Under the pieces are notes generated by a model, which did not search any database, was not told the DNA's origin, and saw only the letters and a program-made list of their open reading frames with translations. A stretch of DNA of 64,000 nucleotides from Aquirufa beregesia (GTDB lineage Bacteria; Bacteroidota; Bacteroidia; Cytophagales; Spirosomataceae). Numbering within the stretch: position 1 is the first letter of the stretch; each line of letters begins with the position of its first letter. The stretch spans positions 1 to 64,000 of the forward strand of contig NZ_SEWW01000005.1 in NCBI RefSeq assembly GCF_011090385.1, given 5' to 3'. The translations under genes and the position numbers were made by a program. This document shows positions 1 to 64,000 of the stretch, in pieces.

Positions 1-105
1 GTTTGGAGATAATTTGAGAAAATAAACTTATGTTTGCCATGGGAAGAGGGTTAGTTTTTTTGTGCACCTCAAAGTTAATTGAGTTAAAAAACTTCTCTTC
101 CTTTT

Positions 106-597
106 TTAATCGTTTAGGACGCTATTGGTATTGAATAAATCATTGGGATTCCATAAGGTATTGATTCCCCAATTTATGCGCTGCCTCCCTAAGCGAAAAG
201 TCCATTTTTTTTCTTTCCAATCCACATAAAACCGCTCCACATTGGTATGAAAAATTACATCAGGTTCATTAATCCAAGCCACTTGAAGGTTGAGGTTTTC
301 GCTTGTATTTCTCAATCTACTAGCATAATTGGGAATGAGATGTAAGCTATTCCCTGTAAAAACTCTATTTCTTAACTCCAAGGAAAACTGGAGATTTTCC
401 TTGGGTCTCCACTTAAATCGCAATCGATTATGAATCAATTGATTGGAATTGTTGGAATGGTTAATTGGGTCAAATTGTATGTTTTGTAGTGCTTTTATAT
501 AACCAGTGATACTCCAGTTTTTAGTGGTAGTAGTACTATCCTGGCCCAATAGAGGGGAAATAAAACATAAACAGAAAAAGACGCTAAGCCATTTCAT
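106..597 (-). CDS. Truncated outer-membrane beta-barrel/porin-like protein, last gene of ABC operon
   Basis: A signal peptide (MKWLSVFFCLCFISPLLG) is followed by amphipathic, strand-like segments ending in GRQRINWGINTLWNPND, which resembles the early part of Bacteroidota alginate-export/DUF1302-like barrels encoded beside LolA-like/FtsX/LolD operons. Those proteins are usually near 400 residues; this one stops at 163, just after the conserved W-N-P-N-D-L-F-N stretch. After the stop, one other frame stays open to the window edge (about 39 codons) but does not look like the expected barrel. Its ATG overlaps the ATPase stop in an ATGA, so translation is coupled. It may be a pseudogene from a frameshift or deletion, or a genuinely short protein. 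Family assignment is from remembered similarity. Confidence 0.6.
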   Translation of the reverse strand: MKWLSVFFCLCFISPLLGQDSTTTTKNWSITGYIKALQNIQFDPINHSNNSNQLIHNRLRFKWRPKENLQFSLELRNRVFTGNSLHLIPNYASRLRNTSENLNLQVAWINEPDVIFHTNVERFYVDWKEKKWTFRLGRQRINWGINTLWNPNDLFNTNSVLND

Positions 598-1298
598 GCA
601 GGTAAAATTTGGCTGGCTGTATCCGAAACGATTCGCCCATCGACCAAGGTAATCACTCGCTTGGCTCTGTCAATCACACGTTGATCATGCGTAGAAAATA
701 GGAAAGTCATATGTTCCTCTTGGTTTAATTTATACATGATATCCAATAAATTATTGGCTGATTGCGAATCTAAATTGGCTGTTGGTTCATCCGCTAAAAT
801 GAATTTAGGCTTAGAGGCCAAAGCCCTAGCGACCGCCACTCGTTGCTGCTGCCCACCCGATAGTTGCGAAGGCCTACTTTCCAGCTTATCAGATAATCCG
901 ATTTGATCAAACAAAACGTGTATTCTTTGTTCTCTTTTTCCCAGATCAATACCCTGCAGCTGCATGATGAATTCTACATTTTCTTTGGCTGTAAGCACCG
1001 GTATTAAATTGAATGATTGAAAGACAAAACCAATGTTTTTAAGTCGGAAATCAATTAATTCATTCGGACTCATCCGAGTAATGTCTTCGCCATTAATGGT
1101 GATGCTACCTTCATCAGGTAGGTCTAAACCCCCAATCAGGTTTAGTAAGGTTGTTTTCCCTGAACCCGATGGACCCACTAATGCGGTAAACTCCCCCTTT
1201 TCTACATGTAAATGCACGTTATTAACGGCATAAACGGGGATATTCTCCTTATTGTAAATTTTGGAGATATTATGTGCATCGATGACCGTATTATCCAT
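594..1298 (-). CDS. ABC transporter ATP-binding protein, LolD/MacB type
   Basis: The 234-residue protein is a complete ABC ATPase: Walker A GPSGSGKTT (42-50), Q-loop region FQSFN (about 92-96), signature LSGGQQQR (145-152), Walker B FILADEP with D169/E170, and H-loop STHD (201-204). The nearest families are LolD and MacB-type ATPases, which partner FtsX-like permeases and act mechanically on periplasmic or outer-membrane cargo. It lies 4 nt after the first FtsX-type permease gene and overlaps the next gene by ATGA, so the operon should yield one ATPase with two permeases, as in LolCDE. Cargo is unknown; lipoprotein or lipid transfer is inferred from the LolA-like gene that heads the operon. 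Confidence 0.9.
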   Translation of the reverse strand: MDNTVIDAHNISKIYNKENIPVYAVNNVHLHVEKGEFTALVGPSGSGKTTLLNLIGGLDLPDEGSITINGEDITRMSPNELIDFRLKNIGFVFQSFNLIPVLTAKENVEFIMQLQGIDLGKREQRIHVLFDQIGLSDKLESRPSQLSGGQQQRVAVARALASKPKFILADEPTANLDSQSANNLLDIMYKLNQEEHMTFLFSTHDQRVIDRAKRVITLVDGRIVSDTASQILPA

Positions 1299-1302
1299 AT
1301 GT

Positions 1303-2520
1303 TTATTTTCTTAGTGCTTCTACAGGCTGTAATTGTAAGGCTTTTATGGCAGGGTAAAGACAGGAAATAAATGCTGTAATCAAGACGAATATAATAGTGC
1401 CTGCAATTTTATCTGTTGGAAACTCGGGGTAAATCGTCGTACTAAATCCAAAACTTCGCATCATTTCTTCCCCCATACTTTCCCAGTTTAATCCGTATTT
1501 GTGTAAGTAAGTGCTCAATAGCCAAGCGCTTGAGTATCCAATTGGGACACCTCCAATGGTCAGAAATGTTGTTTCTAATAATACCAAAGAAAACAATTGG
1601 AGCTTATTCATGCCCAAAGCCATCATCATTCCTATTTCTCGAGTACGTTCTAGAATGGCCATCAACATGGTGTTGATGATGCCAAATGCCAAGGCAAATA
1701 AAATAATGCCAATGATAATATAGGAGGTAATATCCACGGCACTAACCATTAAGTCTGTTTCTGGAGATAGTTCTTGCCACGTTTCTATTTCTAGCTTTTT
1801 AAATTGGTTTTGCAGTTTTTGTTGAGTAGTTAAGGTTAACTCATCTTGATGAAGTAGTATGACAATTTCATGTGATTCACCCGCTATGCCTAACATATCA
1901 TTGAGGTCATCTTGTTGTACAAAGACATTTCTTTCATCCCACATGGAATTGGAAGATTGAAAAATCCCAGCAATCCTATAGGCCCCAGAAACCATGTTGC
2001 CTTCCTGATCAGTACAGGTAAGAACTATTTTATTACCAACTTCCAGTTTCATTTTTTTGGCTAATTTCTTGCCAATCAGGAGTTGATTTTTTTTCTGATT
2101 TTGAAAACCACTTCCTGCAATTAGTTTGTTTTTTAAGGCAGAGACCACGTTTTCCTGTTCTGGATTAATACCATTCATTTGAATTCCTGAACTTCCTGTT
2201 GTACTAGCCAACATTCCTTGGGCAATACTTCGCGTGGCAAATGCTTTTACCTGAGGAGTTTGCTTAATCTGTTGGATTAAAGATGGGAGTTGTTGAAGAT
2301 ATAAACTAGGTTCATACTCTTTTTTAAACTCGTTTTCATGAATTTGGAGATGTCCTACTTCGGTATAAATCAGGGATTTAATTCGATCGCGCATCATACC
2401 TTTGTATAATGCCTGTACCATGATACCTGCAAATAAACCTAAAGCAACGGATAAAATGATCACGAAGCTTCGTGATTTGTTGCGCCAAATGTTTCGCCAA
2501 GCCATGATTAGGATCATCAT
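1303..2520 (-). CDS. FtsX-like ABC transporter permease (second permease of operon)
   Basis: The 405-residue protein has the MacB/LolC layout: one N-terminal membrane helix (about 18-40), a large periplasmic domain (about 45-265), then three C-terminal helices (about 266-290, 310-335, 372-395). The conserved FtsX cytoplasmic signature ERTREIGMMMALGM lies in the first C-terminal loop, and the C-terminus ends in the typical P-V-E-A-L-R-K. The start overlaps the stop of the upstream permease (ATGA). The two permeases have equal length but are clearly diverged, which suggests a LolC/LolE-like heterodimer rather than a recent duplication. Confidence 0.88.
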   Translation of the reverse strand: MMILIMAWRNIWRNKSRSFVIILSVALGLFAGIMVQALYKGMMRDRIKSLIYTEVGHLQIHENEFKKEYEPSLYLQQLPSLIQQIKQTPQVKAFATRSIAQGMLASTTGSSGIQMNGINPEQENVVSALKNKLIAGSGFQNQKKNQLLIGKKLAKKMKLEVGNKIVLTCTDQEGNMVSGAYRIAGIFQSSNSMWDERNVFVQQDDLNDMLGIAGESHEIVILLHQDELTLTTQQKLQNQFKKLEIETWQELSPETDLMVSAVDITSYIIIGIILFALAFGIINTMLMAILERTREIGMMMALGMNKLQLFSLVLLETTFLTIGGVPIGYSSAWLLSTYLHKYGLNWESMGEEMMRSFGFSTTIYPEFPTDKIAGTIIFVLITAFISCLYPAIKALQLQPVEALRK

Positions 2521-3734
2521 TTTTTCATGGATTCTACAGGGTTCAAACGAATAACTTTTATAACAGGGTACATGGATAAAATCAATCCAATCATTAGGAC
2601 TACAATTCCTTGATTGATAAAGTGATGGTAATCCGTGGAAGTGGGGAATACTGCGTCAAAACCAAATCTTTCATAGGCTTTGGCTCCTTCTCCATAAATT
2701 CGAATGGGGAATTTATGTAAATAAAATACCAAAGGAATACTAGCCAAAATTCCTAAAATACATCCTACAATTACGGTGAATAGAGATTCAAAAAGTAATA
2801 GTATGGATAACTTACTTTTTTTCATTCCAATAGCCACTAACATGCCTAATTCATAGCGTCTTTCTGCCATCATGATGAGGAGTGTACCAAAGATGCCAAA
2901 GGAAATTAAGAGATAAAGAAAAGCTTGTACATATTTCATATTGGCGGAGTCCGTCTCAATATGCTGTTTGATATCTGGCATCATTTCTTCCCAAGTCATG
3001 ACTTCGTAGGACTTACCTAAATTTTGCTGTAGTGAAGATTGAATAGCCATTAAATCATCCGTGTCTTGAAGCGATAAAACATAGGAAGTAATCATTTGAG
3101 GAGCGCTATATAAGTCTTGGGCCAATGCTAAAGGCATGACAATGGTTTTGTCGTTTAATTCTGGCGAACCCAATTTAATAACTCCTTGAATGGGGTATTT
3201 TCCTGCTGCGGTAGAGCCATGGTATCCTTGTCCAAACAGCACTAGCGTATCCCCTACATGGTTTTTTAAGCGTTTTAATAGTCCTTCCGATACAAGAATT
3301 CCACGGTCATTAGATCCTAAATAGCGCCCTTTCACTATTTTTTCCTGTAAATGGGTGATGCTTTGTTCTTGTACTGGGTTAATCCCAAGGACCAAACAGC
3401 CCTTGCTTAGTTCACCAGTAGAGGCTAAGGCAAAGGACTCTAAACGAGGAGAAATATCTTTTACTTGTGAATGACTTCGTATTTTACGCTGAATTTCAGG
3501 GTCTTCTTCAAAACAATTATCCAATAATTGTTCATCCCAATATCCAGCTTGATGTACTTGGATATAGCCCGAATAATAGCCAACCATATCTTTAATGAGG
3601 TTGTCGAAAATGCCCGTTTTTAGGCTACTCATTAAGATGGACAATAGCACAGCAAAAAATATAGCCGCCATGGTAATCATGGTGCGGTTGGCATTGCGCC
3701 ATAAGTTTTTCCAGGCTAATTGTACAATCCACAT
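2517..3734 (-). CDS. FtsX-like ABC transporter permease (first permease of operon)
   Basis: This 405-residue permease has one N-terminal helix (about 18-40), a periplasmic MacB-like domain and three C-terminal helices. The FtsX loop is ERRYELGMLVAIGM and the C-terminus ends in P-V-E-S-M-K-K. It begins 1 nt after the LolA-like gene and overlaps the next permease by ATGA, so the whole set is almost certainly one transcript. With the neighbouring ATPase it should form a four-helix-per-subunit mechanotransmission transporter in the inner membrane. Substrate is not predictable from sequence. Confidence 0.88.
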   Translation of the reverse strand: MWIVQLAWKNLWRNANRTMITMAAIFFAVLLSILMSSLKTGIFDNLIKDMVGYYSGYIQVHQAGYWDEQLLDNCFEEDPEIQRKIRSHSQVKDISPRLESFALASTGELSKGCLVLGINPVQEQSITHLQEKIVKGRYLGSNDRGILVSEGLLKRLKNHVGDTLVLFGQGYHGSTAAGKYPIQGVIKLGSPELNDKTIVMPLALAQDLYSAPQMITSYVLSLQDTDDLMAIQSSLQQNLGKSYEVMTWEEMMPDIKQHIETDSANMKYVQAFLYLLISFGIFGTLLIMMAERRYELGMLVAIGMKKSKLSILLLFESLFTVIVGCILGILASIPLVFYLHKFPIRIYGEGAKAYERFGFDAVFPTSTDYHHFINQGIVVLMIGLILSMYPVIKVIRLNPVESMKK

Positions 3735-3735
3735 G

Positions 3736-4476
3736 TTAATTGAACTGTTTCATTTTCTCAATGGAAAAGAAGTTGTCATCTATTTCCCGATTAAACTGTA
3801 TGCTTTTGTAAAAAATCTCGGTCTTATGATTTTTCTTATTGGCAGGAATCATTTCGAGGTGGGTGGGGATTAATCTTCCATCCATCATTTTGATGTCATC
3901 CGCTTTCATTACATTAACCAATGAGCCTTCTTCATCATAAAACTCCGTATATAATTCGAGATAATCATTTTTGTCGATGGTAACATGTAGTTTCCCCCAA
4001 ACTACAGCCGTGCTTGCTTTAGGGATGAGCTCGATTTTATAGCAAGGTCTACTTCCAATGGTCGTATCTTTTAGCAATCGGTGCTGATAATCATCGACTA
4101 CGGAAGCTTCCTTAACTAAATCGTCGTTGGTAAAATCTGTTCCCATCCAACTATTCGTCATCATGGAAGGTGGAAGTTTGATGCTTCTTTCCAAAGCTGG
4201 CATCCAGTTCCAAACTTCTTTTTTGCGTTTTAAGAAAACGATACCTTTTTCTTTAGCCGGAGAAAGAACCAATATCATGGCTAATTGTGTGCCTTTAGAC
4301 CAAGTTTTAACAGACATTTCTCTAGACCAAGTTGGCCTAGTGGTTTTGAACAACATTTCTGCTTGGGATGATTTCCCGCGCATTTTATCGTTTGCTTTTT
4401 TAATGATTTCACTGGCACTTTGTGCATCCAGAATCTGACAAGCGCTAAGAGCAAGGAATAGAAATAGATATTTCAT
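3736..4476 (-). CDS. Outer-membrane lipoprotein-sorting protein (LolA-like), periplasmic
   Basis: A 246-residue exported protein: signal peptide MKYLFLFLALSACQILDAQ, then a LolA/LppX-like fold pattern rich in strands (for example MSVKTWSKGTQLAMILVLSP and RPCYKIELIPKA). Members of this family typically sit next to FtsX-type or MMPL transporters and are thought to bind a hydrophobic ligand in a half-barrel. Here it is the first gene of a five-gene operon with FtsX permeases and a LolD-type ATPase. I infer that it receives lipid or lipoprotein cargo from that transporter for delivery to the outer membrane. It is not the housekeeping LolA by size or sequence. Confidence 0.82.
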   Translation of the reverse strand: MKYLFLFLALSACQILDAQSASEIIKKANDKMRGKSSQAEMLFKTTRPTWSREMSVKTWSKGTQLAMILVLSPAKEKGIVFLKRKKEVWNWMPALERSIKLPPSMMTNSWMGTDFTNDDLVKEASVVDDYQHRLLKDTTIGSRPCYKIELIPKASTAVVWGKLHVTIDKNDYLELYTEFYDEEGSLVNVMKADDIKMMDGRLIPTHLEMIPANKKNHKTEIFYKSIQFNREIDDNFFSIEKMKQFN

Positions 4477-4587
4477 ACATGCCTATTTTTAAACAATTTA
4501 CTGGATTATGTCTGTAAATGAGTCATTCCATAGAAATGTTGATGGAAATCATACGAATCTATCAGCTTTGCTGAATGATGCAAAGTG

Positions 4588-4953
4588 CTAAAGAAATAGA
4601 TACACGCAAATCAAACTTATCAAGGCCGGTAAAGCCTGTTTGAAAAAGATAGCTCGACTATACAAGGCGCCAAAAAGTCCAGCCACCGACACGCAGCCTA
4701 AGAAAAATAGGGCCATGTTTTTCGACCAAATAGGGTCGGAGATACATAATGACCAAATTAATCCAGCCGCTAAAAAACCATTGTATAAACCTTGATTAGC
4801 GGCCAATCCCTTGGTAGGCTTAAACAATTCAGGGGCCAATGCCCCTTTGAATGTTTTTTTGCCCAATGTTTCCCAGGCAAACATCTCTAAATACAAGATG
4901 TACACATGCTCTAGGGCAACCAGCCCAATTAACACTTTGCTGATAATTTCCAT
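4588..4953 (-). CDS. DUF1304 family small membrane protein
   Basis: The 121-residue protein has four hydrophobic helices (about 5-22, 53-70, 77-95, 101-120) and the family signature A-L-E-H-x-Y-I-L-Y-L-E-M-F-x-W near the N-terminus, matching DUF1304. Proteins of this family have no established function. It starts 6 nt after the aminopeptidase stop, so it is probably cotranscribed with it. No terminator is evident between it and the preceding operon's promoter region. Confidence 0.85.
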   Translation of the reverse strand: MEIISKVLIGLVALEHVYILYLEMFAWETLGKKTFKGALAPELFKPTKGLAANQGLYNGFLAAGLIWSLCISDPIWSKNMALFFLGCVSVAGLFGALYSRAIFFKQALPALISLICVYLFL

Positions 4954-4959
4954 TTTGGC

Positions 4960-6357
4960 TTATTTAAATATGCTTTTTCCTTTGGTCAATTTCTCTATTT
5001 CAGCTACAGTTCTTGGAGAACCTGCGGAAAGGTTGATAGGTGTATTTTGAGTCACCAAAATATCATCTTCAATTCTTACACCAATATCCCACCATTTTTT
5101 ATCGCAATTGCTTCCTGCTGGAATATAAATACCTGGTTCTACTGTCAACACCACGCCTGCTTCCAAGACTCTAGGTCCCATATCATGCACATCCAATCCC
5201 AAATGATGGGAGGTATCATGAGGAAAATATTTTCTAGCCTCTTTTTCATTGGCAGCAATGCCCAACTTGATTAAGCCCGCATTAACCACGGCTCTTGAGG
5301 CCGCATCTACACCTGAAAATGGCAAGCCTGCTTTGCAAGCAGCAATACCTGCATCTTGAGCTTGAAGCACGATTTCATAGATGAGTTTTTGAGCCTCACT
5401 GAATTTACCATTGGCAGGAACCGTTCTGGTGACATCGGCACTATATCCGTGATACTCAGCCGCACAATCACTCAGTAATAATTCACCAGATTGGATTTCT
5501 TTTTGATTGGTGATATAATGTAGCACACAAGCATTGCCAGCGGCACCATTGATGCTGGGGTAGCCAGTATATTCAGAACCTTGGTTTTTAAAGTGGTATT
5601 CCATAATGGCCTGAGCTTGAAATTCTTTCATTCCTGGTTTAATGGCCCGCATGACATCATTATGACCTAGTACACTGATTTCGGCGGCTTTTTTAATTAA
5701 GGCAATTTCTTCTGCTTGTTTGATTCCTCTTAATTTACTCATGATTAGCATTGTGGACCGTTGGGATATCGGTTTGTGCTGAGCAACCACTAAGCTGTCG
5801 ACTAGGTTAGCCATACGGGTTAAAGGCTCCTCTCTTCTTTCATATTTACCAAAAATCCCTTCATTTCGATATAGCGAATAGACGGAATCAATTTGGGCAA
5901 AAGGTAGGGTAGTGGCGTTTAGTTTATCGTTAGTGAAGACATTGTCCATCTTACTTTTTTCCTTGTATCCATCCACTCCTAAAATCTTACCTGTCCAAAG
6001 TTCTTTCAATGGATCACGATTTTGTAGGAAAATAAATTCTGTTCCTGTTTTTCCTAATAGGGTAACGGGTTTTTTAAACAGGAATAAAACAGCATTGGGT
6101 TCATCTAAACCTGTTAGGTAGTAGAAGTTTTTGCTTTGTGCATATTGATAGGTTATGTCATTATTGCGCACACGTACTTGAGAAGCAAAAAAGACAGCCA
6201 TACCCTTGTCAGAAATTTTTTCTTTCAATGCAGCTCTTCTGCTAGCATGGAATTCCGGACTCAAATAATCATTGGGATATAGCTGGGGAGATTGTGCTAA
6301 AATTAAGCAAGGACTCACTAAGGCAAATACCAAGAAACAGAATTGGGAGGTCTTCAT
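4960..6357 (-). CDS. pepP: Xaa-Pro aminopeptidase (peptidase M24B), exported
   Basis: The 465-residue protein has an aminopeptidase P N-terminal domain (about 30-170) and an M24 pita-bread catalytic domain (about 210-450). The dinuclear metal ligands are visible: D297 (SDCAAEY), D308 (SADVTRT), H384 (TSHHLGLDVHD), E407 (TVEPG) and E430 (VRIEDD). Unlike the cytosolic E. coli enzyme it begins with a clear signal peptide (MKTSQFCFLVFALVSPCLILAQ), so it should work in the periplasm. It removes an N-terminal residue that precedes proline. All catalytic residues are intact, so activity is expected. Confidence 0.93.
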   Translation of the reverse strand: MKTSQFCFLVFALVSPCLILAQSPQLYPNDYLSPEFHASRRAALKEKISDKGMAVFFASQVRVRNNDITYQYAQSKNFYYLTGLDEPNAVLFLFKKPVTLLGKTGTEFIFLQNRDPLKELWTGKILGVDGYKEKSKMDNVFTNDKLNATTLPFAQIDSVYSLYRNEGIFGKYERREEPLTRMANLVDSLVVAQHKPISQRSTMLIMSKLRGIKQAEEIALIKKAAEISVLGHNDVMRAIKPGMKEFQAQAIMEYHFKNQGSEYTGYPSINGAAGNACVLHYITNQKEIQSGELLLSDCAAEYHGYSADVTRTVPANGKFSEAQKLIYEIVLQAQDAGIAACKAGLPFSGVDAASRAVVNAGLIKLGIAANEKEARKYFPHDTSHHLGLDVHDMGPRVLEAGVVLTVEPGIYIPAGSNCDKKWWDIGVRIEDDILVTQNTPINLSAGSPRTVAEIEKLTKGKSIFK

Positions 6358-6477
6358 ATTTTGTTGATAAGTGGATGTTCTATAAATAAAAGTATCAAGT
6401 TTCCTTCAATTTTTTGTTGCCTAATTCAAAATTTCCCAAATTCATTTACTTATAGATTTAACCTAAAGGTGAATTAT

Positions 6478-6978
6478 TTATGAAGCTGGATTGCTTTTAG
6501 CTTTAAAGGAATTGATTAAGTGTTTTAGTCGAATATGTAAATTCTCTTCGTGGTTGATTGCTTCATTTTCAATGGATTTTGCCCAATTCATAAAATCAGA
6601 AGAATGCTGACTTTTTTTGCCTGTTTGTGTACTTATTGGGATTAATTTCGTTCGCATGATCGCTTTTAGATGACTTTGACTTTTATTCATCATGATGGTT
6701 TCTAAAAATAGAAGCTCAGAATCCGCGTAAAGCAGACTTGATTGAATGCAAACAACTTCATTGTATAAAGCGGGTTTGATATAAGCTATTTCATGTCCTC
6801 CCACAACCCAACCTAGGCCCTTGCTAAAGTATGAAGTCAAATCAACCTCGTAAAAGTCTCTTAAATGATCTTCACGAGCATTCATGAAATAATCAAGATA
6901 TCTTGAATTATTTAAGTGCCCCAATAAATCACAATCATTAAATCGAATAATATAGGTACTGCTAGGTGTCTTAGTCAT
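6478..6978 (-). CDS. Acyl-CoA thioesterase family protein (hotdog fold)
   Basis: The 166-residue cytoplasmic protein begins with a FadM/YbgC-type hotdog signature, F-N-D-C-D-L-L-G-H-L-N-N-S-R-Y-L-D-Y, including the usual catalytic Asp position and the G-H-x-N-N turn. The family hydrolyses acyl-CoA or related thioesters; the physiological substrate is unknown. It is the last gene of a minus-strand run, 74 nt after the ketopantoate-reductase-like gene, so it may be an operon member or have its own weak promoter. Confidence 0.85.
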   Translation of the reverse strand: MTKTPSSTYIIRFNDCDLLGHLNNSRYLDYFMNAREDHLRDFYEVDLTSYFSKGLGWVVGGHEIAYIKPALYNEVVCIQSSLLYADSELLFLETIMMNKSQSHLKAIMRTKLIPISTQTGKKSQHSSDFMNWAKSIENEAINHEENLHIRLKHLINSFKAKSNPAS

Positions 6979-7052
6979 GTCATTGTTAGTTTATGTATTG
7001 GCCCCGATCATTTCAATTGTTTTTCCATCATGCCAGTATAAGATTGATCGAT

Positions 7053-8009
7053 TTAGGCTTTTATATGTGGGTATTTTAAGCGTAAGTCTTCAAATGCCTT
7101 TTCGTAATGTGGAAGTTTCAGAGAATGTGATGTTGCTTCTCTTATTACATAGGTAAGAAGGGAGTCGATTTCTGATAGATTTCCTTTCGCCAAATCAAGT
7201 TGGAAAGAGGACTTGACTGTTGGGTTGAATTTCCCGAGTAGTTCAACATTGTTTTTGATGGTATTTTCATCCAAAGGAATATGTTTTGCTTGGGCTAATT
7301 GGATCAATTCAGTTGTAAGTTGAATGAATAGTTTTTGGTGACTTTCATTTTCAAGTATTTGAGAAAATGTCTGCTGAGTTAATGCAGAAACTATGGCTAT
7401 TGGAGACACAAACAGGAATTTTTTCCACAGAATTTTCTGAATGTTTTGTGTGAATTTCGTGTCTATTCCAGCATCTTGAAGCAATTTTTCAAAATATTCC
7501 CCCTGTTTACTTGCCTGTTTATTCGTGCCAAAAAACAACTTAGTAGGTCCAGGTTTGTGTTCAATTATACCAGCTTGTTGGATGTTGGAAGCAATGAATA
7601 TACATCCTTCCAATAAGGTAATTCCTTTAGGCAGTAAATCGGCTACAGTTGCTTGGCCATTGACCGTGTTTTGAGTTGTGATTATAACAGCATTAGGTCG
7701 TAGACACCTGGCATATTCTTTTAAGATCGAGGTGGTCGAATAGCTTTTGGTGCAGATAAGTAAGGCATCTATCTGACCAATGATAGCTGGGTCATGTGAA
7801 TTAATGCTTGGGACACAAACATACGTTTGATCTCCAGAATGCAGGGTAAGTCCTTGTTGGTCAATAACCTTTTGGTTTTCTCCTCGTGAAATAAATAGGA
7901 TTTCAATGTTTTCGCTATTTTGATAATGGTAGGCTAATTTCCCACCTATGTAACCACCAATACCACCTATTCCTGCTATGGCAATTCTTGTTTTTTGATT
8001 TGTATTCAT
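7053..8009 (-). CDS. 2-dehydropantoate 2-reductase family (ApbA/PanE) protein
   Basis: The 318-residue protein has an N-terminal NADP-binding Rossmann motif IAGIGGIGGYIGG, the conserved CTKSYS lysine segment after the second strand, an N-T-V-N-G segment around residue 110, and a C-terminal helical dimerisation domain (about 185-315). The family includes ketopantoate reductase (pantothenate synthesis) and many uncharacterised 2-oxoacid reductases. Its place among DinB and GNAT genes rather than pan genes makes a role in pantothenate synthesis uncertain. It lies 5 nt after the DinB gene, within one operon. Confidence 0.82.
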   Translation of the reverse strand: MNTNQKTRIAIAGIGGIGGYIGGKLAYHYQNSENIEILFISRGENQKVIDQQGLTLHSGDQTYVCVPSINSHDPAIIGQIDALLICTKSYSTTSILKEYARCLRPNAVIITTQNTVNGQATVADLLPKGITLLEGCIFIASNIQQAGIIEHKPGPTKLFFGTNKQASKQGEYFEKLLQDAGIDTKFTQNIQKILWKKFLFVSPIAIVSALTQQTFSQILENESHQKLFIQLTTELIQLAQAKHIPLDENTIKNNVELLGKFNPTVKSSFQLDLAKGNLSEIDSLLTYVIREATSHSLKLPHYEKAFEDLRLKYPHIKA

Positions 8010-8014
8010 GGGTT

Positions 8015-8530
8015 TTATGGTGTCTTGTGTAGTAATTGGCTTATTGCAGCTAAATGGTGGTCGTCATGATCTGCCACAAATAATAAATGATCTTGTAGGT
8101 TCATCGGTATTTTTAATCTAGGATGTAGAGCAGATTGCAACAGATTTTCAGGTTGTAGCGTTTGAAGCATTTGTATAGTTTCAAGTCGATATCTTTTAAA
8201 AGAGTCTACTAATTCATGGATGGAAGTTGCATTGTGATTGGCTGAATGTGTTTGAGAATTGTCTAAATCGGTATACCTCAATTGGGTCTGGCCGCTCAAG
8301 ATGTCCTCAATTCTTCCTTGCCAGAGTGGTTCCAGATCAATCAAGTGTCCAATGTTTTCTTTGATACTCCAAGAGTTACCTTCCGACTGCGTAAGTATTT
8401 TTTCAGACGCTCCTATAAGTTTATCCGTTAAGCGAATCGAAGTTCCACTTAGTCGTTCTAGTATGGATGGGAAAATTTGCTGAGTATTTCCAAATTGAAA
8501 ATGTCTCTCAAACCATTTTTCTTGTTGCAT
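8015..8530 (-). CDS. DinB family protein
   Basis: The 171-residue cytoplasmic protein shows the DinB/YfiT four-helix pattern with three metal-ligand histidines: the W-S-I-K-E-N-I-G-H-L-I-D-L-E segment (about 75-88) and the C-terminal HDDHHLAAI segment. Characterised relatives are metal-dependent, often bacillithiol- or mycothiol-linked S-transferases, but this subfamily has no assigned reaction. It sits 6 nt downstream of a second DinB-like gene (fused to GNAT) and 5 nt upstream of the ketoreductase. Confidence 0.85.
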   Translation of the reverse strand: MQQEKWFERHFQFGNTQQIFPSILERLSGTSIRLTDKLIGASEKILTQSEGNSWSIKENIGHLIDLEPLWQGRIEDILSGQTQLRYTDLDNSQTHSANHNATSIHELVDSFKRYRLETIQMLQTLQPENLLQSALHPRLKIPMNLQDHLLFVADHDDHHLAAISQLLHKTP

Positions 8531-8536
8531 GGTCGT

Positions 8537-9625
8537 TTATTTTTTTAGCTCAAGTTCTAATAAGGCAACTTGTAAGTTGTGGTGTTGAATGGGCAATTCG
8601 GAACTATTAGAAGTGGTGTAATCTCCCATATGATTGAAACCGAATTTTTTGTAATAGTCGATTATGTTTGTATTGGCAGCCCAAGTGTCCATTCGGATGT
8701 AGCCCAACTGTTTTTCTTGTGCATTCTTTTGTGCCCAATTGATTACTTTTTCTACTTGCTTTTGACCTTTAAATGCAGGATTGACCACAATTCGATGTAA
8801 GTAAATAGCGTCTCCTTTTTCTCTTTCCCTCCATATTTGTTCATCTGCATAGCAGACACTAAAAATGCAAATGATAGTATCGTCTTGAATGATTTTATAT
8901 TGGAGTTGATTTTCTATTTCCCATTGAATGAAGTTTTTGTCGTAGGTAGTCCAGCCTACATATTTGTTTTTATTTATGTAGTGAATAGCTTCTTCAAAAA
9001 ACCAATAAATAAGCTCTAGGTCATCGATTGTTGTATTTTCTATTTGATAATTACTTGAAGGAGCCTGTTGGAGGTATTCTTCTGTAAAATGAATTCTACT
9101 CTTTTCAGTTGCGAATTTTTGGGTATTATACTGCCCTGAATTCCCTTTCGGAATGGATAAGGATTCCCATTGTTCATTGCGAAGCATTTTACCCATGAAT
9201 ACGATTTGGCCAATATGGTAAGGATAATGAGCTAGCTGGCGATTAATGGCTTCTGTAACCGTATGACCTTGGTTTCTAATATAAATGATTTTCGATAAGT
9301 CCTCATCAGTTAGCTTACTTAAGGTTGTCAATAGACAATCCCAACCCGCATTCCAGCTAGCCATGAGCTGCTCCTTATCTTGGATGGTGTGATTGAATTC
9401 ATTATCTCTATTTCTTCCTTCCTTTTCTCCATCTGATAGTAAGAAGTCGGTCCAGCGGGAAAGCATATTCCCACTGAGGTGTTGAATAATGATAGCTATG
9501 CTATTGCTTTCCGTATTGTATTGCCAAAATAGATCAGGTTCATTGACTTGTTCTATGGTCTTTTCCGCGAGCATTTTGTAATATTCAAATTGCTTGATTA
9601 CACTAGATAAATAGTTTGGGTCCAT
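8537..9625 (-). CDS. Fusion: DinB-like DUF1572 domain plus GNAT acetyltransferase
   Basis: The 362-residue protein has two parts. Residues 1 to about 160 match DUF1572/DinB-like proteins (Y-Y-K-M-L-A-E-K-T at the start, IAIIIQHLSGN, HYPYHIGQIVFMGKML). Residues about 190-360 are a GNAT N-acetyltransferase with the acetyl-CoA region IYLHRIVVNPAFKGQ followed by a C-terminal D-Y-Y-K-K-F-G-F motif. DinB and GNAT modules are normally separate proteins, and the continuous frame with a linker near 160-190 indicates a real fusion. It is followed after 6 nt by another DinB gene. Substrates are unknown; a detoxification role is inference. Confidence 0.85.
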   Translation of the reverse strand: MDPNYLSSVIKQFEYYKMLAEKTIEQVNEPDLFWQYNTESNSIAIIIQHLSGNMLSRWTDFLLSDGEKEGRNRDNEFNHTIQDKEQLMASWNAGWDCLLTTLSKLTDEDLSKIIYIRNQGHTVTEAINRQLAHYPYHIGQIVFMGKMLRNEQWESLSIPKGNSGQYNTQKFATEKSRIHFTEEYLQQAPSSNYQIENTTIDDLELIYWFFEEAIHYINKNKYVGWTTYDKNFIQWEIENQLQYKIIQDDTIICIFSVCYADEQIWREREKGDAIYLHRIVVNPAFKGQKQVEKVINWAQKNAQEKQLGYIRMDTWAANTNIIDYYKKFGFNHMGDYTTSNSSELPIQHHNLQVALLELELKK

Positions 9626-9663
9626 GTTCTTCTATAGTTAATGTGAGACAAAAGAAATGAGAA

Positions 9664-9945
9664 TTAAAGAATGCCAGAATCTATTAGGTTGAGGTAATTG
9701 AACTCCGGAGTTTTAACACCCGCATCTAATCTGATTTGCTTGACTTCTGGTGAGTTGAAAAATGACTTGGCTTTTTCTACATCTTCCCAATGTGAAAAAT
9801 GAACAACCTTGTTTGGCTCATGGTGGAATTGTAATACTTGAAACGAAATTTCCCCAGCTTCTTTTCGAATGCTTACTGCTTGGTCAAATTGCTTTTTCCA
9901 TGTTGAGTAATCGGCTACTTCATGGATAATAAGGACATAGTTCAT
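9664..9945 (-). CDS. Small dimeric alpha/beta-barrel protein (antibiotic-biosynthesis-monooxygenase-like)
   Basis: The 93-residue protein has the beta-alpha-beta pattern of dimeric alpha/beta-barrel (ABM-like) domains: strand YVLIIHEV, helix YSTWKKQFDQAVSIRKEAG, strand SFQVLQFH, strand KVVHFSHW, helix VEKAKSFFNSPEVKQIRLDAG. No catalytic residues can be assigned with confidence. The start codon lies 12 nt from a perfect TetR-type operator, so it is the first gene controlled by that site. Only 38 nt separate it from the DUF1572-GNAT gene, so it probably leads the downstream operon. Confidence 0.75.
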   Translation of the reverse strand: MNYVLIIHEVADYSTWKKQFDQAVSIRKEAGEISFQVLQFHHEPNKVVHFSHWEDVEKAKSFFNSPEVKQIRLDAGVKTPEFNYLNLIDSGIL

Positions 9946-9956
9946 AAGATCATTTT

Positions 9957-9972
9957 TATACCGTTTGGTATA
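9957..9972 (-). promoter_or_regulatory. TetR-type operator O2 in front of the alpha/beta-barrel gene
   Basis: TATACC-GTTT-GGTATA, a perfect 6-bp inverted repeat with a 4-bp centre. It has the same half sites as the operator upstream of the tetR gene (10614-10629). It lies between the tetR stop (9989) and the next start (9945), so it is placed to control the downstream genes separately from tetR. Confidence 0.75.
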
Positions 9973-9988
9973 TTTTTAATTAAATTTT

Positions 9989-10579
9989 TTACACTTTTAA
10001 GTTACGGATCAATTTTTCTAGGAAGTCCATCGATTCATACAAAGCATTGAGGTTACCAGTTACTTTAGTTTGCATAAAACTACCTTGGATCAAAGAGGTA
10101 AGCACTGATATAAATTCTTGAACTTGAAGATCAGCTTTGATTTCACCAGTTGATATTCCTTTATTAATCAAGAATTCTAATGATTTTCTCCAATAGGAAA
10201 AAGCAGCAGTGGCCTTACTTCTCAACTGAGGATGCGTGTCATCTGCCTCCGTTGAAGTATTCGTAATGGGACAACCTGCAGCTAGGAAAGGTAATTTTAG
10301 AAAGTTTCTATATGTTTGAGGGTAAACTAATAATTTGCCAATCATGGAGGGTTGAGTTTCCATTTGACTTTTTATGTAGAGATTAACCCGCATAAAATTG
10401 TAATCAAAAGCTGCCAAAGCTACTTCGTCTTTATTGTCAAAATTCCCATAAATACTCCCCTTCGTTAAACCTGTGGCAAATGTTAAATCATTGATAGACG
10501 TACCTGCATATCCCTTTGTATTGAATATGGGGGCTGTTTTTTCAATAATGAATTGTTTAGTTCTCGCTGCTTTCGACAT
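9989..10579 (-). CDS. TetR/AcrR family transcriptional regulator
   Basis: The 196-residue protein has an N-terminal TetR helix-turn-helix (about 8-52: TKQFIIEKTAPIFNTKGY, then the recognition segment TGLTKGSIYGNFDNKDE) and an all-helical ligand/dimer domain. Operators with identical half sites lie 35 nt upstream of its own start and 12 nt upstream of the next gene. This strongly implies autoregulation and control of the downstream alpha/beta-barrel, DinB-GNAT, DinB, ketoreductase and thioesterase genes. The inducer is unknown. Confidence 0.92.
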   Translation of the reverse strand: MSKAARTKQFIIEKTAPIFNTKGYAGTSINDLTFATGLTKGSIYGNFDNKDEVALAAFDYNFMRVNLYIKSQMETQPSMIGKLLVYPQTYRNFLKLPFLAAGCPITNTSTEADDTHPQLRSKATAAFSYWRKSLEFLINKGISTGEIKADLQVQEFISVLTSLIQGSFMQTKVTGNLNALYESMDFLEKLIRNLKV

Positions 10580-10599
10580 GTTTTATTGGCTATCGGATG

Positions 10600-10629
10600 T
10601 AAATGTAATAAAATATACCAATTGGTATA
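10600..10629 (-). promoter_or_regulatory. tetR promoter with TetR-type operator O1
   Basis: The perfect palindrome TATACC-AATT-GGTATA (10614-10629) is followed on the minus strand by TACATTTA (10607 to 10600), one base away from the Bacteroidota -7 consensus TAnnTTTG. The tetR ATG follows about 20 nt later. The operator therefore occupies the -33/-7 spacer, a position suited to repression. The rest of the gap to 10841 is AT-rich and must hold the promoter of the serine hydrolase gene, which I could not place. Confidence 0.72.
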
Positions 10630-10841
10630 AATATTATTTTGTTTTTTTCATCATGTATTTGACAGGAATATTCATTCTATTTTCAACATGATCTTTTTAT
10701 TTAATGAATAAAATTCCTCCAACTAAATACAGCAGGTTTTTCATGAAGTAGTTTAGATCATTTGAGAGACTTTGTTCATTATTTTTCTCTATTTATTGCT
10801 TAGCTTCAACCCTGAATTTCTAAAAATCAATTTTTTGTGAG

Positions 10842-12086
10842 ATGAAACTAAAAAAATACCTAATATTCTTTGGATTTTGCTTTTTAGTAAGCACGACCAT
10901 TTTTGCTCAATCTTCCGAAAAATTAGTAGCAGGAATATCCTTGGAGCGTTTACAGCGCTATGACACCTTTTTGCAAAAAGAAATAGATAATCATTTGATC
11001 CCTGGAGCCGTTAGTTTCATTATGAAAGATGGCAAAGTAATCGAGCATCGTGCTTTGGGGTATAGTAATGCTGTAGATAAAGTCCCAATGAAGACAGACG
11101 ATCTTTTTTATATGCAATCCATGACCAAGCCCATCATTACCGTGGCTTTTATGATGCTGTATGAAGAAGGACATTTTTTATTGACTGATCCTGTTTCCAA
11201 ATACATCCCTGAATTTAAAAATATGCGGGTGGCTAAAGACGTGAACCAAGGGGCTAATGGAGAAACAGATAGTTTGACTAGTCAAATTACCATTGCCCAA
11301 ATCCTAAGTCATACTTCTGGCATGACCCACGGATTGGCAACTACGGCCTTGGATAGAGATTTTAGAATGAAATATTATGGCTTGCCCTTTCCCAAGAACA
11401 TTCAAGAGTTGGTCATCAAGGCTACAAAAGTTCCTTTGGTAGGTCAACCAGGAAAACAGTGGAATTACAGTGCCAGTCCTGATGTATTGTCGGCCTTAAT
11501 CGAGAAGTTTTCTGGCATGAGCACTGCTGATTTTCTGCAAGAAAGACTGTTTAAACCTCTAGGTATGATGAATACGGGGTATAATTTAACGGCTGCTCAA
11601 GCTGCTAGAGTGGTGAAAGTACATCGTAATTTACCAGATGGTTCTTTGATTTTGACTACCAATCAGCCTAAAACATCAGGCAATGTCATTTGGTTTGGAA
11701 CGCATAGCCTGTTTTCCACAGCCAAAGATTATATGGAGTTTTGCCAAATGTTATTGAATGAGGGCAAATGGAAAAGTAAACAATACCTAAGTAAAAAGAC
11801 CTTGGAATTGATGGTATCTAACCACGTGGGTGATATGTATGAAAAACGCATTCCAGACCGTAAAGGAGAAGGTTTTGGTTTGGGATTTGCCATATTAGAA
11901 AGCGTATCGGGTAGTCAAGTCCTGGGAGATAAAGGATTGTATTTTTGGTCAGGAGCTAATAATACCCACTTTTTTATCAACCCTAAGGAGAAGTTAATCG
12001 CTATCATGTTAACCCAAAAGGACCCACATACCATTTATTACCATACCAAAATGCGCCAATTAATCCATCAAGCAATTGTGGATTAA
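10842..12086 (+). CDS. Secreted serine hydrolase, beta-lactamase class C/esterase family
   Basis: The 414-residue protein has a signal peptide (MKLKKYLIFFGFCFLVSTTIFAQ) and the class C-like fold. The nucleophile motif is S93-M-T-K96, the second motif Y209-S-A-S replaces the Y-x-N of true AmpC enzymes, and a C-terminal WSGANNTHFF strand stands where K-T-G would be. That combination is typical of EstB-like esterases and D-aminopeptidase-like hydrolases rather than antibiotic-inactivating lactamases. It is probably periplasmic. It is followed by a phosphatase gene on the same strand, after a 94-nt gap containing a hairpin. Confidence 0.88.
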   Translation: MKLKKYLIFFGFCFLVSTTIFAQSSEKLVAGISLERLQRYDTFLQKEIDNHLIPGAVSFIMKDGKVIEHRALGYSNAVDKVPMKTDDLFYMQSMTKPIITVAFMMLYEEGHFLLTDPVSKYIPEFKNMRVAKDVNQGANGETDSLTSQITIAQILSHTSGMTHGLATTALDRDFRMKYYGLPFPKNIQELVIKATKVPLVGQPGKQWNYSASPDVLSALIEKFSGMSTADFLQERLFKPLGMMNTGYNLTAAQAARVVKVHRNLPDGSLILTTNQPKTSGNVIWFGTHSLFSTAKDYMEFCQMLLNEGKWKSKQYLSKKTLELMVSNHVGDMYEKRIPDRKGEGFGLGFAILESVSGSQVLGDKGLYFWSGANNTHFFINPKEKLIAIMLTQKDPHTIYYHTKMRQLIHQAIVD

Positions 12087-12133
12087 TCAGTCTTTCTAGG
12101 TAATTTAATCCTGAGTTAATTAAAATTAAATCC

Positions 12134-12163
12134 ATATGCCAAAGCCCACAAGCCTTGGCATAT
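12134..12163 (+). promoter_or_regulatory. Inverted repeat 17 nt upstream of the phosphatase gene
   Basis: Arms ATATGCCAA (12134-12142) and TTGGCATAT (12155-12163) are perfectly complementary around a 12-nt loop. There is no following T-run, so it is not a typical terminator. An operator or a leader stem-loop are both possible. Confidence 0.4.
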
Positions 12164-12180
12164 TCATGTAAACCTATTCT

Positions 12181-13452
12181 ATGAAACATCTCATTATCCT
12201 ATTAATGCTAGGAGTCATTCCTGCATGGGCTCAAAATGCAAAAATCGTTCGAGGGCCCTACTTACAAAACTTCACGAGTACTTCAGGCGTGATCCGATGG
12301 AGGACAGATGTACCTACCGACAGTCGGGTGTATTATGGTAAAGCATTACCTAAAAATACCCAATCTGTTTATGACGCACATTTGACTACGGAACATGAAA
12401 TAAAAATTACGAGATTAATTCCCAATCAGACTTATTTTTATTCCATTGCTAGCCCTCAAGTGTTAGCTCATCAATTTGTCAAGACTTTACCTAAACTGGG
12501 TAGCAATCAAGCCATACGAATTTGGGCCTTAGGGGATTTTGGTACGGGTTCTAAAAATCAGTTGTTGGTTCGAGATGCAGTCAAAAATTTTGTCAAACAA
12601 AAGCCCATCGATGCTTGGATTTGGTTAGGAGATAATGCCTACGGGAGTGGGAAAGATGTAGAATATCAGAAAAATGTGTTTGAGGTATATCAAGATGATT
12701 TTTTTTCGAATACCAAATTATGGCCTAATCCAGGCAATCATGATTATAAGGACAATCCTGATTCCAAGAAACTGGCGTATTATCAAAACTTCACCATGCC
12801 TATGAATGGAGAGGCAGGAGGGCTTAAGTCGGGGACAGAAGCCTATTATTCCTTTAACCTAGGTAATGTACACTTCGTTTCTGTTAATTCGGAGGAAACA
12901 TCGGAAGATGGGACTAGTATAATTGATAGTACGGGTCAACAAGCGCAGTGGCTCAAACGGGATTTGGCAGCGAATAAATTACCTTGGACCATCGTCTATT
13001 TTCATGAACCTCCTTATTCAAAAGGGTCGCATGACACGGATACGGATGAGGAGATGACCAAGGTTCGTCAACAAATCGTGCCCATATTTGATCGGTATCG
13101 GGTGGATTTGGTACTGGCTGGACATAGTCATTCCTATGAAAGGACTAAGCCAATTCGAGGGCATTTGGGGCAGAATGACAGTTTTGAAGCACATAAACAC
13201 GTGCTTGCTAAGGAAATTAAACCTAATCATTATGTAGTTGACAAATCCTCAGCCCAAGGGACAATTTATATCGTGGCAGGTTCGGGAGGACAATTGGGAA
13301 AGAGTCAAGCCAGCTTTCCTTTAAAATCCTCCGCATTTTCTACCGTGGCTCTAGGAGGATCACTCATCTTAGATGTTGAGGGTAAAAGATTAGTTGGACA
13401 ATGGCTAGGATCTGATGGAAAAGTTCATGATGAATTCAGTATTCACAAGTAA
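12181..13452 (+). CDS. Purple-acid-phosphatase-like metallophosphoesterase, exported (paralogue 1)
   Basis: A signal peptide (MKHLIILLMLGVIPAWAQ) precedes a fibronectin-III-like N-terminal domain (about 22-100), then a calcineurin-like catalytic domain. The metal motifs are GDFG (D119), GDN (D151, N152), GNHD (185-188), a histidine in FHEPPYS and GHSHSYER near the C-terminus. Together they define a two-metal phosphomonoesterase/diesterase. A second paralogue lies at 29595-30884 with the same domain order and nearly identical motif blocks. In the periplasm it would release phosphate from organic phosphates, possibly phosphorylated glycans. Confidence 0.9.
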   Translation: MKHLIILLMLGVIPAWAQNAKIVRGPYLQNFTSTSGVIRWRTDVPTDSRVYYGKALPKNTQSVYDAHLTTEHEIKITRLIPNQTYFYSIASPQVLAHQFVKTLPKLGSNQAIRIWALGDFGTGSKNQLLVRDAVKNFVKQKPIDAWIWLGDNAYGSGKDVEYQKNVFEVYQDDFFSNTKLWPNPGNHDYKDNPDSKKLAYYQNFTMPMNGEAGGLKSGTEAYYSFNLGNVHFVSVNSEETSEDGTSIIDSTGQQAQWLKRDLAANKLPWTIVYFHEPPYSKGSHDTDTDEEMTKVRQQIVPIFDRYRVDLVLAGHSHSYERTKPIRGHLGQNDSFEAHKHVLAKEIKPNHYVVDKSSAQGTIYIVAGSGGQLGKSQASFPLKSSAFSTVALGGSLILDVEGKRLVGQWLGSDGKVHDEFSIHK

Positions 13453-13605
13453 AGCAGACTTTTTTTTGCAAAAAAATAGTTTTTTTTCTCGGTGAGAATA
13501 TCAATTTAACACTGATTGGTTGATTTAGAGGAATTGCCCTAGGATGGATAATGATAGTTAGCTCAAAATGCTTTGGTATTTTGCCTGTACAAAACTGAAT
13601 TATTC

Positions 13606-16600
13606 ATGGTTAACCGTAAATATTTTTTTGCTTTACTTGCTCCATTTATGCTGAGCGGGAGTGTTCATGCCCAAGATGCATTGAAGGCAGAATTTAAAAC
13701 TCCTCCGAATACGGCTAAACCTCGGGTTTGGTGGCATTGGATGAATGGAAACATCACCAAAGAAGGTATTCAGAAGGATTTGGAGTGGATGGAAAAAACG
13801 GGGATCGGTGGCTTTCAGAATTTTGATGCTAGCTTAATGACGCCAGTAGTGGTGAAGGATAAGCTAGGTTTTATGAATCCTGGCTGGAAGGAGGCTTTTA
13901 AATTTACAGCCGATTTAGCTAAGAAAAAGAATTTAGAAATGGCCATTGCGGGCTCTCCAGGGTGGAGTGTGACCGGGGGACCCTGGGTAAAACCTTCCGA
14001 TGCCATGAAAAAATACGTGTGGTCGGAGACGCGCATCAGTGGAGGAAAGTTATTTTCCGCTAAGATTCCTGCTCCTTCAACCGTGACAGGACCGATGCAA
14101 AATACGCCCGTGGAGGCAGGCGGATTTGGCGGTCCAGCACCTGGTCCTGCTCCTGTGGTACCTGAGTATTATCAAGATTTTGCCCTAATAGCCTACCCTT
14201 TGTCTAAACAGGATAAAGCCATGGGAAGTATGAATGCTATCTTGACTAGCAGCGGAGGCATATTTACTATAGCTCAATTGACCGATGGTGATTTGCATAA
14301 TTTTGGCATGTTACCTCCTAAAAATGTGGGTGATGACACGTGGATTCAATACGAGTTTCCAGAAGCTCAAGAAATTGCCGCTGTAACTCTTGCCAATGAA
14401 GGCTATGGAGAATTAGCCGTTTTTAGAGGAGGACCAGAAAATCGTTTCCTTCAATATAGTACAGATGGAATTACTTTTAAGCAAATTGTAGCTATTCCAG
14501 GCACTATTACTGCCCAAACCACTTTATCATTCAGTCCAGTAAAGGCGAAATTTGTTCGCTTAGTCTATAAAATATTGGCGCCAGCACCTAGTATGATGGC
14601 AATGTTTGGAGGCAGTCAAGACAATACACCTAAAGGAACTCAAGTTTCTGAGTTTGTGGTACACTTTAGTCCAAAAGTTCACTTGTTTGAAGGAAAGGCT
14701 GGTTTTCAGCCTTGGGTAGAGACACCTGAAATAATACGTTATAATCCTGCTGGACCTAGTACAAATCAAGTGATTGATTTAACTAGTCAAATGAAAGCAG
14801 ATGGTACCTTAAACTGGAATGCCCCTTCGGGAGATTGGGTTATTTATCGTTTTGGATATTCTTTGACAGGTAAAAAGAATCACCCAGCATCTCCTGAAGC
14901 TACTGGTTTGGAGGTAGATAAAATAGACCGGGAAGCGGTAAGTCGTTATTTGAATAATTATTTAGATCAGTATAAAGACGCTACAGGAGCTGACTTAATG
15001 GGAAGGCAGGGCTTGACGCACATGGTATTGGATAGTTATGAAGCGGGTCATATGACTTGGACACCAGCCATGTTTGAGGTATTTAAAGCCAAGCGAGGAT
15101 ATGACATGAAGCCTTGGTTACCCGTTTTAGTGGGTCAAATTGTTCGAGATTTAAAGTCCAGTGAGAAGTTTTTATGGGATTTTAGAAAGACCATCGGGGA
15201 GATGATTGTCGAAAATCATTATGAGTTAATTGGTGAGATTTTGGCACAGCGGGGAATGAAGCGCTATACGGAATCGCATGAATCTGGGCGTATCTTTTTA
15301 GCTGATGGTATGGATGTGAAAAAGAAAGCAGATATACCTATGTCGGCTATGTGGCAGCCAGGAGCTCTTGTTCCAGGCGCGGATGAAGAGATTAGAAGTA
15401 GGGCTGATATTCGAGAGTCGGCATCGGTAGCCCATATTTATGGTCAAAATATCGTGGCAGCTGAGTCTATGACCACGGTAGGGAATCCTTTTAAACCACA
15501 TCCTGGTACTTTGAAGAGAACGGCCGACGTAGAAATGGCATCAGGCTTGAATCGATTTGTTATCCATACTTCGGTACACCAACCACTGGATAATTTATTT
15601 CCTGGGTTCACATTAGGGCCATTTGGACAATGGTTCACTCGACAAGAGACTTGGGCAGATCAGGCTCGTGTTTGGGGGGATTATTTGGGAAGAAGCTCAT
15701 ATATGTTACAGCAAGGTAAGTTTGTTGCAGACATCTTGTATTACTATGGGGAGAATACCAACATTACGTCCAATTTCACTAAATCCTTACCCGATGTGCC
15801 TGCAGGCTACGAGTATGATTTTGTGAATGCCACCGCTTTGAAAAATGTTATTTCTTCCAGCAATAAGAAATTGACGAACCCCCATGGTGGTCAATATTCT
15901 ATTTTAGTTTTAGATCCAACTGCCAAACAAATGACTTTGTCTGTGTTGAATAGGATATTACAATTAGCGATTGATGGTGTACCTGTAGCAGGTCAAGCGC
16001 CAGAATACACACCAAGCTTAGTAGATAATGAACAAGAGTTTATAGGTCAATTGTCCCAATTAAAAAAAATACCCAATGTGCATTTTGGGAAGAATGTGAA
16101 AGAGGTTTTGGCTCTATTAAAGGTTTCAGAAGACGTTCAGATATCGAATCAAAAAGCGGAGATTTTGTGTGTTCACCGTGCTTTGGCTGACAAGCAGATT
16201 TACTGGTTGAATAGTCGTTCCAATGAACCTAACTCTGCTCAAATTTCTTTCCGTGTCAGTGGTAAAGTTCCATCTATTTGGAATCCAGAAACAGGAGAGG
16301 TATCCAAAGTAGGTTATGAAATCAAAGGTGGTCGAACCATTTTGAACCTAGATTTTAGTCCTTGGGATGCGTATTTTGTGGTTTTTGAAGGAAAGGCTAC
16401 CGCATTGAAGGTATCCTATAGCAAGCCGCAAGTGGTAAAAACTCAAAAGGTAGATGGGCCTTGGAAAGTTCAATTCCAAAAGGATAGAAGTGCTCCAGCG
16501 GAGATTACATTGAATTCCTTGATATCATTGAATAAGCATGAAAATGAAGGAGTTAAATATTTTTCTGGGGCGGCTACTTATAGCAATAAGTATGAATTGT

Positions 16601-16914
16601 TGAGCATCGCTAGAGGAGAAAGTATTCAGCTCGATTTAGGGGATGTGAAAAATTTAGCTGAAGTATATGTCAATGGAAACAAAGTGGCGACACTTTGGAA
16701 AAAGCCATTTGTGGTGGATATCACCTCACCATTAAAAATGGGTAAAAATACGATTGAAATAAAGGTAATTAACTCTTGGGTAAACCGCTTAGTAGGAGAT
16801 GCACAGCCGGGGGCTAATAAGATTACATTTACTTCTTTCCCTTTGATTCGTCCCAATAGTCAAACCGAGGAATCGGGTCTATTAGGGCCTGTTAAAGTAT
16901 TGATTTACAAATAA
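13606..16914 (+). CDS. Large secreted glycoside hydrolase, GH106 (alpha-L-rhamnosidase-like)
   Basis: The protein is about 1102 residues. I chose the ATG at 13606 because it starts a clear signal peptide (MVNRKYFFALLAPFMLSGSVHAQ); the frame stays open upstream to a TTG at 13573 without signal-like sequence. The N-terminal block P-R-V-W-W-H-W-M-N-G-N-I-T-K-E-G is the hallmark of GH106-type enzymes, followed by a TIM-barrel region and C-terminal beta-sandwich domains, the last with a carbohydrate-binding-like V-Y-V-N-G-N-K-V-A-T-L-W-K segment. A proline/glycine-rich linker (about GGFGGPAPGPAP) interrupts the N-terminal half. Rhamnose-containing pectin or exopolysaccharide is the expected substrate. 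A strong terminator follows. Confidence 0.85.
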   Translation: MVNRKYFFALLAPFMLSGSVHAQDALKAEFKTPPNTAKPRVWWHWMNGNITKEGIQKDLEWMEKTGIGGFQNFDASLMTPVVVKDKLGFMNPGWKEAFKFTADLAKKKNLEMAIAGSPGWSVTGGPWVKPSDAMKKYVWSETRISGGKLFSAKIPAPSTVTGPMQNTPVEAGGFGGPAPGPAPVVPEYYQDFALIAYPLSKQDKAMGSMNAILTSSGGIFTIAQLTDGDLHNFGMLPPKNVGDDTWIQYEFPEAQEIAAVTLANEGYGELAVFRGGPENRFLQYSTDGITFKQIVAIPGTITAQTTLSFSPVKAKFVRLVYKILAPAPSMMAMFGGSQDNTPKGTQVSEFVVHFSPKVHLFEGKAGFQPWVETPEIIRYNPAGPSTNQVIDLTSQMKADGTLNWNAPSGDWVIYRFGYSLTGKKNHPASPEATGLEVDKIDREAVSRYLNNYLDQYKDATGADLMGRQGLTHMVLDSYEAGHMTWTPAMFEVFKAKRGYDMKPWLPVLVGQIVRDLKSSEKFLWDFRKTIGEMIVENHYELIGEILAQRGMKRYTESHESGRIFLADGMDVKKKADIPMSAMWQPGALVPGADEEIRSRADIRESASVAHIYGQNIVAAESMTTVGNPFKPHPGTLKRTADVEMASGLNRFVIHTSVHQPLDNLFPGFTLGPFGQWFTRQETWADQARVWGDYLGRSSYMLQQGKFVADILYYYGENTNITSNFTKSLPDVPAGYEYDFVNATALKNVISSSNKKLTNPHGGQYSILVLDPTAKQMTLSVLNRILQLAIDGVPVAGQAPEYTPSLVDNEQEFIGQLSQLKKIPNVHFGKNVKEVLALLKVSEDVQISNQKAEILCVHRALADKQIYWLNSRSNEPNSAQISFRVSGKVPSIWNPETGEVSKVGYEIKGGRTILNLDFSPWDAYFVVFEGKATALKVSYSKPQVVKTQKVDGPWKVQFQKDRSAPAEITLNSLISLNKHENEGVKYFSGAATYSNKYELLSIARGESIQLDLGDVKNLAEVYVNGNKVATLWKKPFVVDITSPLKMGKNTIEIKVINSWVNRLVGDAQPGANKITFTSFPLIRPNSQTEESGLLGPVKVLIYK

Positions 16915-16933
16915 AATGATAAATGGTTGCTTA

Positions 16934-16965
16934 AAAATCCCCGGTCTTTCCGGGGATTTTTTTTG
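16934..16965 (+). terminator. Rho-independent terminator of the GH106 gene
   Basis: A perfect 11-bp stem AAAATCCCCGG / CCGGGGATTTT with a 5-nt loop, followed by a T-run. It lies 20 nt after the glycosidase stop and just before the convergent DUF4382 stop. Confidence 0.93.
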
Positions 16966-16978
16966 CTCTTTTCTTGAA

Positions 16979-17866
16979 TTACAAGGCTATATTCAAAGAC
17001 GTTGTTTTTTGACTTTGAACCACGATGGCACTAATTTGTTTTTCTACTGTCACTATGCCAGTGGCATTTTCAGAGACTACGATTAAATCATAGCTTCCTG
17101 CAGCCAAAAATGCTAAGGTATACGCTCCCGTAGAACTTACTTTGGTGCTTGAAATGGCATTCGCAAAACGAACATTTTCGCCCGTTGGTTCATTGCTTTC
17201 ACTTGTGGTGTATTTATCTTTTTCATACGTATAAACCACATATTTTTTATCCGTAGCCAAATTGCTTACTAATCCTGAGATCGTCCCCGATTGATTATTT
17301 ACAGCAATTTTAATTGTTGGATTTAAAATATAAGTGCTTCCAGATCCTGTTACGACAATGGATTTTCTCAAGTCGAAGTCGGCCGTAACTTCCACCACCC
17401 CATTGATGGGTACTGAAAAGTTTCCGTTCGCTTTATAACCTGATGACGCGCCACTAGGTACAAATAGAGGCATTTTTTCACCAGTGTTGAGTTCGACATA
17501 ACATCCCGGATTGGCAGGATTGTTGGTCCCCTTGGTAGGAGCATCTAATTTAAATCGTAATCCCGTATAGTTTCCTGATTTTAAGGTATAGTTACCTAGT
17601 AGAGATGTTTTTCCATTTTGCAAATCTAGAATATTCACTACTTGTGGACTGGTAAAATCAGTAGCCGTTTCCCAAGAACCACCACTATTTTGGTATTCTA
17701 ATCCGGTGAAGGTAACGTACACGGCTTTGACATTGTTGGCGTCAATCGGAGCATCCGTAACGCTAAGGGCAAGCTTTCCTGTGCCATTCGTGAGTTCGTC
17801 ACTTTTGCACGAAACAAACAAGGTAGAAATGATTAAAAGTGCTGAGAGATGATTAGAGAGTTTCAT
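16979..17866 (-). CDS. DUF4382 domain lipoprotein
   Basis: The 295-residue protein has a lipoprotein signal (LLIISTLFVSC, lipidated Cys about residue 20). It continues with G-K-L-A-L-S-V-T-D-A-P-I-D, the recognised start of DUF4382, through about residue 190. A carboxypeptidase-regulatory-like beta-sandwich follows (about 193-295). It has no enzymatic motif, and surface or periplasmic structural/binding roles are the only reasonable guess. It is a single-gene unit converging on the GH106 gene. Confidence 0.85.
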   Translation of the reverse strand: MKLSNHLSALLIISTLFVSCKSDELTNGTGKLALSVTDAPIDANNVKAVYVTFTGLEYQNSGGSWETATDFTSPQVVNILDLQNGKTSLLGNYTLKSGNYTGLRFKLDAPTKGTNNPANPGCYVELNTGEKMPLFVPSGASSGYKANGNFSVPINGVVEVTADFDLRKSIVVTGSGSTYILNPTIKIAVNNQSGTISGLVSNLATDKKYVVYTYEKDKYTTSESNEPTGENVRFANAISSTKVSSTGAYTLAFLAAGSYDLIVVSENATGIVTVEKQISAIVVQSQKTTSLNIAL

Positions 17867-18007
17867 TATTTTATATGGTTTTAAAATTTCAATGTTAACG
17901 TAATATTAGATGTTAAATTTCATTAAAAAATGCTATATTGTTCCAAATAACGCATTTTTGAAGCCACATTTGGGCTTTTTGTCATCCTAATTGTTTTAGT
18001 CAAAGTC

Positions 18008-18745
18008 ATGATGAGTTCACTAGTCGTTTTGCTCCTATTTTTGGCAATAATCGCATTTCTTTATTCATCGGTCGGTCATGGTGGGGCAAGCGGATATTTG
18101 GCCGTCATGGCATTTATGGGGGTGGCTCCTGCCATCATGAAGCCTTCTGCCTTGGTAATGAATCTAGCCGTGTCGCTGTTTTCATTTATTGGATTCTATC
18201 GGGCGGGACATTTTAAGATTCAATTATTTTTGCCTTTTGCTTTGGCCTCTGTACCCATGGCTTATTTAGGTGGCATGATGACTCTTTCTGATTCGATTTA
18301 TAAGAAGATTTTAGCATTGTGTATTTTAATATCCATTTTTCGATTAATCTTTCAATTTCGACAAGAAAAAGAAGAAATTAGGCCGATTTCCATGTCGGCA
18401 GGACTTGTTTCAGGAGGAGCCATTGGTTTACTTTCAGGAATGATCGGAATCGGAGGAGGTATTGTGTTGAGTCCATTGATGCTATTGATGCGTTGGGCCA
18501 CCTTAAAGCAAACGGCAGCTGTTTCTGCCTTATTCATATTTGTCAATTCCTTATCAGGTTTATATGGCCAAATCCAAAAGGGAGGAATTCAAGTGACAGA
18601 TAATTTTCAGTGGGCAGTAGCGGCGACCGTCCTAGGAGGACTATTGGGTTCTTATTATGGAAGCCAAAAGTTCAATGTACCCACTTTGCGCTATCTCTTA
18701 GCTATCGGTCTTGTTATAGCTAGTGCTAAATTAATATTTACGTAG
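18008..18745 (+). CDS. TauE/SafE-family sulfite exporter-like permease
   Basis: The 245-residue integral membrane protein has about eight helices. The two repeated family signatures are visible: S-V-G-H-G-G-A-S-G-Y near residue 20 and the G-M-I-G-I-G-G-G-I-V repeat near 147. Relatives move sulfite, sulfoacetate or other organosulfur anions. Sulfatases elsewhere in the window make a sulfur link plausible but unproven. The second in-frame ATG (18011) is an equally possible start. A short stem-loop follows the stop. Confidence 0.9.
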   Translation: MMSSLVVLLLFLAIIAFLYSSVGHGGASGYLAVMAFMGVAPAIMKPSALVMNLAVSLFSFIGFYRAGHFKIQLFLPFALASVPMAYLGGMMTLSDSIYKKILALCILISIFRLIFQFRQEKEEIRPISMSAGLVSGGAIGLLSGMIGIGGGIVLSPLMLLMRWATLKQTAAVSALFIFVNSLSGLYGQIQKGGIQVTDNFQWAVAATVLGGLLGSYYGSQKFNVPTLRYLLAIGLVIASAKLIFT

Positions 18746-18767
18746 TTTTGACCAATGATTGTCAAAA
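18746..18767 (+). terminator. Possible weak terminator hairpin after the TauE gene
   Basis: TTTTGAC and GTCAAAA form a 7-bp stem immediately after the stop codon, with an 8-nt loop. No good T-run follows, so termination is uncertain. Confidence 0.35.
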
Positions 18768-18884
18768 TTAAATACCACCTGATTCCTTTATCTGGATCTT
18801 TCCATTTGTCATATTTCTACAATTTTGGAATGATTTCTCCGTTGAAAAGACGTATTTAGCTATTTCAACAAAAGTATAAACCTT

Positions 18885-19460
18885 ATGGCCCATATTAAAA
18901 TCACCCAAAGCGATGTTCTGTCTGATAATTGGTACGTTTTGAGAAAAATTACTTACGAGTTTACTAATGCTGATGGCACAGTACAAGTACATCAAAGGGA
19001 AGCCTATGATCGAGGGAATGGGGCAACCATTTTATTGTACAATAGGGAAGAAGGAACCGTTATTTTAACCAGACAATTTCGTTTACCTACTTATGTTAAT
19101 GGAAACCCAGATGGCATGATGATTGAAGCTTGTGCGGGTTTATTAGATCAAGATAACCCAGAAGATTGTATTCGTCGTGAAACTGAGGAGGAGACAGGTT
19201 ATAAGATTACAGAAATACAAAAGGCTTTTGAAGCCTATATGTCACCAGGCTCTGTCACTGAGATCTTGTATTTCTTTATTGCAGCTTATTCTAACTCCAT
19301 GAAAGTGAGTGATGGGGGAGGAGTAGAGCATGAACAAGAAAATATTGAAGTATTGGAAATCCCCATCCAACAAGCCATGCAGATGATTGAGTCAGGAGAG
19401 ATTAAAGATGCCAAAACCATCATGCTTTTGCAGTATATCAGGCTTCAAGGGATTTTATAA
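18885..19460 (+). CDS. nudK: GDP-mannose pyrophosphatase NudK (Nudix hydrolase)
   Basis: The 191-residue cytoplasmic protein carries a Nudix box, A-G-L-L-D-x-D-N-P-E-D-C-I-R-R-E-x-E-E-E-T-G-Y, with the R-E and E-E-x-T-G metal-binding core. It also has the NudK-specific flanks RQFRLPTYVNGNPDG and MSPGSVTEILYFF, followed by GGGVEHEQENIEVLE. The family hydrolyses GDP-mannose and related nucleotide sugars to the sugar phosphate plus nucleotide monophosphate. It appears monocistronic. Confidence 0.93.
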   Translation: MAHIKITQSDVLSDNWYVLRKITYEFTNADGTVQVHQREAYDRGNGATILLYNREEGTVILTRQFRLPTYVNGNPDGMMIEACAGLLDQDNPEDCIRRETEEETGYKITEIQKAFEAYMSPGSVTEILYFFIAAYSNSMKVSDGGGVEHEQENIEVLEIPIQQAMQMIESGEIKDAKTIMLLQYIRLQGIL

Positions 19461-19583
19461 TGGATAAATGGCTAAAAGAGAAAACGTAGCATTCAAATCC
19501 GCCACTTTATCTATTCCTCAAATAGAAAATGTATATTAGTATCTAGTTACAAGGTGTTTGGGCCTTAGGGCTATCGGTCTTAT

Positions 19584-20807
19584 ATGGTGAATTATCGCAA
19601 TTTTTTATGTTTTCTTTGGGTTTTTGTTTCGCTGACGCTTGGGCTAAAGGCTCAAACGGAATACAACTGGTTAAGTAGACCTCATGCTGTAAAAAGTTTG
19701 GATAGTCTGCTGCATCAGGCTCCTAGAATCGCCTTGAAAACAGAATTTTATCCTCACGGTTTTTTAGATTCTTTGCTACAATCACCAACAAAATCGTGGC
19801 TACAGACTGATTCTTTGGTGATTGAAAAGAAAATACAAAATCTGGCTCAAGCCTTTTTTGAGGACCTTAGTTTTGGAAATCCCCGCCCGGCATTTAAATT
19901 TCAAGGTTATGTATTCGAATTGAGAAAGAATGAAGTCAGTATGTTGATTGATTCCTATTTGAAGAAACAATCAATTGTAAATTTAGTTAATCATCTAAAT
20001 AATTCTTCTTCAGAAGTTAGATCCCTGCTCAGTATACTTCAATCAAGTCAAGATAGTCTTGTGCCCAACCCATCAAAAATAGCTCAATTGACCTTGTCGG
20101 CCAATCATTATCGCTGGTTACATCATATTAGGAAGAATGTATTATTGACCGTGGTTAATATCCCTGCGGCTCAGCTGAAAGTATATCAGGGAAATCAAGT
20201 AGCCTTGAAGATGAAAGTGGTTTTGGGTAGACCTGCCCGGCCTACTCGGGTATTAACAGCCCAAATTAAAAACCTGATTATCAATCCCAATTGGTATGTT
20301 CCTCGTAGTATCGCCACGGAGGAATTGTTGCCTGAGATACAAAAGAATATCCGATATTTTTATGCCAGTCATTTGGATTTATTAGATAAAAACAATCAGG
20401 TAGTCGATGCAAAAACGGTCGATTGGAAAGCCTTGAGCAAGAATTATTTTCCATATACATTCCGACAAAAGACGGGAGTTTGGAATACCTTGGGGATATT
20501 GAAAATCCCTTTTGATAATCCTTACCGATTATACTTACACGATACATCAGAGAAGAAATTATTTGCTTCATCCAATAGGTTTTATAGTCATGGATGTATT
20601 CGATTGGAAGATCCCATTCGATATGGCAAATTGCTTTTAGGGCCGAATTCTCGCGCCATGGATACTTTGAAGATAGAAGGTCCCTATTATAATATTCCTT
20701 CCAAATGGATCAAAGTCAGTAAAGTAGCCCCGCTGATTATTTGGTATAACCTGATTGATTTTGACGAGAAAGGTGAAGTGGTTTATTTGGAAAATATTTA
20801 TAAATAG
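19584..20807 (+). CDS. Periplasmic L,D-transpeptidase (YkuD domain)
   Basis: The 407-residue protein has a signal sequence (residues 1-24, ending LKAQ), an N-terminal helical region (about 30-190) and a YkuD catalytic domain (about 195-370). The active-site motif is S335-H-G-C338-I-R-L, and an upstream YLHDTSEK histidine segment completes the site. Such enzymes form 3-3 crosslinks in peptidoglycan or attach proteins to it. The large non-catalytic N-terminus resembles the YcbB/LdtD type. The stop codon TAG is the first base triplet of a terminal inverted repeat that begins the following intergenic element. Confidence 0.9.
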   Translation: MVNYRNFLCFLWVFVSLTLGLKAQTEYNWLSRPHAVKSLDSLLHQAPRIALKTEFYPHGFLDSLLQSPTKSWLQTDSLVIEKKIQNLAQAFFEDLSFGNPRPAFKFQGYVFELRKNEVSMLIDSYLKKQSIVNLVNHLNNSSSEVRSLLSILQSSQDSLVPNPSKIAQLTLSANHYRWLHHIRKNVLLTVVNIPAAQLKVYQGNQVALKMKVVLGRPARPTRVLTAQIKNLIINPNWYVPRSIATEELLPEIQKNIRYFYASHLDLLDKNNQVVDAKTVDWKALSKNYFPYTFRQKTGVWNTLGILKIPFDNPYRLYLHDTSEKKLFASSNRFYSHGCIRLEDPIRYGKLLLGPNSRAMDTLKIEGPYYNIPSKWIKVSKVAPLIIWYNLIDFDEKGEVVYLENIYK

Positions 20808-21277
20808 TTGTTAGTTATTAGAATGTAGAATTTTTCAATAGTAAATCTCGTAGGTCAGCTCCAGCGAATTTTACCTTTGCTGTACGACAAAAAAGAAGTT
20901 TTTTTAAAAAAAGATATGCCTTGTTAATTGAAAAGACAAAAATGGGGATTAAATGATGTTTTCCCTTGATTAAGAAATTGAAGGAACTAATTCTAACAAA
21001 AATCATTCTACTGGTTAAAAGCTCTCTTAGGATTTTCTTTTTTTATAAAAAAAGAAACAAAAAAAACAGAGGGAATACGGTTAATCCAAATACGAATTCC
21101 GCCTTGCGGAACCGATTGTCACTCCGCTTCGCTCAAGCTCCGTTCCAATCTTTCGTTGGGATTAACCTAATAATGAAGAATGAAGAATGTCTTGTCCTGA
21201 ATGACGTTGACCGTTTTGTCTATTTTACGATTCTACATTCTTCATTCCAGAAACTAATTCCCAATAACGAACAACTA
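20805..21277. repeat. Intergenic inverted-repeat element (MITE-like candidate) filling a 467-nt gap
   Basis: The gap between two convergent stop codons is bounded by 17-nt near-perfect inverted repeats: TAGTTGTTAGTTATTAG at 20805-20821 and the complement of 21261-21277 (TAGTTGTTCGTTATTGG), two mismatches. Inside are nested inverted repeats: AGAATGTAGAA (20820-20830) with 21231-21241, GGTTAATCC (21079-21087) with 21159-21167, a TTCCGC/GCGGAA hairpin (21097-21111), and GAATGAAGAATGT (21178-21190) with 21235-21247. No convincing coding region exists. The structure suggests a non-autonomous mobile or folding element; no clear target duplication is seen. Confidence 0.5.
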
Positions 21278-22708
21278 TACTTTATAATACTGCTCCCAAC
21301 CTTTTCTTGGGGCGGCACCTTTTAGTAAAGAATTAGCTAATGCATTGTTGGTAATCTGTTGGGTTTTTGGATCAAAAATCAATTTGGTATTTAATTTCTG
21401 TGCCATACAACCCAAAGAGAAAACTTGACTTAATGGTCCAGCAATGGCAAATGGAGAACGAGTTTCCTCTTGTCCCATGCAGGATTTTAGGAAATTGGCA
21501 TAATGGTTAGAAGGACTTTTAGGTACTTCTGGTAATTTGGAAGCCATATCCTTGGCTTGTTCTGGTGGGATAATGGATAAAGTACTACCATGTGATCCTC
21601 CTTTGAAGGTCAAGTCTTTGGAGTAAATGATTTTCCCTGGATTCAGTTTAGCCGGTTGTATCTTTCCATTACTAGCTGGCGGGATATTGGGATCTAATTC
21701 TGTTACGCCATATCCCTGAGGTACAGGTGGGATATTGTTAACGCCATCGTACCAAGTAATATCTACCGGGGGCATATTGCCTCTTTCGGGAAACTTAAAT
21801 AAAATCGTGGAAGATTGGGGATAGAAATAAGGATTATGTCCATCTGCTCTCAACATGTTGATTTCCGTGGGTAAGCCTAGGTCTAAAAATTGGTGAGCGG
21901 TATCAATAATATGTGCGCCCCAATCACCTAAGGCACCTAATCCATAATCAAACCAGCAACGCCATTGACCGTTGACAAAATCTTTGTTATAATCGTGGGG
22001 TTGGGTTACGCCCATCCAAATATCCCAGTCTAAGGTGCTTGGGATAGCTTCTGCAGAAGGGAAACTCTTGATTTGAGTATTCCATCCATGCCAGCGACGA
22101 GCGGAGTTCATATGAGCAGTAATGGCAGTAACATCCTTGATGATACCTGCATCTTTGTATGCTTTAAATTGAAAGTAATTGGCTTCCGAGTGACCTTGGT
22201 TACCCATTTGTGTCACCAATTTGGAATGCTTCTTAGCGGCTTTCATCATCAACTCAACCTCGTTGAATGTTCTGGCCATTGGTTTTTCTACATACACATG
22301 TTTTCCTAATCCTAGGGCCATCATGGTAATGGCAAAGTGGGCATGATCAGGTACACCAATGGCTACCGCATCAATTTGATTCCCCATTTTGTCGAACATC
22401 GTGCGGAAGTCCTGAAATCTCGGAACATCAGGGAATTTTTTTAGAACCTCTAGGGTTTGGGGAGCACCCATGTCCACATCACAAAAAGCCACAAAATTGG
22501 CTAAGCCAGTTTTATGAAATGACATGACATCAGAACCACCTTGGTTCCCTATTCCGATACAGGCTAAATTGACTTTATCTCCTGCTTTTTTTGTAGGGAT
22601 AAAAGATGAATGCTTTTCTGAATTGGTCCAAATATAAGGGAATGCAGAGGCTGCGGCTATTAATCCTGTATTTTTCAGGAAGGTTCTACGGTCTTGATTT
22701 GCTTTCAT
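21275..22708 (-). CDS. Tat-exported Gfo/Idh/MocA family oxidoreductase 1
   Basis: The 477-residue protein begins with a twin-arginine signal (DRRTFLK at 7-13, then a hydrophobic stretch). A Rossmann dinucleotide-binding site follows (LACIGIGNQGG) with the family catalytic E-K-P motif in VYVEKPMARTF. Tat export fits a folded NAD(P)-bound enzyme acting outside the cytoplasm. Characterised exported relatives oxidise sugars or glycosides, including C3 oxidation, or act as glycosidases by an NAD-dependent redox mechanism. It is divergent from the susC/susD operon, with a promoter of good consensus just upstream. Confidence 0.9.
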   Translation of the reverse strand: MKANQDRRTFLKNTGLIAAASAFPYIWTNSEKHSSFIPTKKAGDKVNLACIGIGNQGGSDVMSFHKTGLANFVAFCDVDMGAPQTLEVLKKFPDVPRFQDFRTMFDKMGNQIDAVAIGVPDHAHFAITMMALGLGKHVYVEKPMARTFNEVELMMKAAKKHSKLVTQMGNQGHSEANYFQFKAYKDAGIIKDVTAITAHMNSARRWHGWNTQIKSFPSAEAIPSTLDWDIWMGVTQPHDYNKDFVNGQWRCWFDYGLGALGDWGAHIIDTAHQFLDLGLPTEINMLRADGHNPYFYPQSSTILFKFPERGNMPPVDITWYDGVNNIPPVPQGYGVTELDPNIPPASNGKIQPAKLNPGKIIYSKDLTFKGGSHGSTLSIIPPEQAKDMASKLPEVPKSPSNHYANFLKSCMGQEETRSPFAIAGPLSQVFSLGCMAQKLNTKLIFDPKTQQITNNALANSLLKGAAPRKGWEQYYKV

Positions 22709-22724
22709 AATGGCTTAGTTTGTC

Positions 22725-22749
22725 CAAATATATCATTTATTGATCAATA
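22725..22749 (-). promoter_or_regulatory. Promoter of oxidoreductase 1 with adjacent palindrome
   Basis: A minus-strand -7 box TATATTTG (22732 to 22725) fits TAnnTTTG exactly, 16 nt before the ATG. Directly upstream, in the spacer, lies the perfect 12-bp palindrome TATTGATCAATA (22738-22749), a possible operator. No clear -33 TTTG is present. Confidence 0.5.
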
Positions 22750-23121
22750 CCCATGCGGTATTATCGGGATTGATTTGTATTTACCTTTTCAAGCAAATTA
22801 ATGATTGAATCTACTCATTTTCAAATTTTAAATACCGAATTAGCCGAATATAGAGTTGAGGAAAAGGGTATTCATTTTAAAAATAGACTAATAGATTAGA
22901 AATTCTTCTTTGAATAATTTGAGGTTATTACGTATATATTATACCGTGTAATAAATCATAGGTGAAAATCAAGGTAAATAGTGAATTTTTATTGACCGAA
23001 AATTTGAACTTTTCGTTACACATTTAATGTGTATTTAATGATTATTTATAGGAATAATAGGATTTGTTTTATATAATTGACCATTAACTAATCCTAAAAT
23101 AACCAGTAAAATGGTCAAACT
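22750..23121 (+). promoter_or_regulatory. Long AT-rich control region upstream of susC
   Basis: There is no gene here. It holds the palindrome TACACAT-TTA-ATGTGTA (23017-23033) and a perfect 9-bp inverted repeat TTGACCATT (23077-23085) / AATGGTCAA (23110-23118), whose right arm ends 3 nt before the susC ATG and would cover the ribosome-binding region if folded. I could not place a convincing TAnnTTTG promoter. Confidence 0.45.
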
Positions 23122-26100
23122 ATGCAAAAAAAAATACTCATGTCGTATCGACAATTGAGCATGAGAAGTGCGTTACCAATATTGGGTATAGCACTAACAT
23201 GCTTCAGTATGTTGCCAGCGCAAGCGGCCCTAACAGAAAGAGTAGGAAGGCTAAGCGAAACTAAAAATGTCAGAGTAGCAGATATCACTGTTACTGGTAA
23301 AGTGACTGACGAGGCGAATTCGGGTATACCGGGAGTTAACGTCATTGTTAAAGGAACTACTAAAGGGGTAATGACGGATGTCAATGGTAACTACAAGATT
23401 GTGGTTGCTGATTCTAGAGCCGTTTTAGTGTTTTCAGCTATTGGGTACTCGCAGCAAGAAATTACCGTAGGGAATCAATCAGCGATTAATGTCAATCTTA
23501 AGCCAGATAACAAATATTTAGATGAGATTGTTGTCATTGGCTATGGTACTCAAAAGAAATCTGATTTAACGGGTTCAGTGAGTTCTATCAAAACGGACCA
23601 ATTATTGGAACGCCCTGCTACTTCATTGAATCAGGCATTATCTGGTAGAATGGCCGGGGTTCAAGTAAGTACTAACTCTGGACGACCAGGCGGCCGTACT
23701 ACGGTTCGTGTTCGTGGTTTTAGTTCGATTAACTCCTCCAATAACCCTTTATACGTAGTTGATGGAGTTATGTTACCTCAAGGTACCATGAATCAATTTA
23801 GTTCTGCTATTGATTATTTAAATCCGAATGACATTGTATCAGTAGAGGTTTTGAAAGATGCATCTTCAACGGCTATTTATGGAGCTAGGGGAGCGAATGG
23901 TGTTATTTTAGTAACAACGAAAAAAGGCAAGGCAGGAGAAGGAAGTGTGACATATAACGCTGATTTCAGTGTTAATGTCGCGGGTCCCAATAAGCCTCAA
24001 GTCTTGAATGCCAAACAATATATGGCAGTGGAAGATTTAGCTTGGGCAAATATGGCCAAATATGACCCTACGGGTTGGGCCGCAGGAAGATGGGCTTATT
24101 TAAATCCAAGATTGAGAAGAACAGATCCTCGTGTTTTTGATGCGAGCGGTAATGCTTTATTTAATACGGATTGGTTTGAAGAATCAACGCAAAATAAATT
24201 GTCTCAAAATCATCAATTAGGTTTTAGCGGAGGTAATGAACGAACTCAATATTCCTTCTCTTTAGGTTATCGTGATGACCAAGGCTTAATCAAAACGACT
24301 TATTTGAAGCGTTATTCTGGTCGTTTTACAATAGATGATCAAATTAAAAAATGGTTGAAAGTGGGAGGAACCTTAGCCTACAACAACCAGACTGAAAATT
24401 TATCTGACGTAAATGATGCCGTATCTCGTCAAATCGTGGAAGATTTTCCTTTTTTACCTGTGAAATATGCCGATGGAACCTATGCTAATAATAGGGACTT
24501 TCCATTTGCTGAAGGAACCATGAGTTCTGTTCACCGACTGATGGGCCGTAAATATATTTTAAATACTCAAACTACGACAGGAAGTATTTATTCTAATATT
24601 ACCTTAATGAAAGGTTTGGAGATGAAAACGATTTTTGGAGCCAATATCATGACTCAAGAAAATAATCAATCTCAAACTAGAACATTGAATATTGGTGGTC
24701 AAGGTAATGCATCGGCAACCAATCAAACAGAGACATTCTGGTCATTAGAGAACTTCTTAACTTATACGAAGGATTTTAATGAAAATCACTCAATCAATGC
24801 CTTATTAGGTATTTCTTGGCAGCAAACAGATTTCTTTAATATTGGAGCTAGTGTGAATGGTTTTGCGACGGATTATTTTGGTTTCAATAACTTAGGTGCT
24901 GGAGCGGTTAATCCAACGGTTGGTTCAGGGGCATCTAAATTTGCCTTTAATTCTTATTTTGGTCGTGTTAACTATACGTTCAAAAATAAATATTTAGCGA
25001 CTGTAACAGCCCGTGCGGACGGTTCATCTAAGTTTGGAGAGAATTATAAATTTGCGGTTTTCCCATCTGGTGCCTTGGCATGGAGAGTTTCAGAAGAAGA
25101 TTTCTTGAAAGGTAATGCGACTATTTCCAATTTGAAAGTTAGAACTAGTTACGGTTTGACAGGTAACTCTGAAATTCCGGCGTATTCATCTCTTTCTTTA
25201 TTGAGTTCTAACTATTCTGCTGTTTATAATGATGGTCGTGTATCTGGTACGGGTATTTCTAGACTTGCAAACCCTGATTTGAAATGGGAGAAAACAGCTC
25301 AAACGGATTTTGGTATAGAATTAGGTTTATGGGGTGGTCGAGTTAATATTGAGGCGGATTACTATTATCGTTTGACGACAGACATGTTGTTAGATGCTCC
25401 AGTTCCTCAAACATCAGGTTATGCTACGATAAGAAGAAATGTGGGATCTATGGAAAATAAGGGATTTGAATTTTCAATTAATTCTATGAATATCAAATCC
25501 AAGGATTTCCAATGGAATACCCAATTCAACATTTCCTTCAACCAAAATAAGGTCTTGACTTTGGCTACTCCTTCGGATATTTTCAACGTAGGTGGACCGA
25601 ACTTTACTAACCCGACCAATATCATCCGAATTGGTGAGCCAGTAGGATCATTCTGGGGTTTAACTCGTCTTGGAGTTTGGGGAACCGCAGAGGCAGAGGA
25701 AGCTGCTAAATGGACTTCATATCGAAATGGTCTCAAGATTTTACCAGGTGATATCAAGTACAAGGACTTTAATGGTGATCGTGCTATTACTGATGCGGAC
25801 CGTTCTATTATTGGTAATGGTAGTCCTGATTTCTGGGGAGCTATTTCTAACACATTCAAGTATAAAAGCTTTGATTTGACTTTGGAAATGCAGTTTAGTT
25901 ATGGAAATGAAGTTATGTTAATGAACCTTCACCCAAGTGAAGATCGCCAAGCTTTAGCGAATAGTTATACTTCTGTGTTAAATGCTTGGACTCCAACCAA
26001 TCAAAATACGATGATTGCCGAAATTCGTGATACACGAGCAGGTTATGTGACGAACGTGGATACTTGGTGGATCAAAGACGGTTCATTCTTACGTGGTAGA

Positions 26101-26340
26101 AACTTGATGTTGGGCTATAATGTACCTAGCAATGTGGTAAGTAAATTGAATTTGAGTCGTTTGAGAGTATACGCAACAGCTCAAAACTTCTTCCTTTTAG
26201 TAAAAGATCCGATTGTTGGCGATCCTGAAGTTACTCCAACCAACCAAGGTGGAGGAAACTCGGCATTCTCACAAGGTATGATTTGGCACAATTACCCTAA
26301 GCCTACGATATACATGTTAGGATTACAGGTAGCATTTTAA
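23122..26340 (+). CDS. SusC/RagA-family TonB-linked outer-membrane transporter
   Basis: The 1072-residue protein has a signal region (about 1-35, ending PAQA), a carboxypeptidase-regulatory-like domain (ITVTGKVTDEANSGIPGVNV, about 54-135) and a TonB-box-like D-E-I-V-V-I-G-Y-G-T. The plug follows (about 140-260, including VLKDASSTAIYGARGANGV), then a 22-strand barrel to the C-terminal aromatic-type residue. This is the standard SusC layout and length. The stop overlaps the susD start (TAATG), so the two are cotranslated. No SusE/F-like gene follows, and the glycan target is unknown. The exported oxidoreductases on either side suggest an oxidatively processed glycoside. Confidence 0.96.
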   Translation: MQKKILMSYRQLSMRSALPILGIALTCFSMLPAQAALTERVGRLSETKNVRVADITVTGKVTDEANSGIPGVNVIVKGTTKGVMTDVNGNYKIVVADSRAVLVFSAIGYSQQEITVGNQSAINVNLKPDNKYLDEIVVIGYGTQKKSDLTGSVSSIKTDQLLERPATSLNQALSGRMAGVQVSTNSGRPGGRTTVRVRGFSSINSSNNPLYVVDGVMLPQGTMNQFSSAIDYLNPNDIVSVEVLKDASSTAIYGARGANGVILVTTKKGKAGEGSVTYNADFSVNVAGPNKPQVLNAKQYMAVEDLAWANMAKYDPTGWAAGRWAYLNPRLRRTDPRVFDASGNALFNTDWFEESTQNKLSQNHQLGFSGGNERTQYSFSLGYRDDQGLIKTTYLKRYSGRFTIDDQIKKWLKVGGTLAYNNQTENLSDVNDAVSRQIVEDFPFLPVKYADGTYANNRDFPFAEGTMSSVHRLMGRKYILNTQTTTGSIYSNITLMKGLEMKTIFGANIMTQENNQSQTRTLNIGGQGNASATNQTETFWSLENFLTYTKDFNENHSINALLGISWQQTDFFNIGASVNGFATDYFGFNNLGAGAVNPTVGSGASKFAFNSYFGRVNYTFKNKYLATVTARADGSSKFGENYKFAVFPSGALAWRVSEEDFLKGNATISNLKVRTSYGLTGNSEIPAYSSLSLLSSNYSAVYNDGRVSGTGISRLANPDLKWEKTAQTDFGIELGLWGGRVNIEADYYYRLTTDMLLDAPVPQTSGYATIRRNVGSMENKGFEFSINSMNIKSKDFQWNTQFNISFNQNKVLTLATPSDIFNVGGPNFTNPTNIIRIGEPVGSFWGLTRLGVWGTAEAEEAAKWTSYRNGLKILPGDIKYKDFNGDRAITDADRSIIGNGSPDFWGAISNTFKYKSFDLTLEMQFSYGNEVMLMNLHPSEDRQALANSYTSVLNAWTPTNQNTMIAEIRDTRAGYVTNVDTWWIKDGSFLRGRNLMLGYNVPSNVVSKLNLSRLRVYATAQNFFLLVKDPIVGDPEVTPTNQGGGNSAFSQGMIWHNYPKPTIYMLGLQVAF

Positions 26341-27932
26341 TGAAGGAAAATTTAAAAATGAAACGTAATATGAAATTCAAAATAGATTCCAAAATAAAGA
26401 AAGTGGCCCTAGGTGGGGTGCTTTTATTGGGGCAGTTTGGTTGTTCTGATTTCTTGGTTGAAAAAGCACCATCGAATCTAACACCAGATGCTTTTTATCA
26501 AATTCCTGATCATGCAGAAGCTGCTTTAGCTTCAGTTTATGCTGATACTAGATTCATGGGAGGTGGAGCAGGTATATTTTCGTCCAACTGGCAGTTATTA
26601 GAAGCTTTAACTGGAACTTCGACAACAGAAACAGCACAAAATTCTGACCTAAACAACCTGTATGGTTTGGTACATGATCCAAACACCATTCATGTAGTTA
26701 ACTACTGGAATGGTTTATATAAGGTGATAGCTCAGGCCAATCAAGTGTTAGAAAAAGTGCCACCAATCACTCCTATGGATGAAAATCAAAAGAAGAAAAT
26801 CTTAGGAGAAGCTCGTTTTTTGAGATCATGGGCTTATTTTCAAGCCGTTCAATTATGGGGTGACATTCCTTTAATCACCAAACCTCAAACAGCGGGTTCT
26901 GATGATTTCTTGCCATCCAGAGCTCCTGTGGAAAGCGTATACAAATTGATTGTGGATGATTTATTAGAAGCAGAAAAAGCGGGTTTACCTTGGATGGATG
27001 TAAGTGGTCGAGTTTGCTTGGCTGCTGTAAAAGCACAATTAGGTAAAGTTTATTTAACCATGGCTGGCTTCCCATTAAATAAAGGTGCTGCCTATTATAA
27101 ATTATCTGCGGATAAATCTTTGGAAGTAATTACGTACGCCAATGCCAACCCATCAGTAATTAATTTGTTCCCAACTTACAAAGATGTGCATACCGAAGGC
27201 TTAAAAAATCGTCTGGAGCATTTGTTTATGATTCAATGTAATACCTTGGTTGCAGGTAATTTTATGGGAAACTTTTTCCCCAACTTTAAACCTGTGACCT
27301 ATTCAGGACCGGGTGGTACAGGAAGCTCCGTTCCAACGATTGCATTTTATAATTCGTATGAAAAGGGAGATTTAAGAGCGAAAAATCAGGATGGCTATTT
27401 TTATACGAGCTATTTTACTAATGGAAATGGTGCATCATTTGATTTAGGAGCACCTTATGTATTTAAACATTTTAATCAGAAAGCTAATGGTTCAGCTGGT
27501 TCTGCAGGGACTCGTTTAGATAATTTAAACGTTCCACAAATTCGCTATGCTGAAGTCCTCTTGAATTTTGCTGAAGCTCAAAATGAGGTTGGAGGCCCTT
27601 CTCAAGCGGCATATGATGCGTTCAAGCGAATTCGTGATCGGGCAACTTTGGAAACTCTAGGTTTAGGAAGCTATACAGCTGCCAGCTTTAGAGAAGCGGT
27701 TTGGGTAGAGCGTTGGCATGAATTGTGCTATGAGCAGATAACTTGGTTTGATATGGTTCGTCTGCGTAAAGTGTACAATGAAACCACGGGTAAATTTGAC
27801 AGTTTTGTTGGTCATGTGAATTTAAGTTCCAATAGACCTTTACTAGAAAAGCATCTATTATTACCTCTAGGAAAACAAGAAATGTTAAATAATCCTAATT
27901 TGAAACCTCAAAATCCAGGATATCCTAATTAG
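26340..27932 (+). CDS. SusD/RagB-family glycan-binding outer-membrane lipoprotein
   Basis: The 530-residue protein has an extended N-terminus, then a lipoprotein signal VALGGVLLLGQFGC with lipid-anchored Cys about residue 36. A SusD TPR-rich domain follows, with family blocks EARFLRSWAYFQAVQLWGD and RYAEVLLNFAEAQNE, and RWHELCYEQITWFDMVRLR near the C-terminus. ATGs at codons 7 and 11 are alternative starts that give a more usual lipoprotein signal length. It overlaps susC by one base and ends at a strong terminator, so the operon is just susCD. Confidence 0.95.
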   Translation: MKENLKMKRNMKFKIDSKIKKVALGGVLLLGQFGCSDFLVEKAPSNLTPDAFYQIPDHAEAALASVYADTRFMGGGAGIFSSNWQLLEALTGTSTTETAQNSDLNNLYGLVHDPNTIHVVNYWNGLYKVIAQANQVLEKVPPITPMDENQKKKILGEARFLRSWAYFQAVQLWGDIPLITKPQTAGSDDFLPSRAPVESVYKLIVDDLLEAEKAGLPWMDVSGRVCLAAVKAQLGKVYLTMAGFPLNKGAAYYKLSADKSLEVITYANANPSVINLFPTYKDVHTEGLKNRLEHLFMIQCNTLVAGNFMGNFFPNFKPVTYSGPGGTGSSVPTIAFYNSYEKGDLRAKNQDGYFYTSYFTNGNGASFDLGAPYVFKHFNQKANGSAGSAGTRLDNLNVPQIRYAEVLLNFAEAQNEVGGPSQAAYDAFKRIRDRATLETLGLGSYTAASFREAVWVERWHELCYEQITWFDMVRLRKVYNETTGKFDSFVGHVNLSSNRPLLEKHLLLPLGKQEMLNNPNLKPQNPGYPN

Positions 27933-27955
27933 TAAATTAGATTTGAGTGATGTTG

Positions 27956-27987
27956 AAAAGGAGGGCAAATTTTGCCCTCCTTTTTTT
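27956..27987 (+). terminator. Terminator of susCD
   Basis: A GGAGGGC / GCCCTCC stem extended by A/T pairs, with a 7-nt AAATTTT loop and a T7 run. It lies 24 nt after the susD stop. Confidence 0.93.
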
Positions 27988-28007
27988 CAAAAAGAGAGTC
28001 AAGCGAT

Positions 28008-28042
28008 AAAAAAATCGCTTAACATTTGATATGCTAAGCGAT
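28008..28042 (-). terminator. Terminator of oxidoreductase 2
   Basis: On the minus strand ATCGCTTA / TAAGCGAT form an 8-bp stem (28035-28042 with 28014-28021) followed by seven T. It lies 27 nt after the stop of the Gfo/Idh/MocA gene. With the susCD terminator it insulates two converging units. Confidence 0.8.
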
Positions 28043-28068
28043 GAGGAGAATGATTCATATTGGTCTAT

Positions 28069-29430
28069 TTACCAACCTTTTCTATATTTTCTTTGAATGT
28101 ATTTATTTGCCTCAGGATAATTAGGGAACTTCAATTTTTTGGCATCCCAAACTAGTAGTTGATCAGGTACACGTATGGCTACCGTTCCTAATAAGACGGC
28201 TTCAGTCATAGGCCCAGATTGAGCAAAATGGGATTCTGTTTTTTCACCTCCCAGGCAAGCATCTGCAAAATGATGGTAATGGTTTCTATCTGGCTTAGTA
28301 GGTATATTTGCTCCTTTGAATTTGGTTTCAGGTAAAAGAACGGGCATTTTTTGATGAGGAATCAAAAGTGCACCCTCAGTTCCGATAATCATGGCTGATT
28401 CAGCGGGATAGTCCGTTTCGGAAAAAAGGGCTCTAATTTCTTTTGGAGGATAAAATTCACCATCAAACCACTCTACTGTAAGTTTGTCTGATGCTGTTTT
28501 TTCATTTCCAGGGAATATCCAAGTAATATGATTTCCTTGAGGCCATGTATCAGCTCTTCTTTCAGGAGATTCTTGCCAAGATTTTTGTACTTCTGCTATG
28601 ACTGAAATAGGATTTTTTATGTCCAATCCTTTCCAGACTGCATCAAATATGTGACATCCAATATCTCCCGACCAACCTGTTCCAAAATCTTGCCAAGTTC
28701 GCCAAATTGCCTGATGATAGATATTGGGTACATAAGGTCTCATGGGGGCCGTACCTATCCAATTGTCCCAGTGTAGGTGATTAGGCGGAGTTTCTATTCC
28801 TTGTGTTGGCCTTGGGCCTACATGACGGTATTTTGCAACAGCTCCAGGTCTATTAGAACATAAATAGGCATGTTTTACTTTTCCGATTATTCCCGATTTC
28901 AATAATTCTACTCCCGTTCTATCACCCGAAGTAGAAGCAACTTGTGTTCCTAACTGTGTAACAACTCCTGCTTTGATGGCTTCTAAAGTTAGGATACGAA
29001 CTTCAGCGACGTCATGACACATAGGTTTTTGGCAATACACATGTTTACGTCTTCGAATAGCTTCAATGGCTATGACAAAATGATTATGGTCAGGAACGGA
29101 GACATTGACCGAATCTATTTTATCACTTTCTTGTTTGAACATCTCACGCCAATCCGTATAAGTTCGCGCATGGGGTAATATTTCTGAAGCTCTTTTTAGA
29201 TTATTTTCATCTACATCGCAAAGAGCAACAATGTCAACATGGGTATGCTTTTTGAACTGATTGAGGTCTCCCCAGCCCATTCCACCTACTCCAATGCATG
29301 CATGTTGTAAACGACCGCTTGCTGAGGCGGCTTTGACGGGATGTCCTAATAAAACGGGAGCTGCTAAAGCGGCCGTGGCAGCCTTCAGAAGAAAGTGTCT
29401 TCTTGAGTCTAATTGATTTTTGTTTTTCAT
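28069..29430 (-). CDS. Tat-exported Gfo/Idh/MocA family oxidoreductase 2
   Basis: The 453-residue protein has a twin-arginine signal (S-R-R-H-F-L-L-K at 9-16) and the Rossmann motif ACIGVGGMGWGD. A catalytic-lysine motif in which the usual E-K-P is Q134-K135-P136 follows in VYCQKPMCHDV. The C-terminal domain has the large beta-sheet seen in extracytoplasmic members. It is diverged from the first oxidoreductase (21275-22708), and together they bracket susCD. Function is probably oxidation of a sugar or glycoside with tightly bound NAD(P). It has its own terminator and no cotranscribed neighbour. Confidence 0.9.
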   Translation of the reverse strand: MKNKNQLDSRRHFLLKAATAALAAPVLLGHPVKAASASGRLQHACIGVGGMGWGDLNQFKKHTHVDIVALCDVDENNLKRASEILPHARTYTDWREMFKQESDKIDSVNVSVPDHNHFVIAIEAIRRRKHVYCQKPMCHDVAEVRILTLEAIKAGVVTQLGTQVASTSGDRTGVELLKSGIIGKVKHAYLCSNRPGAVAKYRHVGPRPTQGIETPPNHLHWDNWIGTAPMRPYVPNIYHQAIWRTWQDFGTGWSGDIGCHIFDAVWKGLDIKNPISVIAEVQKSWQESPERRADTWPQGNHITWIFPGNEKTASDKLTVEWFDGEFYPPKEIRALFSETDYPAESAMIIGTEGALLIPHQKMPVLLPETKFKGANIPTKPDRNHYHHFADACLGGEKTESHFAQSGPMTEAVLLGTVAIRVPDQLLVWDAKKLKFPNYPEANKYIQRKYRKGW

Positions 29431-29530
29431 TAGTTTAGAGATTTTAATTCCTTATTTATGGAAATTTTTATATCTCTAATAATAGAAAAAAAAGAGGAAT
29501 AATTTATACTTTTCTGTGAGTATTTTGTGC

Positions 29531-29588
29531 CAAAAAACAAAAAAATAGGGATAAATCCAGCTAGAATCATTCCTGCGATTTATCCCTA
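29531..29588 (-). terminator. Terminator of phosphatase paralogue 2
   Basis: A perfect 12-bp stem TAGGGATAAATC (29546-29557) / GATTTATCCCTA (29577-29588) with a 19-nt loop. On the minus strand it is followed by T7-G-T6. It lies directly after the phosphatase stop codon. Confidence 0.85.
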
Positions 29589-29594
29589 ATCTGT

Positions 29595-30884
29595 TTAATT
29601 TTTTCTGATCGAAAATTGATCATGAATTTCGCCATCACTACCTAACCATACTGCATCTAATTTGGTCTTGGTGATATCTAAAATCATCGATCCTCCAATT
29701 TTATTATTTGAATAAATAGCTGATTTTAAGGGGAATCCTTCTCTTTGACCACCTAATTGACCTCCAGATCCATTGACTATGTAAATAACGCCTTGGCCTT
29801 CTTTTCCTACTACATACTGATTAGGCGCTGTTGTTTTTTCTACAATATGTTTAGAGGCGTCAAAAGTAGCATTGATTCCATAATGTCCTTTCAAAGGGTG
29901 CGTACGTTCGTATACATGGCTATGTCCAGCCATCACAATATCCACCTTATATTTTTCAAATAAAGGGTTTACATGTTGTCTCATGTTAACCATGTCTTTC
30001 TCCGTATCAGAATCATGGGAACCTTTGGAATAAGGAGGTTTATGAAAATAGACGATGGTCCAAGGCAGTTTATTCGCTGCCAAATCCTTTTCTAACCACT
30101 CATATTGAGCCCCTTTGCCATCCATTACTTGAAGACCAGATGGCTCCATCAATTCTGAATCGATCGATACTAAATGGACCTGACCATAATTGACGGAATA
30201 GTAGGACTCATTACCTGAGGGCAGTCCACCCAATTCACCTTGTACAGGCATGCTGAATATCTTAAAATAAGGAGGCTCAGATGGATTATGCTTACCTGCA
30301 TAATCATGGTTTCCTGGTGCAGGATATAAGTTTAAGTTTTGGAAAAACTCATCCTGATAAATTGGGAAAACCTTCTTTTGGTATTCCTCATCTAAACCCT
30401 TGCTATACGCATTATCTCCTAACCAAATCCAAGCATCTGGTCGGTGGTTTTTGGTATAATTCACCACGGCATTTTTAACCTCTAATTGGTTTTTAGAGCC
30501 AGAACCAAAATCCCCTAATGCCCAAATTCGAACCGCTTGAGTAGAACCCAATTTAGGAGCGGTCAGGATAAATCTTTTTTCTGAACCTGCTTCCATGGTT
30601 TTATGATCACCGATGGTATAGTAGTATTTTTTGTTGGGTTTTAAACCTGTGATGATGACTTCGTGGTCTACCACAGCCTGCTTACCTTCGATTACTTTAG
30701 TGAGCTTGTTGGGGTTTTCGCCATAGACAACCCGACTGTCAGTAGCCTGTTCTGTCCGCCAGCGAATGATTCCTTGGCTAGGACTAACACTTTGTAAATA
30801 GGGCCCTCGAACTATTTGAGCAAAAGCCGTAATATGAATTAAAAAGAAGCAAATAACGAATAAGAATGGTCTTTGTGTTTTCAT
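29595..30884 (-). CDS. Purple-acid-phosphatase-like metallophosphoesterase, exported (paralogue 2)
   Basis: The 429-residue protein has a signal peptide ending HITAFAQ, an N-terminal fibronectin-III-like domain and a calcineurin-like domain. Motifs are ALGDFGSG, LGDNAY, PGNHDY, FHKPPYSKGSHD and AGHSHVYER. It shares domain order, length and long identical blocks (for example DLAANKLPWTIVYFH) with the enzyme at 12181-13452, so the two are paralogues from within this lineage. All metal ligands are present. It is monocistronic, with a promoter and a terminator of its own. Confidence 0.9.
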   Translation of the reverse strand: MKTQRPFLFVICFFLIHITAFAQIVRGPYLQSVSPSQGIIRWRTEQATDSRVVYGENPNKLTKVIEGKQAVVDHEVIITGLKPNKKYYYTIGDHKTMEAGSEKRFILTAPKLGSTQAVRIWALGDFGSGSKNQLEVKNAVVNYTKNHRPDAWIWLGDNAYSKGLDEEYQKKVFPIYQDEFFQNLNLYPAPGNHDYAGKHNPSEPPYFKIFSMPVQGELGGLPSGNESYYSVNYGQVHLVSIDSELMEPSGLQVMDGKGAQYEWLEKDLAANKLPWTIVYFHKPPYSKGSHDSDTEKDMVNMRQHVNPLFEKYKVDIVMAGHSHVYERTHPLKGHYGINATFDASKHIVEKTTAPNQYVVGKEGQGVIYIVNGSGGQLGGQREGFPLKSAIYSNNKIGGSMILDITKTKLDAVWLGSDGEIHDQFSIRKN

Positions 30885-30909
30885 GTTGTCAAATAGGTTT
30901 TTGAATGCG

Positions 30910-30938
30910 CAATATTACGGATTTATATCAAAGCCAAA
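30910..30938 (-). promoter_or_regulatory. Promoter of phosphatase paralogue 2
   Basis: On the minus strand TTTG (30938 to 30935) and TAATATTG (30917 to 30910), separated by 17 nt, fit the Bacteroidota -33 TTTG and -7 TAnnTTTG pattern with one mismatch. The start codon follows after 25 nt. Confidence 0.45.
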
Positions 30939-31045
30939 TGATGGGAATGTAAAATTTTCGAAATCGACTCATGTCTTTCTTGTAGGACATATTAACCCAA
31001 TACAAATTTTTATTATATTAGTACAATATTCTAAACCTTTCAAAC

Positions 31046-31909
31046 ATGCAAGCTAATTTTTTATCAGCGGTATTACTTCCTTTGGCCCTGGCCATCATTA
31101 TGATGGGATTAGGCCTTTCCTTACAAGTAGCAGATTTTAAACGGGTTGTCACTTTTCCCAAGGCAGTCGTGCTGGGTCTGTTTTGTCAGATGATTTTACT
31201 TCCAGTTATTTGTTATTTTATTGCCTTAGGCTTTGGACTTTCTCCCGAATTGGCTGTAGGATTAATGTTATTATCTGCTTCACCAGGTGGCCCAACGGCT
31301 AATTTATATTCTCATATTTCCAAGGGTGATGTAGCTTTGAATGTTACCTTGACCGCCTTAAATAGTTTGATTTCTGTATTTTCCATTACCATCATTGTGA
31401 ATTTTGCCATGAAACAATTCATGCAGTCGGATCAATATGTCCCATTACAATTTTCTAAAGTAATGGAAGTGGTCATGATTGTGTTATTGCCTGTTTCCAT
31501 TGGAATGATTGTTCGGTCAAAGTTTTCCAAATTGGCAGCGACTCTGGATAAACCTGTTAAAATAGCCTCGGCCATCTTTTTAACCTTGGTCATTGTGTTA
31601 ACCATTATAAAAGAAAAGAATCATATTGTAGATGATTTCAAAGCGGTGGGATTAGCTACCTTGACGTTAAATGTAGCCAGCATGGCCATTGGTTATTTTG
31701 TTCCTTTGTTTTTTCAACTAGGCAAAAAGCAAGCCATCGCTATCGGGATGGAAATTGGCATTCATAATGGTACTTTAGCCATCTTCATTGCCTTGACTGT
31801 TATTGGAAATAGTACCATGAGCATTCCTCCAGTTATTTATAGTCTTTTGATGTTCTTTACGGCTGCCATTTTTGGATATTTGGTCAATATTGGCAGAAAA
31901 GAAGCTTAA
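31046..31909 (+). CDS. Bile acid:sodium symporter family permease 1
   Basis: The 287-residue protein has about nine to ten membrane helices and the BASS-family core S-A-S-P-G-G-P-T-A-N-L-Y near residue 82, matched later by the G-M-E-I-G-I-H-N-G-T-L-A crossover segment near 235. The family couples sodium to uptake of organic anions (bile acids, pantoate, pyruvate, sulfonates), so the substrate cannot be read from sequence. It differs from the second family member at 42516-43439. It stands alone between a phosphatase and a PqaA-like gene. Confidence 0.88.
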   Translation: MQANFLSAVLLPLALAIIMMGLGLSLQVADFKRVVTFPKAVVLGLFCQMILLPVICYFIALGFGLSPELAVGLMLLSASPGGPTANLYSHISKGDVALNVTLTALNSLISVFSITIIVNFAMKQFMQSDQYVPLQFSKVMEVVMIVLLPVSIGMIVRSKFSKLAATLDKPVKIASAIFLTLVIVLTIIKEKNHIVDDFKAVGLATLTLNVASMAIGYFVPLFFQLGKKQAIAIGMEIGIHNGTLAIFIALTVIGNSTMSIPPVIYSLLMFFTAAIFGYLVNIGRKEA

Positions 31910-32014
31910 GATTGTTTGTTTTTGCTAGAATAGTTTACTTTTTGGAAAGTTTAATTAACTTATTCTGTCATTTTATGCTATTATTTTGTGGTGTATTTAA
32001 CCAATATACACTCC

Positions 32015-33373
32015 ATGAAATTGATGCCCTCCTTTTTGCTTAAAAACACCTTACTAATTGTACTCATTAGTAGTGCGGTTTTGGCACAAAAACCAAAAAT
32101 TACGCCGGAGACAGCATTGACTTCTTACATTCATAATGGAGATGCATCGTATCAATGGGAAGTGAGAGATTCTTCCAAAATTGGTTCGACTACGGCCTAT
32201 CAGTTGATTTTGACCTCTCAAAAATGGAGAGAATATACATGGCGTCATCAATTGACCATTTTCGTTCCTAAGGAAATTAAATACCAAGATGCCATGTTGT
32301 TTATTTCAGGTGGCTCAAACAAAAACGAACGACCCAATTTCGTAGCCGATGAGCGTCTGTGGCCTATATTAGCCAATATTTCAGATAAAAATAAAGCGAT
32401 TGTTTCTTTGATTCGTCAAGTTCCTAATCAACCATTGTATGGGGATAAAACAGAAGATGAATTGATTTCATATACCTTACATCAATTCAAAGAAACCAAA
32501 GATTATACCTGGCCTTTGCTTTTTCCTATGGTGAAATCAGCGGTTAGAGGGATGGATGCAGTGCAGGAGTTTAGTCAAAAGCGCATCAAAACGAAAGTGG
32601 GGGGATTTGTGATTTCTGGATTTTCAAAAAGAGGTTGGACCACTTGGTTAACGGGTGCTATCGACGATTCAAGAGTCAAGGCCATAGGTCCTATGGTGAT
32701 TGATATGTTGAACATGCCAGCTACCTTAGATTATCAGTTTAAAACCTATGGAGAGTACAGTATTCAAATACAAGATTATGTGAGTTTGGGAATCCCTCAA
32801 GGGAAAGACACCCCAGATGGAAAAACATTAACCGCCTTAGTAGATCCTTTTTCTTATCGTGCCAAATTGAAGGTGCCTAAGACCTTATTCATTGGAACAA
32901 ACGATGAATATTGGACAGTGGATGCCATCAAACATTATTACGATCAGATTCCTGGTAAAAACATGATTCATTATGTACCCAATGCGGGTCATGATTTAGC
33001 GGGAGGAAAACAAGCTTTTGAAGCTCTAAGTGGATTTTTTGCGAATACCATTCAAGGGAGAGAATATCCTGTTTGTACTTGGAATACAGCATCCACCCAA
33101 GTAGGTGCTGAGCTAAAGGTACAAGTAGCCACGCAAGATTTAGTGGAAGCTACTTTGTGGGAAACTACCTCTATGGACAGAGATTTTAGAAATAATTTAT
33201 GGCTTAGTTCACGAGTGAAATTGGAGAATTTGCCTCAACTAAAATTGACCAAAGAATATCCTAAAAAAGGATATCAGGCCTTTTATTTGGATTTGAAATA
33301 CAAAGATGCCTCTGGCGGAAATTATACCATTAGTACTCGTGTATTTGTGACAGATACTGAAAAGATTTTATAA
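32015..33373 (+). CDS. PhoPQ-activated pathogenicity-related (PqaA-like) alpha/beta-hydrolase
   Basis: The protein is about 452 residues from the ATG at 32015, which starts a clear signal peptide (MKLMPSFLLKNTLLIVLISS). An in-frame ATG at 31988 adds nine residues unlike a signal. The sequence follows the PqaA family: P-E-T-A-L-T-S-Y near the mature N-terminus, a nucleophile-elbow-like G-F-V-I-S-G-F-S-K-R-G-W-T-T-W, and a later HDLAGG histidine segment. PqaA was named from Salmonella but is common in environmental bacteria, and its reaction is not established. A strong terminator follows. Confidence 0.85.
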   Translation: MKLMPSFLLKNTLLIVLISSAVLAQKPKITPETALTSYIHNGDASYQWEVRDSSKIGSTTAYQLILTSQKWREYTWRHQLTIFVPKEIKYQDAMLFISGGSNKNERPNFVADERLWPILANISDKNKAIVSLIRQVPNQPLYGDKTEDELISYTLHQFKETKDYTWPLLFPMVKSAVRGMDAVQEFSQKRIKTKVGGFVISGFSKRGWTTWLTGAIDDSRVKAIGPMVIDMLNMPATLDYQFKTYGEYSIQIQDYVSLGIPQGKDTPDGKTLTALVDPFSYRAKLKVPKTLFIGTNDEYWTVDAIKHYYDQIPGKNMIHYVPNAGHDLAGGKQAFEALSGFFANTIQGREYPVCTWNTASTQVGAELKVQVATQDLVEATLWETTSMDRDFRNNLWLSSRVKLENLPQLKLTKEYPKKGYQAFYLDLKYKDASGGNYTISTRVFVTDTEKIL

Positions 33374-33397
33374 TAAACCTCTAACCTATGAAAACCG

Positions 33398-33440
33398 ATC
33401 AGGGCAGATGTCGAAAGATGTTTGCCCTGATTTTTTTTTG
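33398..33440 (+). terminator. Terminator of the PqaA-like gene
   Basis: A 9-bp stem ATCAGGGCA / TGCCCTGAT with a 16-nt loop and a run of nine T. The T-run ends just before the convergent CPBP gene. Confidence 0.9.
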
Positions 33441-33441
33441 C

Positions 33442-34605
33442 CTATTTGATGGTATGTAAAGAAAATAGAAATTCCGAACAGTTGACCAAGCAATGTACCA
33501 AAGCGGCATAGAAGACATTTTTAGTTTTAATGTAGGTATATCCATAAGCCCAACCAGCTACGCTAGCTAAGCCCACAAATATGACGGAACCCGCATGGAA
33601 ATGTACTAGGCCAAAAAACATACTGGTGATAGCCAGTGAGGTATAGGTTCCGGTTTTAGCCACCTGGTTTTTCTCCAAGAAATAAGCACCAGCAAAAAGA
33701 GATATACTGATTAAACCTGGAAACCAGAATAAGTCTTTATACATGGCGTAACCTGTATAGAAACTCAGAATCGTGAAAATTAGGGCTCCCCATGTCCAAA
33801 AGACTTTCCAGTTGGCCATTAGGGCTATTTTTTTGGCCAAAATATTTTGAATTAAGCCTCTGAAAAACAGTTCCTCAAATAGGGCGGTACCAATATAAAC
33901 CCGTATTAATTCTCGAATGGCGGCAGGAATCAAAATCCAGGCAAAAGCTTGGAAGGGTTGTGAGATATTGAAATTCCAAACAATACCGATGATATAGACA
34001 AATCCAAGAAAGGAGATCCAAGAACCTAAGGCAACGCTGACATGGGACCATTTCCAGCTAGGATAAAAGCCTACATCAGGTAATTTTCTTACTACGGTAA
34101 AAGCATAGGCGGCTCCTAAAATAAGTACGATTTTTTGGACAGAACTGAAGCCATCTGTTTCCCAAGGAATATCGCTATTACCCGGAAAATGGATGATGGT
34201 CGAAGGAATTAATATCAATAAAAGGATGATTAAATCAGACCATGAAGCTTCTTGCTTGGGAAAGGCTAGAAATGCTAAAGTTGGAAATAGGTACAGGAAG
34301 AAATAAAGACCAGAGCTTCCAATGAAAGGGTTGATGCCATGAAGTAAGTAATGGCTGGTGAGCAATGAAAATAAAAAGAGAGGAACCCATAAGGCCCTCT
34401 CTTTTTTTAGATGATAAAAATCTTGCAGCTTTTCTACTACTGCGGGCCTTCCTAAAGTGAAGATGAAGGCATATAAAACAAGAAAATAGCCACTTGAAAT
34501 CAGAAGCTCTTGGCTGGAGACATCTTTATTTAAATAGAGGAATACCGCATAAAGCAATGCCGTCATGATACCCCCCTGTTGGATTGATTTCGAATAGCTG
34601 TTCAT
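33442..34605 (-). CDS. CPBP-family intramembrane metalloprotease
   Basis: The 387-residue polytopic membrane protein carries the three CPBP (Rce1/CAAX-like) motifs in order: E-E-L-F-F-R-G near residue 242, F-G-L-V-H-F near 332 and H-C-L-V-N near 371. These form the glutamate/histidine metal or catalytic site inside the membrane. It has more N-terminal helices than the minimal family. Targets are unknown. It starts 2 nt after the sugar-epimerase stop and is the third gene of the ThuA operon, an unusual partner for sugar enzymes. Confidence 0.88.
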   Translation of the reverse strand: MNSYSKSIQQGGIMTALLYAVFLYLNKDVSSQELLISSGYFLVLYAFIFTLGRPAVVEKLQDFYHLKKERALWVPLFLFSLLTSHYLLHGINPFIGSSGLYFFLYLFPTLAFLAFPKQEASWSDLIILLLILIPSTIIHFPGNSDIPWETDGFSSVQKIVLILGAAYAFTVVRKLPDVGFYPSWKWSHVSVALGSWISFLGFVYIIGIVWNFNISQPFQAFAWILIPAAIRELIRVYIGTALFEELFFRGLIQNILAKKIALMANWKVFWTWGALIFTILSFYTGYAMYKDLFWFPGLISISLFAGAYFLEKNQVAKTGTYTSLAITSMFFGLVHFHAGSVIFVGLASVAGWAYGYTYIKTKNVFYAALVHCLVNCSEFLFSLHTIK

Positions 34606-34607
34606 AT

Positions 34608-35441
34608 TTATCCGATGAATTTTTGAATATGATGATAACTCTTCAAGATCAATTCTTCCTCTGTACTGTAGTTTTTACGCCAAATACAGGCAGCCGGAAG
34701 CAAAGGAGTGAAGGCCTCGACCACTAACCAACCTTTGTAATTCATTTTATCTAAACTTTCAAATACATTGACCCAATGTACTTGACCTTCTCCTAAGGTA
34801 GCGCGGGTGTTTTCTGACAACTGAAAATGACCTATTTCATCAGCAATGCGGATCATAGCCTCCCCGGTATTGAATTCTTCAATATGGGCATGGAAAGTAT
34901 CAAACATGATTTTAACGCTCGGGTGATTGATGGCTTTCACTAGACTATACAGTTGATCAGCGGAGCTAACTACATAGTTTTCAAATCTGTTCAAATATTC
35001 TAAGCCTAGCATCACTTGCTTTTCTTGAGCGTGCTCCGCTAAGTCCAGCATACTTTCTTTGGACCAGTCTAATTCCTGTTGGGTAGGTGCTGCCCCTGAA
35101 AATACACCCAAGGCTGAATGGTAAGGCCCAGATAACCAAGTCGCACCTAAATAGGCAGTGACATCCACGGCTTTTTTAAGAAATTCTACTCCATTTTTTC
35201 GTACGGCTGGATCCGATGAAATGGTATTTCGATCAGCACCTAAAAATGTGACAGTAAAGACCTCTAAACCTAATCGGTCTATTTCCTCTTTCCAAGGTTT
35301 CCAATAAGCCAAATCTGTTTCAAAAATGGGAATTTCGACACCAGTATAACCTACTTCTTTGATGTAAGATAAATGAGGGATTAGTGATTCATTCATGTCG
35401 GGTCCGTAAACCAACATGTTCATTGCAACGGGATATTTCAT
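34608..35441 (-). CDS. Sugar phosphate isomerase/epimerase (xylose isomerase-like TIM barrel)
   Basis: The 277-residue protein lacks a signal peptide, so it is cytoplasmic. It matches the AP-endonuclease-2/tagatose-3-epimerase family: YTGVEIPIFE near the N-terminus, a metal-ligand GLEYLNRFENY glutamate, MFDTFHAHIEE (D-x-x-H) and the C-terminal WLVVEAF glutamate. Such enzymes epimerise keto-sugars, and some act on 3-keto-glycosides. It lies 30 nt downstream of the ThuA gene and 2 nt upstream of the CPBP gene, so it is in the same operon. This gene pair recurs in sugar-oxidation loci. Confidence 0.88.
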   Translation of the reverse strand: MKYPVAMNMLVYGPDMNESLIPHLSYIKEVGYTGVEIPIFETDLAYWKPWKEEIDRLGLEVFTVTFLGADRNTISSDPAVRKNGVEFLKKAVDVTAYLGATWLSGPYHSALGVFSGAAPTQQELDWSKESMLDLAEHAQEKQVMLGLEYLNRFENYVVSSADQLYSLVKAINHPSVKIMFDTFHAHIEEFNTGEAMIRIADEIGHFQLSENTRATLGEGQVHWVNVFESLDKMNYKGWLVVEAFTPLLPAACIWRKNYSTEEELILKSYHHIQKFIG

Positions 35442-35471
35442 ATATAATGAGTGATTTATGTCAATATGTGA

Positions 35472-36359
35472 TTACTTCATTCCTCGGTAAGGAATGTTGA
35501 TGTCTAATTTTCCTGCCCAGTTTTTAGGGACTTTTTTGCCCAATTCCCAATGTATAGCATTCACAATTAAACGTTGGAACGATTCCACAGAAAAATCTTC
35601 GGGGTGTCCCATGGTGGTAAAGAAAACACGACCTTTATATGGATTTACCCAAGTCCAGGCAATCGGTTGATCCTCCGCTGATTTATCTGGGTTCACTGCT
35701 TTACCCATAATTAACCACTCGGTGCCTTTTGCTGGATAATCAGGTAACACACGGTATAGCCAAGAACGAACATGGAAGCTAGGGGTTACACCTGTTAAAA
35801 TGGGATGTTTGCTAGCTGAAGGAATAATGGTGGCATCCGTACTAGCATTGTGGCCATAGTGAGTATGCTTTGATTTTCCACCCCAACCCGGAGGCGCTCC
35901 AAATGTAGATTCAGCCCAAGCATTATAAGATTCTAACGGGTCACCTTTGGGATAATTGAAAGAGTGTGTCGTGGTACGAAAGCCCATTACAGGTTTTCCA
36001 GATTTGACATAAGCATCAATCATGGCAACTTGATCAGCAGGTAATAACCTCCAACGAAGAAAAAATACGGCTAAATCAGCTTCAGCTAATGCCTCAAGTC
36101 CTGGAATATTTTTCTCTGCATTTTGGTCAGGATAAGACTTTAAAACTTTGGTGCGAAATCCATAATTCTTTTCTAAGATTTCAGCTAATAGAGGTAAAGT
36201 GCTTTCTCCACTGTATTCATGGTCACCGGCAACAAATACAATCAGGGGTTTTTTAGCTTTTGATTTTTCTTTTACATGGGGCGTAATTCCCCACGTACTG
36301 AATGAAAACAGGCATATTTGTAGGAGTACAATCAGCCCAAGGCGACGGTTAAATTTCAT
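35472..36359 (-). CDS. ThuA-domain protein, exported
   Basis: The 295-residue protein has a signal sequence (about 1-25) and a ThuA-like glutamine-amidotransferase-fold domain. Its blocks are IVFVAGDHEYSGESTLPLLA, DLAVFFLRWR, KPVMGFRTTTHSF and VFFTTMGHPEDF, the C-terminal motif that is typical of the family. Rhizobial ThuA acts with the oxidoreductase ThuB in trehalose use through 3-keto intermediates. Here the protein is periplasmic and heads an operon with a sugar epimerase. A role in handling oxidised sugars is inference. Confidence 0.88.
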   Translation of the reverse strand: MKFNRRLGLIVLLQICLFSFSTWGITPHVKEKSKAKKPLIVFVAGDHEYSGESTLPLLAEILEKNYGFRTKVLKSYPDQNAEKNIPGLEALAEADLAVFFLRWRLLPADQVAMIDAYVKSGKPVMGFRTTTHSFNYPKGDPLESYNAWAESTFGAPPGWGGKSKHTHYGHNASTDATIIPSASKHPILTGVTPSFHVRSWLYRVLPDYPAKGTEWLIMGKAVNPDKSAEDQPIAWTWVNPYKGRVFFTTMGHPEDFSVESFQRLIVNAIHWELGKKVPKNWAGKLDINIPYRGMK

Positions 36360-36372
36360 AGTTCCAATTTAG

Positions 36373-36398
36373 TAGGTGATTATATAAAGAATCACCTA
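36373..36398 (-). promoter_or_regulatory. Leader inverted repeat upstream of the ThuA gene
   Basis: A perfect 9-bp inverted repeat, TAGGTGATT-N8-AATCACCTA, lies 14 nt upstream of the ThuA ATG and downstream of the predicted -7 box. It could be an operator or an mRNA stem-loop in the 5' untranslated region. Confidence 0.5.
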
Positions 36399-36417
36399 GA
36401 TAGGTTTGTGTATTCTT

Positions 36418-36446
36418 CAAAACTAAATGATTTTTAACAAAACAAT
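36418..36446 (-). promoter_or_regulatory. Promoter of the ThuA operon
   Basis: The minus-strand -7 box TAGTTTTG (36425 to 36418) matches TAnnTTTG. An ATTG (36446 to 36443) stands 17 nt upstream as a -33-like element. The ATG follows about 59 nt downstream of the box. Confidence 0.5.
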
Positions 36447-36478
36447 GAATACTTTAGCTAAAATTTATCAAGGATTAC

Positions 36479-37519
36479 ATGGACTTTAGTGTTTTATCAT
36501 CCATCACGTTATTACTTGTATTTTTAACCTGCACGGTGGTCATTTGGATTGCTGGGGTTAAAATTACCCGGGCTGTTGATGTCATTACTACTCATTTTAA
36601 ATTGGGAGAGGCATTTGGGGGCATGGTGTTTTTAGCTATTGTTACCAATTTGCCTGAAATAGCCATCACTTCGGTGGCAGCATACCATCGAGATTATGAC
36701 ATTGCCGTGAGTAATTTACTGGGCGGGGTAGCTATTCAAACAGTAGTTTTGGTATTGATTGATGTTTTTGGGGTTGGTCGTTCAGCTCCATTGACCTTAA
36801 AAGGACACTCGCGCATCTTAATTTTAGAAGGAGTAGCTTTAATTATGATTTTAACCTTGGTCATGATGGCCAAGCAGTTTCCATCTCAATTGGTATTTTT
36901 CAGAACTACTCCGATAGAATGGCTCATCCTTTTCATTTGGCTAGGCTCTGTCTATTCCATTTCAAGGTTAGCTAAATCAGAAGAAACAATTGTTGAGCAG
37001 CGACATACTAGTTTATCCAAATTGCGTCATCCCAAATCACCTTTTCAAGGAGGCATTCAAGCGGCTATGCTTGTTTTAGCTGTTGGTGCTGTTTTAACCT
37101 TAGTAGCAGGCTGGGCTTTGGAGTATTCAGGGGAAATTTTATCCAAACGATGGCATATTAGTGGAGTACTTTTTGGAGGGACTATTTTGGCATTAGCTAC
37201 TGCTTTGCCTGAAATATCCACAGGCATAGCTTCGGCCAAAATCAGGGATTACAATATGGCCGTGAGTGATATTTTTGGAGGTAATGCCTTTCTGCCTGTT
37301 TTGTTTTTAATGGCTTCCCTCATCAGTGGGGAAGCTGTCATCCCTACCTTGAGTAATTCGGATATGTATTTGACAGGCTTGGGAATTTTACTCACGTGCA
37401 TTTATATGGTGGGCATGGTACTTCATTCTAGGCGACAAGTGTTTCAAATGGGCATAGATTCTTTATGCGTCCTTTTGACCTACCTCTTGGGCCTGATTGG
37501 ATTGTGGGCCATTGCATAA
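36479..37519 (+). CDS. Sodium/calcium exchanger-family (CaCA) membrane protein
   Basis: The 346-residue protein has two homologous halves of five helices. Each half has an alpha-repeat: L-P-E-I-A-I-T-S-V-A-A with N-L-L-G-G near residue 58-82, and A-L-P-E-I-S-T-G-I with D-I-F-G-G-N-A near 241-265. The central hydrophilic loop is short. This is the prokaryotic cation/Ca2+ exchanger layout. The ion is not predictable. It is divergent from the ThuA operon. Confidence 0.85.
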   Translation: MDFSVLSSITLLLVFLTCTVVIWIAGVKITRAVDVITTHFKLGEAFGGMVFLAIVTNLPEIAITSVAAYHRDYDIAVSNLLGGVAIQTVVLVLIDVFGVGRSAPLTLKGHSRILILEGVALIMILTLVMMAKQFPSQLVFFRTTPIEWLILFIWLGSVYSISRLAKSEETIVEQRHTSLSKLRHPKSPFQGGIQAAMLVLAVGAVLTLVAGWALEYSGEILSKRWHISGVLFGGTILALATALPEISTGIASAKIRDYNMAVSDIFGGNAFLPVLFLMASLISGEAVIPTLSNSDMYLTGLGILLTCIYMVGMVLHSRRQVFQMGIDSLCVLLTYLLGLIGLWAIA

Positions 37520-37549
37520 AAAAAGAGGCACCTAAATGCCCCTTTTTAT
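37520..37549. terminator. Bidirectional terminator between cation exchanger and cytochrome gene
   Basis: AAAAAGAGGCA / TGCCCCTTTTT form a stem with one mismatch and a CCTAAA loop. It has A-runs and T-runs on both sides, so it can serve both converging genes. Confidence 0.7.
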
Positions 37550-37552
37550 GGT

Positions 37553-39505
37553 TTATTTGTTTCCTAATGCCTGTATCCATGTAGCGATTTTCTCTAAATC
37601 TTTTTGAGGTACATGATTCATCGGCGCCATCGGAGTGGCAAAGTCGGGCCAGTTTTGAGGCTTGGGTTCCTTAATCAAAGAGACCAATTGAGCTACACTG
37701 TATTTTCTTTTAGCAATTTCCGTATAAGCAGGCCCTACGGCTCTTTCATTGACTTTGTGACAAGCCAAACAGGTATTTTTAGTCAAAAGCGCCATAGCTT
37801 CTTTGTCAGATACGATTTGCTTAGCAGCCGTTTTCTTTGGTCCTGCTTCTTTGGTTTGATTGTCAGGGGTATTTACTTTGTCGCCTGCGTCTATCACATC
37901 TTTGGACGGCTTACGCTTAGGTGTTACTAGAGGAATAGCTGCTTTTTCCCCAGCAGGAATTTGGTTTAAGGTATAGTATCCACTGCTATGCAGTAATGGG
38001 ATGTTTTCTTGAGCTGATAACACACCATCTGGTTTAATGGCATGAACATATCCTTCACGCATACCATCAATGACCAATCGAACACGTAATCCATTTTCAC
38101 TCAATTTGGCTCCTCGTACGGCATTGTCTTTACGATTTACCATAGGGCTTCCATATACAGGATGGTATTTATAGGTATAATTAAAGACCTCATAATTGTT
38201 CACATCCTCTGCCAATTTTTTGTTGGCAGGCTGGGTAAATTCAATTTCAAAACCATCGACCATAGCGCGAATAGCTTGCATCTCAAATGGAATTTTTCCA
38301 GTGTAGACCAAGCGCTCAAGTCCATAATCTTCTGAACCAACAGAACCCCAACCACGGTTGGTTCCACCAACTAACATTTGTTGATCTTTGCCCCAAGCCA
38401 TACGTAAAACACCTGACCGGAAGCCAGAACGAAACTCAAAGCTTGCTCCTTGGTATTTGCCATTGATTTTTTCTAAAAATACACGGGCAATTTTGGACAT
38501 ACCTTGGTCTCCTACAAAAACTTGACCAGCAAAGGGGCCAAATTCACCTTTCGTTTCATCGGTAATGATTTCTGAGGTAGAAACACCCATGATGCCATGC
38601 GGCAACCAAACAGCAGGAGATTTAATACCCATGTTGGGATAAGTCTTTTTTCCTAATTCGTAAATGGTGGTCATCGCATTTTCTTTTACGTATTCGGGCT
38701 TCACAAAGGGATTGTCTTTAGGATCTACTTGAGCAAAGACCATTTCTTTTCTCATTTTAACGGGAGATTCAGGACGGTCTGCCCATTTCAGCGAAGCTGG
38801 GTGTCCTAAGAAATCTCCTTTTTCCACATGAGAAATGAAACCAGATCCCTGCCAATCTCCTTGGTTATCTCCGTAGAAAAATTCTCCATCCACCATACCG
38901 ATTCCACAAGGGGAGCGCATACCAGCAGCAAATGGTTCCATTTTTCCATCGGCAGAAATTTTCATCGTCCAGCCTCTCCAGGGAACCAATGATTTTCCAG
39001 CCCACCAATCGCTATTACCAAATCCAACATTTCCTGTAACATAAAATGAACCATCCGGTCCAATTTTTGGTCCAAAGGAATATTCGTGGTAATGACCCGA
39101 GATAGGCCAAGAGTAAATGGTTTGGTATTTATCTACTTTACCATCTCCATTTAGATCAACCAATTTGGTTAATTCACCTCGTTGGGCACAATAGAGATAA
39201 CCATCTTTATAGGCTAGACCTAATATTTCATGCAATCCACTGGCAAATTTGCGGTAGGTGGGTTTAGGGGATAAATAGTTTTCAATGATGTAAACATCTC
39301 CTCGACGAGTAGAAACGGCAACATCTCCATTGGGAAGACTAACTAAACCGCCTACTTCTAGGGTAATTCCTTCCGGAATTGCCATGCGAACTATTTTATA
39401 ATAATCATTTTCGGTGGGAGCTTTTTGAGCTAAAACCGTTTGACAACAAAGTGCCCCAATGACGATGCTGGCTTTAATGGTATATGTGAATCGTTGTATG
39501 TTCAT
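37553..39505 (-). CDS. Beta-propeller (sorbosone dehydrogenase-like) protein with C-terminal cytochrome c
   Basis: The 650-residue exported protein (signal ending QTVLAQ) has a beta-propeller of the PQQ/NHL glucose-sorbosone type (about 40-390; G-Y-L-Y-C-A-Q-R-G-E-L and LVDLNGDGKVDKY) and a central beta-sandwich (about 400-510). A charged linker (about 520-560) leads to a cytochrome c domain with C579-L-A-C-H583 and a likely axial Met in MAPMNHVP. It starts 18 nt after the DUF1080 gene and ends the five-gene operon that begins at 43439. It could take electrons from periplasmic sugar oxidation. Whether the propeller binds PQQ cannot be told. Confidence 0.85.
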   Translation of the reverse strand: MNIQRFTYTIKASIVIGALCCQTVLAQKAPTENDYYKIVRMAIPEGITLEVGGLVSLPNGDVAVSTRRGDVYIIENYLSPKPTYRKFASGLHEILGLAYKDGYLYCAQRGELTKLVDLNGDGKVDKYQTIYSWPISGHYHEYSFGPKIGPDGSFYVTGNVGFGNSDWWAGKSLVPWRGWTMKISADGKMEPFAAGMRSPCGIGMVDGEFFYGDNQGDWQGSGFISHVEKGDFLGHPASLKWADRPESPVKMRKEMVFAQVDPKDNPFVKPEYVKENAMTTIYELGKKTYPNMGIKSPAVWLPHGIMGVSTSEIITDETKGEFGPFAGQVFVGDQGMSKIARVFLEKINGKYQGASFEFRSGFRSGVLRMAWGKDQQMLVGGTNRGWGSVGSEDYGLERLVYTGKIPFEMQAIRAMVDGFEIEFTQPANKKLAEDVNNYEVFNYTYKYHPVYGSPMVNRKDNAVRGAKLSENGLRVRLVIDGMREGYVHAIKPDGVLSAQENIPLLHSSGYYTLNQIPAGEKAAIPLVTPKRKPSKDVIDAGDKVNTPDNQTKEAGPKKTAAKQIVSDKEAMALLTKNTCLACHKVNERAVGPAYTEIAKRKYSVAQLVSLIKEPKPQNWPDFATPMAPMNHVPQKDLEKIATWIQALGNK

Positions 39506-39523
39506 GACGTATATTCTGAATTT

Positions 39524-41347
39524 TTACCAAAGGATGGAATAAGTGATTTTTTCAGCAAGAGGTAGGACCAAAACCTGTCCTGTGGCTGTGGTACGAATAC
39601 TCGCCTGAGTCGCTTGAATGTAATAACTTTGTCCATCAATGGCATATAAATCATTTCCCAAGGATTGGATCGACTTAGCTGAAACTACTTTAAGAGAAGC
39701 GTCGGCACTTGGTTTTTTGATGCTTAAAGTTCTTTGAAGGTATTTGTTTTCCATTACTCGAATTTCATCTCGAACCTGAGATCCAAAAATTTCATATTCA
39801 AAAGTGGGCAATTCTTGTTCATCCACTTCATATCCTCCAATTTTGAAACCAGCAGTTTCCGACATGCTATCGCTATCTTTTTCCAAATCAGCATTTTTCA
39901 CCAACAATGGACTGGACCCCAGACTTAAAACAGGACCTCTCGGTCTAGATGAACCATCACCCCGGTTGTCCCACATCGGTGTGGTATCCAAAAAGTTGCC
40001 CTTCCAGATTTGAGCAATTGCTCCATTATCCAAATCATAGGTATAATGTAAATGAGCTGGATTACCAACATTGACGGAGTGAACAAGACGTTTACGAGCA
40101 CCATTTTGTTGAATATCTACAAATGAACGTAAAAGGCTAGGTTTAGTAGCATCCAATAAAATGATATCAGATGGGCCATTGCCTAGGATAAGTGTGGAAG
40201 AAGGGTGTTGAAAATTGACCATTCGGAAATTCGGGCCCTCAATCCCGAAACCTAACATGGGACTCATGTCGGCATCTGCTTTATAGTAGGTGATTTTTAC
40301 AGTCGAACTTCCAGTGGGTAATTCCACCTCCACATTTTTCTTTCTTCTGTTGGAATAAAGGGTATCAGATGCGATCATTTGACCGTTCACGTGCAAGGTG
40401 TAATTTCCAGCGCTGATTAGCTCCATGTTATGCTTTCCTGCTTTAGTAACGTTTAAATTAGCAGTGAAAATAGTGGCAAATTCATCATTACTTTTGCTAG
40501 CATTCCAAGCTAATTGAGTTTGGGTTCCAATCGCATTGGGCTTTTTATGGATAAAATCTTTAGGAGATTTAAATTTGCCATAAAATACTTGGTAATTAAC
40601 AGGGCTAAGGCTAGCTATTTGACCATCAAAATCTTTAATTTTCAAGTTTTTAAAGGCTACAGCACCATGGTCTCCTTGAATCATGATAGGGCCACGTGCC
40701 ACTTCTTTTTCAGAAATGGGGCCACCCGTGGGTCCACTTAATTCCACATTTTCATGTAATATGAAACCGTTTAATTTGATGAAAAGTACTTTGGCCGAAC
40801 TGATTTTATTTCCTTGTGCATCAAATTTGGGAGCTTGAAAAGAGATTTCCATGTGTTGCCATAATCCGGGAGCTAGACAGGCATTTACCCGAGGGGCATG
40901 ACCTTCATATAAATATTCTTGAGGGATGAATTTTCTTCTTTTGTATATACCTCCACAGTCACCTGTACTTGGGTTTTGAACACCCCAGCTGTCCATTAAT
41001 TGAACTTCATAGCGACCTTGTAAATAAAAGCCTGAGTTTGAGTGACTGGCCATCATGAAGTCAAACTCCACATCCATATCACCATATTCTTTGCCAGAAA
41101 TTAAATTAGCTCTGTTTTGAGGTTCTGGTAGATTAACCAAAATACCTTGTCCTGGCTGAGTGGACATGAATTCTTTTTTATTCAAATCAGCAGATACTTG
41201 GCCTGCAACTTGCCAATTGTTTTTACCATTAGCTTTCCAAAAGCCTAGATTTTGGAAAGATACGGGCTCTTTTTGGGCAAATAATCCAACATGGATGAAT
41301 AAGCAGCCTAATCCCAAGAGCCTGGAAAAAAATGTTTTTTGTTTCAT
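39524..41347 (-). CDS. DUF1080 (3-keto-disaccharide hydrolase-like) protein, exported
   Basis: The 607-residue protein has a signal sequence ending HVGLFAQ, followed by a DUF1080 jelly-roll (about 25-240). Its typical blocks are NSGFYLQGRYEVQLMDSWG and GDCGGIYKRR, with GPIMIQGDHGAVAFKNLKI near the end. A PA14-like beta-sandwich (about 285-375, AGKHNMELISAGNYTLHVNG) and a C-terminal domain follow. DUF1080 proteins cleave 3-keto-glycosides by an elimination or hydrolysis route distinct from classical glycosidases. It lies 50 nt after the cupin gene and 18 nt before the cytochrome gene. This is one of the strongest clues for a keto-sugar pathway here. Confidence 0.88.
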   Translation of the reverse strand: MKQKTFFSRLLGLGCLFIHVGLFAQKEPVSFQNLGFWKANGKNNWQVAGQVSADLNKKEFMSTQPGQGILVNLPEPQNRANLISGKEYGDMDVEFDFMMASHSNSGFYLQGRYEVQLMDSWGVQNPSTGDCGGIYKRRKFIPQEYLYEGHAPRVNACLAPGLWQHMEISFQAPKFDAQGNKISSAKVLFIKLNGFILHENVELSGPTGGPISEKEVARGPIMIQGDHGAVAFKNLKIKDFDGQIASLSPVNYQVFYGKFKSPKDFIHKKPNAIGTQTQLAWNASKSNDEFATIFTANLNVTKAGKHNMELISAGNYTLHVNGQMIASDTLYSNRRKKNVEVELPTGSSTVKITYYKADADMSPMLGFGIEGPNFRMVNFQHPSSTLILGNGPSDIILLDATKPSLLRSFVDIQQNGARKRLVHSVNVGNPAHLHYTYDLDNGAIAQIWKGNFLDTTPMWDNRGDGSSRPRGPVLSLGSSPLLVKNADLEKDSDSMSETAGFKIGGYEVDEQELPTFEYEIFGSQVRDEIRVMENKYLQRTLSIKKPSADASLKVVSAKSIQSLGNDLYAIDGQSYYIQATQASIRTTATGQVLVLPLAEKITYSILW

Positions 41348-41397
41348 TTAGTTTTTGCTAAAAAATAGAATGTTAAAGGTAGGTAATTTGAAAGATT

Positions 41398-41724
41398 TCA
41401 TAAAAAATCCTCTCGGACAGGATTAAAGACATCGATAAGCTCTCCGTCTTCCAGGCAGACTACACCATGGATTTCTTGACTTGGCACAAAATAGACATCT
41501 CCGGCTTGAAGTATTTTTTTAACACCAGATATGCTGACTTCAAATTTTCCTTTGGAAACATAGGATGCTTGCGTATGTGGATGATGATGTAAAGTACCAA
41601 TAGCGCCTTGAGCAAAATTGACTTTGACCAGCATCATTTGATCATTATGAGCCATAATTTTTCGCTGAATTCCTGGTTCGATGTCTGTCCAAGAAATATC
41701 TTGATCTTGAATTAGAGATTGCAT
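41398..41724 (-). CDS. Small cupin-domain protein
   Basis: The 108-residue cytoplasmic protein is a single cupin: G-x-L-H-H-H-P-H-T-Q-A-S-Y-V motif 1 (about 37-50) with E in KGKFEVS, and motif 2 G-D-V-Y-F-V-P-x-x-x-x-H-G (about 75-87). The metal-binding histidines are present. Similar proteins (KdgF-like) act on uronate or keto-sugar intermediates, or sense small molecules. It lies 27 nt from the esterase gene and 50 nt from DUF1080 in the same operon. Confidence 0.85.
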   Translation of the reverse strand: MQSLIQDQDISWTDIEPGIQRKIMAHNDQMMLVKVNFAQGAIGTLHHHPHTQASYVSKGKFEVSISGVKKILQAGDVYFVPSQEIHGVVCLEDGELIDVFNPVREDFL

Positions 41725-41751
41725 AAATTAAGTAATAAAGTGGAAACGTTT

Positions 41752-42513
41752 TTAGGGTAATTGTTGCATAGCGAAAGCATACCTTTTGCCTAATTCAGTT
41801 GCTGACTGACTGTCGAAATGGATGTTATCACTTTTGGCATTCAAATCTTGGGCAGAGATTAAAGCGGTATGTTTAGCGGGAGCATTCAGTGAGCTTAGAA
41901 TTTGGTTGAAATCTTTATAGTTTTGATTGAAATAGCCTAATTCACCAATCACAAATGGCAAGTTCGCTTGTTTGGTTATGGTTCGAATTTGAGCTATTAA
42001 GGCATTTAATTTGTCTATATAGCCTACTCGTTTACTTGTTTCAGAGTCGCTTTCTCCCTGGTGCCAAAGTATCCCTTTGATGACACCCTGTTGTTGCGCT
42101 GCCAAAATTCTTTGAATAGCCTCATCTAAAGGATGTGTTTTAGTGGCTTCATCATAGCCATTTACCACCCAAGAATTGATGGAGGAACCTCCCACGGCAC
42201 AGGGGACTAATCCAATTTTTACAGCAGAGGACTGCTTTGCCATTTCTATGCCAAAACTAAGTCCGGGACCTACACCTACTAAGGCTGGTTTATCAAAATG
42301 CATGGGATGTTTGGCCGTAACAAATTGATTTTGGGCAGTAAACATCCATACTTTTTCATGTTGTTGTGACGTATAAGGTTCAATCATTTCGCCGCGTCCG
42401 GCCATATTGGATTGACCCAGTAAGATGTAAATGTGGAAATTGGGGTCAGGACTAGATTGACTCCAGAGTGGGGAAAATATCAAGTTGAGTAATAAAAAGA
42501 AATAGTATTTCAT
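41752..42513 (-). CDS. Sialate O-acetylesterase/SGNH-like carbohydrate esterase, exported
   Basis: The 253-residue protein has a signal sequence ending SPLWSQ. The SASA-family catalytic blocks are I-L-L-G-Q-S-N-M-A-G-R-G (nucleophile Ser in GQSN), G-I-L-W-H-Q-G-E-S-D-S and a C-terminal D-N-I-H-F-D (Asp/His pair). It probably removes acetyl groups from a polysaccharide, as do other PUL esterases. It starts 2 nt after the symporter gene. Confidence 0.88.
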   Translation of the reverse strand: MKYYFFLLLNLIFSPLWSQSSPDPNFHIYILLGQSNMAGRGEMIEPYTSQQHEKVWMFTAQNQFVTAKHPMHFDKPALVGVGPGLSFGIEMAKQSSAVKIGLVPCAVGGSSINSWVVNGYDEATKTHPLDEAIQRILAAQQQGVIKGILWHQGESDSETSKRVGYIDKLNALIAQIRTITKQANLPFVIGELGYFNQNYKDFNQILSSLNAPAKHTALISAQDLNAKSDNIHFDSQSATELGKRYAFAMQQLP

Positions 42514-42515
42514 GA

Positions 42516-43439
42516 TTATTTATTTTTCCAATAGTTGGCTAAAGTGGATCCATTGATGTTCATTAAAGGGCCAAAAATGGCAGCAGGTAAACCCAGCGTG
42601 GCAACTTTCCCCATGGCCATAGCTAAACCAGAGGCTAGTCCTGCATTTTGTAAACCTACTTCTATAGCAATAGTTCGACAGTCTTTTTCAGGTAAGCCTG
42701 TGGCGCGACCTCCCCAATAACCCAAAATGAAACCAATGATATTATGAAGGAAACAAGCTAAAACTAAAAGAGGACCTACGGAAATTAATGAATTACGACC
42801 GTTTGCGGTAATGATAACGATGATAAAAGCTATGCTTAGCATGGAAATAAGAGGTAATTGTTTTTGAAACCAAGGCCATCTTTGTCCTATCAGTTTGTTA
42901 TATATGACACCCAAAACGATAGGTATTAAGATGAGCTTGGATATTTCCCAAACCATATCCCAGAAATGTATTTCGATTAATTGACCTGCTAAGGTCTTCA
43001 TGAGGAAGGGTGTAAGAATAGGAGCGAGAAAAGTAGCTATGGATGTTAAGGTCAATGAAAGAGCTACATTCGCTTTGGCTAAATAGGACATCACATTGGA
43101 GGCTAATCCACAAGGCATACAACCCACTAAGATGATTCCAGCGGCTATTTCAGTAGGGAAGTCAAATACTTTGGTTAAGCCCCAACCGACCAGAGGCATG
43201 ATGCTAAATTGAAAGAAGACGCCAAGAAATACGGCTTTGGGAGATTTTAATATTTCTTGAAAATCATGCACTCCCATGGTGGAACCCATCCCAAACATGA
43301 TGAGTTGCAAGAGTGGAATGATGAAAATTTTAAATTGGATTCCTCCAGCGCCAAGAAACGGGTTAGGGTAAATTAAAGTAATGATGACAGCTATGATGAT
43401 CCAAAAGGAAAATGATATGCTGGTTAATAATTTTTTCAT
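42516..43439 (-). CDS. Bile acid:sodium symporter family permease 2
   Basis: I place the start at 43439 (MKKLLTSISFSFWIIIAVII), which begins the first membrane helix and lies 21 nt after a TATATTTG -7 box. The open frame continues to 43514 but there it translates the hairpin repeat and is unlikely to be coding. The protein is about 308 residues with about ten helices. It has BASS-family blocks C-M-P-C-G-L-A-S-N-V-M-S-Y-L-A and E-V-G-L-Q-N-A-G-L-A. It leads the operon symporter-esterase-cupin-DUF1080-cytochrome, so it may import the small product of that pathway. Confidence 0.85.
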   Translation of the reverse strand: MKKLLTSISFSFWIIIAVIITLIYPNPFLGAGGIQFKIFIIPLLQLIMFGMGSTMGVHDFQEILKSPKAVFLGVFFQFSIMPLVGWGLTKVFDFPTEIAAGIILVGCMPCGLASNVMSYLAKANVALSLTLTSIATFLAPILTPFLMKTLAGQLIEIHFWDMVWEISKLILIPIVLGVIYNKLIGQRWPWFQKQLPLISMLSIAFIIVIITANGRNSLISVGPLLVLACFLHNIIGFILGYWGGRATGLPEKDCRTIAIEVGLQNAGLASGLAMAMGKVATLGLPAAIFGPLMNINGSTLANYWKNK

Positions 43440-43459
43440 AGTAGGTGTAATTACCTTGG

Positions 43460-43467
43460 CAAATATA
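43460..43467 (-). promoter_or_regulatory. -7 box of the symporter-esterase-cupin-DUF1080 operon
   Basis: TATATTTG on the minus strand (43467 to 43460) matches TAnnTTTG exactly, with a T-rich -33-like TTTTA 17 nt upstream. It lies 21 nt before the ATG at 43439 and supports that start choice. Confidence 0.55.
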
Positions 43468-43503
43468 CGATTTCCTAGAATGAATAAAAGGGGCTTTTTC
43501 CCC

Positions 43504-43536
43504 AACGCTGTCAAGGTTTAGAACCTTGACAGCGTT
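43504..43536. repeat. 33-nt palindromic hairpin repeat, copy A
   Basis: Left arm AACGCTGTCAAGGTT, loop TAG, right arm AACCTTGACAGCGTT: a perfect 15-bp stem. It lies between two divergent promoters (symporter operon and GH20). The same arms recur at 45330-45362, and with a compensated base pair at 58812-58844. Confidence 0.9.
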
Positions 43537-43643
43537 AGAACGATTGGGCATTTAATTTTATTTTAAGGGATTATCACCTTATCAATTTCCTGATATTTTT
43601 ATGAGATTAATTTTCATGCAAAATCCTAAAAATGGACCAAAGA

Positions 43644-43674
43644 CTTTTCATTTTAAAATGAAAAGCTATCTTTG
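43644..43674 (+). promoter_or_regulatory. GH20 promoter with a 22-bp palindromic operator candidate
   Basis: The -7 box TATCTTTG (43667-43674) matches TAnnTTTG. Immediately upstream is a perfect 22-bp palindrome (43644-43665) made of arms CTTTTCATTTT and AAAATGAAAAG, filling the -33/-7 spacer. The GH20 ATG at 43700 follows after 25 nt. Confidence 0.65.
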
Positions 43675-43699
43675 CTTCCTTCCAACCAACCTATTCAAT

Positions 43700-45304
43700 A
43701 TGAAATCATTCCTATGGAGCCTTTGTGCCTATTTTCTTTGTTTTAGTTTACAAGCTCAAGAATCGTATCATTTAGTACCTAAGCCAGCTAAATTGACTCC
43801 CGTACAAGGGAAATTCATTTTTCAAAAAAGCACTGTCATTACATTGAGTACTCAAGATGAAAGTTTCAATGCTGTGGCGACTATGCTGAAAGATCAAATT
43901 AATGTATCTTCTGGGTTAAACCTGACGATAAAATCAGGGTCTCCTAGTTCGAAAGGCATTGTTTTCGTTCAAAATACAAGTTTAGGAGAAGAAGCTTATC
44001 GTTTGAATATTTCGACAAAAAAGATTGAAATTCAGGCTAAATCTGGGAAAGGTGCATTTTATGCCTTGCAGACCTTATTTCAATTGATGCCTGCGCAAAT
44101 TTATTCTAATGTAACTTCCAATCAAGAACTGACAGCTTTGGCTTGTCAAATTGAAGACGCTCCTCGATTTTCTTATCGTGGTATGATGCTGGACGTTGGT
44201 CGTTATTATTTTCCTGTGAGCTTTATCAAACGATTTTTGGATTTGATGGCTGTTTACAAGTTAAATACATTTCATTGGCACCTCACAGAAGACCAAGGAT
44301 GGAGAATTGAGATTAAAAAATATCCATTGTTGACGAGTGTAAGTTCCATCCGTAAGGAAACAATGGTGGGTCATTACCGAGATCAAAAATTTGATAATAA
44401 ACCTTATGGAGGCTTTTATACCCAAGAGGAAATCAAGGATGTGATTGCATATGCTTCGAAAAAATTCATTACCATTATTCCAGAAATAGAAATGCCGGGG
44501 CATTCTCAAGCGGTTTTGGCTGCCTACCCGGAATTGGGTTGTAACCCAGACAAAATTTATCAAGTAGCTACCAAATGGGGTATTTCTGAAGATGTATTAT
44601 GTCCAAGAGAGGAGACTTTTACCTTCATGGAAAATGTGTTGACTGAAGTAATGGCTTTATTTCCAGGTCAATACATCCATATTGGAGGAGATGAATGCCC
44701 TAAGAAACAATGGAAAGAGAGTCGCTTTTGTCAAGATTTAATCAAGAAATTAGGCTTGAAAGATGAGCATGAATTGCAAAGTTATTTTATTCGTCGGATC
44801 GACAAATTTGTTACTTCGAAAGGCAAGAAATTATTAGGTTGGGATGAAATATTAGAAGGTGGATTATCTCCTAATGCTATGGTGATGTCCTGGAGAGGAA
44901 CCAAAGGTGGCATAGAGGCAGCCAAACAAAACCACGATGTGGTCATGTCTCCAAATAGTTTTTTCTATTTGGACTATTATCAAGCAGATCCTAAAACACA
45001 GCCTTTAGCTATTGGAGGAAATTTGCCTTTATCTAAATCGTATTCTTTTGAACCAGATCTTCCAGAATTGACTGCAGATGAAGCCAAACATATTGTAGGT
45101 ATACAAGCGAACGTTTGGACGGAATACATCAGTACTCCTGCTTATGCTGAATACATGACCTTCCCAAGAGCATTGGCCTTATCTGAAATTTCATGGTCCC
45201 CTAAACAGCCCAAAGATTATGATGATTTCCTTTGTAGGGTAAAAGGAATTTTACCAGGTATGGATGCCTTAAAAATTAATTATTGCCCTGTGGGATTGAA
45301 ATAA
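43700..45304 (+). CDS. Beta-N-acetylhexosaminidase, GH20, exported
   Basis: The protein is about 534 residues from the ATG at 43700, which starts a signal peptide (MKSFLWSLCAYFLCFSLQAQ). The frame is open upstream to 43601, but that stretch holds the promoter and palindrome. An N-terminal GH20b domain (about 20-140) is followed by the TIM barrel from R-G-M-M-L-D-V-G-R-Y-Y-F-P. The substrate-assisted catalytic pair D331-E332 lies in HIGGDECP, and the barrel also has HWHLTEDQGWR. It releases terminal GlcNAc or GalNAc from chitin-type or glycoprotein/GAG oligosaccharides, which fits the nearby sulfatase and sialate-esterase-like genes. Confidence 0.93.
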   Translation: MKSFLWSLCAYFLCFSLQAQESYHLVPKPAKLTPVQGKFIFQKSTVITLSTQDESFNAVATMLKDQINVSSGLNLTIKSGSPSSKGIVFVQNTSLGEEAYRLNISTKKIEIQAKSGKGAFYALQTLFQLMPAQIYSNVTSNQELTALACQIEDAPRFSYRGMMLDVGRYYFPVSFIKRFLDLMAVYKLNTFHWHLTEDQGWRIEIKKYPLLTSVSSIRKETMVGHYRDQKFDNKPYGGFYTQEEIKDVIAYASKKFITIIPEIEMPGHSQAVLAAYPELGCNPDKIYQVATKWGISEDVLCPREETFTFMENVLTEVMALFPGQYIHIGGDECPKKQWKESRFCQDLIKKLGLKDEHELQSYFIRRIDKFVTSKGKKLLGWDEILEGGLSPNAMVMSWRGTKGGIEAAKQNHDVVMSPNSFFYLDYYQADPKTQPLAIGGNLPLSKSYSFEPDLPELTADEAKHIVGIQANVWTEYISTPAYAEYMTFPRALALSEISWSPKQPKDYDDFLCRVKGILPGMDALKINYCPVGLK

Positions 45305-45329
45305 ACGTAGAATTGTTAGTTTTTTCCTA

Positions 45330-45362
45330 AACGCTGTCAAGGTTCCAAACCTTGACAGCGTT
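45330..45362. repeat. 33-nt palindromic hairpin repeat, copy B
   Basis: Arms identical to copy A around a CCA loop (perfect 15-bp stem). It lies 26 nt after the GH20 stop and 65 nt from the convergent sulfatase stop, so it may also act as a terminator. Confidence 0.9.
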
Positions 45363-45426
45363 GATTTTTACTAGGTATTGATTTTTCATTCAAAAAAACC
45401 AACGAATGAAATCCGACATTTATTTC

Positions 45427-48279
45427 TCAAAAATTGATAATCTCCCAACTCGGTATTTTCGCTGCACGGTGTTCGCGTTTTAGGATGGCATCTAGTTGTG
45501 GAATTAATTCTGGATGCAGGTCCGCTACATTTTTCTTCTCATATGGATCGTTGTCCAAATCATAAATCTCCCAAGGATCTTGTCTGTTTTTCTTTAAGTT
45601 GGATTTAACTCCTTTCCATTGCTGAATTCTAATGGCTACTTGACCTGTTTTTTCTGGAAATTCAAAATAGATGAAAGGGCGTTGTTTCTGCTCTCCTTTT
45701 TTTAGAATACTGGGTAAAAAAGAGATTCCATCGGTATCGGCAACGTGTTGACCTGTTAACTCAGCTAAAGTGGCCATCATATCATACTGAACCGAAGGTA
45801 AGTGATTTATTTGACCACCTGGGATTACTCCCGGCCAAGAAACGATTAATGGTTCTCTAATACCACCTTCATATACATCTTGTTTCCTTCCTCTTAATCC
45901 AGCAGTGCTTTGGAAGAACTCTGTATCTACTCCTCCCACATCAAAGGTGGCTCCATTATCAGAAGAAAAGAATACAATGGTCTGCTTGTCGATTTTATAC
46001 TTTTTTAAGGCCTCTACGAGTCGCCCAACCTGCGTATCTAAATAGGAAATCATGCCCGCATAGGTAGCTCTGGGATGAGCAGTGGGAGTATATCCTTTTT
46101 TACCTAAATAAGCGCTATCTGGGAAAACCCCAACATAGGGCTTGATGGCTTCATCGGGTGCTTGCAAAGAAACGTGGGGCAGGGGCAATGGTAAGTAGAG
46201 GAAGAATGGCAGGTGTTTGTTTTTTTCAACAAAGCTCAGCGCCTTATCCATCATTTTATCAACCACATATTCTTTGCCTTGGAATTGCTTGAAATCGATG
46301 CCCACTGGTGCACCTTTACCTTGGAATTGATGAACGTTGATGTATTTATTATTCAAGGTATCCCACTTTCCATTTTCCCATAAATGGGTAGTATAGTAGT
46401 TGTGGGCTTGTTTTTGATCCAATAGTCCATAAAAATAATCAAATCCATGAGCATTGGGATTACCCGAACCATTGGCCATTCCCAATCCCCATTTTCCAAT
46501 GGCAGCAGTCTGATATCCGGCATTTTTCATTAATGTACCTAAAGTAAACGTGTTTGCTTCCAGGGGCATTTGACCTCTTTCGGTTTCATCTGTAAAGCCA
46601 CCTAATTCATGGTTTCCCCGAATTTGGGAATGCCCAGCATGCTTTCCCGTTAATAGCATGCAACGTGCAGGGGCGCATACTGGAGCAGAAGTATAGTGTT
46701 GAGTGAATTTAATTCCTTGCTTTGCCAAGGCATCTAGATAAGGTGTTTTGATGATTTTTTGACCATAAGCACCCAACTCCCCATATCCTAAATCATCGGC
46801 ATAAATATAGACCACATTCGGTTTTTTTATACGGCCTATTTCCCGGTTTTCCTTTCCTTTTTTTTGTGTTAAATCATCCCCTAGTTCTTCTCGAGCTCGA
46901 TCCGCTAATAGTAAGAGGTCCTTTACTTTATCTGGATATTTAGCTTGTACGTCATATCGCTCACCTGGATCTCTTCTTAAATCATAGAGCCCCTGAGGAA
47001 CCGGAGCATTTTCATTGACTTGGCCAGCTAAACCATCATTGGCAGGTAAGAAACCTTCATAGGTCCTTCCTGGGTGAGGTAAAACTAATTTCCAATCTCC
47101 TTTTCTAACAGCTTCTAAGTTGTTTCTGCGGTAATAATACAGAAAATCTTTTCTCGGCTCAGCTTGGCTGTCTCCTTGTAAAATGGGCCAAATACTCACG
47201 CCATCAATCTTCTTTTTGGGTAGCTTGGCTTGGGTAGCCTGTGCAATAGTCGGTAGTACATCAATGGCCGCGGCTAGTTTATTGGAAATTTGACCTGCCT
47301 GTATTTTCCCCTTCCAATAGGCGATGAATGGAACTCTTTGTCCACCCTCAAATGAAGTGCCTTTCCCTTCTCTAAGGCCATTGGTTGAACCAGCGTGATT
47401 GCCATAATTTAACCAAGGGCCATTGTCGCTGGTGAAAATGACTAAAGTGTTCTCCTCTAAGTGGTTTTTCTTTAAGGTTTTGATGATTTCACCGATGGAC
47501 CAATCCACTTCCAACATCATATCTCCGTAAAGTCCTTGTTTGCTTTTCCCTTGAAATGCTGGCGAAGCCGCAATGGGAACATGGGGCATGGAATGAGGTA
47601 TATAAACAAAAAATGGCTTGTTTTTATTCTTCTCTATGAATTGTACCGAACGCTGGGTTAATACGCGAGTGATTTGTTCTTGGTCTTTTAAATTTCTCAA
47701 ATAGATGCTTGGCTCATCTCCTTCATATATAGAAAGTACAGGTAAATCTTGCTTATATGCACCCAGTTTGGTGATAGGTTTACCTTCTAAATCCACTGGC
47801 CACATATCATTGGAATAGGGGATGCCTACATATTCATCGAATCCTTGTTGCTTGGGCAAAAACTCTTTTTTGTCTCCCAAATGCCATTTTCCAAACATGC
47901 CCGTTGCGTAGCCTTGATCTTTTAAGATTTCCGCAATAGTTTCTTCATCTGGACTTAATCCAACAGGGGAATTAGGGAATAAGGCTCCCGAAATACCGAC
48001 CCGATTGGGGTAGCATCCTGTTAAAATCCCAGCCCTGGAAGCACTACAAACAGCTTGTGCCGACAAGAAATTGGTAAAACGAATTCCTTGGTTGGCCATT
48101 CGGTCGATGTTGGGCGTTTCATATTGCAGCGCACCATAGCAACTCAAATCTCCGTAACCTAAATCATCCATGAGGATTAAGATGACGTTCGGTTTCTTTG
48201 GTTTGGGTACTTTAGAAAAGCTAACAAATGCAGACAAAAGGGCGATTAATGTGAAAAGTGTATATTTTTTCATAAACAA
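45427..48279 (-). CDS. Tandem double sulfatase (two fused S1-type sulfatase domains), exported
   Basis: The 950-residue protein has one signal sequence (about 1-22) and two complete sulfatase domains in a single frame. Domain 1 (about 28-465) has the metal pair D38-D39, the formylglycine motif C78-S-A-S-R82 and GKWHLG. Domain 2 (about 485-945) has A-D-D-L-G-Y-G (D495-D496), C535-A-P-A-R539 and GKWGLG. The linker is a short charged segment (about 466-486). Single sulfatases are usually near 450-550 residues, so this is a real fusion. Each Cys can be converted to formylglycine by the enzyme encoded at 52249-53391. It likely desulfates a sulfated glycan at two positions or linkages. Confidence 0.93.
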   Translation of the reverse strand: MFMKKYTLFTLIALLSAFVSFSKVPKPKKPNVILILMDDLGYGDLSCYGALQYETPNIDRMANQGIRFTNFLSAQAVCSASRAGILTGCYPNRVGISGALFPNSPVGLSPDEETIAEILKDQGYATGMFGKWHLGDKKEFLPKQQGFDEYVGIPYSNDMWPVDLEGKPITKLGAYKQDLPVLSIYEGDEPSIYLRNLKDQEQITRVLTQRSVQFIEKNKNKPFFVYIPHSMPHVPIAASPAFQGKSKQGLYGDMMLEVDWSIGEIIKTLKKNHLEENTLVIFTSDNGPWLNYGNHAGSTNGLREGKGTSFEGGQRVPFIAYWKGKIQAGQISNKLAAAIDVLPTIAQATQAKLPKKKIDGVSIWPILQGDSQAEPRKDFLYYYRRNNLEAVRKGDWKLVLPHPGRTYEGFLPANDGLAGQVNENAPVPQGLYDLRRDPGERYDVQAKYPDKVKDLLLLADRAREELGDDLTQKKGKENREIGRIKKPNVVYIYADDLGYGELGAYGQKIIKTPYLDALAKQGIKFTQHYTSAPVCAPARCMLLTGKHAGHSQIRGNHELGGFTDETERGQMPLEANTFTLGTLMKNAGYQTAAIGKWGLGMANGSGNPNAHGFDYFYGLLDQKQAHNYYTTHLWENGKWDTLNNKYINVHQFQGKGAPVGIDFKQFQGKEYVVDKMMDKALSFVEKNKHLPFFLYLPLPLPHVSLQAPDEAIKPYVGVFPDSAYLGKKGYTPTAHPRATYAGMISYLDTQVGRLVEALKKYKIDKQTIVFFSSDNGATFDVGGVDTEFFQSTAGLRGRKQDVYEGGIREPLIVSWPGVIPGGQINHLPSVQYDMMATLAELTGQHVADTDGISFLPSILKKGEQKQRPFIYFEFPEKTGQVAIRIQQWKGVKSNLKKNRQDPWEIYDLDNDPYEKKNVADLHPELIPQLDAILKREHRAAKIPSWEIINF

Positions 48280-48377
48280 GGTTTAATGCCCGAATTTAAT
48301 CAATCTATTTGAAATTAATAGTATAGTTAAATAATAGATTATATATTCTTTTATTTTTTATCTTCAATCAAATATAA

Positions 48378-48412
48378 ATGCCTAAGAATGAGATGTTTCC
48401 ATTCTTAGGCAT
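48378..48412 (-). terminator. Terminator-like hairpin of the Rieske/cytochrome operon
   Basis: A perfect 13-bp stem ATGCCTAAGAATG / CATTCTTAGGCAT with a 9-nt loop, 24 nt after the cytochrome stop on the minus strand. A T-rich but interrupted tract follows. Confidence 0.65.
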
Positions 48413-48435
48413 TGTAGGGGTGTTGTCATTGAAGT

Positions 48436-49518
48436 TTAGTTGTTCAAAGCGCCAGCATCTATCCAGGACTTAATCTGGCTAATTTCACAGCTAGAGATTT
48501 TTGTGCTAGCATTGGGCATAGGTACAAAACCTGCACTATGAGTCACTGATCCATACAGCTTACCATTACTAACTACTTTCAAAACATTGGCATGAGTGCT
48601 TAGATCAATACCTGCAGATGCCGCTGTTCCACTATGGCAACCTACGCAATTTGTTTTTAAGATCGTTTGTATTGTGCTAGTAAAGCTAATATTGGTGGTG
48701 ACGCAAGCACTTCCACTGGGCTCACATGAATTATTGAGCGCACCTTGTTTAATCCAATTGAAAATAGCGGTTTTGGTATCAGTATTTAATGGGGCCATAG
48801 GTGGAACAGGCATACGTTCATCATCTGTTCGAATAATACTTTTATATAATTTACTATTAGTAGGATCTCCAGCCCTAACCGATTTCATGATGTTGCTGTA
48901 ATCCGTCAATTGTACTCCTTCTTTTTTACTAATGGCATCATGGCAGCCACTCATGGCACAGTTAGAAATGATAATAGGAAGAATTTTTTGTTGAAAATAC
49001 ACCAAATTTGGATCACAAGTAACCGCTGGAGGATTCACAGGAGGTTCGGTAGGACTAGCTGTAACCACAGGGTTCACGGGGTTGGTGGGATTCAAATTGA
49101 CTAGAATGCTTCCTGAAGGGTAGGAGCCCACAATCCATTTCTTTATAGTGCTTACATCACATTTGGATAAAGTGGTAGTGGCATTGGGCATGGCTGAATA
49201 GCCACTAGCATGGGTAAGGGAACCATACAGTTTCCCATTTTTAATATAGGGTACAATTTTGTCGTAAGTACTAAAATCTACCCCTCCAGATATAATGGCA
49301 CCACTATGGCAAGAGGTGCAATTGTACTGGAGTATAGGCCAAACGGATTTGTCAAACGTGATGGTATTCGTATCACAAGTAGAGGTAGAATTGGGTAATT
49401 CTACCCCAGTATTGTTCCCCGTACCTGTTTGAGTAGCAGGGAGGGGACTGTTTTTATCACTTAGGCAAGCCACCATAAATAAGGTGACTAAGCTCATTAC
49501 AAGGAACTGGTATTTCAT
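48436..49518 (-). CDS. Lipoprotein with three c-type-cytochrome-like domains
   Basis: The 360-residue lipoprotein (lipobox LFMVAC, Cys18) has three repeats. Repeat 1 has C67-T-S-C-H71 with Met110 as likely axial ligand. Repeat 2 has C187-A-M-S-G-C192-H193 (CX4CH) with Met236. Repeat 3 has C291-V-G-C-H295 with Met334. Repeats 1 and 3 are close copies (for example NGKLYGS-x-T-H, MPNA); the middle one is diverged. Proline/asparagine-rich linkers separate them. The family resembles Planctomycete-type cytochrome c domains. It is the last gene of the Rieske operon, directly abutting yceI. A role as outer-membrane- or periplasm-facing electron carrier is inferred. Confidence 0.85.
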   Translation of the reverse strand: MKYQFLVMSLVTLFMVACLSDKNSPLPATQTGTGNNTGVELPNSTSTCDTNTITFDKSVWPILQYNCTSCHSGAIISGGVDFSTYDKIVPYIKNGKLYGSLTHASGYSAMPNATTTLSKCDVSTIKKWIVGSYPSGSILVNLNPTNPVNPVVTASPTEPPVNPPAVTCDPNLVYFQQKILPIIISNCAMSGCHDAISKKEGVQLTDYSNIMKSVRAGDPTNSKLYKSIIRTDDERMPVPPMAPLNTDTKTAIFNWIKQGALNNSCEPSGSACVTTNISFTSTIQTILKTNCVGCHSGTAASAGIDLSTHANVLKVVSNGKLYGSVTHSAGFVPMPNASTKISSCEISQIKSWIDAGALNN

Positions 49519-50070
49519 TTATTTCTTTTGGGTAAACTGTATTTTACTTTTTACTTCAATCACTTCTGCAATTTTTGCAAATACAATTTTGGGTATGTCA
49601 ATTTGATAATCTTGTAATCGAATGTCAAACTGGCTACTCAATTGTAATTGGTTCCCATCTGAAATGATGGTTCCTTTAATTTCAATGGGTTTAGTAACAC
49701 CATGTATATTGGCAGTACCAGTGGCCGTTACGGGATATGTCCCTGCCTTTTTTAGATCTACCGCTTCTTTGATTTTTCCCTTAAATGAGGCCATGGGGAA
49801 TTTTTCACTTTCTAAATAGTTCTCGTTAAAGTGTTCCTGCATGAGCTTATTAGGGAATACAAATGAGGTAATTCGCATTTGTACCGCAATTTCGTTGGTT
49901 GCTACATTGATGATGCTATTGACACTTTTAGACAAGGCATCAATATTTTCTAAAGGAGTTTTAGAAAAAAAGGAAATCTCACCACTTTGAGCTTGGTACA
50001 ATTGAGCCTGGGCAGTATAGGATATCGCCACAGCGCACATGAGCAAAGTTGCTATGAATAAACGTTTCAT
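49519..50070 (-). CDS. YceI-family periplasmic lipid/isoprenoid-binding protein
   Basis: The protein is about 183 residues from the ATG at 50070, chosen because it begins a signal peptide (MKRLFIATLLMCAVAIS...QAQ) and follows the previous stop by 7 nt. The longer open frame to 50154 overlaps the upstream gene. YceI features include the S-G-E-I-S-F-F-S start of the barrel, MASFKGKIKEA, the G-T-A-N-I-H-G-V-T-K segment, and a final K-S-K-I-Q-F strand. Family members bind polyisoprenoids such as ubiquinone precursors in a lipocalin-like barrel. Among Rieske and cytochrome genes, a quinone-like ligand is a reasonable guess. Confidence 0.88.
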   Translation of the reverse strand: MKRLFIATLLMCAVAISYTAQAQLYQAQSGEISFFSKTPLENIDALSKSVNSIINVATNEIAVQMRITSFVFPNKLMQEHFNENYLESEKFPMASFKGKIKEAVDLKKAGTYPVTATGTANIHGVTKPIEIKGTIISDGNQLQLSSQFDIRLQDYQIDIPKIVFAKIAEVIEVKSKIQFTQKK

Positions 50071-50077
50071 ATAGGGG

Positions 50078-51013
50078 TTATTTGTGTGTTTTTTTTGCTT
50101 CTGGATCAAAACTGAATGTCCTAGCGATATTGAATCCATAAAATATGTCTCCATTCGCCCATGTACCCGTTGTTTGACCTATAAAATGCTTTTCAATCAT
50201 TCCTCGGGAATTAGAGAAGTGCAATTGAAATACGTGTCCTCCCGTTTCAATATCAAAGCCTAAGGCAAATGAATCATGATATGGGTATACTTCACCTGAT
50301 TTAGCTAGGTAAGCATTTTGATCAACCAAGTTTTTGTAATATTCGGCTGATATACTCAAGCGATTACTCAATTTATACCTCCCTCCAAATCCAAGAGAAG
50401 CAATGTCATTGTTGTGATAAGTGGACTCACTTAGATTGTTATGTAAAATAGTGGGCATAACTTGTAAGGAAAGCTTTTCATTCATCTTCCGAGCGATTAA
50501 TACTTGCCCTACATAGCTTTGTCTTTGTTGATTAGTATAAAAACGCATCAAGGTACCACTCGACATGGTATATCCGGTAGGCATGGAATTAATGACTAAA
50601 CTTCCATAAGCCGCCACACTAACAGGCATTTGGTTAGATTGCCTCAGTATCTTGTATTTGGTATAAAAGTCATAGCTTTTTTCAATGGAGGAACGACCAG
50701 CTCCTAACAACCATTGATCGGTGATACCATATTCAAGCCCCAGTCGGATTCGAGCTTCATCCAAACCAAAAAAGTTTTCTAAAAATCCAGAATTGACAGC
50801 ACCAAAACGGTGAGATATCCAAAAATTTAAATGCTTTTTGGCGATAGTCTCCATAGTTTGTCCGTTGATTAAACGAGAACCTTTGAAGGTAGCTTGGGTA
50901 TACACTTTATCTTTGGATGCTTCTTTATCTAGCATGGCCATCAAATCATCTTGGGCCATAGAGGCATAACCCATACCACTTAAGAAGAGCAGTAGGAAGG
51001 ATATTTTCTTCAT
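50078..51013 (-). CDS. DUF5777 family outer-membrane beta-barrel protein
   Basis: The 311-residue protein has a signal peptide (ending GYASMAQ) followed by repeating amphipathic strands characteristic of a 12-14-strand barrel. Conserved DUF5777 blocks are KHLNFWISHRFGAVNSG and FGLDEARIRLGLEYGITDQW, with YYKNLVDQNAYLAKSG near the C-terminus. Family function is unknown. It starts 12 nt after the Rieske gene and ends 7 nt before yceI. The constant company of electron carriers makes a conduit or receptor in the outer membrane worth considering. Confidence 0.85.
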   Translation of the reverse strand: MKKISFLLLFLSGMGYASMAQDDLMAMLDKEASKDKVYTQATFKGSRLINGQTMETIAKKHLNFWISHRFGAVNSGFLENFFGLDEARIRLGLEYGITDQWLLGAGRSSIEKSYDFYTKYKILRQSNQMPVSVAAYGSLVINSMPTGYTMSSGTLMRFYTNQQRQSYVGQVLIARKMNEKLSLQVMPTILHNNLSESTYHNNDIASLGFGGRYKLSNRLSISAEYYKNLVDQNAYLAKSGEVYPYHDSFALGFDIETGGHVFQLHFSNSRGMIEKHFIGQTTGTWANGDIFYGFNIARTFSFDPEAKKTHK

Positions 51014-51025
51014 AGGTATGTTATT

Positions 51026-51487
51026 TTATGAGAATACTCTCAGGTTAGTGCCTGTTAAGGCTGTTTTATAAGTAGTTAATCCTCGGGCCCCTTCTGCATT
51101 CAGGCCTTTTCCATTAATGTCATACATGGCGCCATGTACCGAACAATTGAAGCCACCATTGGCATAACTAATGGCCACATTTCCCTCGTGGGAACAAACT
51201 TGGGTCACCGCCGAAAAGGTAGTTGAGTTGACACGAACTACCACGATTTGATTGACAATGACAAAACCATCTGGACTATTCAATTTGGAATAATCGGTTT
51301 TGGTTAGGTCTAGTGTAAAGTCGACACCCGTAGCCGGAGTACCCGGTTTTACATTCGAAGAAGGCGTAACATTTTCTTCTTTTGAACAAGAACTTAGGCC
51401 GGAAGCAGCACAATAAACTGCCATGAGCGAGGCTCCTTTGAAGCCTAATGACTTCAAGAATTCATTTCTGTTAAGATTGGTTTTCAT
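51026..51487 (-). CDS. Rieske [2Fe-2S] lipoprotein 1
   Basis: The protein is about 153 residues from the ATG at 51487. It begins with an R-N-E-F-L-K-S-L-G-F segment and a lipoprotein-like signal ending GLSSC. The cluster ligands are C98-S-H100 and C115-S-V-H118, with a 14-residue spacer. Both disulfide cysteines of high-potential bc1-type Rieske proteins are missing, so a lower-potential, ferredoxin-like centre is expected. It is a paralogue of the adjacent gene at 51574-52008. An alternative start 5 codons upstream (51502) is less likely. Confidence 0.85.
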   Translation of the reverse strand: MKTNLNRNEFLKSLGFKGASLMAVYCAASGLSSCSKEENVTPSSNVKPGTPATGVDFTLDLTKTDYSKLNSPDGFVIVNQIVVVRVNSTTFSAVTQVCSHEGNVAISYANGGFNCSVHGAMYDINGKGLNAEGARGLTTYKTALTGTNLRVFS

Positions 51488-51573
51488 ACTATTATAGAAC
51501 ATTAAGGGTTATTAAATGGCTAATGTTAAATAATCTTTTTGAAAATCAATGTTAATTTAGTAGAAATATAGAA

Positions 51574-52008
51574 TTAGGAGTAAACTCTCAATGAATTTCC
51601 AGTTAATGTTGTTTTGTATGCAGTTAAGCCTCTGCTCCCATTGGCATTTAATCCTTTTCCACTAGTATCAAATGTAGCACCATGCTCAGGACAATAAAAT
51701 CCACCACTACTGTAGATGACGGCGGATCGTCCTTCATGGGAACAAATTTGGGTAACTGCTGCAAATGCGGTGCTTGACACGCGAGCAACGACTACATTTT
51801 GGGTCACCACATATGAACCAACGTTATTGAGTTTTGAGTAGGCAGCCTGACTCAAATCTAAGGTGAAATCTGCAGAGGAGGAAGGGGTAATTCCTGTTTC
51901 ATTTTTACATGAACTTACTGCAGAAGCACCGCAATACACCGCTACCAATGAGGCACCTTTCAATCCTAGGGATTTCAGGAATTCATGACGTTTTATTTTA
52001 TCCGACAT
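51574..52008 (-). CDS. Rieske [2Fe-2S] lipoprotein 2 (operon leader)
   Basis: The 144-residue protein is a paralogue of the next gene: RHEFLKSLGLKGASLVAVYC, lipobox-like AVSSC (Cys34), and cluster ligands C89-S-H91 and C106-P-E-H109. It shares the C-terminal GLNA-x-G-x-RGLT-x-YKT block with its neighbour. It is first in a five-gene minus-strand unit, 86 nt before the second Rieske gene. A TAGTTTTG promoter with an inverted repeat lies just upstream. Two different Rieske proteins in series suggest an electron relay. Confidence 0.85.
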   Translation of the reverse strand: MSDKIKRHEFLKSLGLKGASLVAVYCGASAVSSCKNETGITPSSSADFTLDLSQAAYSKLNNVGSYVVTQNVVVARVSSTAFAAVTQICSHEGRSAVIYSSGGFYCPEHGATFDTSGKGLNANGSRGLTAYKTTLTGNSLRVYS

Positions 52009-52033
52009 AGATGATTAAAGGGTTTAACTTTCT

Positions 52034-52078
52034 CAAAACTAATCAATCAAACGATTGTTTTATCTGATGATTATCATC
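52034..52078 (-). promoter_or_regulatory. Promoter and operator candidates of the Rieske operon
   Basis: The -7 box TAGTTTTG (52041 to 52034) fits the consensus, 26 nt before the ATG. Directly upstream are two inverted repeats: CAATC-AAAC-GATTG (52044-52057) and GATGAT-T-ATCATC (52066-52078), either of which could be a regulator site. Confidence 0.5.
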
Positions 52079-52248
52079 TATTCATAGGATTTCGATAAAT
52101 GGACAGAAGAAGACAAGGATTAGGCAAATTGTGCCGATTTGTCAATTAGACTACCAGATTAGTAGAACACGCCTTGTTTCATGGTAAATTAATTGGTATA
52201 TATGTTTTGTTTCTGTTAATTTCCCTCATTATTAACCTGAATGATTCT

Positions 52249-53391
52249 ATGAAATTAATTTTGAGGGGTACTTGGCGGAGAAATCTTTTTATGTTTTTGA
52301 TCATGCTGAGCATGCCTTTTTATGTGTTGGCACAGCTTAGTCAGCGTCAAAAGGATTCATTAGCAGCTTGTCATGTACCATTACCTTCCAAGAGGGGATT
52401 TGTCAAGGCTAATTTGGTTCAAAAAAATCAGGCTAAAGCAGCGGTAGTGTTAGGAATGAAAAAAATCCCAGCGGGAGTATTCGATATGGGAGCACATGAT
52501 GAAAAAGGACGGACAGATGAGTATCCCGTTCACCGAGTGGCAGTGAAGTCCTTTTGGATGGATGAAACAGAAGTGACCAATGCTCAATTTGCGGCTTTTG
52601 TTTCTGCAACGGCTTATGTAACTACAGCAGAAAAGGCAATTTCTTGGGAGGAATTGAAGAAACAAGTACCTGCAGGCACACCTCGTCCACCCGATTCTTT
52701 ATTAGCCCCAAGTTCTTTGGTTTTTGTTCCTACAACGGGTCCAGTCAATTTAGTGGATTATAGTCAATGGTGGCAATTTGTACGAGGTGCTGACTGGCGC
52801 CATCCAGAGGGGCCACAATCATCTATTGTCGGTAAAGAAAATCATCCTGTGGTACAGGTCTCTTGGGATGATGCTCAGGCCTATGCTCGATGGGCGGGTA
52901 AACGATTACCTACAGAAGCTGAATGGGAATGGGCTGCTCGTGGTGGACTGAAGAATCTAGAGTTTCCATGGGGTTCTGAGCCCATTGAATCAGGTGTTTT
53001 TAAAGCCAATACTTGGCAAGGTAAATTCCCTTATAAGGATGAGGCTAAGGATGGATACCAACATACCACGGCTCCTGTAAAACAATTTGCAGCCAATGGT
53101 TTTGGATTATATGATGTAGCTGGCAATGTCTGGGAATGGTGTTTCGATAATTACCGTCATGATTATTATACTACGTTAAAAAAGAGGGGGGCTCTTGTGC
53201 AAAATCCGAAAGGACCAGTTAAGAGCCATGATCCTGATGAGCCTGGTATACCTAAAAAAGTGATGCGTGGGGGCTCCTTTCTCTGTAATGATTCCTATTG
53301 TGCTTCCTATCGCAGCTCAGCCCGCATGAAATCAAGCCCAGATTCTGGTCTCATGCATACGGGCTTTCGCTGCGTGAAAGATGTTAATTAG
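52249..53391 (+). CDS. Formylglycine-generating enzyme (sulfatase-modifying factor, SUMF1 type), exported
   Basis: The protein is about 380 residues from the ATG at 52249, which starts a signal sequence (about 1-29, ending YVLAQ); the frame is open upstream to 52174. It follows the FGE fold: G-x-F-x-M-G start, W-M-D-E-T-E-V-T-N, RLPTEAEWEWAARGG, NVWEWCFDNY, and the active-site block GGSFLC346-NDSYC351-ASYRSSAR, which has both catalytic Cys residues known from human FGE (C336/C341). Many bacterial homologues lack these; this one is complete, so oxygen-dependent conversion of sulfatase Cys to formylglycine is expected. It is divergent from the Rieske operon. Confidence 0.93.
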   Translation: MKLILRGTWRRNLFMFLIMLSMPFYVLAQLSQRQKDSLAACHVPLPSKRGFVKANLVQKNQAKAAVVLGMKKIPAGVFDMGAHDEKGRTDEYPVHRVAVKSFWMDETEVTNAQFAAFVSATAYVTTAEKAISWEELKKQVPAGTPRPPDSLLAPSSLVFVPTTGPVNLVDYSQWWQFVRGADWRHPEGPQSSIVGKENHPVVQVSWDDAQAYARWAGKRLPTEAEWEWAARGGLKNLEFPWGSEPIESGVFKANTWQGKFPYKDEAKDGYQHTTAPVKQFAANGFGLYDVAGNVWEWCFDNYRHDYYTTLKKRGALVQNPKGPVKSHDPDEPGIPKKVMRGGSFLCNDSYCASYRSSARMKSSPDSGLMHTGFRCVKDVN

Positions 53392-55828
53392 TGTTTTTTA
53401 CTCGACCTTTTTCAGCATCCAACCCCGTACTTCTATCGCGAGCCTCTTTGATGCTGGAATTACCAAAACGATAACTAAAGTTTAAGCGAACGACCCGGGT
53501 CTCTCCTCTACTTTTAACAAATACATCTAAATCGGCATATTTAATGCTGGCATTGGGGATTTGGGTGTAAAGGATATCACTGGCATTCAAGCGGAGTGTA
53601 CCCTTTTTATTCAAAATGGACTTCTGAATACCAAGATTGAGGGCTCCACCCGATTGGAAATTAAACGCTTGTTCTAGTCCACCCGTAAAGTATTGTCCAC
53701 CTACTTCTATTTTTACATCATGTTTCAAACTAAAGGTATGATTTGAATTTACATACAGCATGTTTCCCATGGGATTTATGGAAGTTTGATCTAGTTTTCC
53801 AGTCAATTCAACATGATTTAAATAAATGTCGGTATTGCTTGTCCACCAAGATTTAATCGGAATGGGTAATGAAAAACCTAAACTATAAGTCACCCTTTGG
53901 GCTAAGTTATCTGTCGTTTGGTAGGTCACTCGCTTTTCTGTGTCTTGTTTAAGTAATTGGGTGATGACCTGATCCGTATGACTATATGCCAAGGAAGTGG
54001 TATAAGCCCCGGCATAAGTATGGGTGAATTCAAATGAATTGGTTAATTGTGGCAACAAATTTGGGTTACCAACTTCATAATTGTAATTATCTATGTAAAA
54101 GATAAATGGATTCATGGAGTTGTATTGAGGGCGGTCAATGCGGCGACTGTATTTAAGGCCTAAATTATGTTTTTTATTGGCCTCAAATTGGAGAAATGCA
54201 CTGGGGAAAACTTGGAAATAGGAGCGATTGAAACTAGAATCAGGCACATCTGACATGTAGGAGATGGATTTTCCTTGAGCGATGGTCCATTCACCTCGTA
54301 ATCCCAATTGGTAACTCCATTTGCCTAATTTTCTATCTTGATTGATGTAAGCCGCATGGATTTGTTCATTGTATTGAAATCGATTGCTTAATTGATGGAG
54401 GAATGTATAGGAAGGATTTTCTTTGATACGACTACTAAATTGTAAATCATTGTCTGTCTTGACCAAACTGGATTTAATGCCCATTCCCCATTTGGTGGTT
54501 TTATTTACAGGAAGGACAAAATCTGACTTGAAGGAATATTGGTCAATATTGGACAATGATTGTGTGCGAATGAGGGAATCACTTTTTATTGGAGTATTGT
54601 TTGACCCAAACCATTGAGTTAAATATGCATTGGAGCTTTGATCATGAAAACGAGCATAGTCTAAGTCAATTGTTAGTTCTTTCCCTGTGCTGTCATAACT
54701 ATGTTTGTAATTGAAATTATTAGCTAGGTTAGTAAATGGATTGTCTAAGTCATTATAGGTGTCCAATTGACTTAACAGTTGATTGTTTAAATTTCTTTGT
54801 GTAGTACGGTTGATGCCCTTATACAAATTGGTTTGACTTCTACCTCCTGATATGAGAAGTCCCAGTGTTGTTTTTGGGGAATAGGTCCAGTCTACACCTG
54901 CTTTTAATTGGGTATTTTGGGCGATGAAATTGTAGAAGGAATTCGAATTCCAAACTTCCCCTTGCTTGGCGAATTGACGCGTAATATCAATGGTATTCAT
55001 GTTGGGTTGATGAACATAGGATCCATTACTAAACCAATTCCAGTCATTTTTTCGGTAATTGAGATTAAAACCGGCTCTGCCTCGTGTATAAAATCCTTGA
55101 CCTAAGGTAGCATTGACAGAGCCATTCATGCCCATTTGAGAATTTTTTTTGAGTTTGATATTTAGAATTCCAGCGGTGCCAGCAGCATCGTATTTGGAAG
55201 AAGGATTACTGATGATTTCCAATTGAGCAATTTGATCAGCTCCTAGATTTCGCAAATAATTGTTGAGATCATTCCCCGTCAAATAGGAAATTTTTCCATC
55301 AATCATCACTTTGGCTCCTTGCTTACCTCGAATACTGATATTTCCATCTTTATCTACCATAACACCTGGAGATTTTTCAATGACTTCCATAGCCGAATTT
55401 CCTGCGGCCATGACTGAGTTTTCTACATTGACCACCGTTTTATCAACTAAATTTTCGATAAAGGGTTTAATTGCTTTAATTTCTACATTGGCTAATTCGG
55501 TAGAGCTGGGTTCAAGTTGGATCGTACCTAGATCAATTTGGCTATTGGTTTTTATTTCATCCAATTTAATCACACGTGTCTGGTAGCCCGTTGATTGAAT
55601 TTTAAGGGTAAAACGGCCAGTAGGTAAATTCTGAGCCTGTAAAATTCCATTTTCATCGGAGATAAAGCCCTTGATTAAACTGGAGTCAACATTTTTTCGA
55701 AGCAATAGGGATGCATAAGGGACAGCTTGTTTTTTTTCGTCTATAATTTTGGCCTTTAAACTCGATTGTCCAAACGTAGTCAGTTGTATTAAAATAAGGC
55801 ATAGGGTTGTTAATAAGAGGTTTTTCAT
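53384..55828 (-). CDS. TonB-dependent receptor with carboxypeptidase-like N-terminal domain (paralogue 1)
   Basis: The 814-residue protein has a signal peptide ending LTTFGQ, a carboxypeptidase-regulatory-like domain (about 22-110), a TonB plug (about 120-230, V-M-A-A-G-N-S-A-M-E-V-I-E-K-S-P-G-V) and a large barrel (OMP_b-brl_3 type). It ends with the aromatic-rich R-L-N-F-S-Y-R-F and a short charged tail. It is a tandem paralogue of the gene at 56093-58540, alignable end to end. It overlaps the FGE gene by 8 bp at the 3' ends. Substrate unknown, possibly siderophores, peptides or glycans. Confidence 0.9.
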   Translation of the reverse strand: MKNLLLTTLCLILIQLTTFGQSSLKAKIIDEKKQAVPYASLLLRKNVDSSLIKGFISDENGILQAQNLPTGRFTLKIQSTGYQTRVIKLDEIKTNSQIDLGTIQLEPSSTELANVEIKAIKPFIENLVDKTVVNVENSVMAAGNSAMEVIEKSPGVMVDKDGNISIRGKQGAKVMIDGKISYLTGNDLNNYLRNLGADQIAQLEIISNPSSKYDAAGTAGILNIKLKKNSQMGMNGSVNATLGQGFYTRGRAGFNLNYRKNDWNWFSNGSYVHQPNMNTIDITRQFAKQGEVWNSNSFYNFIAQNTQLKAGVDWTYSPKTTLGLLISGGRSQTNLYKGINRTTQRNLNNQLLSQLDTYNDLDNPFTNLANNFNYKHSYDSTGKELTIDLDYARFHDQSSNAYLTQWFGSNNTPIKSDSLIRTQSLSNIDQYSFKSDFVLPVNKTTKWGMGIKSSLVKTDNDLQFSSRIKENPSYTFLHQLSNRFQYNEQIHAAYINQDRKLGKWSYQLGLRGEWTIAQGKSISYMSDVPDSSFNRSYFQVFPSAFLQFEANKKHNLGLKYSRRIDRPQYNSMNPFIFYIDNYNYEVGNPNLLPQLTNSFEFTHTYAGAYTTSLAYSHTDQVITQLLKQDTEKRVTYQTTDNLAQRVTYSLGFSLPIPIKSWWTSNTDIYLNHVELTGKLDQTSINPMGNMLYVNSNHTFSLKHDVKIEVGGQYFTGGLEQAFNFQSGGALNLGIQKSILNKKGTLRLNASDILYTQIPNASIKYADLDVFVKSRGETRVVRLNFSYRFGNSSIKEARDRSTGLDAEKGRVKNTN

Positions 55829-55980
55829 TAGATGGATTGTTTGATTGGTTTTAAAGTTTACACAGAAATGCTAGGGTAAAAATGACCCTGATGTAGTAAA
55901 AATTCAGTGGTGGAGAATAGTCAAAAGAATGATGTATTCGGCAAAAAATACCTAATCCAAATTCGTATTGAAATCTGGAT

Positions 55981-56017
55981 ACAAAAAAACAAGGGTGAAT
56001 CTAGATTCGCCCTTGTT
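55981..56017 (-). terminator. Terminator of TonB receptor paralogue 2
   Basis: A 13-bp stem AACAAGGGTGAAT / ATTCGCCCTTGTT with a CTAG loop, one mismatch on the minus strand. It is followed on the minus strand by a run of T. It lies about 75 nt after the receptor stop at 56093. Confidence 0.75.
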
Positions 56018-56092
56018 GGTGAGTTAAAAACTGTTAAGCTTTAACATCTTTTAAGAAATTGATTATTAGTCGCTTAGTATTTAAATGGGTTA

Positions 56093-58540
56093 TTAATTGG
56101 CACTTTTTACGCGATCTTTTTCAGCATCCAAACCGGTATTTCTAACACGAGCACCTTTGACAGCTGTATTCCCAAATCGGTAAGTGAAATTGAATCGAAC
56201 CACACGAGTATCATTTCTATTTTTCACGGTTATATCGATATCTCCGTATTTGATTGTTGCCATTGGGTTTTGGGTGTATAAAATATCGCTGGCATTTATA
56301 CGAATGGTTCCTTTTTTGTTCAAGACTGTTTTTTGAATACCTAGGTTTAATGAACCACCAGGGCCAAAATTAAAGGCTTGTTCCAATCCTCCTGAGAAAT
56401 ATTGTCCGCCCAATTCTAATTTAATATCATTTTTTAAAGTAAAGGTATGGTTCGAGTTGATGTAGAACATATTTCCTGCGGAATTGATTTGTGCTTGATC
56501 CACTTTACCTGTTAATTCATTGCGATTCAGTTGGATATCTGTATTACTTGTCCACCATTTAGTCACTGGGATTGGCAAGGAGAAACTTAAGTTGTAAGAA
56601 GTTCTTTGAGCCAAGTTGGCGGAAGTCTGATAGGTTTTACGGGCTTCTGTATCTTGTCTCAATAATTGAGTGATCACATCATCGGTATGACTATATCCAA
56701 AAGTGGTATTAAATGCTCCCTTGAATGTATGAGTTAATTCAAATGAATTGGTTAACTGAGGCATCAACATCGGGTTACCCACTCGATAGGTATAGTTGTC
56801 TAGGAAGAAAACGAATGGGTTTAAGTCGGAATAACCTGGACGATTAATTCTACGGCTATAGTTTAAACCTAGGGTATGGTTTTTGTTTGCTTCATATTGA
56901 ACAAAAGCACTTGGGAATAGTTGTTTGAAGTCGCGGTGGAAGGATGAATCCGAAGCAGCATTTCCATAAGCCATGGATTTTCCATCAGCAATGGTCCATT
57001 CTCCACGTAAGCCTATTTGATAGCTCCATTTGCCCAATTTACGTTCCGTATTTAAGTAAACAGCGTGAATTTGCTCTTCGTACATAAAGCGATTGCTTTG
57101 TTTGTTTAAGAAAGTATAATCCGCATCGCTGGCTGTTTTTCCTCTGAATTGAAGGTCATTATCTGTTTTTACATAGCTGGATTTTACTCCCATACCCCAT
57201 TTGCTATTTTTGTTGATCGGTAATACATAATCCGATTTGAAGGAGTATTGGTCAATGTTGGATAATGCGCCAGTGCGTAAAAGAGAATCATTTTTGATTT
57301 TATTAAATTCAGAGCCATACCATTGTGTCAAATAATCATTTTGATTATTATCTACGTAGCGAGCATAATCTAAATCTATCGTCAATTCTTTTCCAGTGCT
57401 ATCCAATGTATGTTTAAAGTTGATGTTATTGGCAAAGTTATGGAATGGATTGTCGATGGAATTATAAGTATCTAATTTACTCATGATGGCGTTGGTAGCC
57501 AGATTACGTTGCGTAGATTGATTCAAGCCATTGTTTAAGGTTGTTTGGTTTAAGCCTCCTGAGAATAAAATTCCTACGGTTGTATTTTTGTTGACTGACC
57601 AGTCTGCTCCTACTTTCATGGAAGTGTATGTGCCTTTGAAGGGAAAATCGGTGGTGGAATTCCAAACTTCATTTTGGGCACGGAAGTAACGAGTGATGTT
57701 ATTGTGCTGTAAGTTATTCCGTCCAAAATAGGAGGCATTTCCAAAAATGTTCCAGCCATTATTGCGGTAGTTTAAGTTTAAACCTGCACTAGAACGAGTA
57801 TATACTCCTTGGCCGATGGTACCATTTACGGACCCATTCATGCCCATATTCACATTCTTCTTCATTTTGATATTGATGATACCTGCAGTACCTGCTGCAT
57901 CATATTTAGAAGAAGGGTTGGTCATGATTTCCAATTGAGAAATTTGATCGGCAGAAAGATTGCGTAAGAAGTTGCTCAAATCGTTACCAGATAAATAGGA
58001 TATTTTACCATCAATCATGACTTTGACACCTTGTTTTCCTCTCAAGCTGATGTTGCCATCTTTGTCGACAATAACCCCTGGAGAACGCTCTAATACTTCC
58101 ATGGCAGAGTTACCAGCTGCCATAACGGAATTTTCTACATTGACCACGGTCTTGTCTAATTGTCTTTCGATAAAAGGTTTGGTCGCTTTGACTATGACCT
58201 CATTTAGTTGAGTGGAAATGGGTTCAAGGGCAATAGTTCCTAAATCCAATTGGGTATTGGCATTGACTTCGCCTAGTTTTTTGGAATAAGCTTTATAACC
58301 AGTGAATTGAATTTTTAAGGTATAGTTTCCTTGGGGTAAAGCGGCGGCTTTTAATTCACCGTTTTCATCGGTGATAAATCCTTTTACTAGGGTGGAATCA
58401 CTTGCTTTTCTTAATAATACAGAAGCAAAAGGAACAGGCTGATTTTTTTCATCTCGGATTTTAGCTGAAAGTCCGTTATCGGCAAATGCGAGGAGGGGGG
58501 CAATAATAGAAAATAGGGTAGATAAAATAAAAGTTTTCAT
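56093..58540 (-). CDS. TonB-dependent receptor with carboxypeptidase-like N-terminal domain (paralogue 2)
   Basis: The protein is 815 residues from the ATG at 58540, which begins a signal peptide (MKTFILSTLFSIIAPLLAFA). The frame continues to 58663 but without signal-like sequence, and it crosses a TAGCTTTG -7 box at 58641 to 58634. Domain order matches its neighbour: carboxypeptidase-like domain, plug with V-M-A-A-G-N-S-A-M-E-V-L-E-R-S-P-G-V, barrel, and a C-terminal R-F-N-F-T-Y-R-F. The two proteins are almost equal in length and share long blocks, so they arose by tandem duplication. A 264-nt gap with a terminator separates them. Confidence 0.9.
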   Translation of the reverse strand: MKTFILSTLFSIIAPLLAFADNGLSAKIRDEKNQPVPFASVLLRKASDSTLVKGFITDENGELKAAALPQGNYTLKIQFTGYKAYSKKLGEVNANTQLDLGTIALEPISTQLNEVIVKATKPFIERQLDKTVVNVENSVMAAGNSAMEVLERSPGVIVDKDGNISLRGKQGVKVMIDGKISYLSGNDLSNFLRNLSADQISQLEIMTNPSSKYDAAGTAGIINIKMKKNVNMGMNGSVNGTIGQGVYTRSSAGLNLNYRNNGWNIFGNASYFGRNNLQHNNITRYFRAQNEVWNSTTDFPFKGTYTSMKVGADWSVNKNTTVGILFSGGLNQTTLNNGLNQSTQRNLATNAIMSKLDTYNSIDNPFHNFANNINFKHTLDSTGKELTIDLDYARYVDNNQNDYLTQWYGSEFNKIKNDSLLRTGALSNIDQYSFKSDYVLPINKNSKWGMGVKSSYVKTDNDLQFRGKTASDADYTFLNKQSNRFMYEEQIHAVYLNTERKLGKWSYQIGLRGEWTIADGKSMAYGNAASDSSFHRDFKQLFPSAFVQYEANKNHTLGLNYSRRINRPGYSDLNPFVFFLDNYTYRVGNPMLMPQLTNSFELTHTFKGAFNTTFGYSHTDDVITQLLRQDTEARKTYQTSANLAQRTSYNLSFSLPIPVTKWWTSNTDIQLNRNELTGKVDQAQINSAGNMFYINSNHTFTLKNDIKLELGGQYFSGGLEQAFNFGPGGSLNLGIQKTVLNKKGTIRINASDILYTQNPMATIKYGDIDITVKNRNDTRVVRFNFTYRFGNTAVKGARVRNTGLDAEKDRVKSAN

Positions 58541-58870
58541 TAGGCGGATTGAATTATTTTTTGGTTGTAAACAGAGAATGAGTCGTAGATGCAAACAAGA
58601 ACCCAAAGGTTGCATGTCTCTCTTTTGACAATGCAAAGCTATACTAGGTACTTTGTTATACATAGTACTATATGATAAACAATAAAATGTTTTGGATGAG
58701 TGGTAAATAGCAAGGGCAAAATGTAAAATGCCTGCCTTGGTTATGGAAAATTGGATATCAATAAATTGGACTATAGATATGAATTCTCATTCGTTTGGCA
58801 TGTAAAAAAACAACGCTGGCAAGGTTCTAAACCTTGCCAGCGTTGTTTCAAACAATCCTAAAATGTTGCT
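58541..58870. other. 330-nt intergenic region between sugar dehydrogenase and TonB receptor 2
   Basis: No gene is seen. It contains the minus-strand -7 box TAGCTTTG (58641 to 58634) for the receptor, a short ATAGTACTAT palindrome at 58662-58671, and hairpin repeat copy C at 58808-58848. Confidence 0.6.
58808..58848. repeat. Palindromic hairpin repeat, copy C (extended stem)
   Basis: Core arms AACGCTGGCAAGGTT (58812-58826) and AACCTTGCCAGCGTT (58830-58844) around a CTA loop, extended to a 19-bp stem by AAAC/GTTT. Compared with copies A and B, one T-A pair is changed to G-C in both arms, which preserves pairing. It lies 23 nt after the sugar dehydrogenase stop. Confidence 0.9.
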
Positions 58871-60283
58871 TTATTGTGGTCTTAAACGGAAAACCATGCC
58901 AGGATTTTCAACTCCTACATACAAATAACCATCTACACCCATTTTTACATTACGCATACGGCCCAAATTAACTAGTAGCTTTTCTTGCGAAACGACTTTG
59001 TTATTCTTAACCACGACCCGATTCATGTAATTAAAGCGTAAAGAACCGATCATTAAATTTCCTTTCCAAGCTGGGTATTTATCACTATTTACAAATGCCA
59101 AACCAGAAGGTGCAATGGATGGAAGGTAATAGGTGATGGGTTGTTCCATGCCTTCTTTCTTAGAAATATTCGTGATGGGTTTACCATCATAATTAATTCC
59201 ATAAGAAATGGTAGGCCAGCCATAATTCTTACCAGCTTGGATGATATTGATTTCATCTCCTCCACGTGGGCCATGTTCGGTTTCCCAAATAGCGCCTGTA
59301 GACGGATTCAAAGTTAAGCCTTGGGGATTTCTTTGTCCATACGAATATATACTGTGATGAAATTTAGCTTTATCTTTTCCAACAAAGGGATTATCTTTTG
59401 GAATACTTCCATCATCATTCAATCGATGAATTTTACCATTATCATTATCTGTCTCTTGTGGGAATACTTTTTCCATTCCTCGTTCACCTACACTAAAGAA
59501 TAAATATCCTTGTTTGTCAAAGGCTATCCGTGAACCAAAATGGTGAAAGGTCTTGGTATAAGGTAGTGATTCAAAAATTTCTTGAGATTCTACCCATTCA
59601 TTGTTTTTGATTTTTCCTCTCACAATACCTGTCGCTGTGACTGTTTGACCACCCTCTGTTTTAAATTTGGAATAGGACATATAAACCCATCCGTTGGAAG
59701 CATAGTTGGGATGTAAAACCACATCCAATAATCCGCCTTGACCTCTAGCCATCACTGCGGGAGTTCCTTTGATGGGGGTTTTATGTTGGTTTTGGTCAAC
59801 TAGATACAAGGTGCCCGCACGGTCAGTGATTAAATAATCCTTATTGGGTAATTGAGCAAATCCCCATGGGCTTTCTAATCCTGTGACAATCGTGTCCAAC
59901 ACCACGGTCATTCCCTCGGATTTAAATACATTGGAAGAAGGCTTATTGGCAAATTTATATTGATCTACACTGGCTAATTTTTCGGTAATTAGATCAGCTA
60001 ATTTTTCGATGTCCTTTGCACTTAAAGCTGCTTTCCAAGAAGGCATCCCAAAATCTGCGTAACCATTAGTAATGGAAGCAATCAACTCTGGTTTACTTTT
60101 CCCATGTTTCCAAGTACGATCCACAAAGGCATCTACTTTTTCTCCATGGCAACTAGAACAATATTGTGTATACGTTTTTTCTGTGGATTCGTCCACTAAG
60201 GCTTCTTTCGGTGCATTGGTTAATGACATGATGCTGATGGATGCCACCGCAATTCCGCCTAAAATACTGAGTCGTTTATACAT
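58871..60283 (-). CDS. Cytochrome c plus PQQ-type soluble sugar dehydrogenase, exported
   Basis: The 470-residue protein has a signal/anchor helix (about 5-24) and an N-terminal cytochrome c domain with C42-S-S-C-H46 and a likely axial Met in FGMPSW (about 80). A glucose/aldose dehydrogenase beta-propeller follows (about 115-470) with GLESPWGFAQLP, ITDRAG, QGGLLDVVLHPNY, H-H-F-G-S-R and ETEHGPRGGDEIN. This fits an aldose sugar dehydrogenase (YliI/GDH-B type) fused to its own electron acceptor. The product would be an aldonolactone, with electrons going to the cytochrome pool. Its promoter carries an 18-bp palindrome. Confidence 0.9.
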   Translation of the reverse strand: MYKRLSILGGIAVASISIMSLTNAPKEALVDESTEKTYTQYCSSCHGEKVDAFVDRTWKHGKSKPELIASITNGYADFGMPSWKAALSAKDIEKLADLITEKLASVDQYKFANKPSSNVFKSEGMTVVLDTIVTGLESPWGFAQLPNKDYLITDRAGTLYLVDQNQHKTPIKGTPAVMARGQGGLLDVVLHPNYASNGWVYMSYSKFKTEGGQTVTATGIVRGKIKNNEWVESQEIFESLPYTKTFHHFGSRIAFDKQGYLFFSVGERGMEKVFPQETDNDNGKIHRLNDDGSIPKDNPFVGKDKAKFHHSIYSYGQRNPQGLTLNPSTGAIWETEHGPRGGDEINIIQAGKNYGWPTISYGINYDGKPITNISKKEGMEQPITYYLPSIAPSGLAFVNSDKYPAWKGNLMIGSLRFNYMNRVVVKNNKVVSQEKLLVNLGRMRNVKMGVDGYLYVGVENPGMVFRLRPQ

Positions 60284-60302
60284 TTTTGTAGGATTAAAGA
60301 GT

Positions 60303-60322
60303 CAAATTTACTAGTAAATTTA
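60303..60322 (-). promoter_or_regulatory. Sugar dehydrogenase promoter overlapped by an 18-bp palindrome
   Basis: The perfect palindrome AAATTTACTAGTAAATTT (60304-60321) contains the minus-strand -7 box TAAATTTG (60310 to 60303), 20 nt before the sugar dehydrogenase ATG. The other half gives TAAATTTA on the plus strand, facing the kelch gene. Confidence 0.6.
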
Positions 60323-60429
60323 GCCCTAATCTAAAAAGAATTTGTCGAAATTTTATCTAGGTCTATCTGCTTAAAAAAGAGGAACATTTCTATATTTTTT
60401 TTACATTAGACTTTCAAACCTATTAAACC

Positions 60430-61407
60430 ATGAAAAAAATTCTCTTGATTTGCCTTGGGCTAATCTCTTGGAGTGTGTCTGCGCAGGATTCCCCCAATTC
60501 TTGGAACATCCTCACATCTCAACAAGCTGCACAAAAAAGACATGAAAGTTCCATGGTGGAATGCGATGGAAAATTTTATGCTTTAGGTGGTAGGGGAAAA
60601 AGACCTATAGAAGAGTTTGATCCTAAAACATCCAATTGGACAGTTCTAGCTGATGCACCCATGGAATTTCATCATTTTCAGGCCATTTCATTTCAGCATG
60701 AAATTTATGTGGTTGGTGCTTTAACAGGTAATTATCCACATGAAAAACCAATTCCTCAATTTTTGATATTTAATCCCAAAACTAAAACCTGGAGAGAAGG
60801 TGCTAGCATTCCTGCCGATCGTTTGAGAGGGTCTGTTGGCGTATTTACTCGGGGTAATAAAATCTATTTAGTGGCTGGAATCATGGATGGCCATTATGAT
60901 GGACATGTCAAGTGGTTTGATGAATACGATACCAAAACCAATACTTGGAAAATACTTCCAGATGCACCTAGAGCTCGAGATCATTTCCAAGCCGTGATGG
61001 TCGGTAAAGACAAAGCCTATGTGGCAGGAGGGCGTACTTCGCATGCCAAAATTGGCAAAGTACTAGATCTGTGTATCAAGGAAGTGGATGTATTTGATTT
61101 CAAAAGCAATCAATGGTCAACTTTGGCCGAAGGTCTTCCTACTTTACGGGCCGGTACGTCATCCATCGTTAATGGTCCTTACTTGGTAGTGATGAATGGA
61201 GAAAGTGTCAAACAAGTTCCTGCCCATTCTGAAGTAGAAGTATTAGATACTCGAACAGGTACTTGGTCCAGTCTACCTAATTTACGGCAAGGCAGACATG
61301 GAACAGGGGTAGTTTATTGGAAAGGTAAAATTTATGTAGTAGCAGGAAGTGCCAATCGAGGGGGAGGTCCAGAACTCAATGAAATGGAATGTTTATCATG
61401 GAAATAA
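60430..61407 (+). CDS. Exported kelch-repeat beta-propeller protein
   Basis: The 325-residue protein has a signal peptide (MKKILLICLGLISWSVSAQ) and five to six kelch motifs with the typical G-G/A-G near strand ends (YALGGRG, YVVGAL, YLVAGI, YVAGGR, YVVAGS) plus spaced Trp/Tyr residues (T-W-R-E-G, T-W-K-I-L-P). There is no catalytic motif of galactose oxidase or sialate mutarotase with confidence, although NanM-like epimerases share this fold. It is 11 nt upstream of the PSCyt1-DUF1549 gene, so the two are cotranscribed. Confidence 0.85.
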   Translation: MKKILLICLGLISWSVSAQDSPNSWNILTSQQAAQKRHESSMVECDGKFYALGGRGKRPIEEFDPKTSNWTVLADAPMEFHHFQAISFQHEIYVVGALTGNYPHEKPIPQFLIFNPKTKTWREGASIPADRLRGSVGVFTRGNKIYLVAGIMDGHYDGHVKWFDEYDTKTNTWKILPDAPRARDHFQAVMVGKDKAYVAGGRTSHAKIGKVLDLCIKEVDVFDFKSNQWSTLAEGLPTLRAGTSSIVNGPYLVVMNGESVKQVPAHSEVEVLDTRTGTWSSLPNLRQGRHGTGVVYWKGKIYVVAGSANRGGGPELNEMECLSWK

Positions 61408-61418
61408 TACATTAAATC

Positions 61419-63746
61419 ATGATAGCCATGCGCGTTAAATCAATTCGATTCATCCTTATTCTAGCAGCTTTCAGTATCCTAGCTTATACGAGCTGGAGAT
61501 GCACGAGCTCTCGGGCAGATGATGCCCGTATCCCCGATGTAGTGGATTTTAACTATCACATTAGACCCATACTATCAGACCGCTGTTTTAAATGCCATGG
61601 GCCTGATGCCAATAAACGGGAAGCTAATTTACGTTTAGATACCCCAGAGGGGGCTTATGCTGCATTTAAAGATAATGCCAAAGCTCATGCTATTGTTCCA
61701 GGTAATCCTGAAGCATCGGAATTAATGGCTAGAATTACCGCCAAAGATACCTCCCAGCGGATGCCACCCATGAAATCCAATTTGACATTAAGTCCTCATG
61801 AAATTGAGCTATTAGAAAAGTGGATTGAGCAAGGAGCCAAATACAAGCCCCATTGGGCATTTATAGCCCCTAAAACACCTGAAATTCCTGAGGCTGATGC
61901 GTCCTGGGTGCATAACCCCATCGATCATTTTACGTATGCCAAAATGAAAGAGAAGGGACTTAGTCCTAGTGATGAAGCCGACAAAGAGCGCCTATTAAAG
62001 CGAGTATGCTTTGATTTAACTGGGCTACCTCCAAGCTTGGAAATGCAAGATCGCTTTTTGAAAGATAGTAGTCCAAAAGCGTATGAAAAAATTGTAGATG
62101 AACTTTTGGCTAACAAGCACTATGGAGAAAAAATGGCCACCTATTGGCTGGATGTGGCTCGATACGCGGATTCACATGGATATCAAGACGATGGATTAAG
62201 GACTATGTGGCCTTGGCGCGATTGGGTCATTCATGCCTTTAATTCCAATTATTCGTATTCTAAATTTCTGACCTGGCAGTTGGCTGGCGACTTGATTCCT
62301 CATGCTACCAAAGAAATGGTTTTGGCCACGGGCTTTAATCGAAACCATAAAATCACCCAAGAAGGTGGGGTAATAGATGAAGAGTACCGTGTAGAATATG
62401 TGAATGATCGGACAAGTACATTTGGGAAAGCATTTTTAGCTCTCACTTTTGAGTGCTCTAAATGCCACGACCATAAATACGATCCCATTTCACAAAAGGA
62501 TTATTATAGCACCTATGCCTTTTTCAATCAAGTACCTGAAAAAGGTCTTTTTGGAACCATTGATGCCTCTTTTGCCGATCCTCCTAATATCAAAATTACG
62601 AGCCAAGAAGTGGCTTCTATTTTGAAATTCATCAATAAGCGAGATACAGCCGCCGTAGAAGTGATGGTGATGAAGGATTCCAGTAATTGGCGGCCAACCT
62701 ATGTACTAAACCGGGGAAATTACGATGCCCACGGTGAACCGGTAGGGGTAGGTATCCCCAAAAGTATTTTACCTTTTTCACCTCAAAAATATGCAAAGAA
62801 CCGCTTAGGGCTTGCCAAATGGTTAGTAGATGATCAAAACCCACTGACCTCACGGGTATTTGTAAACCGAATTTGGTTTCAGTTTTTTGGGAGAGGGATC
62901 GTTAAGACGCTTGGTGACTTTGGTATGCAGGGAGAATTACCAACTCACCCTGAACTTTTGGATTGGCTGGCCGTTGATTTTAAGTCGCACCACTGGAATA
63001 TCAAGCGTTTGGTGAAGCAAATAGTAAGCTCAGCTACCTACCGACAGTCCTCTATGATAAAATCGGAGCATTTGAAGGTAGATCCTGATAACATGTACTT
63101 ATCCCATGCTCCGCGATTACGTATTCCAGCGGAAAATGTGCGCGACCACGTATTAGCTAGTGCTGATATTTTAAATCCTGAAATAGGTGGCCCAAGCATC
63201 AAACCTTATCAACCTAAGGGGATTTGGGAAGTAGCCTCTTCGGGTCGTGGATCTTTGATGACTTACATTCAAGATCACCAGCAAGATTTGTATCGACGAG
63301 GGATGTATGTGTTCATCAAACGTACGGTGCCGCCACCTTCCATGTTGATTTTTGATGCGAGTAATCGGGATCAATGTGAAGTACAAAGAGGTAGAACCAA
63401 TACACCCTTGCAGGCATTGGTCATGATGAATGACCCACATGTATCTGAAAGTTCCCGCGTATTGGCAGAAAATATGGCCAAGCTGAAACTTCCTGTAGAT
63501 GAAGTATTGAGTCGAGTATTTCGGAAAATAGTGTGCCGAACACCACAAGCCAAGGAACTGGCCATTTTGAAGAAATACTTGGAGGCAGAACAATTGGAAT
63601 TTCAGCAAAAGCCTACCAAAATCAAGTCATTGATGAAGGTAGGGGAATATCAAAAAAACCAAGCCTTGGCTAATCCATTTACTGCGGCTTTGATGCAAAC
63701 GATTCAGATGATTTACAATATGGAAGAAACTTTAATGCGGGTGTAA
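61419..63746 (+). CDS. PSCyt1-DUF1549-DUF1553 protein (Planctomycete-type cytochrome c), exported
   Basis: The 775-residue protein has an N-terminal membrane/signal segment (about 10-25), then a PSCyt1 domain with the heme motif C56-F-K-C-H60-G-P-D. DUF1549 follows (about 155-370, WLDVARYADSHGYQDDG), then DUF1553 (about 460-720, NRIWFQFFGRGIV with RRGMYVFIKRTVPPPSM). Such proteins are abundant in Planctomycetes and occur with DUF1501 partners, as here; their reaction is unknown. It has the usual C-terminus, so it is not truncated. An alternative start lies 9 nt downstream. Confidence 0.9.
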   Translation: MIAMRVKSIRFILILAAFSILAYTSWRCTSSRADDARIPDVVDFNYHIRPILSDRCFKCHGPDANKREANLRLDTPEGAYAAFKDNAKAHAIVPGNPEASELMARITAKDTSQRMPPMKSNLTLSPHEIELLEKWIEQGAKYKPHWAFIAPKTPEIPEADASWVHNPIDHFTYAKMKEKGLSPSDEADKERLLKRVCFDLTGLPPSLEMQDRFLKDSSPKAYEKIVDELLANKHYGEKMATYWLDVARYADSHGYQDDGLRTMWPWRDWVIHAFNSNYSYSKFLTWQLAGDLIPHATKEMVLATGFNRNHKITQEGGVIDEEYRVEYVNDRTSTFGKAFLALTFECSKCHDHKYDPISQKDYYSTYAFFNQVPEKGLFGTIDASFADPPNIKITSQEVASILKFINKRDTAAVEVMVMKDSSNWRPTYVLNRGNYDAHGEPVGVGIPKSILPFSPQKYAKNRLGLAKWLVDDQNPLTSRVFVNRIWFQFFGRGIVKTLGDFGMQGELPTHPELLDWLAVDFKSHHWNIKRLVKQIVSSATYRQSSMIKSEHLKVDPDNMYLSHAPRLRIPAENVRDHVLASADILNPEIGGPSIKPYQPKGIWEVASSGRGSLMTYIQDHQQDLYRRGMYVFIKRTVPPPSMLIFDASNRDQCEVQRGRTNTPLQALVMMNDPHVSESSRVLAENMAKLKLPVDEVLSRVFRKIVCRTPQAKELAILKKYLEAEQLEFQQKPTKIKSLMKVGEYQKNQALANPFTAALMQTIQMIYNMEETLMRV

Positions 63747-63758
63747 ACCTTTTCATCT

Positions 63759-64000
63759 ATGGAAAATGAGTTTTTAAAAAATAGACTGAATATCACCAGA
63801 AGGCATTTCTTTGGAAAAGCCGTTGCTGGAATTGGTGGCCTAGCATTAGGGTCTTTGTTGATTCCCAAAATTTGGAAGGGAGACGGAACAGATGTACCCT
63901 CTAGCCCTTTGGGATTAGCCCAATATGCCCCTAAGGCTAAGAGAATTATTTATTTATGTCAAAATGGAGCACCTTCTCAATATGAAACTTTTGATTATAA
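63759..64000 (+). CDS. DUF1501 family protein, 5' part only (runs off the window)
   Basis: The start is ATG at 63759, 12 nt after the DUF1553 stop. The 80 visible codons begin with a twin-arginine signal (T-R-R-H-F-F-G-K followed by a hydrophobic segment). They continue into P-K-A-K-R-I-I-Y-L-C-Q-N-G-A-P-S-Q-Y-E-T-F-D-Y, the DUF1501 hallmark (normally V-I-x-L-F-x-x-G-A-P-S-Q-x-D-T-F-D). DUF1501 proteins are sulfatase/alkaline-phosphatase-like and typically paired with DUF1549/1553 proteins. The frame is open to the end of the window. Confidence 0.9.
   Translation, partial: MENEFLKNRLNITRRHFFGKAVAGIGGLALGSLLIPKIWKGDGTDVPSSPLGLAQYAPKAKRIIYLCQNGAPSQYETFDY

Follow-up and report, generated by a model that had tools for sequence, protein, structure and literature searches.

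A DUF5777 outer-membrane barrel is conserved with YceI lipocalins and exchangeable one-electron carriers across Bacteroidota, probably as a redox module

In the 64,000-nucleotide stretch of Aquirufa beregesia DNA analysed here (the window), two Rieske lipoproteins (RieskeB and RieskeA), a DUF5777 barrel, a YceI protein and a cytochrome lipoprotein are encoded side by side, raising the question of whether they belong together and what they would do. All five redox/envelope genes lie in that order on the minus strand, and the recomputed gaps from RieskeB to the cytochrome gene are 86, 12, 7 and 0 nt, as expected from the original prediction of a compact operon, with a terminator-like hairpin of 15 pairs 3' of the cytochrome gene (48377..48413, minus strand). 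The single promoter proposed with it was not recovered: sigma-70-like matches numbered 10 against 14.2 expected, with none ahead of RieskeB, and TANNTTTG, the Bacteroidota promoter motif, occurs at chance level (one copy at 52041-52034; 75 matches in the whole window against 79 expected), its two-box form having no match near the operon start. GC content is 0.39 in both operon and window, hence there is no compositional sign of recent acquisition, an origin that we set aside on these grounds; plasmid copies exist in other species. A phage origin was also rejected, as the operon had no match in the phage collection.

The central gene encodes an outer-membrane beta-barrel of 311 aa (50078..51013, minus strand) matching DUF5777 (PF19089) over the entire profile (1-247 of 247; E 8.8e-89; 297.4 bits against a Pfam gathering cut-off of 23.1), a family present in 153 of 395 sampled Bacteroidota genomes. 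Its AlphaFold2 model (mean pLDDT 73.4, pTM 0.71) has 12 predicted strands, and Foldseek returned generic porin-like matches (FapF, OmpG, NanC and other barrels) at TM scores of about 0.4-0.5. The window's protein contains zero cysteines, and the columns conserved in at least 96% of 87 sequences (Q21, F43, H68, F70, G71, G83, Q125, P130, T257, H260, F262, G293, F294 and R298) include no recognisable cofactor site; H68 and H260, conserved in 98% of them, are placed on separate strands of this medium-confidence model, and we make no case for a cofactor site within the barrel. Across 41 close relatives, several of the predicted strands contain charged residues that never vary.

Downstream lies the gene for a YceI lipocalin-like protein of 183 aa with a signal peptide (49519..50070, minus strand; PF04264, E 4.4e-15, 56.8 bits against a cut-off of 23.7), its start taken as MKRLF since the ORF-list start falls upstream, within DUF5777. 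The predicted structure (pLDDT 86.5) aligns at TM about 0.7 with BcnB, BcnA, E. coli YceI and TT1927b, and some of the solved YceI structures that it matches carry the title polyisoprenoid-binding. On a profile of module YceI proteins, which was built from module members and is thereby biased in their favour, YceI genes adjacent to DUF5777 score at least 112 bits, with the exception of one 68-bit fragment at a contig end, and the three YceI matches of these regions that lie far from DUF5777 reach 36-82 bits.

The two Rieske genes encode [2Fe-2S] lipoproteins of 144 aa (RieskeB, 51574..52008, minus strand; PF00355, E 8.3e-8) and 153 aa (RieskeA, 51026..51487, minus strand; PF00355, E 1.2e-7; start taken as MKTNLN, 15 nt after that of the ORF list), which share 57% identity; RieskeB has close relatives in both leader and motif scans. 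The bc1 disulfide cysteines (CTHxGC...CPCH) are absent from both sequences, confirming that part of the original prediction, and from 52 of the 54 sequences with an intact motif in a Rieske set that contains one stray (L037 122-835). On NCBIfam Rieske_proteo the pair score 23.7 and 28.0 bits against a cut-off of 97.4, which does not class them as bc1/b6f subunits. The solved Rieske chain closest to RieskeA is 5cxm (E 2.5e-9), whose deposited name is 'Cytochrome b6/f complex iron-sulfur subunit' and which is presumably Synechocystis PetC3, a plasma-membrane Rieske protein of unclear role; RieskeA differs in that it is predicted to be a lipoprotein, shares its operon with an outer-membrane barrel and lacks the disulfide cysteines.

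The RieskeB leader reads as Tat-like (KRHEFLK), with a single arginine at the twin site and the lipobox VSSC. A twin arginine is missing from 55 of the 56 patterned leaders in the Rieske set, where the second site is N, H, M, L, K, G or Q, and the sole RR leader belongs to a 4Fe-4S stray of locus L110; TatC is encoded in the window's genome, and the Rieske lipoproteins may be exported by Tat despite the single arginine. RieskeA has the lipobox LSSC and the mature N-terminus C-S-K-E-E-N, which is identical in five close relatives and, as a sequence pattern, fits the C-X-K-(D/E)2-X lipoprotein surface-export signal measured in Capnocytophaga (PMC5080379). Many lipoproteins of the genus and of a few other relatives have comparable charged residues after their cysteine, in a comparison set where SusD proteins are mixed with adjoining lipoproteins; we therefore do not take the signal to demonstrate a Rieske protein on the surface and treat it as a lead only.

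The last gene encodes a cytochrome lipoprotein of 360 aa (48436..49518, minus strand; PF07635, PSCyt1, E 1.4e-13; PF13442, Cytochrome_CBB3, E 2.3e-9). Its sequence contains the three c-type heme motifs that had been claimed for it, CTSCH and CVGCH (CX2CH) and CAMSGCH (CX4CH), each followed some 40-50 residues later by an M-P pair that could supply a candidate iron ligand. The same genome encodes CcsA.

Does this set recur beyond the window? We hand-picked 80 DUF5777 regions from 58 other Bacteroidota genomes, in some cases several from one genome, and spread non-randomly over genera among the listed DUF5777 matches, with genes called by a simple longest-ORF script; 78 were scored, since the gene picker lost the DUF5777 ORF in L084 and L124, both of which have module-type YceI matches, and loci L001-L030 stand outside the counts because the same genomes were sampled again later. 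YceI lies within 2.5 kb of DUF5777 in 59 of the 78 regions, set beside a background of 215 YceI matches in 40 genomes, which averages about 5 in a genome of some 4 Mb, and a one-electron carrier lies within that distance in 69. Either YceI or a carrier is present in 76, leaving two with neither; 19 have no YceI nearby and nine no detected carrier. The linkage is maintained over many family groups though gene order varies, and DUF5777, YceI and cytochrome genes also stand together in four plasmid records from four named species at the place examined (the top-matching one per record, with one more in that of Hymenobacter), one plasmid having the order sigma factor, OMP, Rieske, DUF5777, YceI, cytochrome.

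dS was computable for 23 of 25 pairwise gene comparisons, and dN/dS in these is 0.02-0.10; together with the recurrence across the phylum, this places the gene set beyond chance. At the level of sequence, DUF5777 has been conserved widely in Bacteroidota together with a YceI subfamily and with a one-electron carrier, clearly contrary to the lack of recurrent linkage that would have refuted the original prediction, and the genes very probably constitute one module. Gene fusions were tried as evidence of protein contact and rejected, since no fusion joining two module families was present among the ORFs picked in loci L031-L153. That the genes encode ordinary periplasmic respiratory carriers, with unrelated envelope genes as nothing more than operon neighbours, is improbable, because the linkage survives changes of gene order over many family groups and is found on plasmids too, even though small cytochromes and Rieske proteins often serve as carriers and this genome has alternative complex III (ACIII) genes with an adjoining COX2-like gene.

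The carrier is the variable component of the module. Most of the 78 regions have a small cytochrome c, usually with one heme motif; Rieske-type carriers were found in eight, including L112, in which the second half of the Fe-S motif is disrupted, and excluding L110, whose Rieske-labelled ORF is a 4Fe-4S protein caught via its leader. A cupredoxin is the only carrier detected in one region, L137. On a quick DUF5777 tree with 23 open forks, at least three changes between Rieske and cytochrome are required, when rows with both (the window, L034, L047 and L074) and L036 are set to Rieske and rows labelled YceI-only, cupredoxin-only or none are left out of the count. The exchange of cytochrome c, Rieske protein and cupredoxin suggests that one-electron transfer is conserved, not one cofactor. 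Rieske centres, which the original prediction had singled out as distinctive, are thus one of three exchangeable carriers, and cytochrome c is the usual partner.

One DUF5777 branch is without YceI in all ten rows. NrfD and 4Fe-4S genes adjoin in seven of these, and EB_dh or hexaheme lipoproteins occur in several, assignments that rest on Pfam searches of one member per Fe-S, NrfD, EB_dh or other neighbour cluster and on BLAST clustering for the rest. With this branch among the 19 regions lacking YceI, the lipocalin is dispensable for the barrel-carrier pair.

Taken together, we consider redox work at the outer membrane to be the module's task, with a probability of roughly 0.7. Our preferred specific version, by analogy to Burkholderia, is tentative: a carrier-fed YceI lipocalin loaded with quinone or isoprenoid may protect against lipid peroxidation. 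The lipid-anchored carriers, here two Rieske proteins and the three-heme lipoprotein, would draw electrons from respiration at its periplasmic end (this genome has alternative complex III), dock at the DUF5777 barrel and re-reduce the quinone or other isoprenoid held by YceI; with this bound molecule the lipocalin would quench the peroxyl radicals of outer-membrane lipids, and the barrel would serve as anchor and let the lipocalin reach the membrane or surface.

Such a pathway would adapt the proposed BcnA/LcoA scheme of Burkholderia, periplasmic carriers standing in for the b561 donor. There, lipid peroxidation is elevated when BcnA (YceI) or LcoA (b561) is mutated, and the quinone reported from structures of YceI proteins is ubiquinone-8 (PMC9113575). 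Both systems genetically link a YceI-family lipocalin to a dedicated electron donor and are located in the envelope; they differ in the donor (cytochrome c, Rieske or cupredoxin here, b561 there), in the extra outer-membrane barrel and in the window's genome having no PF01292 (b561-type) match at E <= 0.001. A b561-family gene is present as well in 8 of 10 genomes tested, so that the module is no simple b561 replacement. The YceI fold, the linkage counts, the carrier exchange and a genome without b561 but with ACIII, CcsA and TatC favour the lipid-protection reading. Against it, Bacteroidota have menaquinone and not the ubiquinone-8 of YceI structures, the Burkholderia scheme works without a barrel, YceI is missing from the 19 regions that include the whole NrfD branch, nine regions have no detected carrier, and the fold matches of DUF5777 are generic.

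Among the rivals, the one that survives best, unlikely as we judge it, is an electron port: DUF5777 and the lipid-anchored carriers would move electrons from the periplasm to the cell surface or back, one carrier per face (e.g., RieskeB inside, RieskeA outside), to or from an external acceptor or donor. The barrel and a small carrier form the common core of the YceI and NrfD branches, the latter adjoining a probably quinone-reactive gene set, with hexaheme/EB_dh lipoproteins in several rows, and the C-S-K-E-E after the lipid cysteine of RieskeA fits surface export. Equally, that N-terminus has its many counterparts in the genus, and the cysteine-free barrel with its conserved columns offers no recognisable cofactor site.

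Comparison with known conduits bears on the same point. MtrCAB/PioAB likewise encode an outer-membrane barrel alongside lipid-anchored heme proteins; MtrB/PioB barrels have about 26-28 strands, whereas the 12 predicted for DUF5777 would be too narrow for a multiheme wire, the operon's only heme protein has three motifs in place of a periplasmic deca-heme wire, and the MtrB/PioB family (PF11854) is absent from all nine genomes tested, the window's included. A decaheme-style conduit was rejected on barrel size and the missing family match. The porin-cytochrome conduit first suggested for this locus is thus partly supported: the NrfD/4Fe-4S-adjacent branch would suit an electron chain with its terminus at the outer membrane, but the predicted barrel would not accommodate a multiheme protein. 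Cyc2 is similar in pairing a small barrel with a small cytochrome, as most DUF5777 relatives do with their mostly one-motif proteins, but its barrel has 16 strands, and in the window, as in loci L031-L153, the genes are separate.

It is doubtful that DUF5777 with a lipid-anchored heme, Fe-S or copper carrier represents a new outer-membrane electron-port class widespread in Bacteroidota. For the NrfD branch, the port might conceivably end a quinone-linked chain of NrfD, Fe-S protein and cytochrome c, and there is a small chance that it supplies surface hexaheme/EB_dh lipoproteins as an unrecognised extracellular electron transfer route; for the YceI branch, an identical port supplying a quinone-carrying lipocalin appears a comparably long shot.

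Less probable still is a substrate channel with a periplasmic oxidoreductase, in which a small solute or lipid would enter through the barrel, be bound by YceI and be oxidised or reduced by the carrier. The Foldseek matches are channels and porins, and the invariant strand charges would agree with a channel; however, we noticed no catalytic enzyme recurring in the 45 commonest neighbour clusters, with ten neighbour proteins run against Pfam, and the swapping of three cofactor types argues against a catalytic carrier.

Neither DUF5777 nor PF19089 is named in the open-licence PMC literature searched, and we found no description of a barrel/YceI/carrier module in the portions of it available, which, with a recurrent conserved redox set around a barrel, sustains the suggestion of an undescribed system. 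If the outer-membrane redox reading is correct, it would provide the first working hypothesis for the widespread DUF5777 barrel, a possible way for the outer membrane to receive electrons, a natural exchange series of heme, Fe-S and copper carriers at one place, and a direct test of the role of YceI lipocalins in Bacteroidota. ECF sigma genes lie near 10 of the 78 regions and OMP-type, possibly antisigma, genes near 11 (raw counts), neighbours that would suit an envelope response.

All five genes of the operon are real and lie on the minus strand at 48436-52008, with the originally predicted gaps of 86, 12, 7 and 0 nt; the single promoter proposed for them was not established. Pfam assigns two Rieske proteins (RieskeA, 51026-51487; RieskeB, 51574-52008), a DUF5777 barrel (PF19089), a YceI protein and a cytochrome in which PSCyt1 and CBB3-type domains are recognised; the second heme motif of this cytochrome reads CX4CH in the sequence. 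A terminator-like hairpin of 15 pairs closes the operon, and DUF5777 is single-copy in this genome. Pairwise dN/dS against five close loci, of which four belong to named Aquirufa species and one to a MAG titled Cytophagaceae, was 0.02-0.10 in 23 of 25 gene comparisons, dS being not computable in the other two.

DUF5777 occurred in 153 of 395 sampled Bacteroidota genomes (152 above the curated cut-off) and was absent from all 14 control genomes; no open-licence PMC paper naming it was found. We collected 80 regions around DUF5777 genes, mostly 15 kb, from 58 other genomes (loci given L-numbers), and scored neighbours within 2.5 kb on either strand in the 78 scorable ones. The linkage tested proved recurrent: YceI was present in 59/78, any carrier (cytochrome c, Rieske or cupredoxin) in 69/78, and one or the other in 76/78. 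Among carriers, module-type cytochromes were found in 61 regions, Rieske proteins in 8 (one, L112, with a disrupted motif) and cupredoxins in 2, as sole carrier in one. Since 40 genomes hold 215 YceI matches, we estimate that chance would place YceI this near to fewer than 1% of barrels. Gene orders differ among loci (cytochrome-YceI-DUF5777, DUF5777-cytochrome-YceI, Rieske-DUF5777-YceI). Across 43 loci assigned to Cytophagales by title, Rieske stands beside DUF5777 in 41, the exceptions being L061, with only a 66-aa fragment, and L071, with none; YceI is found in 39, and in the other four the contig ends inside or just behind DUF5777. Algoriphagus loci carry Rieske (L061 excepted), DUF5777 and YceI, with the module cytochrome absent. 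Four plasmid records also encode DUF5777, each having at its best place an annotated YceI and a module-type cytochrome by profile; the Emticicia oligotrophica plasmid reads sigma factor, OMP, Rieske, DUF5777, YceI, c-type cytochrome.

Other genes adjoin the module. A tRNA_anti-like protein (PF12869, which we take to be an OB-fold) with a hydrophobic N-terminus lies within the same distance in 20/78 regions (e.g., L092 6478-6867). In L089, L107, L128, L137, L152, L153 and L208, a sigma factor gene accompanies a protein with a barrel-like C-terminus, whose Pfam match in L137 falls below cut-off and whose L208 counterpart is annotated as an outer membrane beta-barrel; we would guess this protein to be an antisigma-barrel fusion. 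On a Hymenobacter volaticus plasmid (L209), cytochrome, YceI, DUF5777 and one hypothetical gene precede truncated hemoglobin and hemA.

When 87 DUF5777 proteins were placed on a quick maximum-likelihood tree, at least three changes between Rieske and cytochrome were needed, a count on that short-search tree with 23 open forks rather than a history. In L137, a plastocyanin/azurin-type cupredoxin (5864-6286; PF00127, 8.3e-14) occupies the usual cytochrome position before YceI and DUF5777. Because heme, Fe-S and copper interchange at one operon position, the pattern is best explained by a partner that requires a one-electron carrier, whatever its cofactor.

RieskeA and RieskeB share 57% identity. 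A bc-complex identity was rejected for both, their sequences lacking the bc1 disulfide cysteines as originally predicted; these are likewise missing in 52 of 54 intact-motif sequences of our Rieske set, the exceptions (L138, L149) lying on a distant branch. By a loose lipobox scan, 55 of 57 set members have a lipid cysteine; among the 57 are two strays, L037 122-835 and a 4Fe-4S protein from L110. Both window leaders resemble Tat signals in which a single arginine fills the twin site, as do those of nearly the whole set, yet a second arginine appears in only 1/56, the L110 stray; TatC is present in the genome. After its lipid cysteine RieskeA carries C-S-K-E-E (51371-51388), kept in the five closest relatives and absent from RieskeB; this stretch fits the Capnocytophaga surface-export signal. 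No bc1-type Rieske was found in this genome, as its three Rieske matches are the operon pair and one adjoining a nitrite/sulfite reductase-type gene. Alternative complex III and CcsA-type cytochrome c maturation genes are present.

The YceI model is confident (pLDDT 86.5), with structural matches to BcnA, BcnB, E. coli YceI and TT1927b; the TT1927b entry bears the title polyisoprenoid-binding. On a profile built from module members themselves, and hence favouring them, YceI proteins beside DUF5777 score far higher than the three further YceI proteins encoded in the collected regions, a difference that suggests a dedicated subfamily. In a Burkholderia study (PMC9113575), lipid peroxidation rises when either a YceI lipocalin or the cytochrome b561 linked to it is mutated, and b561 is proposed there to re-reduce quinone bound by the lipocalin. 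No b561-type match (PF01292) was found in the window's genome, though the lipocalin is present, and the operon holds one-electron carriers and a barrel instead. On these grounds the leading reading, by analogy, is that the operon would do a comparable job at the outer membrane, drawing on a different source of electrons (rough probability 0.35). Gene identity, linkage, carrier exchange and predicted folds are established; beyond them, the module would sit at the outer membrane, barrel, YceI and carriers would form a complex, quinone would be the ligand, electrons would flow towards it, and lipids would be protected. The BcnA/LcoA pair as such is rejected by the missing PF01292 match; the operon would work alike if this reading is right.

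Ten DUF5777 proteins form a separate (starred) branch with no YceI nearby. Pfam on one member per neighbour cluster, the six-CXXCH cluster excepted, placed NrfD and a 4Fe-4S protein alongside in 7/10, an EB_dh lipoprotein in 5/10 and a further small cytochrome c in 8/10; a six-CXXCH protein was identified by motif counts in 2/10. In L082, L095, L108, L110, L114, L132 and L142, a small cytochrome c and DUF5777 are grouped with a 4Fe-4S protein (PF13247), NrfD (PF03916) and an unnamed ~290-aa protein. Most of these loci also encode a short Tat-like peptide plus another cytochrome c, and in some a lipoprotein of the EB_dh or six-CXXCH type stands upstream. Such loci resemble a quinone-linked chain that extends to the outer membrane. 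The two branches have in common the barrel together with its small lipoprotein cytochrome. The original prediction likened the operon to a porin-cytochrome conduit with Rieske centres in place of a decaheme, an idea that draws its best support from this NrfD-bearing branch; its MtrCAB form is ruled out, MtrB/PioB matching in 0/9 genomes and the operon holding no multiheme wire. Cyc2 was also rejected, no cytochrome-barrel fusion being found. From the YceI-less branch, it is conceivable, if unlikely, that DUF5777 and a lipid-anchored carrier constitute a new class of outer-membrane electron port.

DUF5777 is modelled as a barrel of 12 strands whose N-terminal part is weakly predicted (mean pLDDT 73.4, pTM 0.71); FapF, OmpG and NanC are among the closest solved folds (TM about 0.4-0.5), and sequence search found no solved structural relative. 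That the module acts as a substrate channel is improbable.

Around the operon, a single 950-aa ORF with two sulfatase-domain stretches occupies 45427-48279, and a sulfatase-modifying-type gene lies on the opposite side (52249-53391). At 53384-55828 and 56093-58663 is an adjacent pair of similar ORFs that read as outer-membrane receptor-like.
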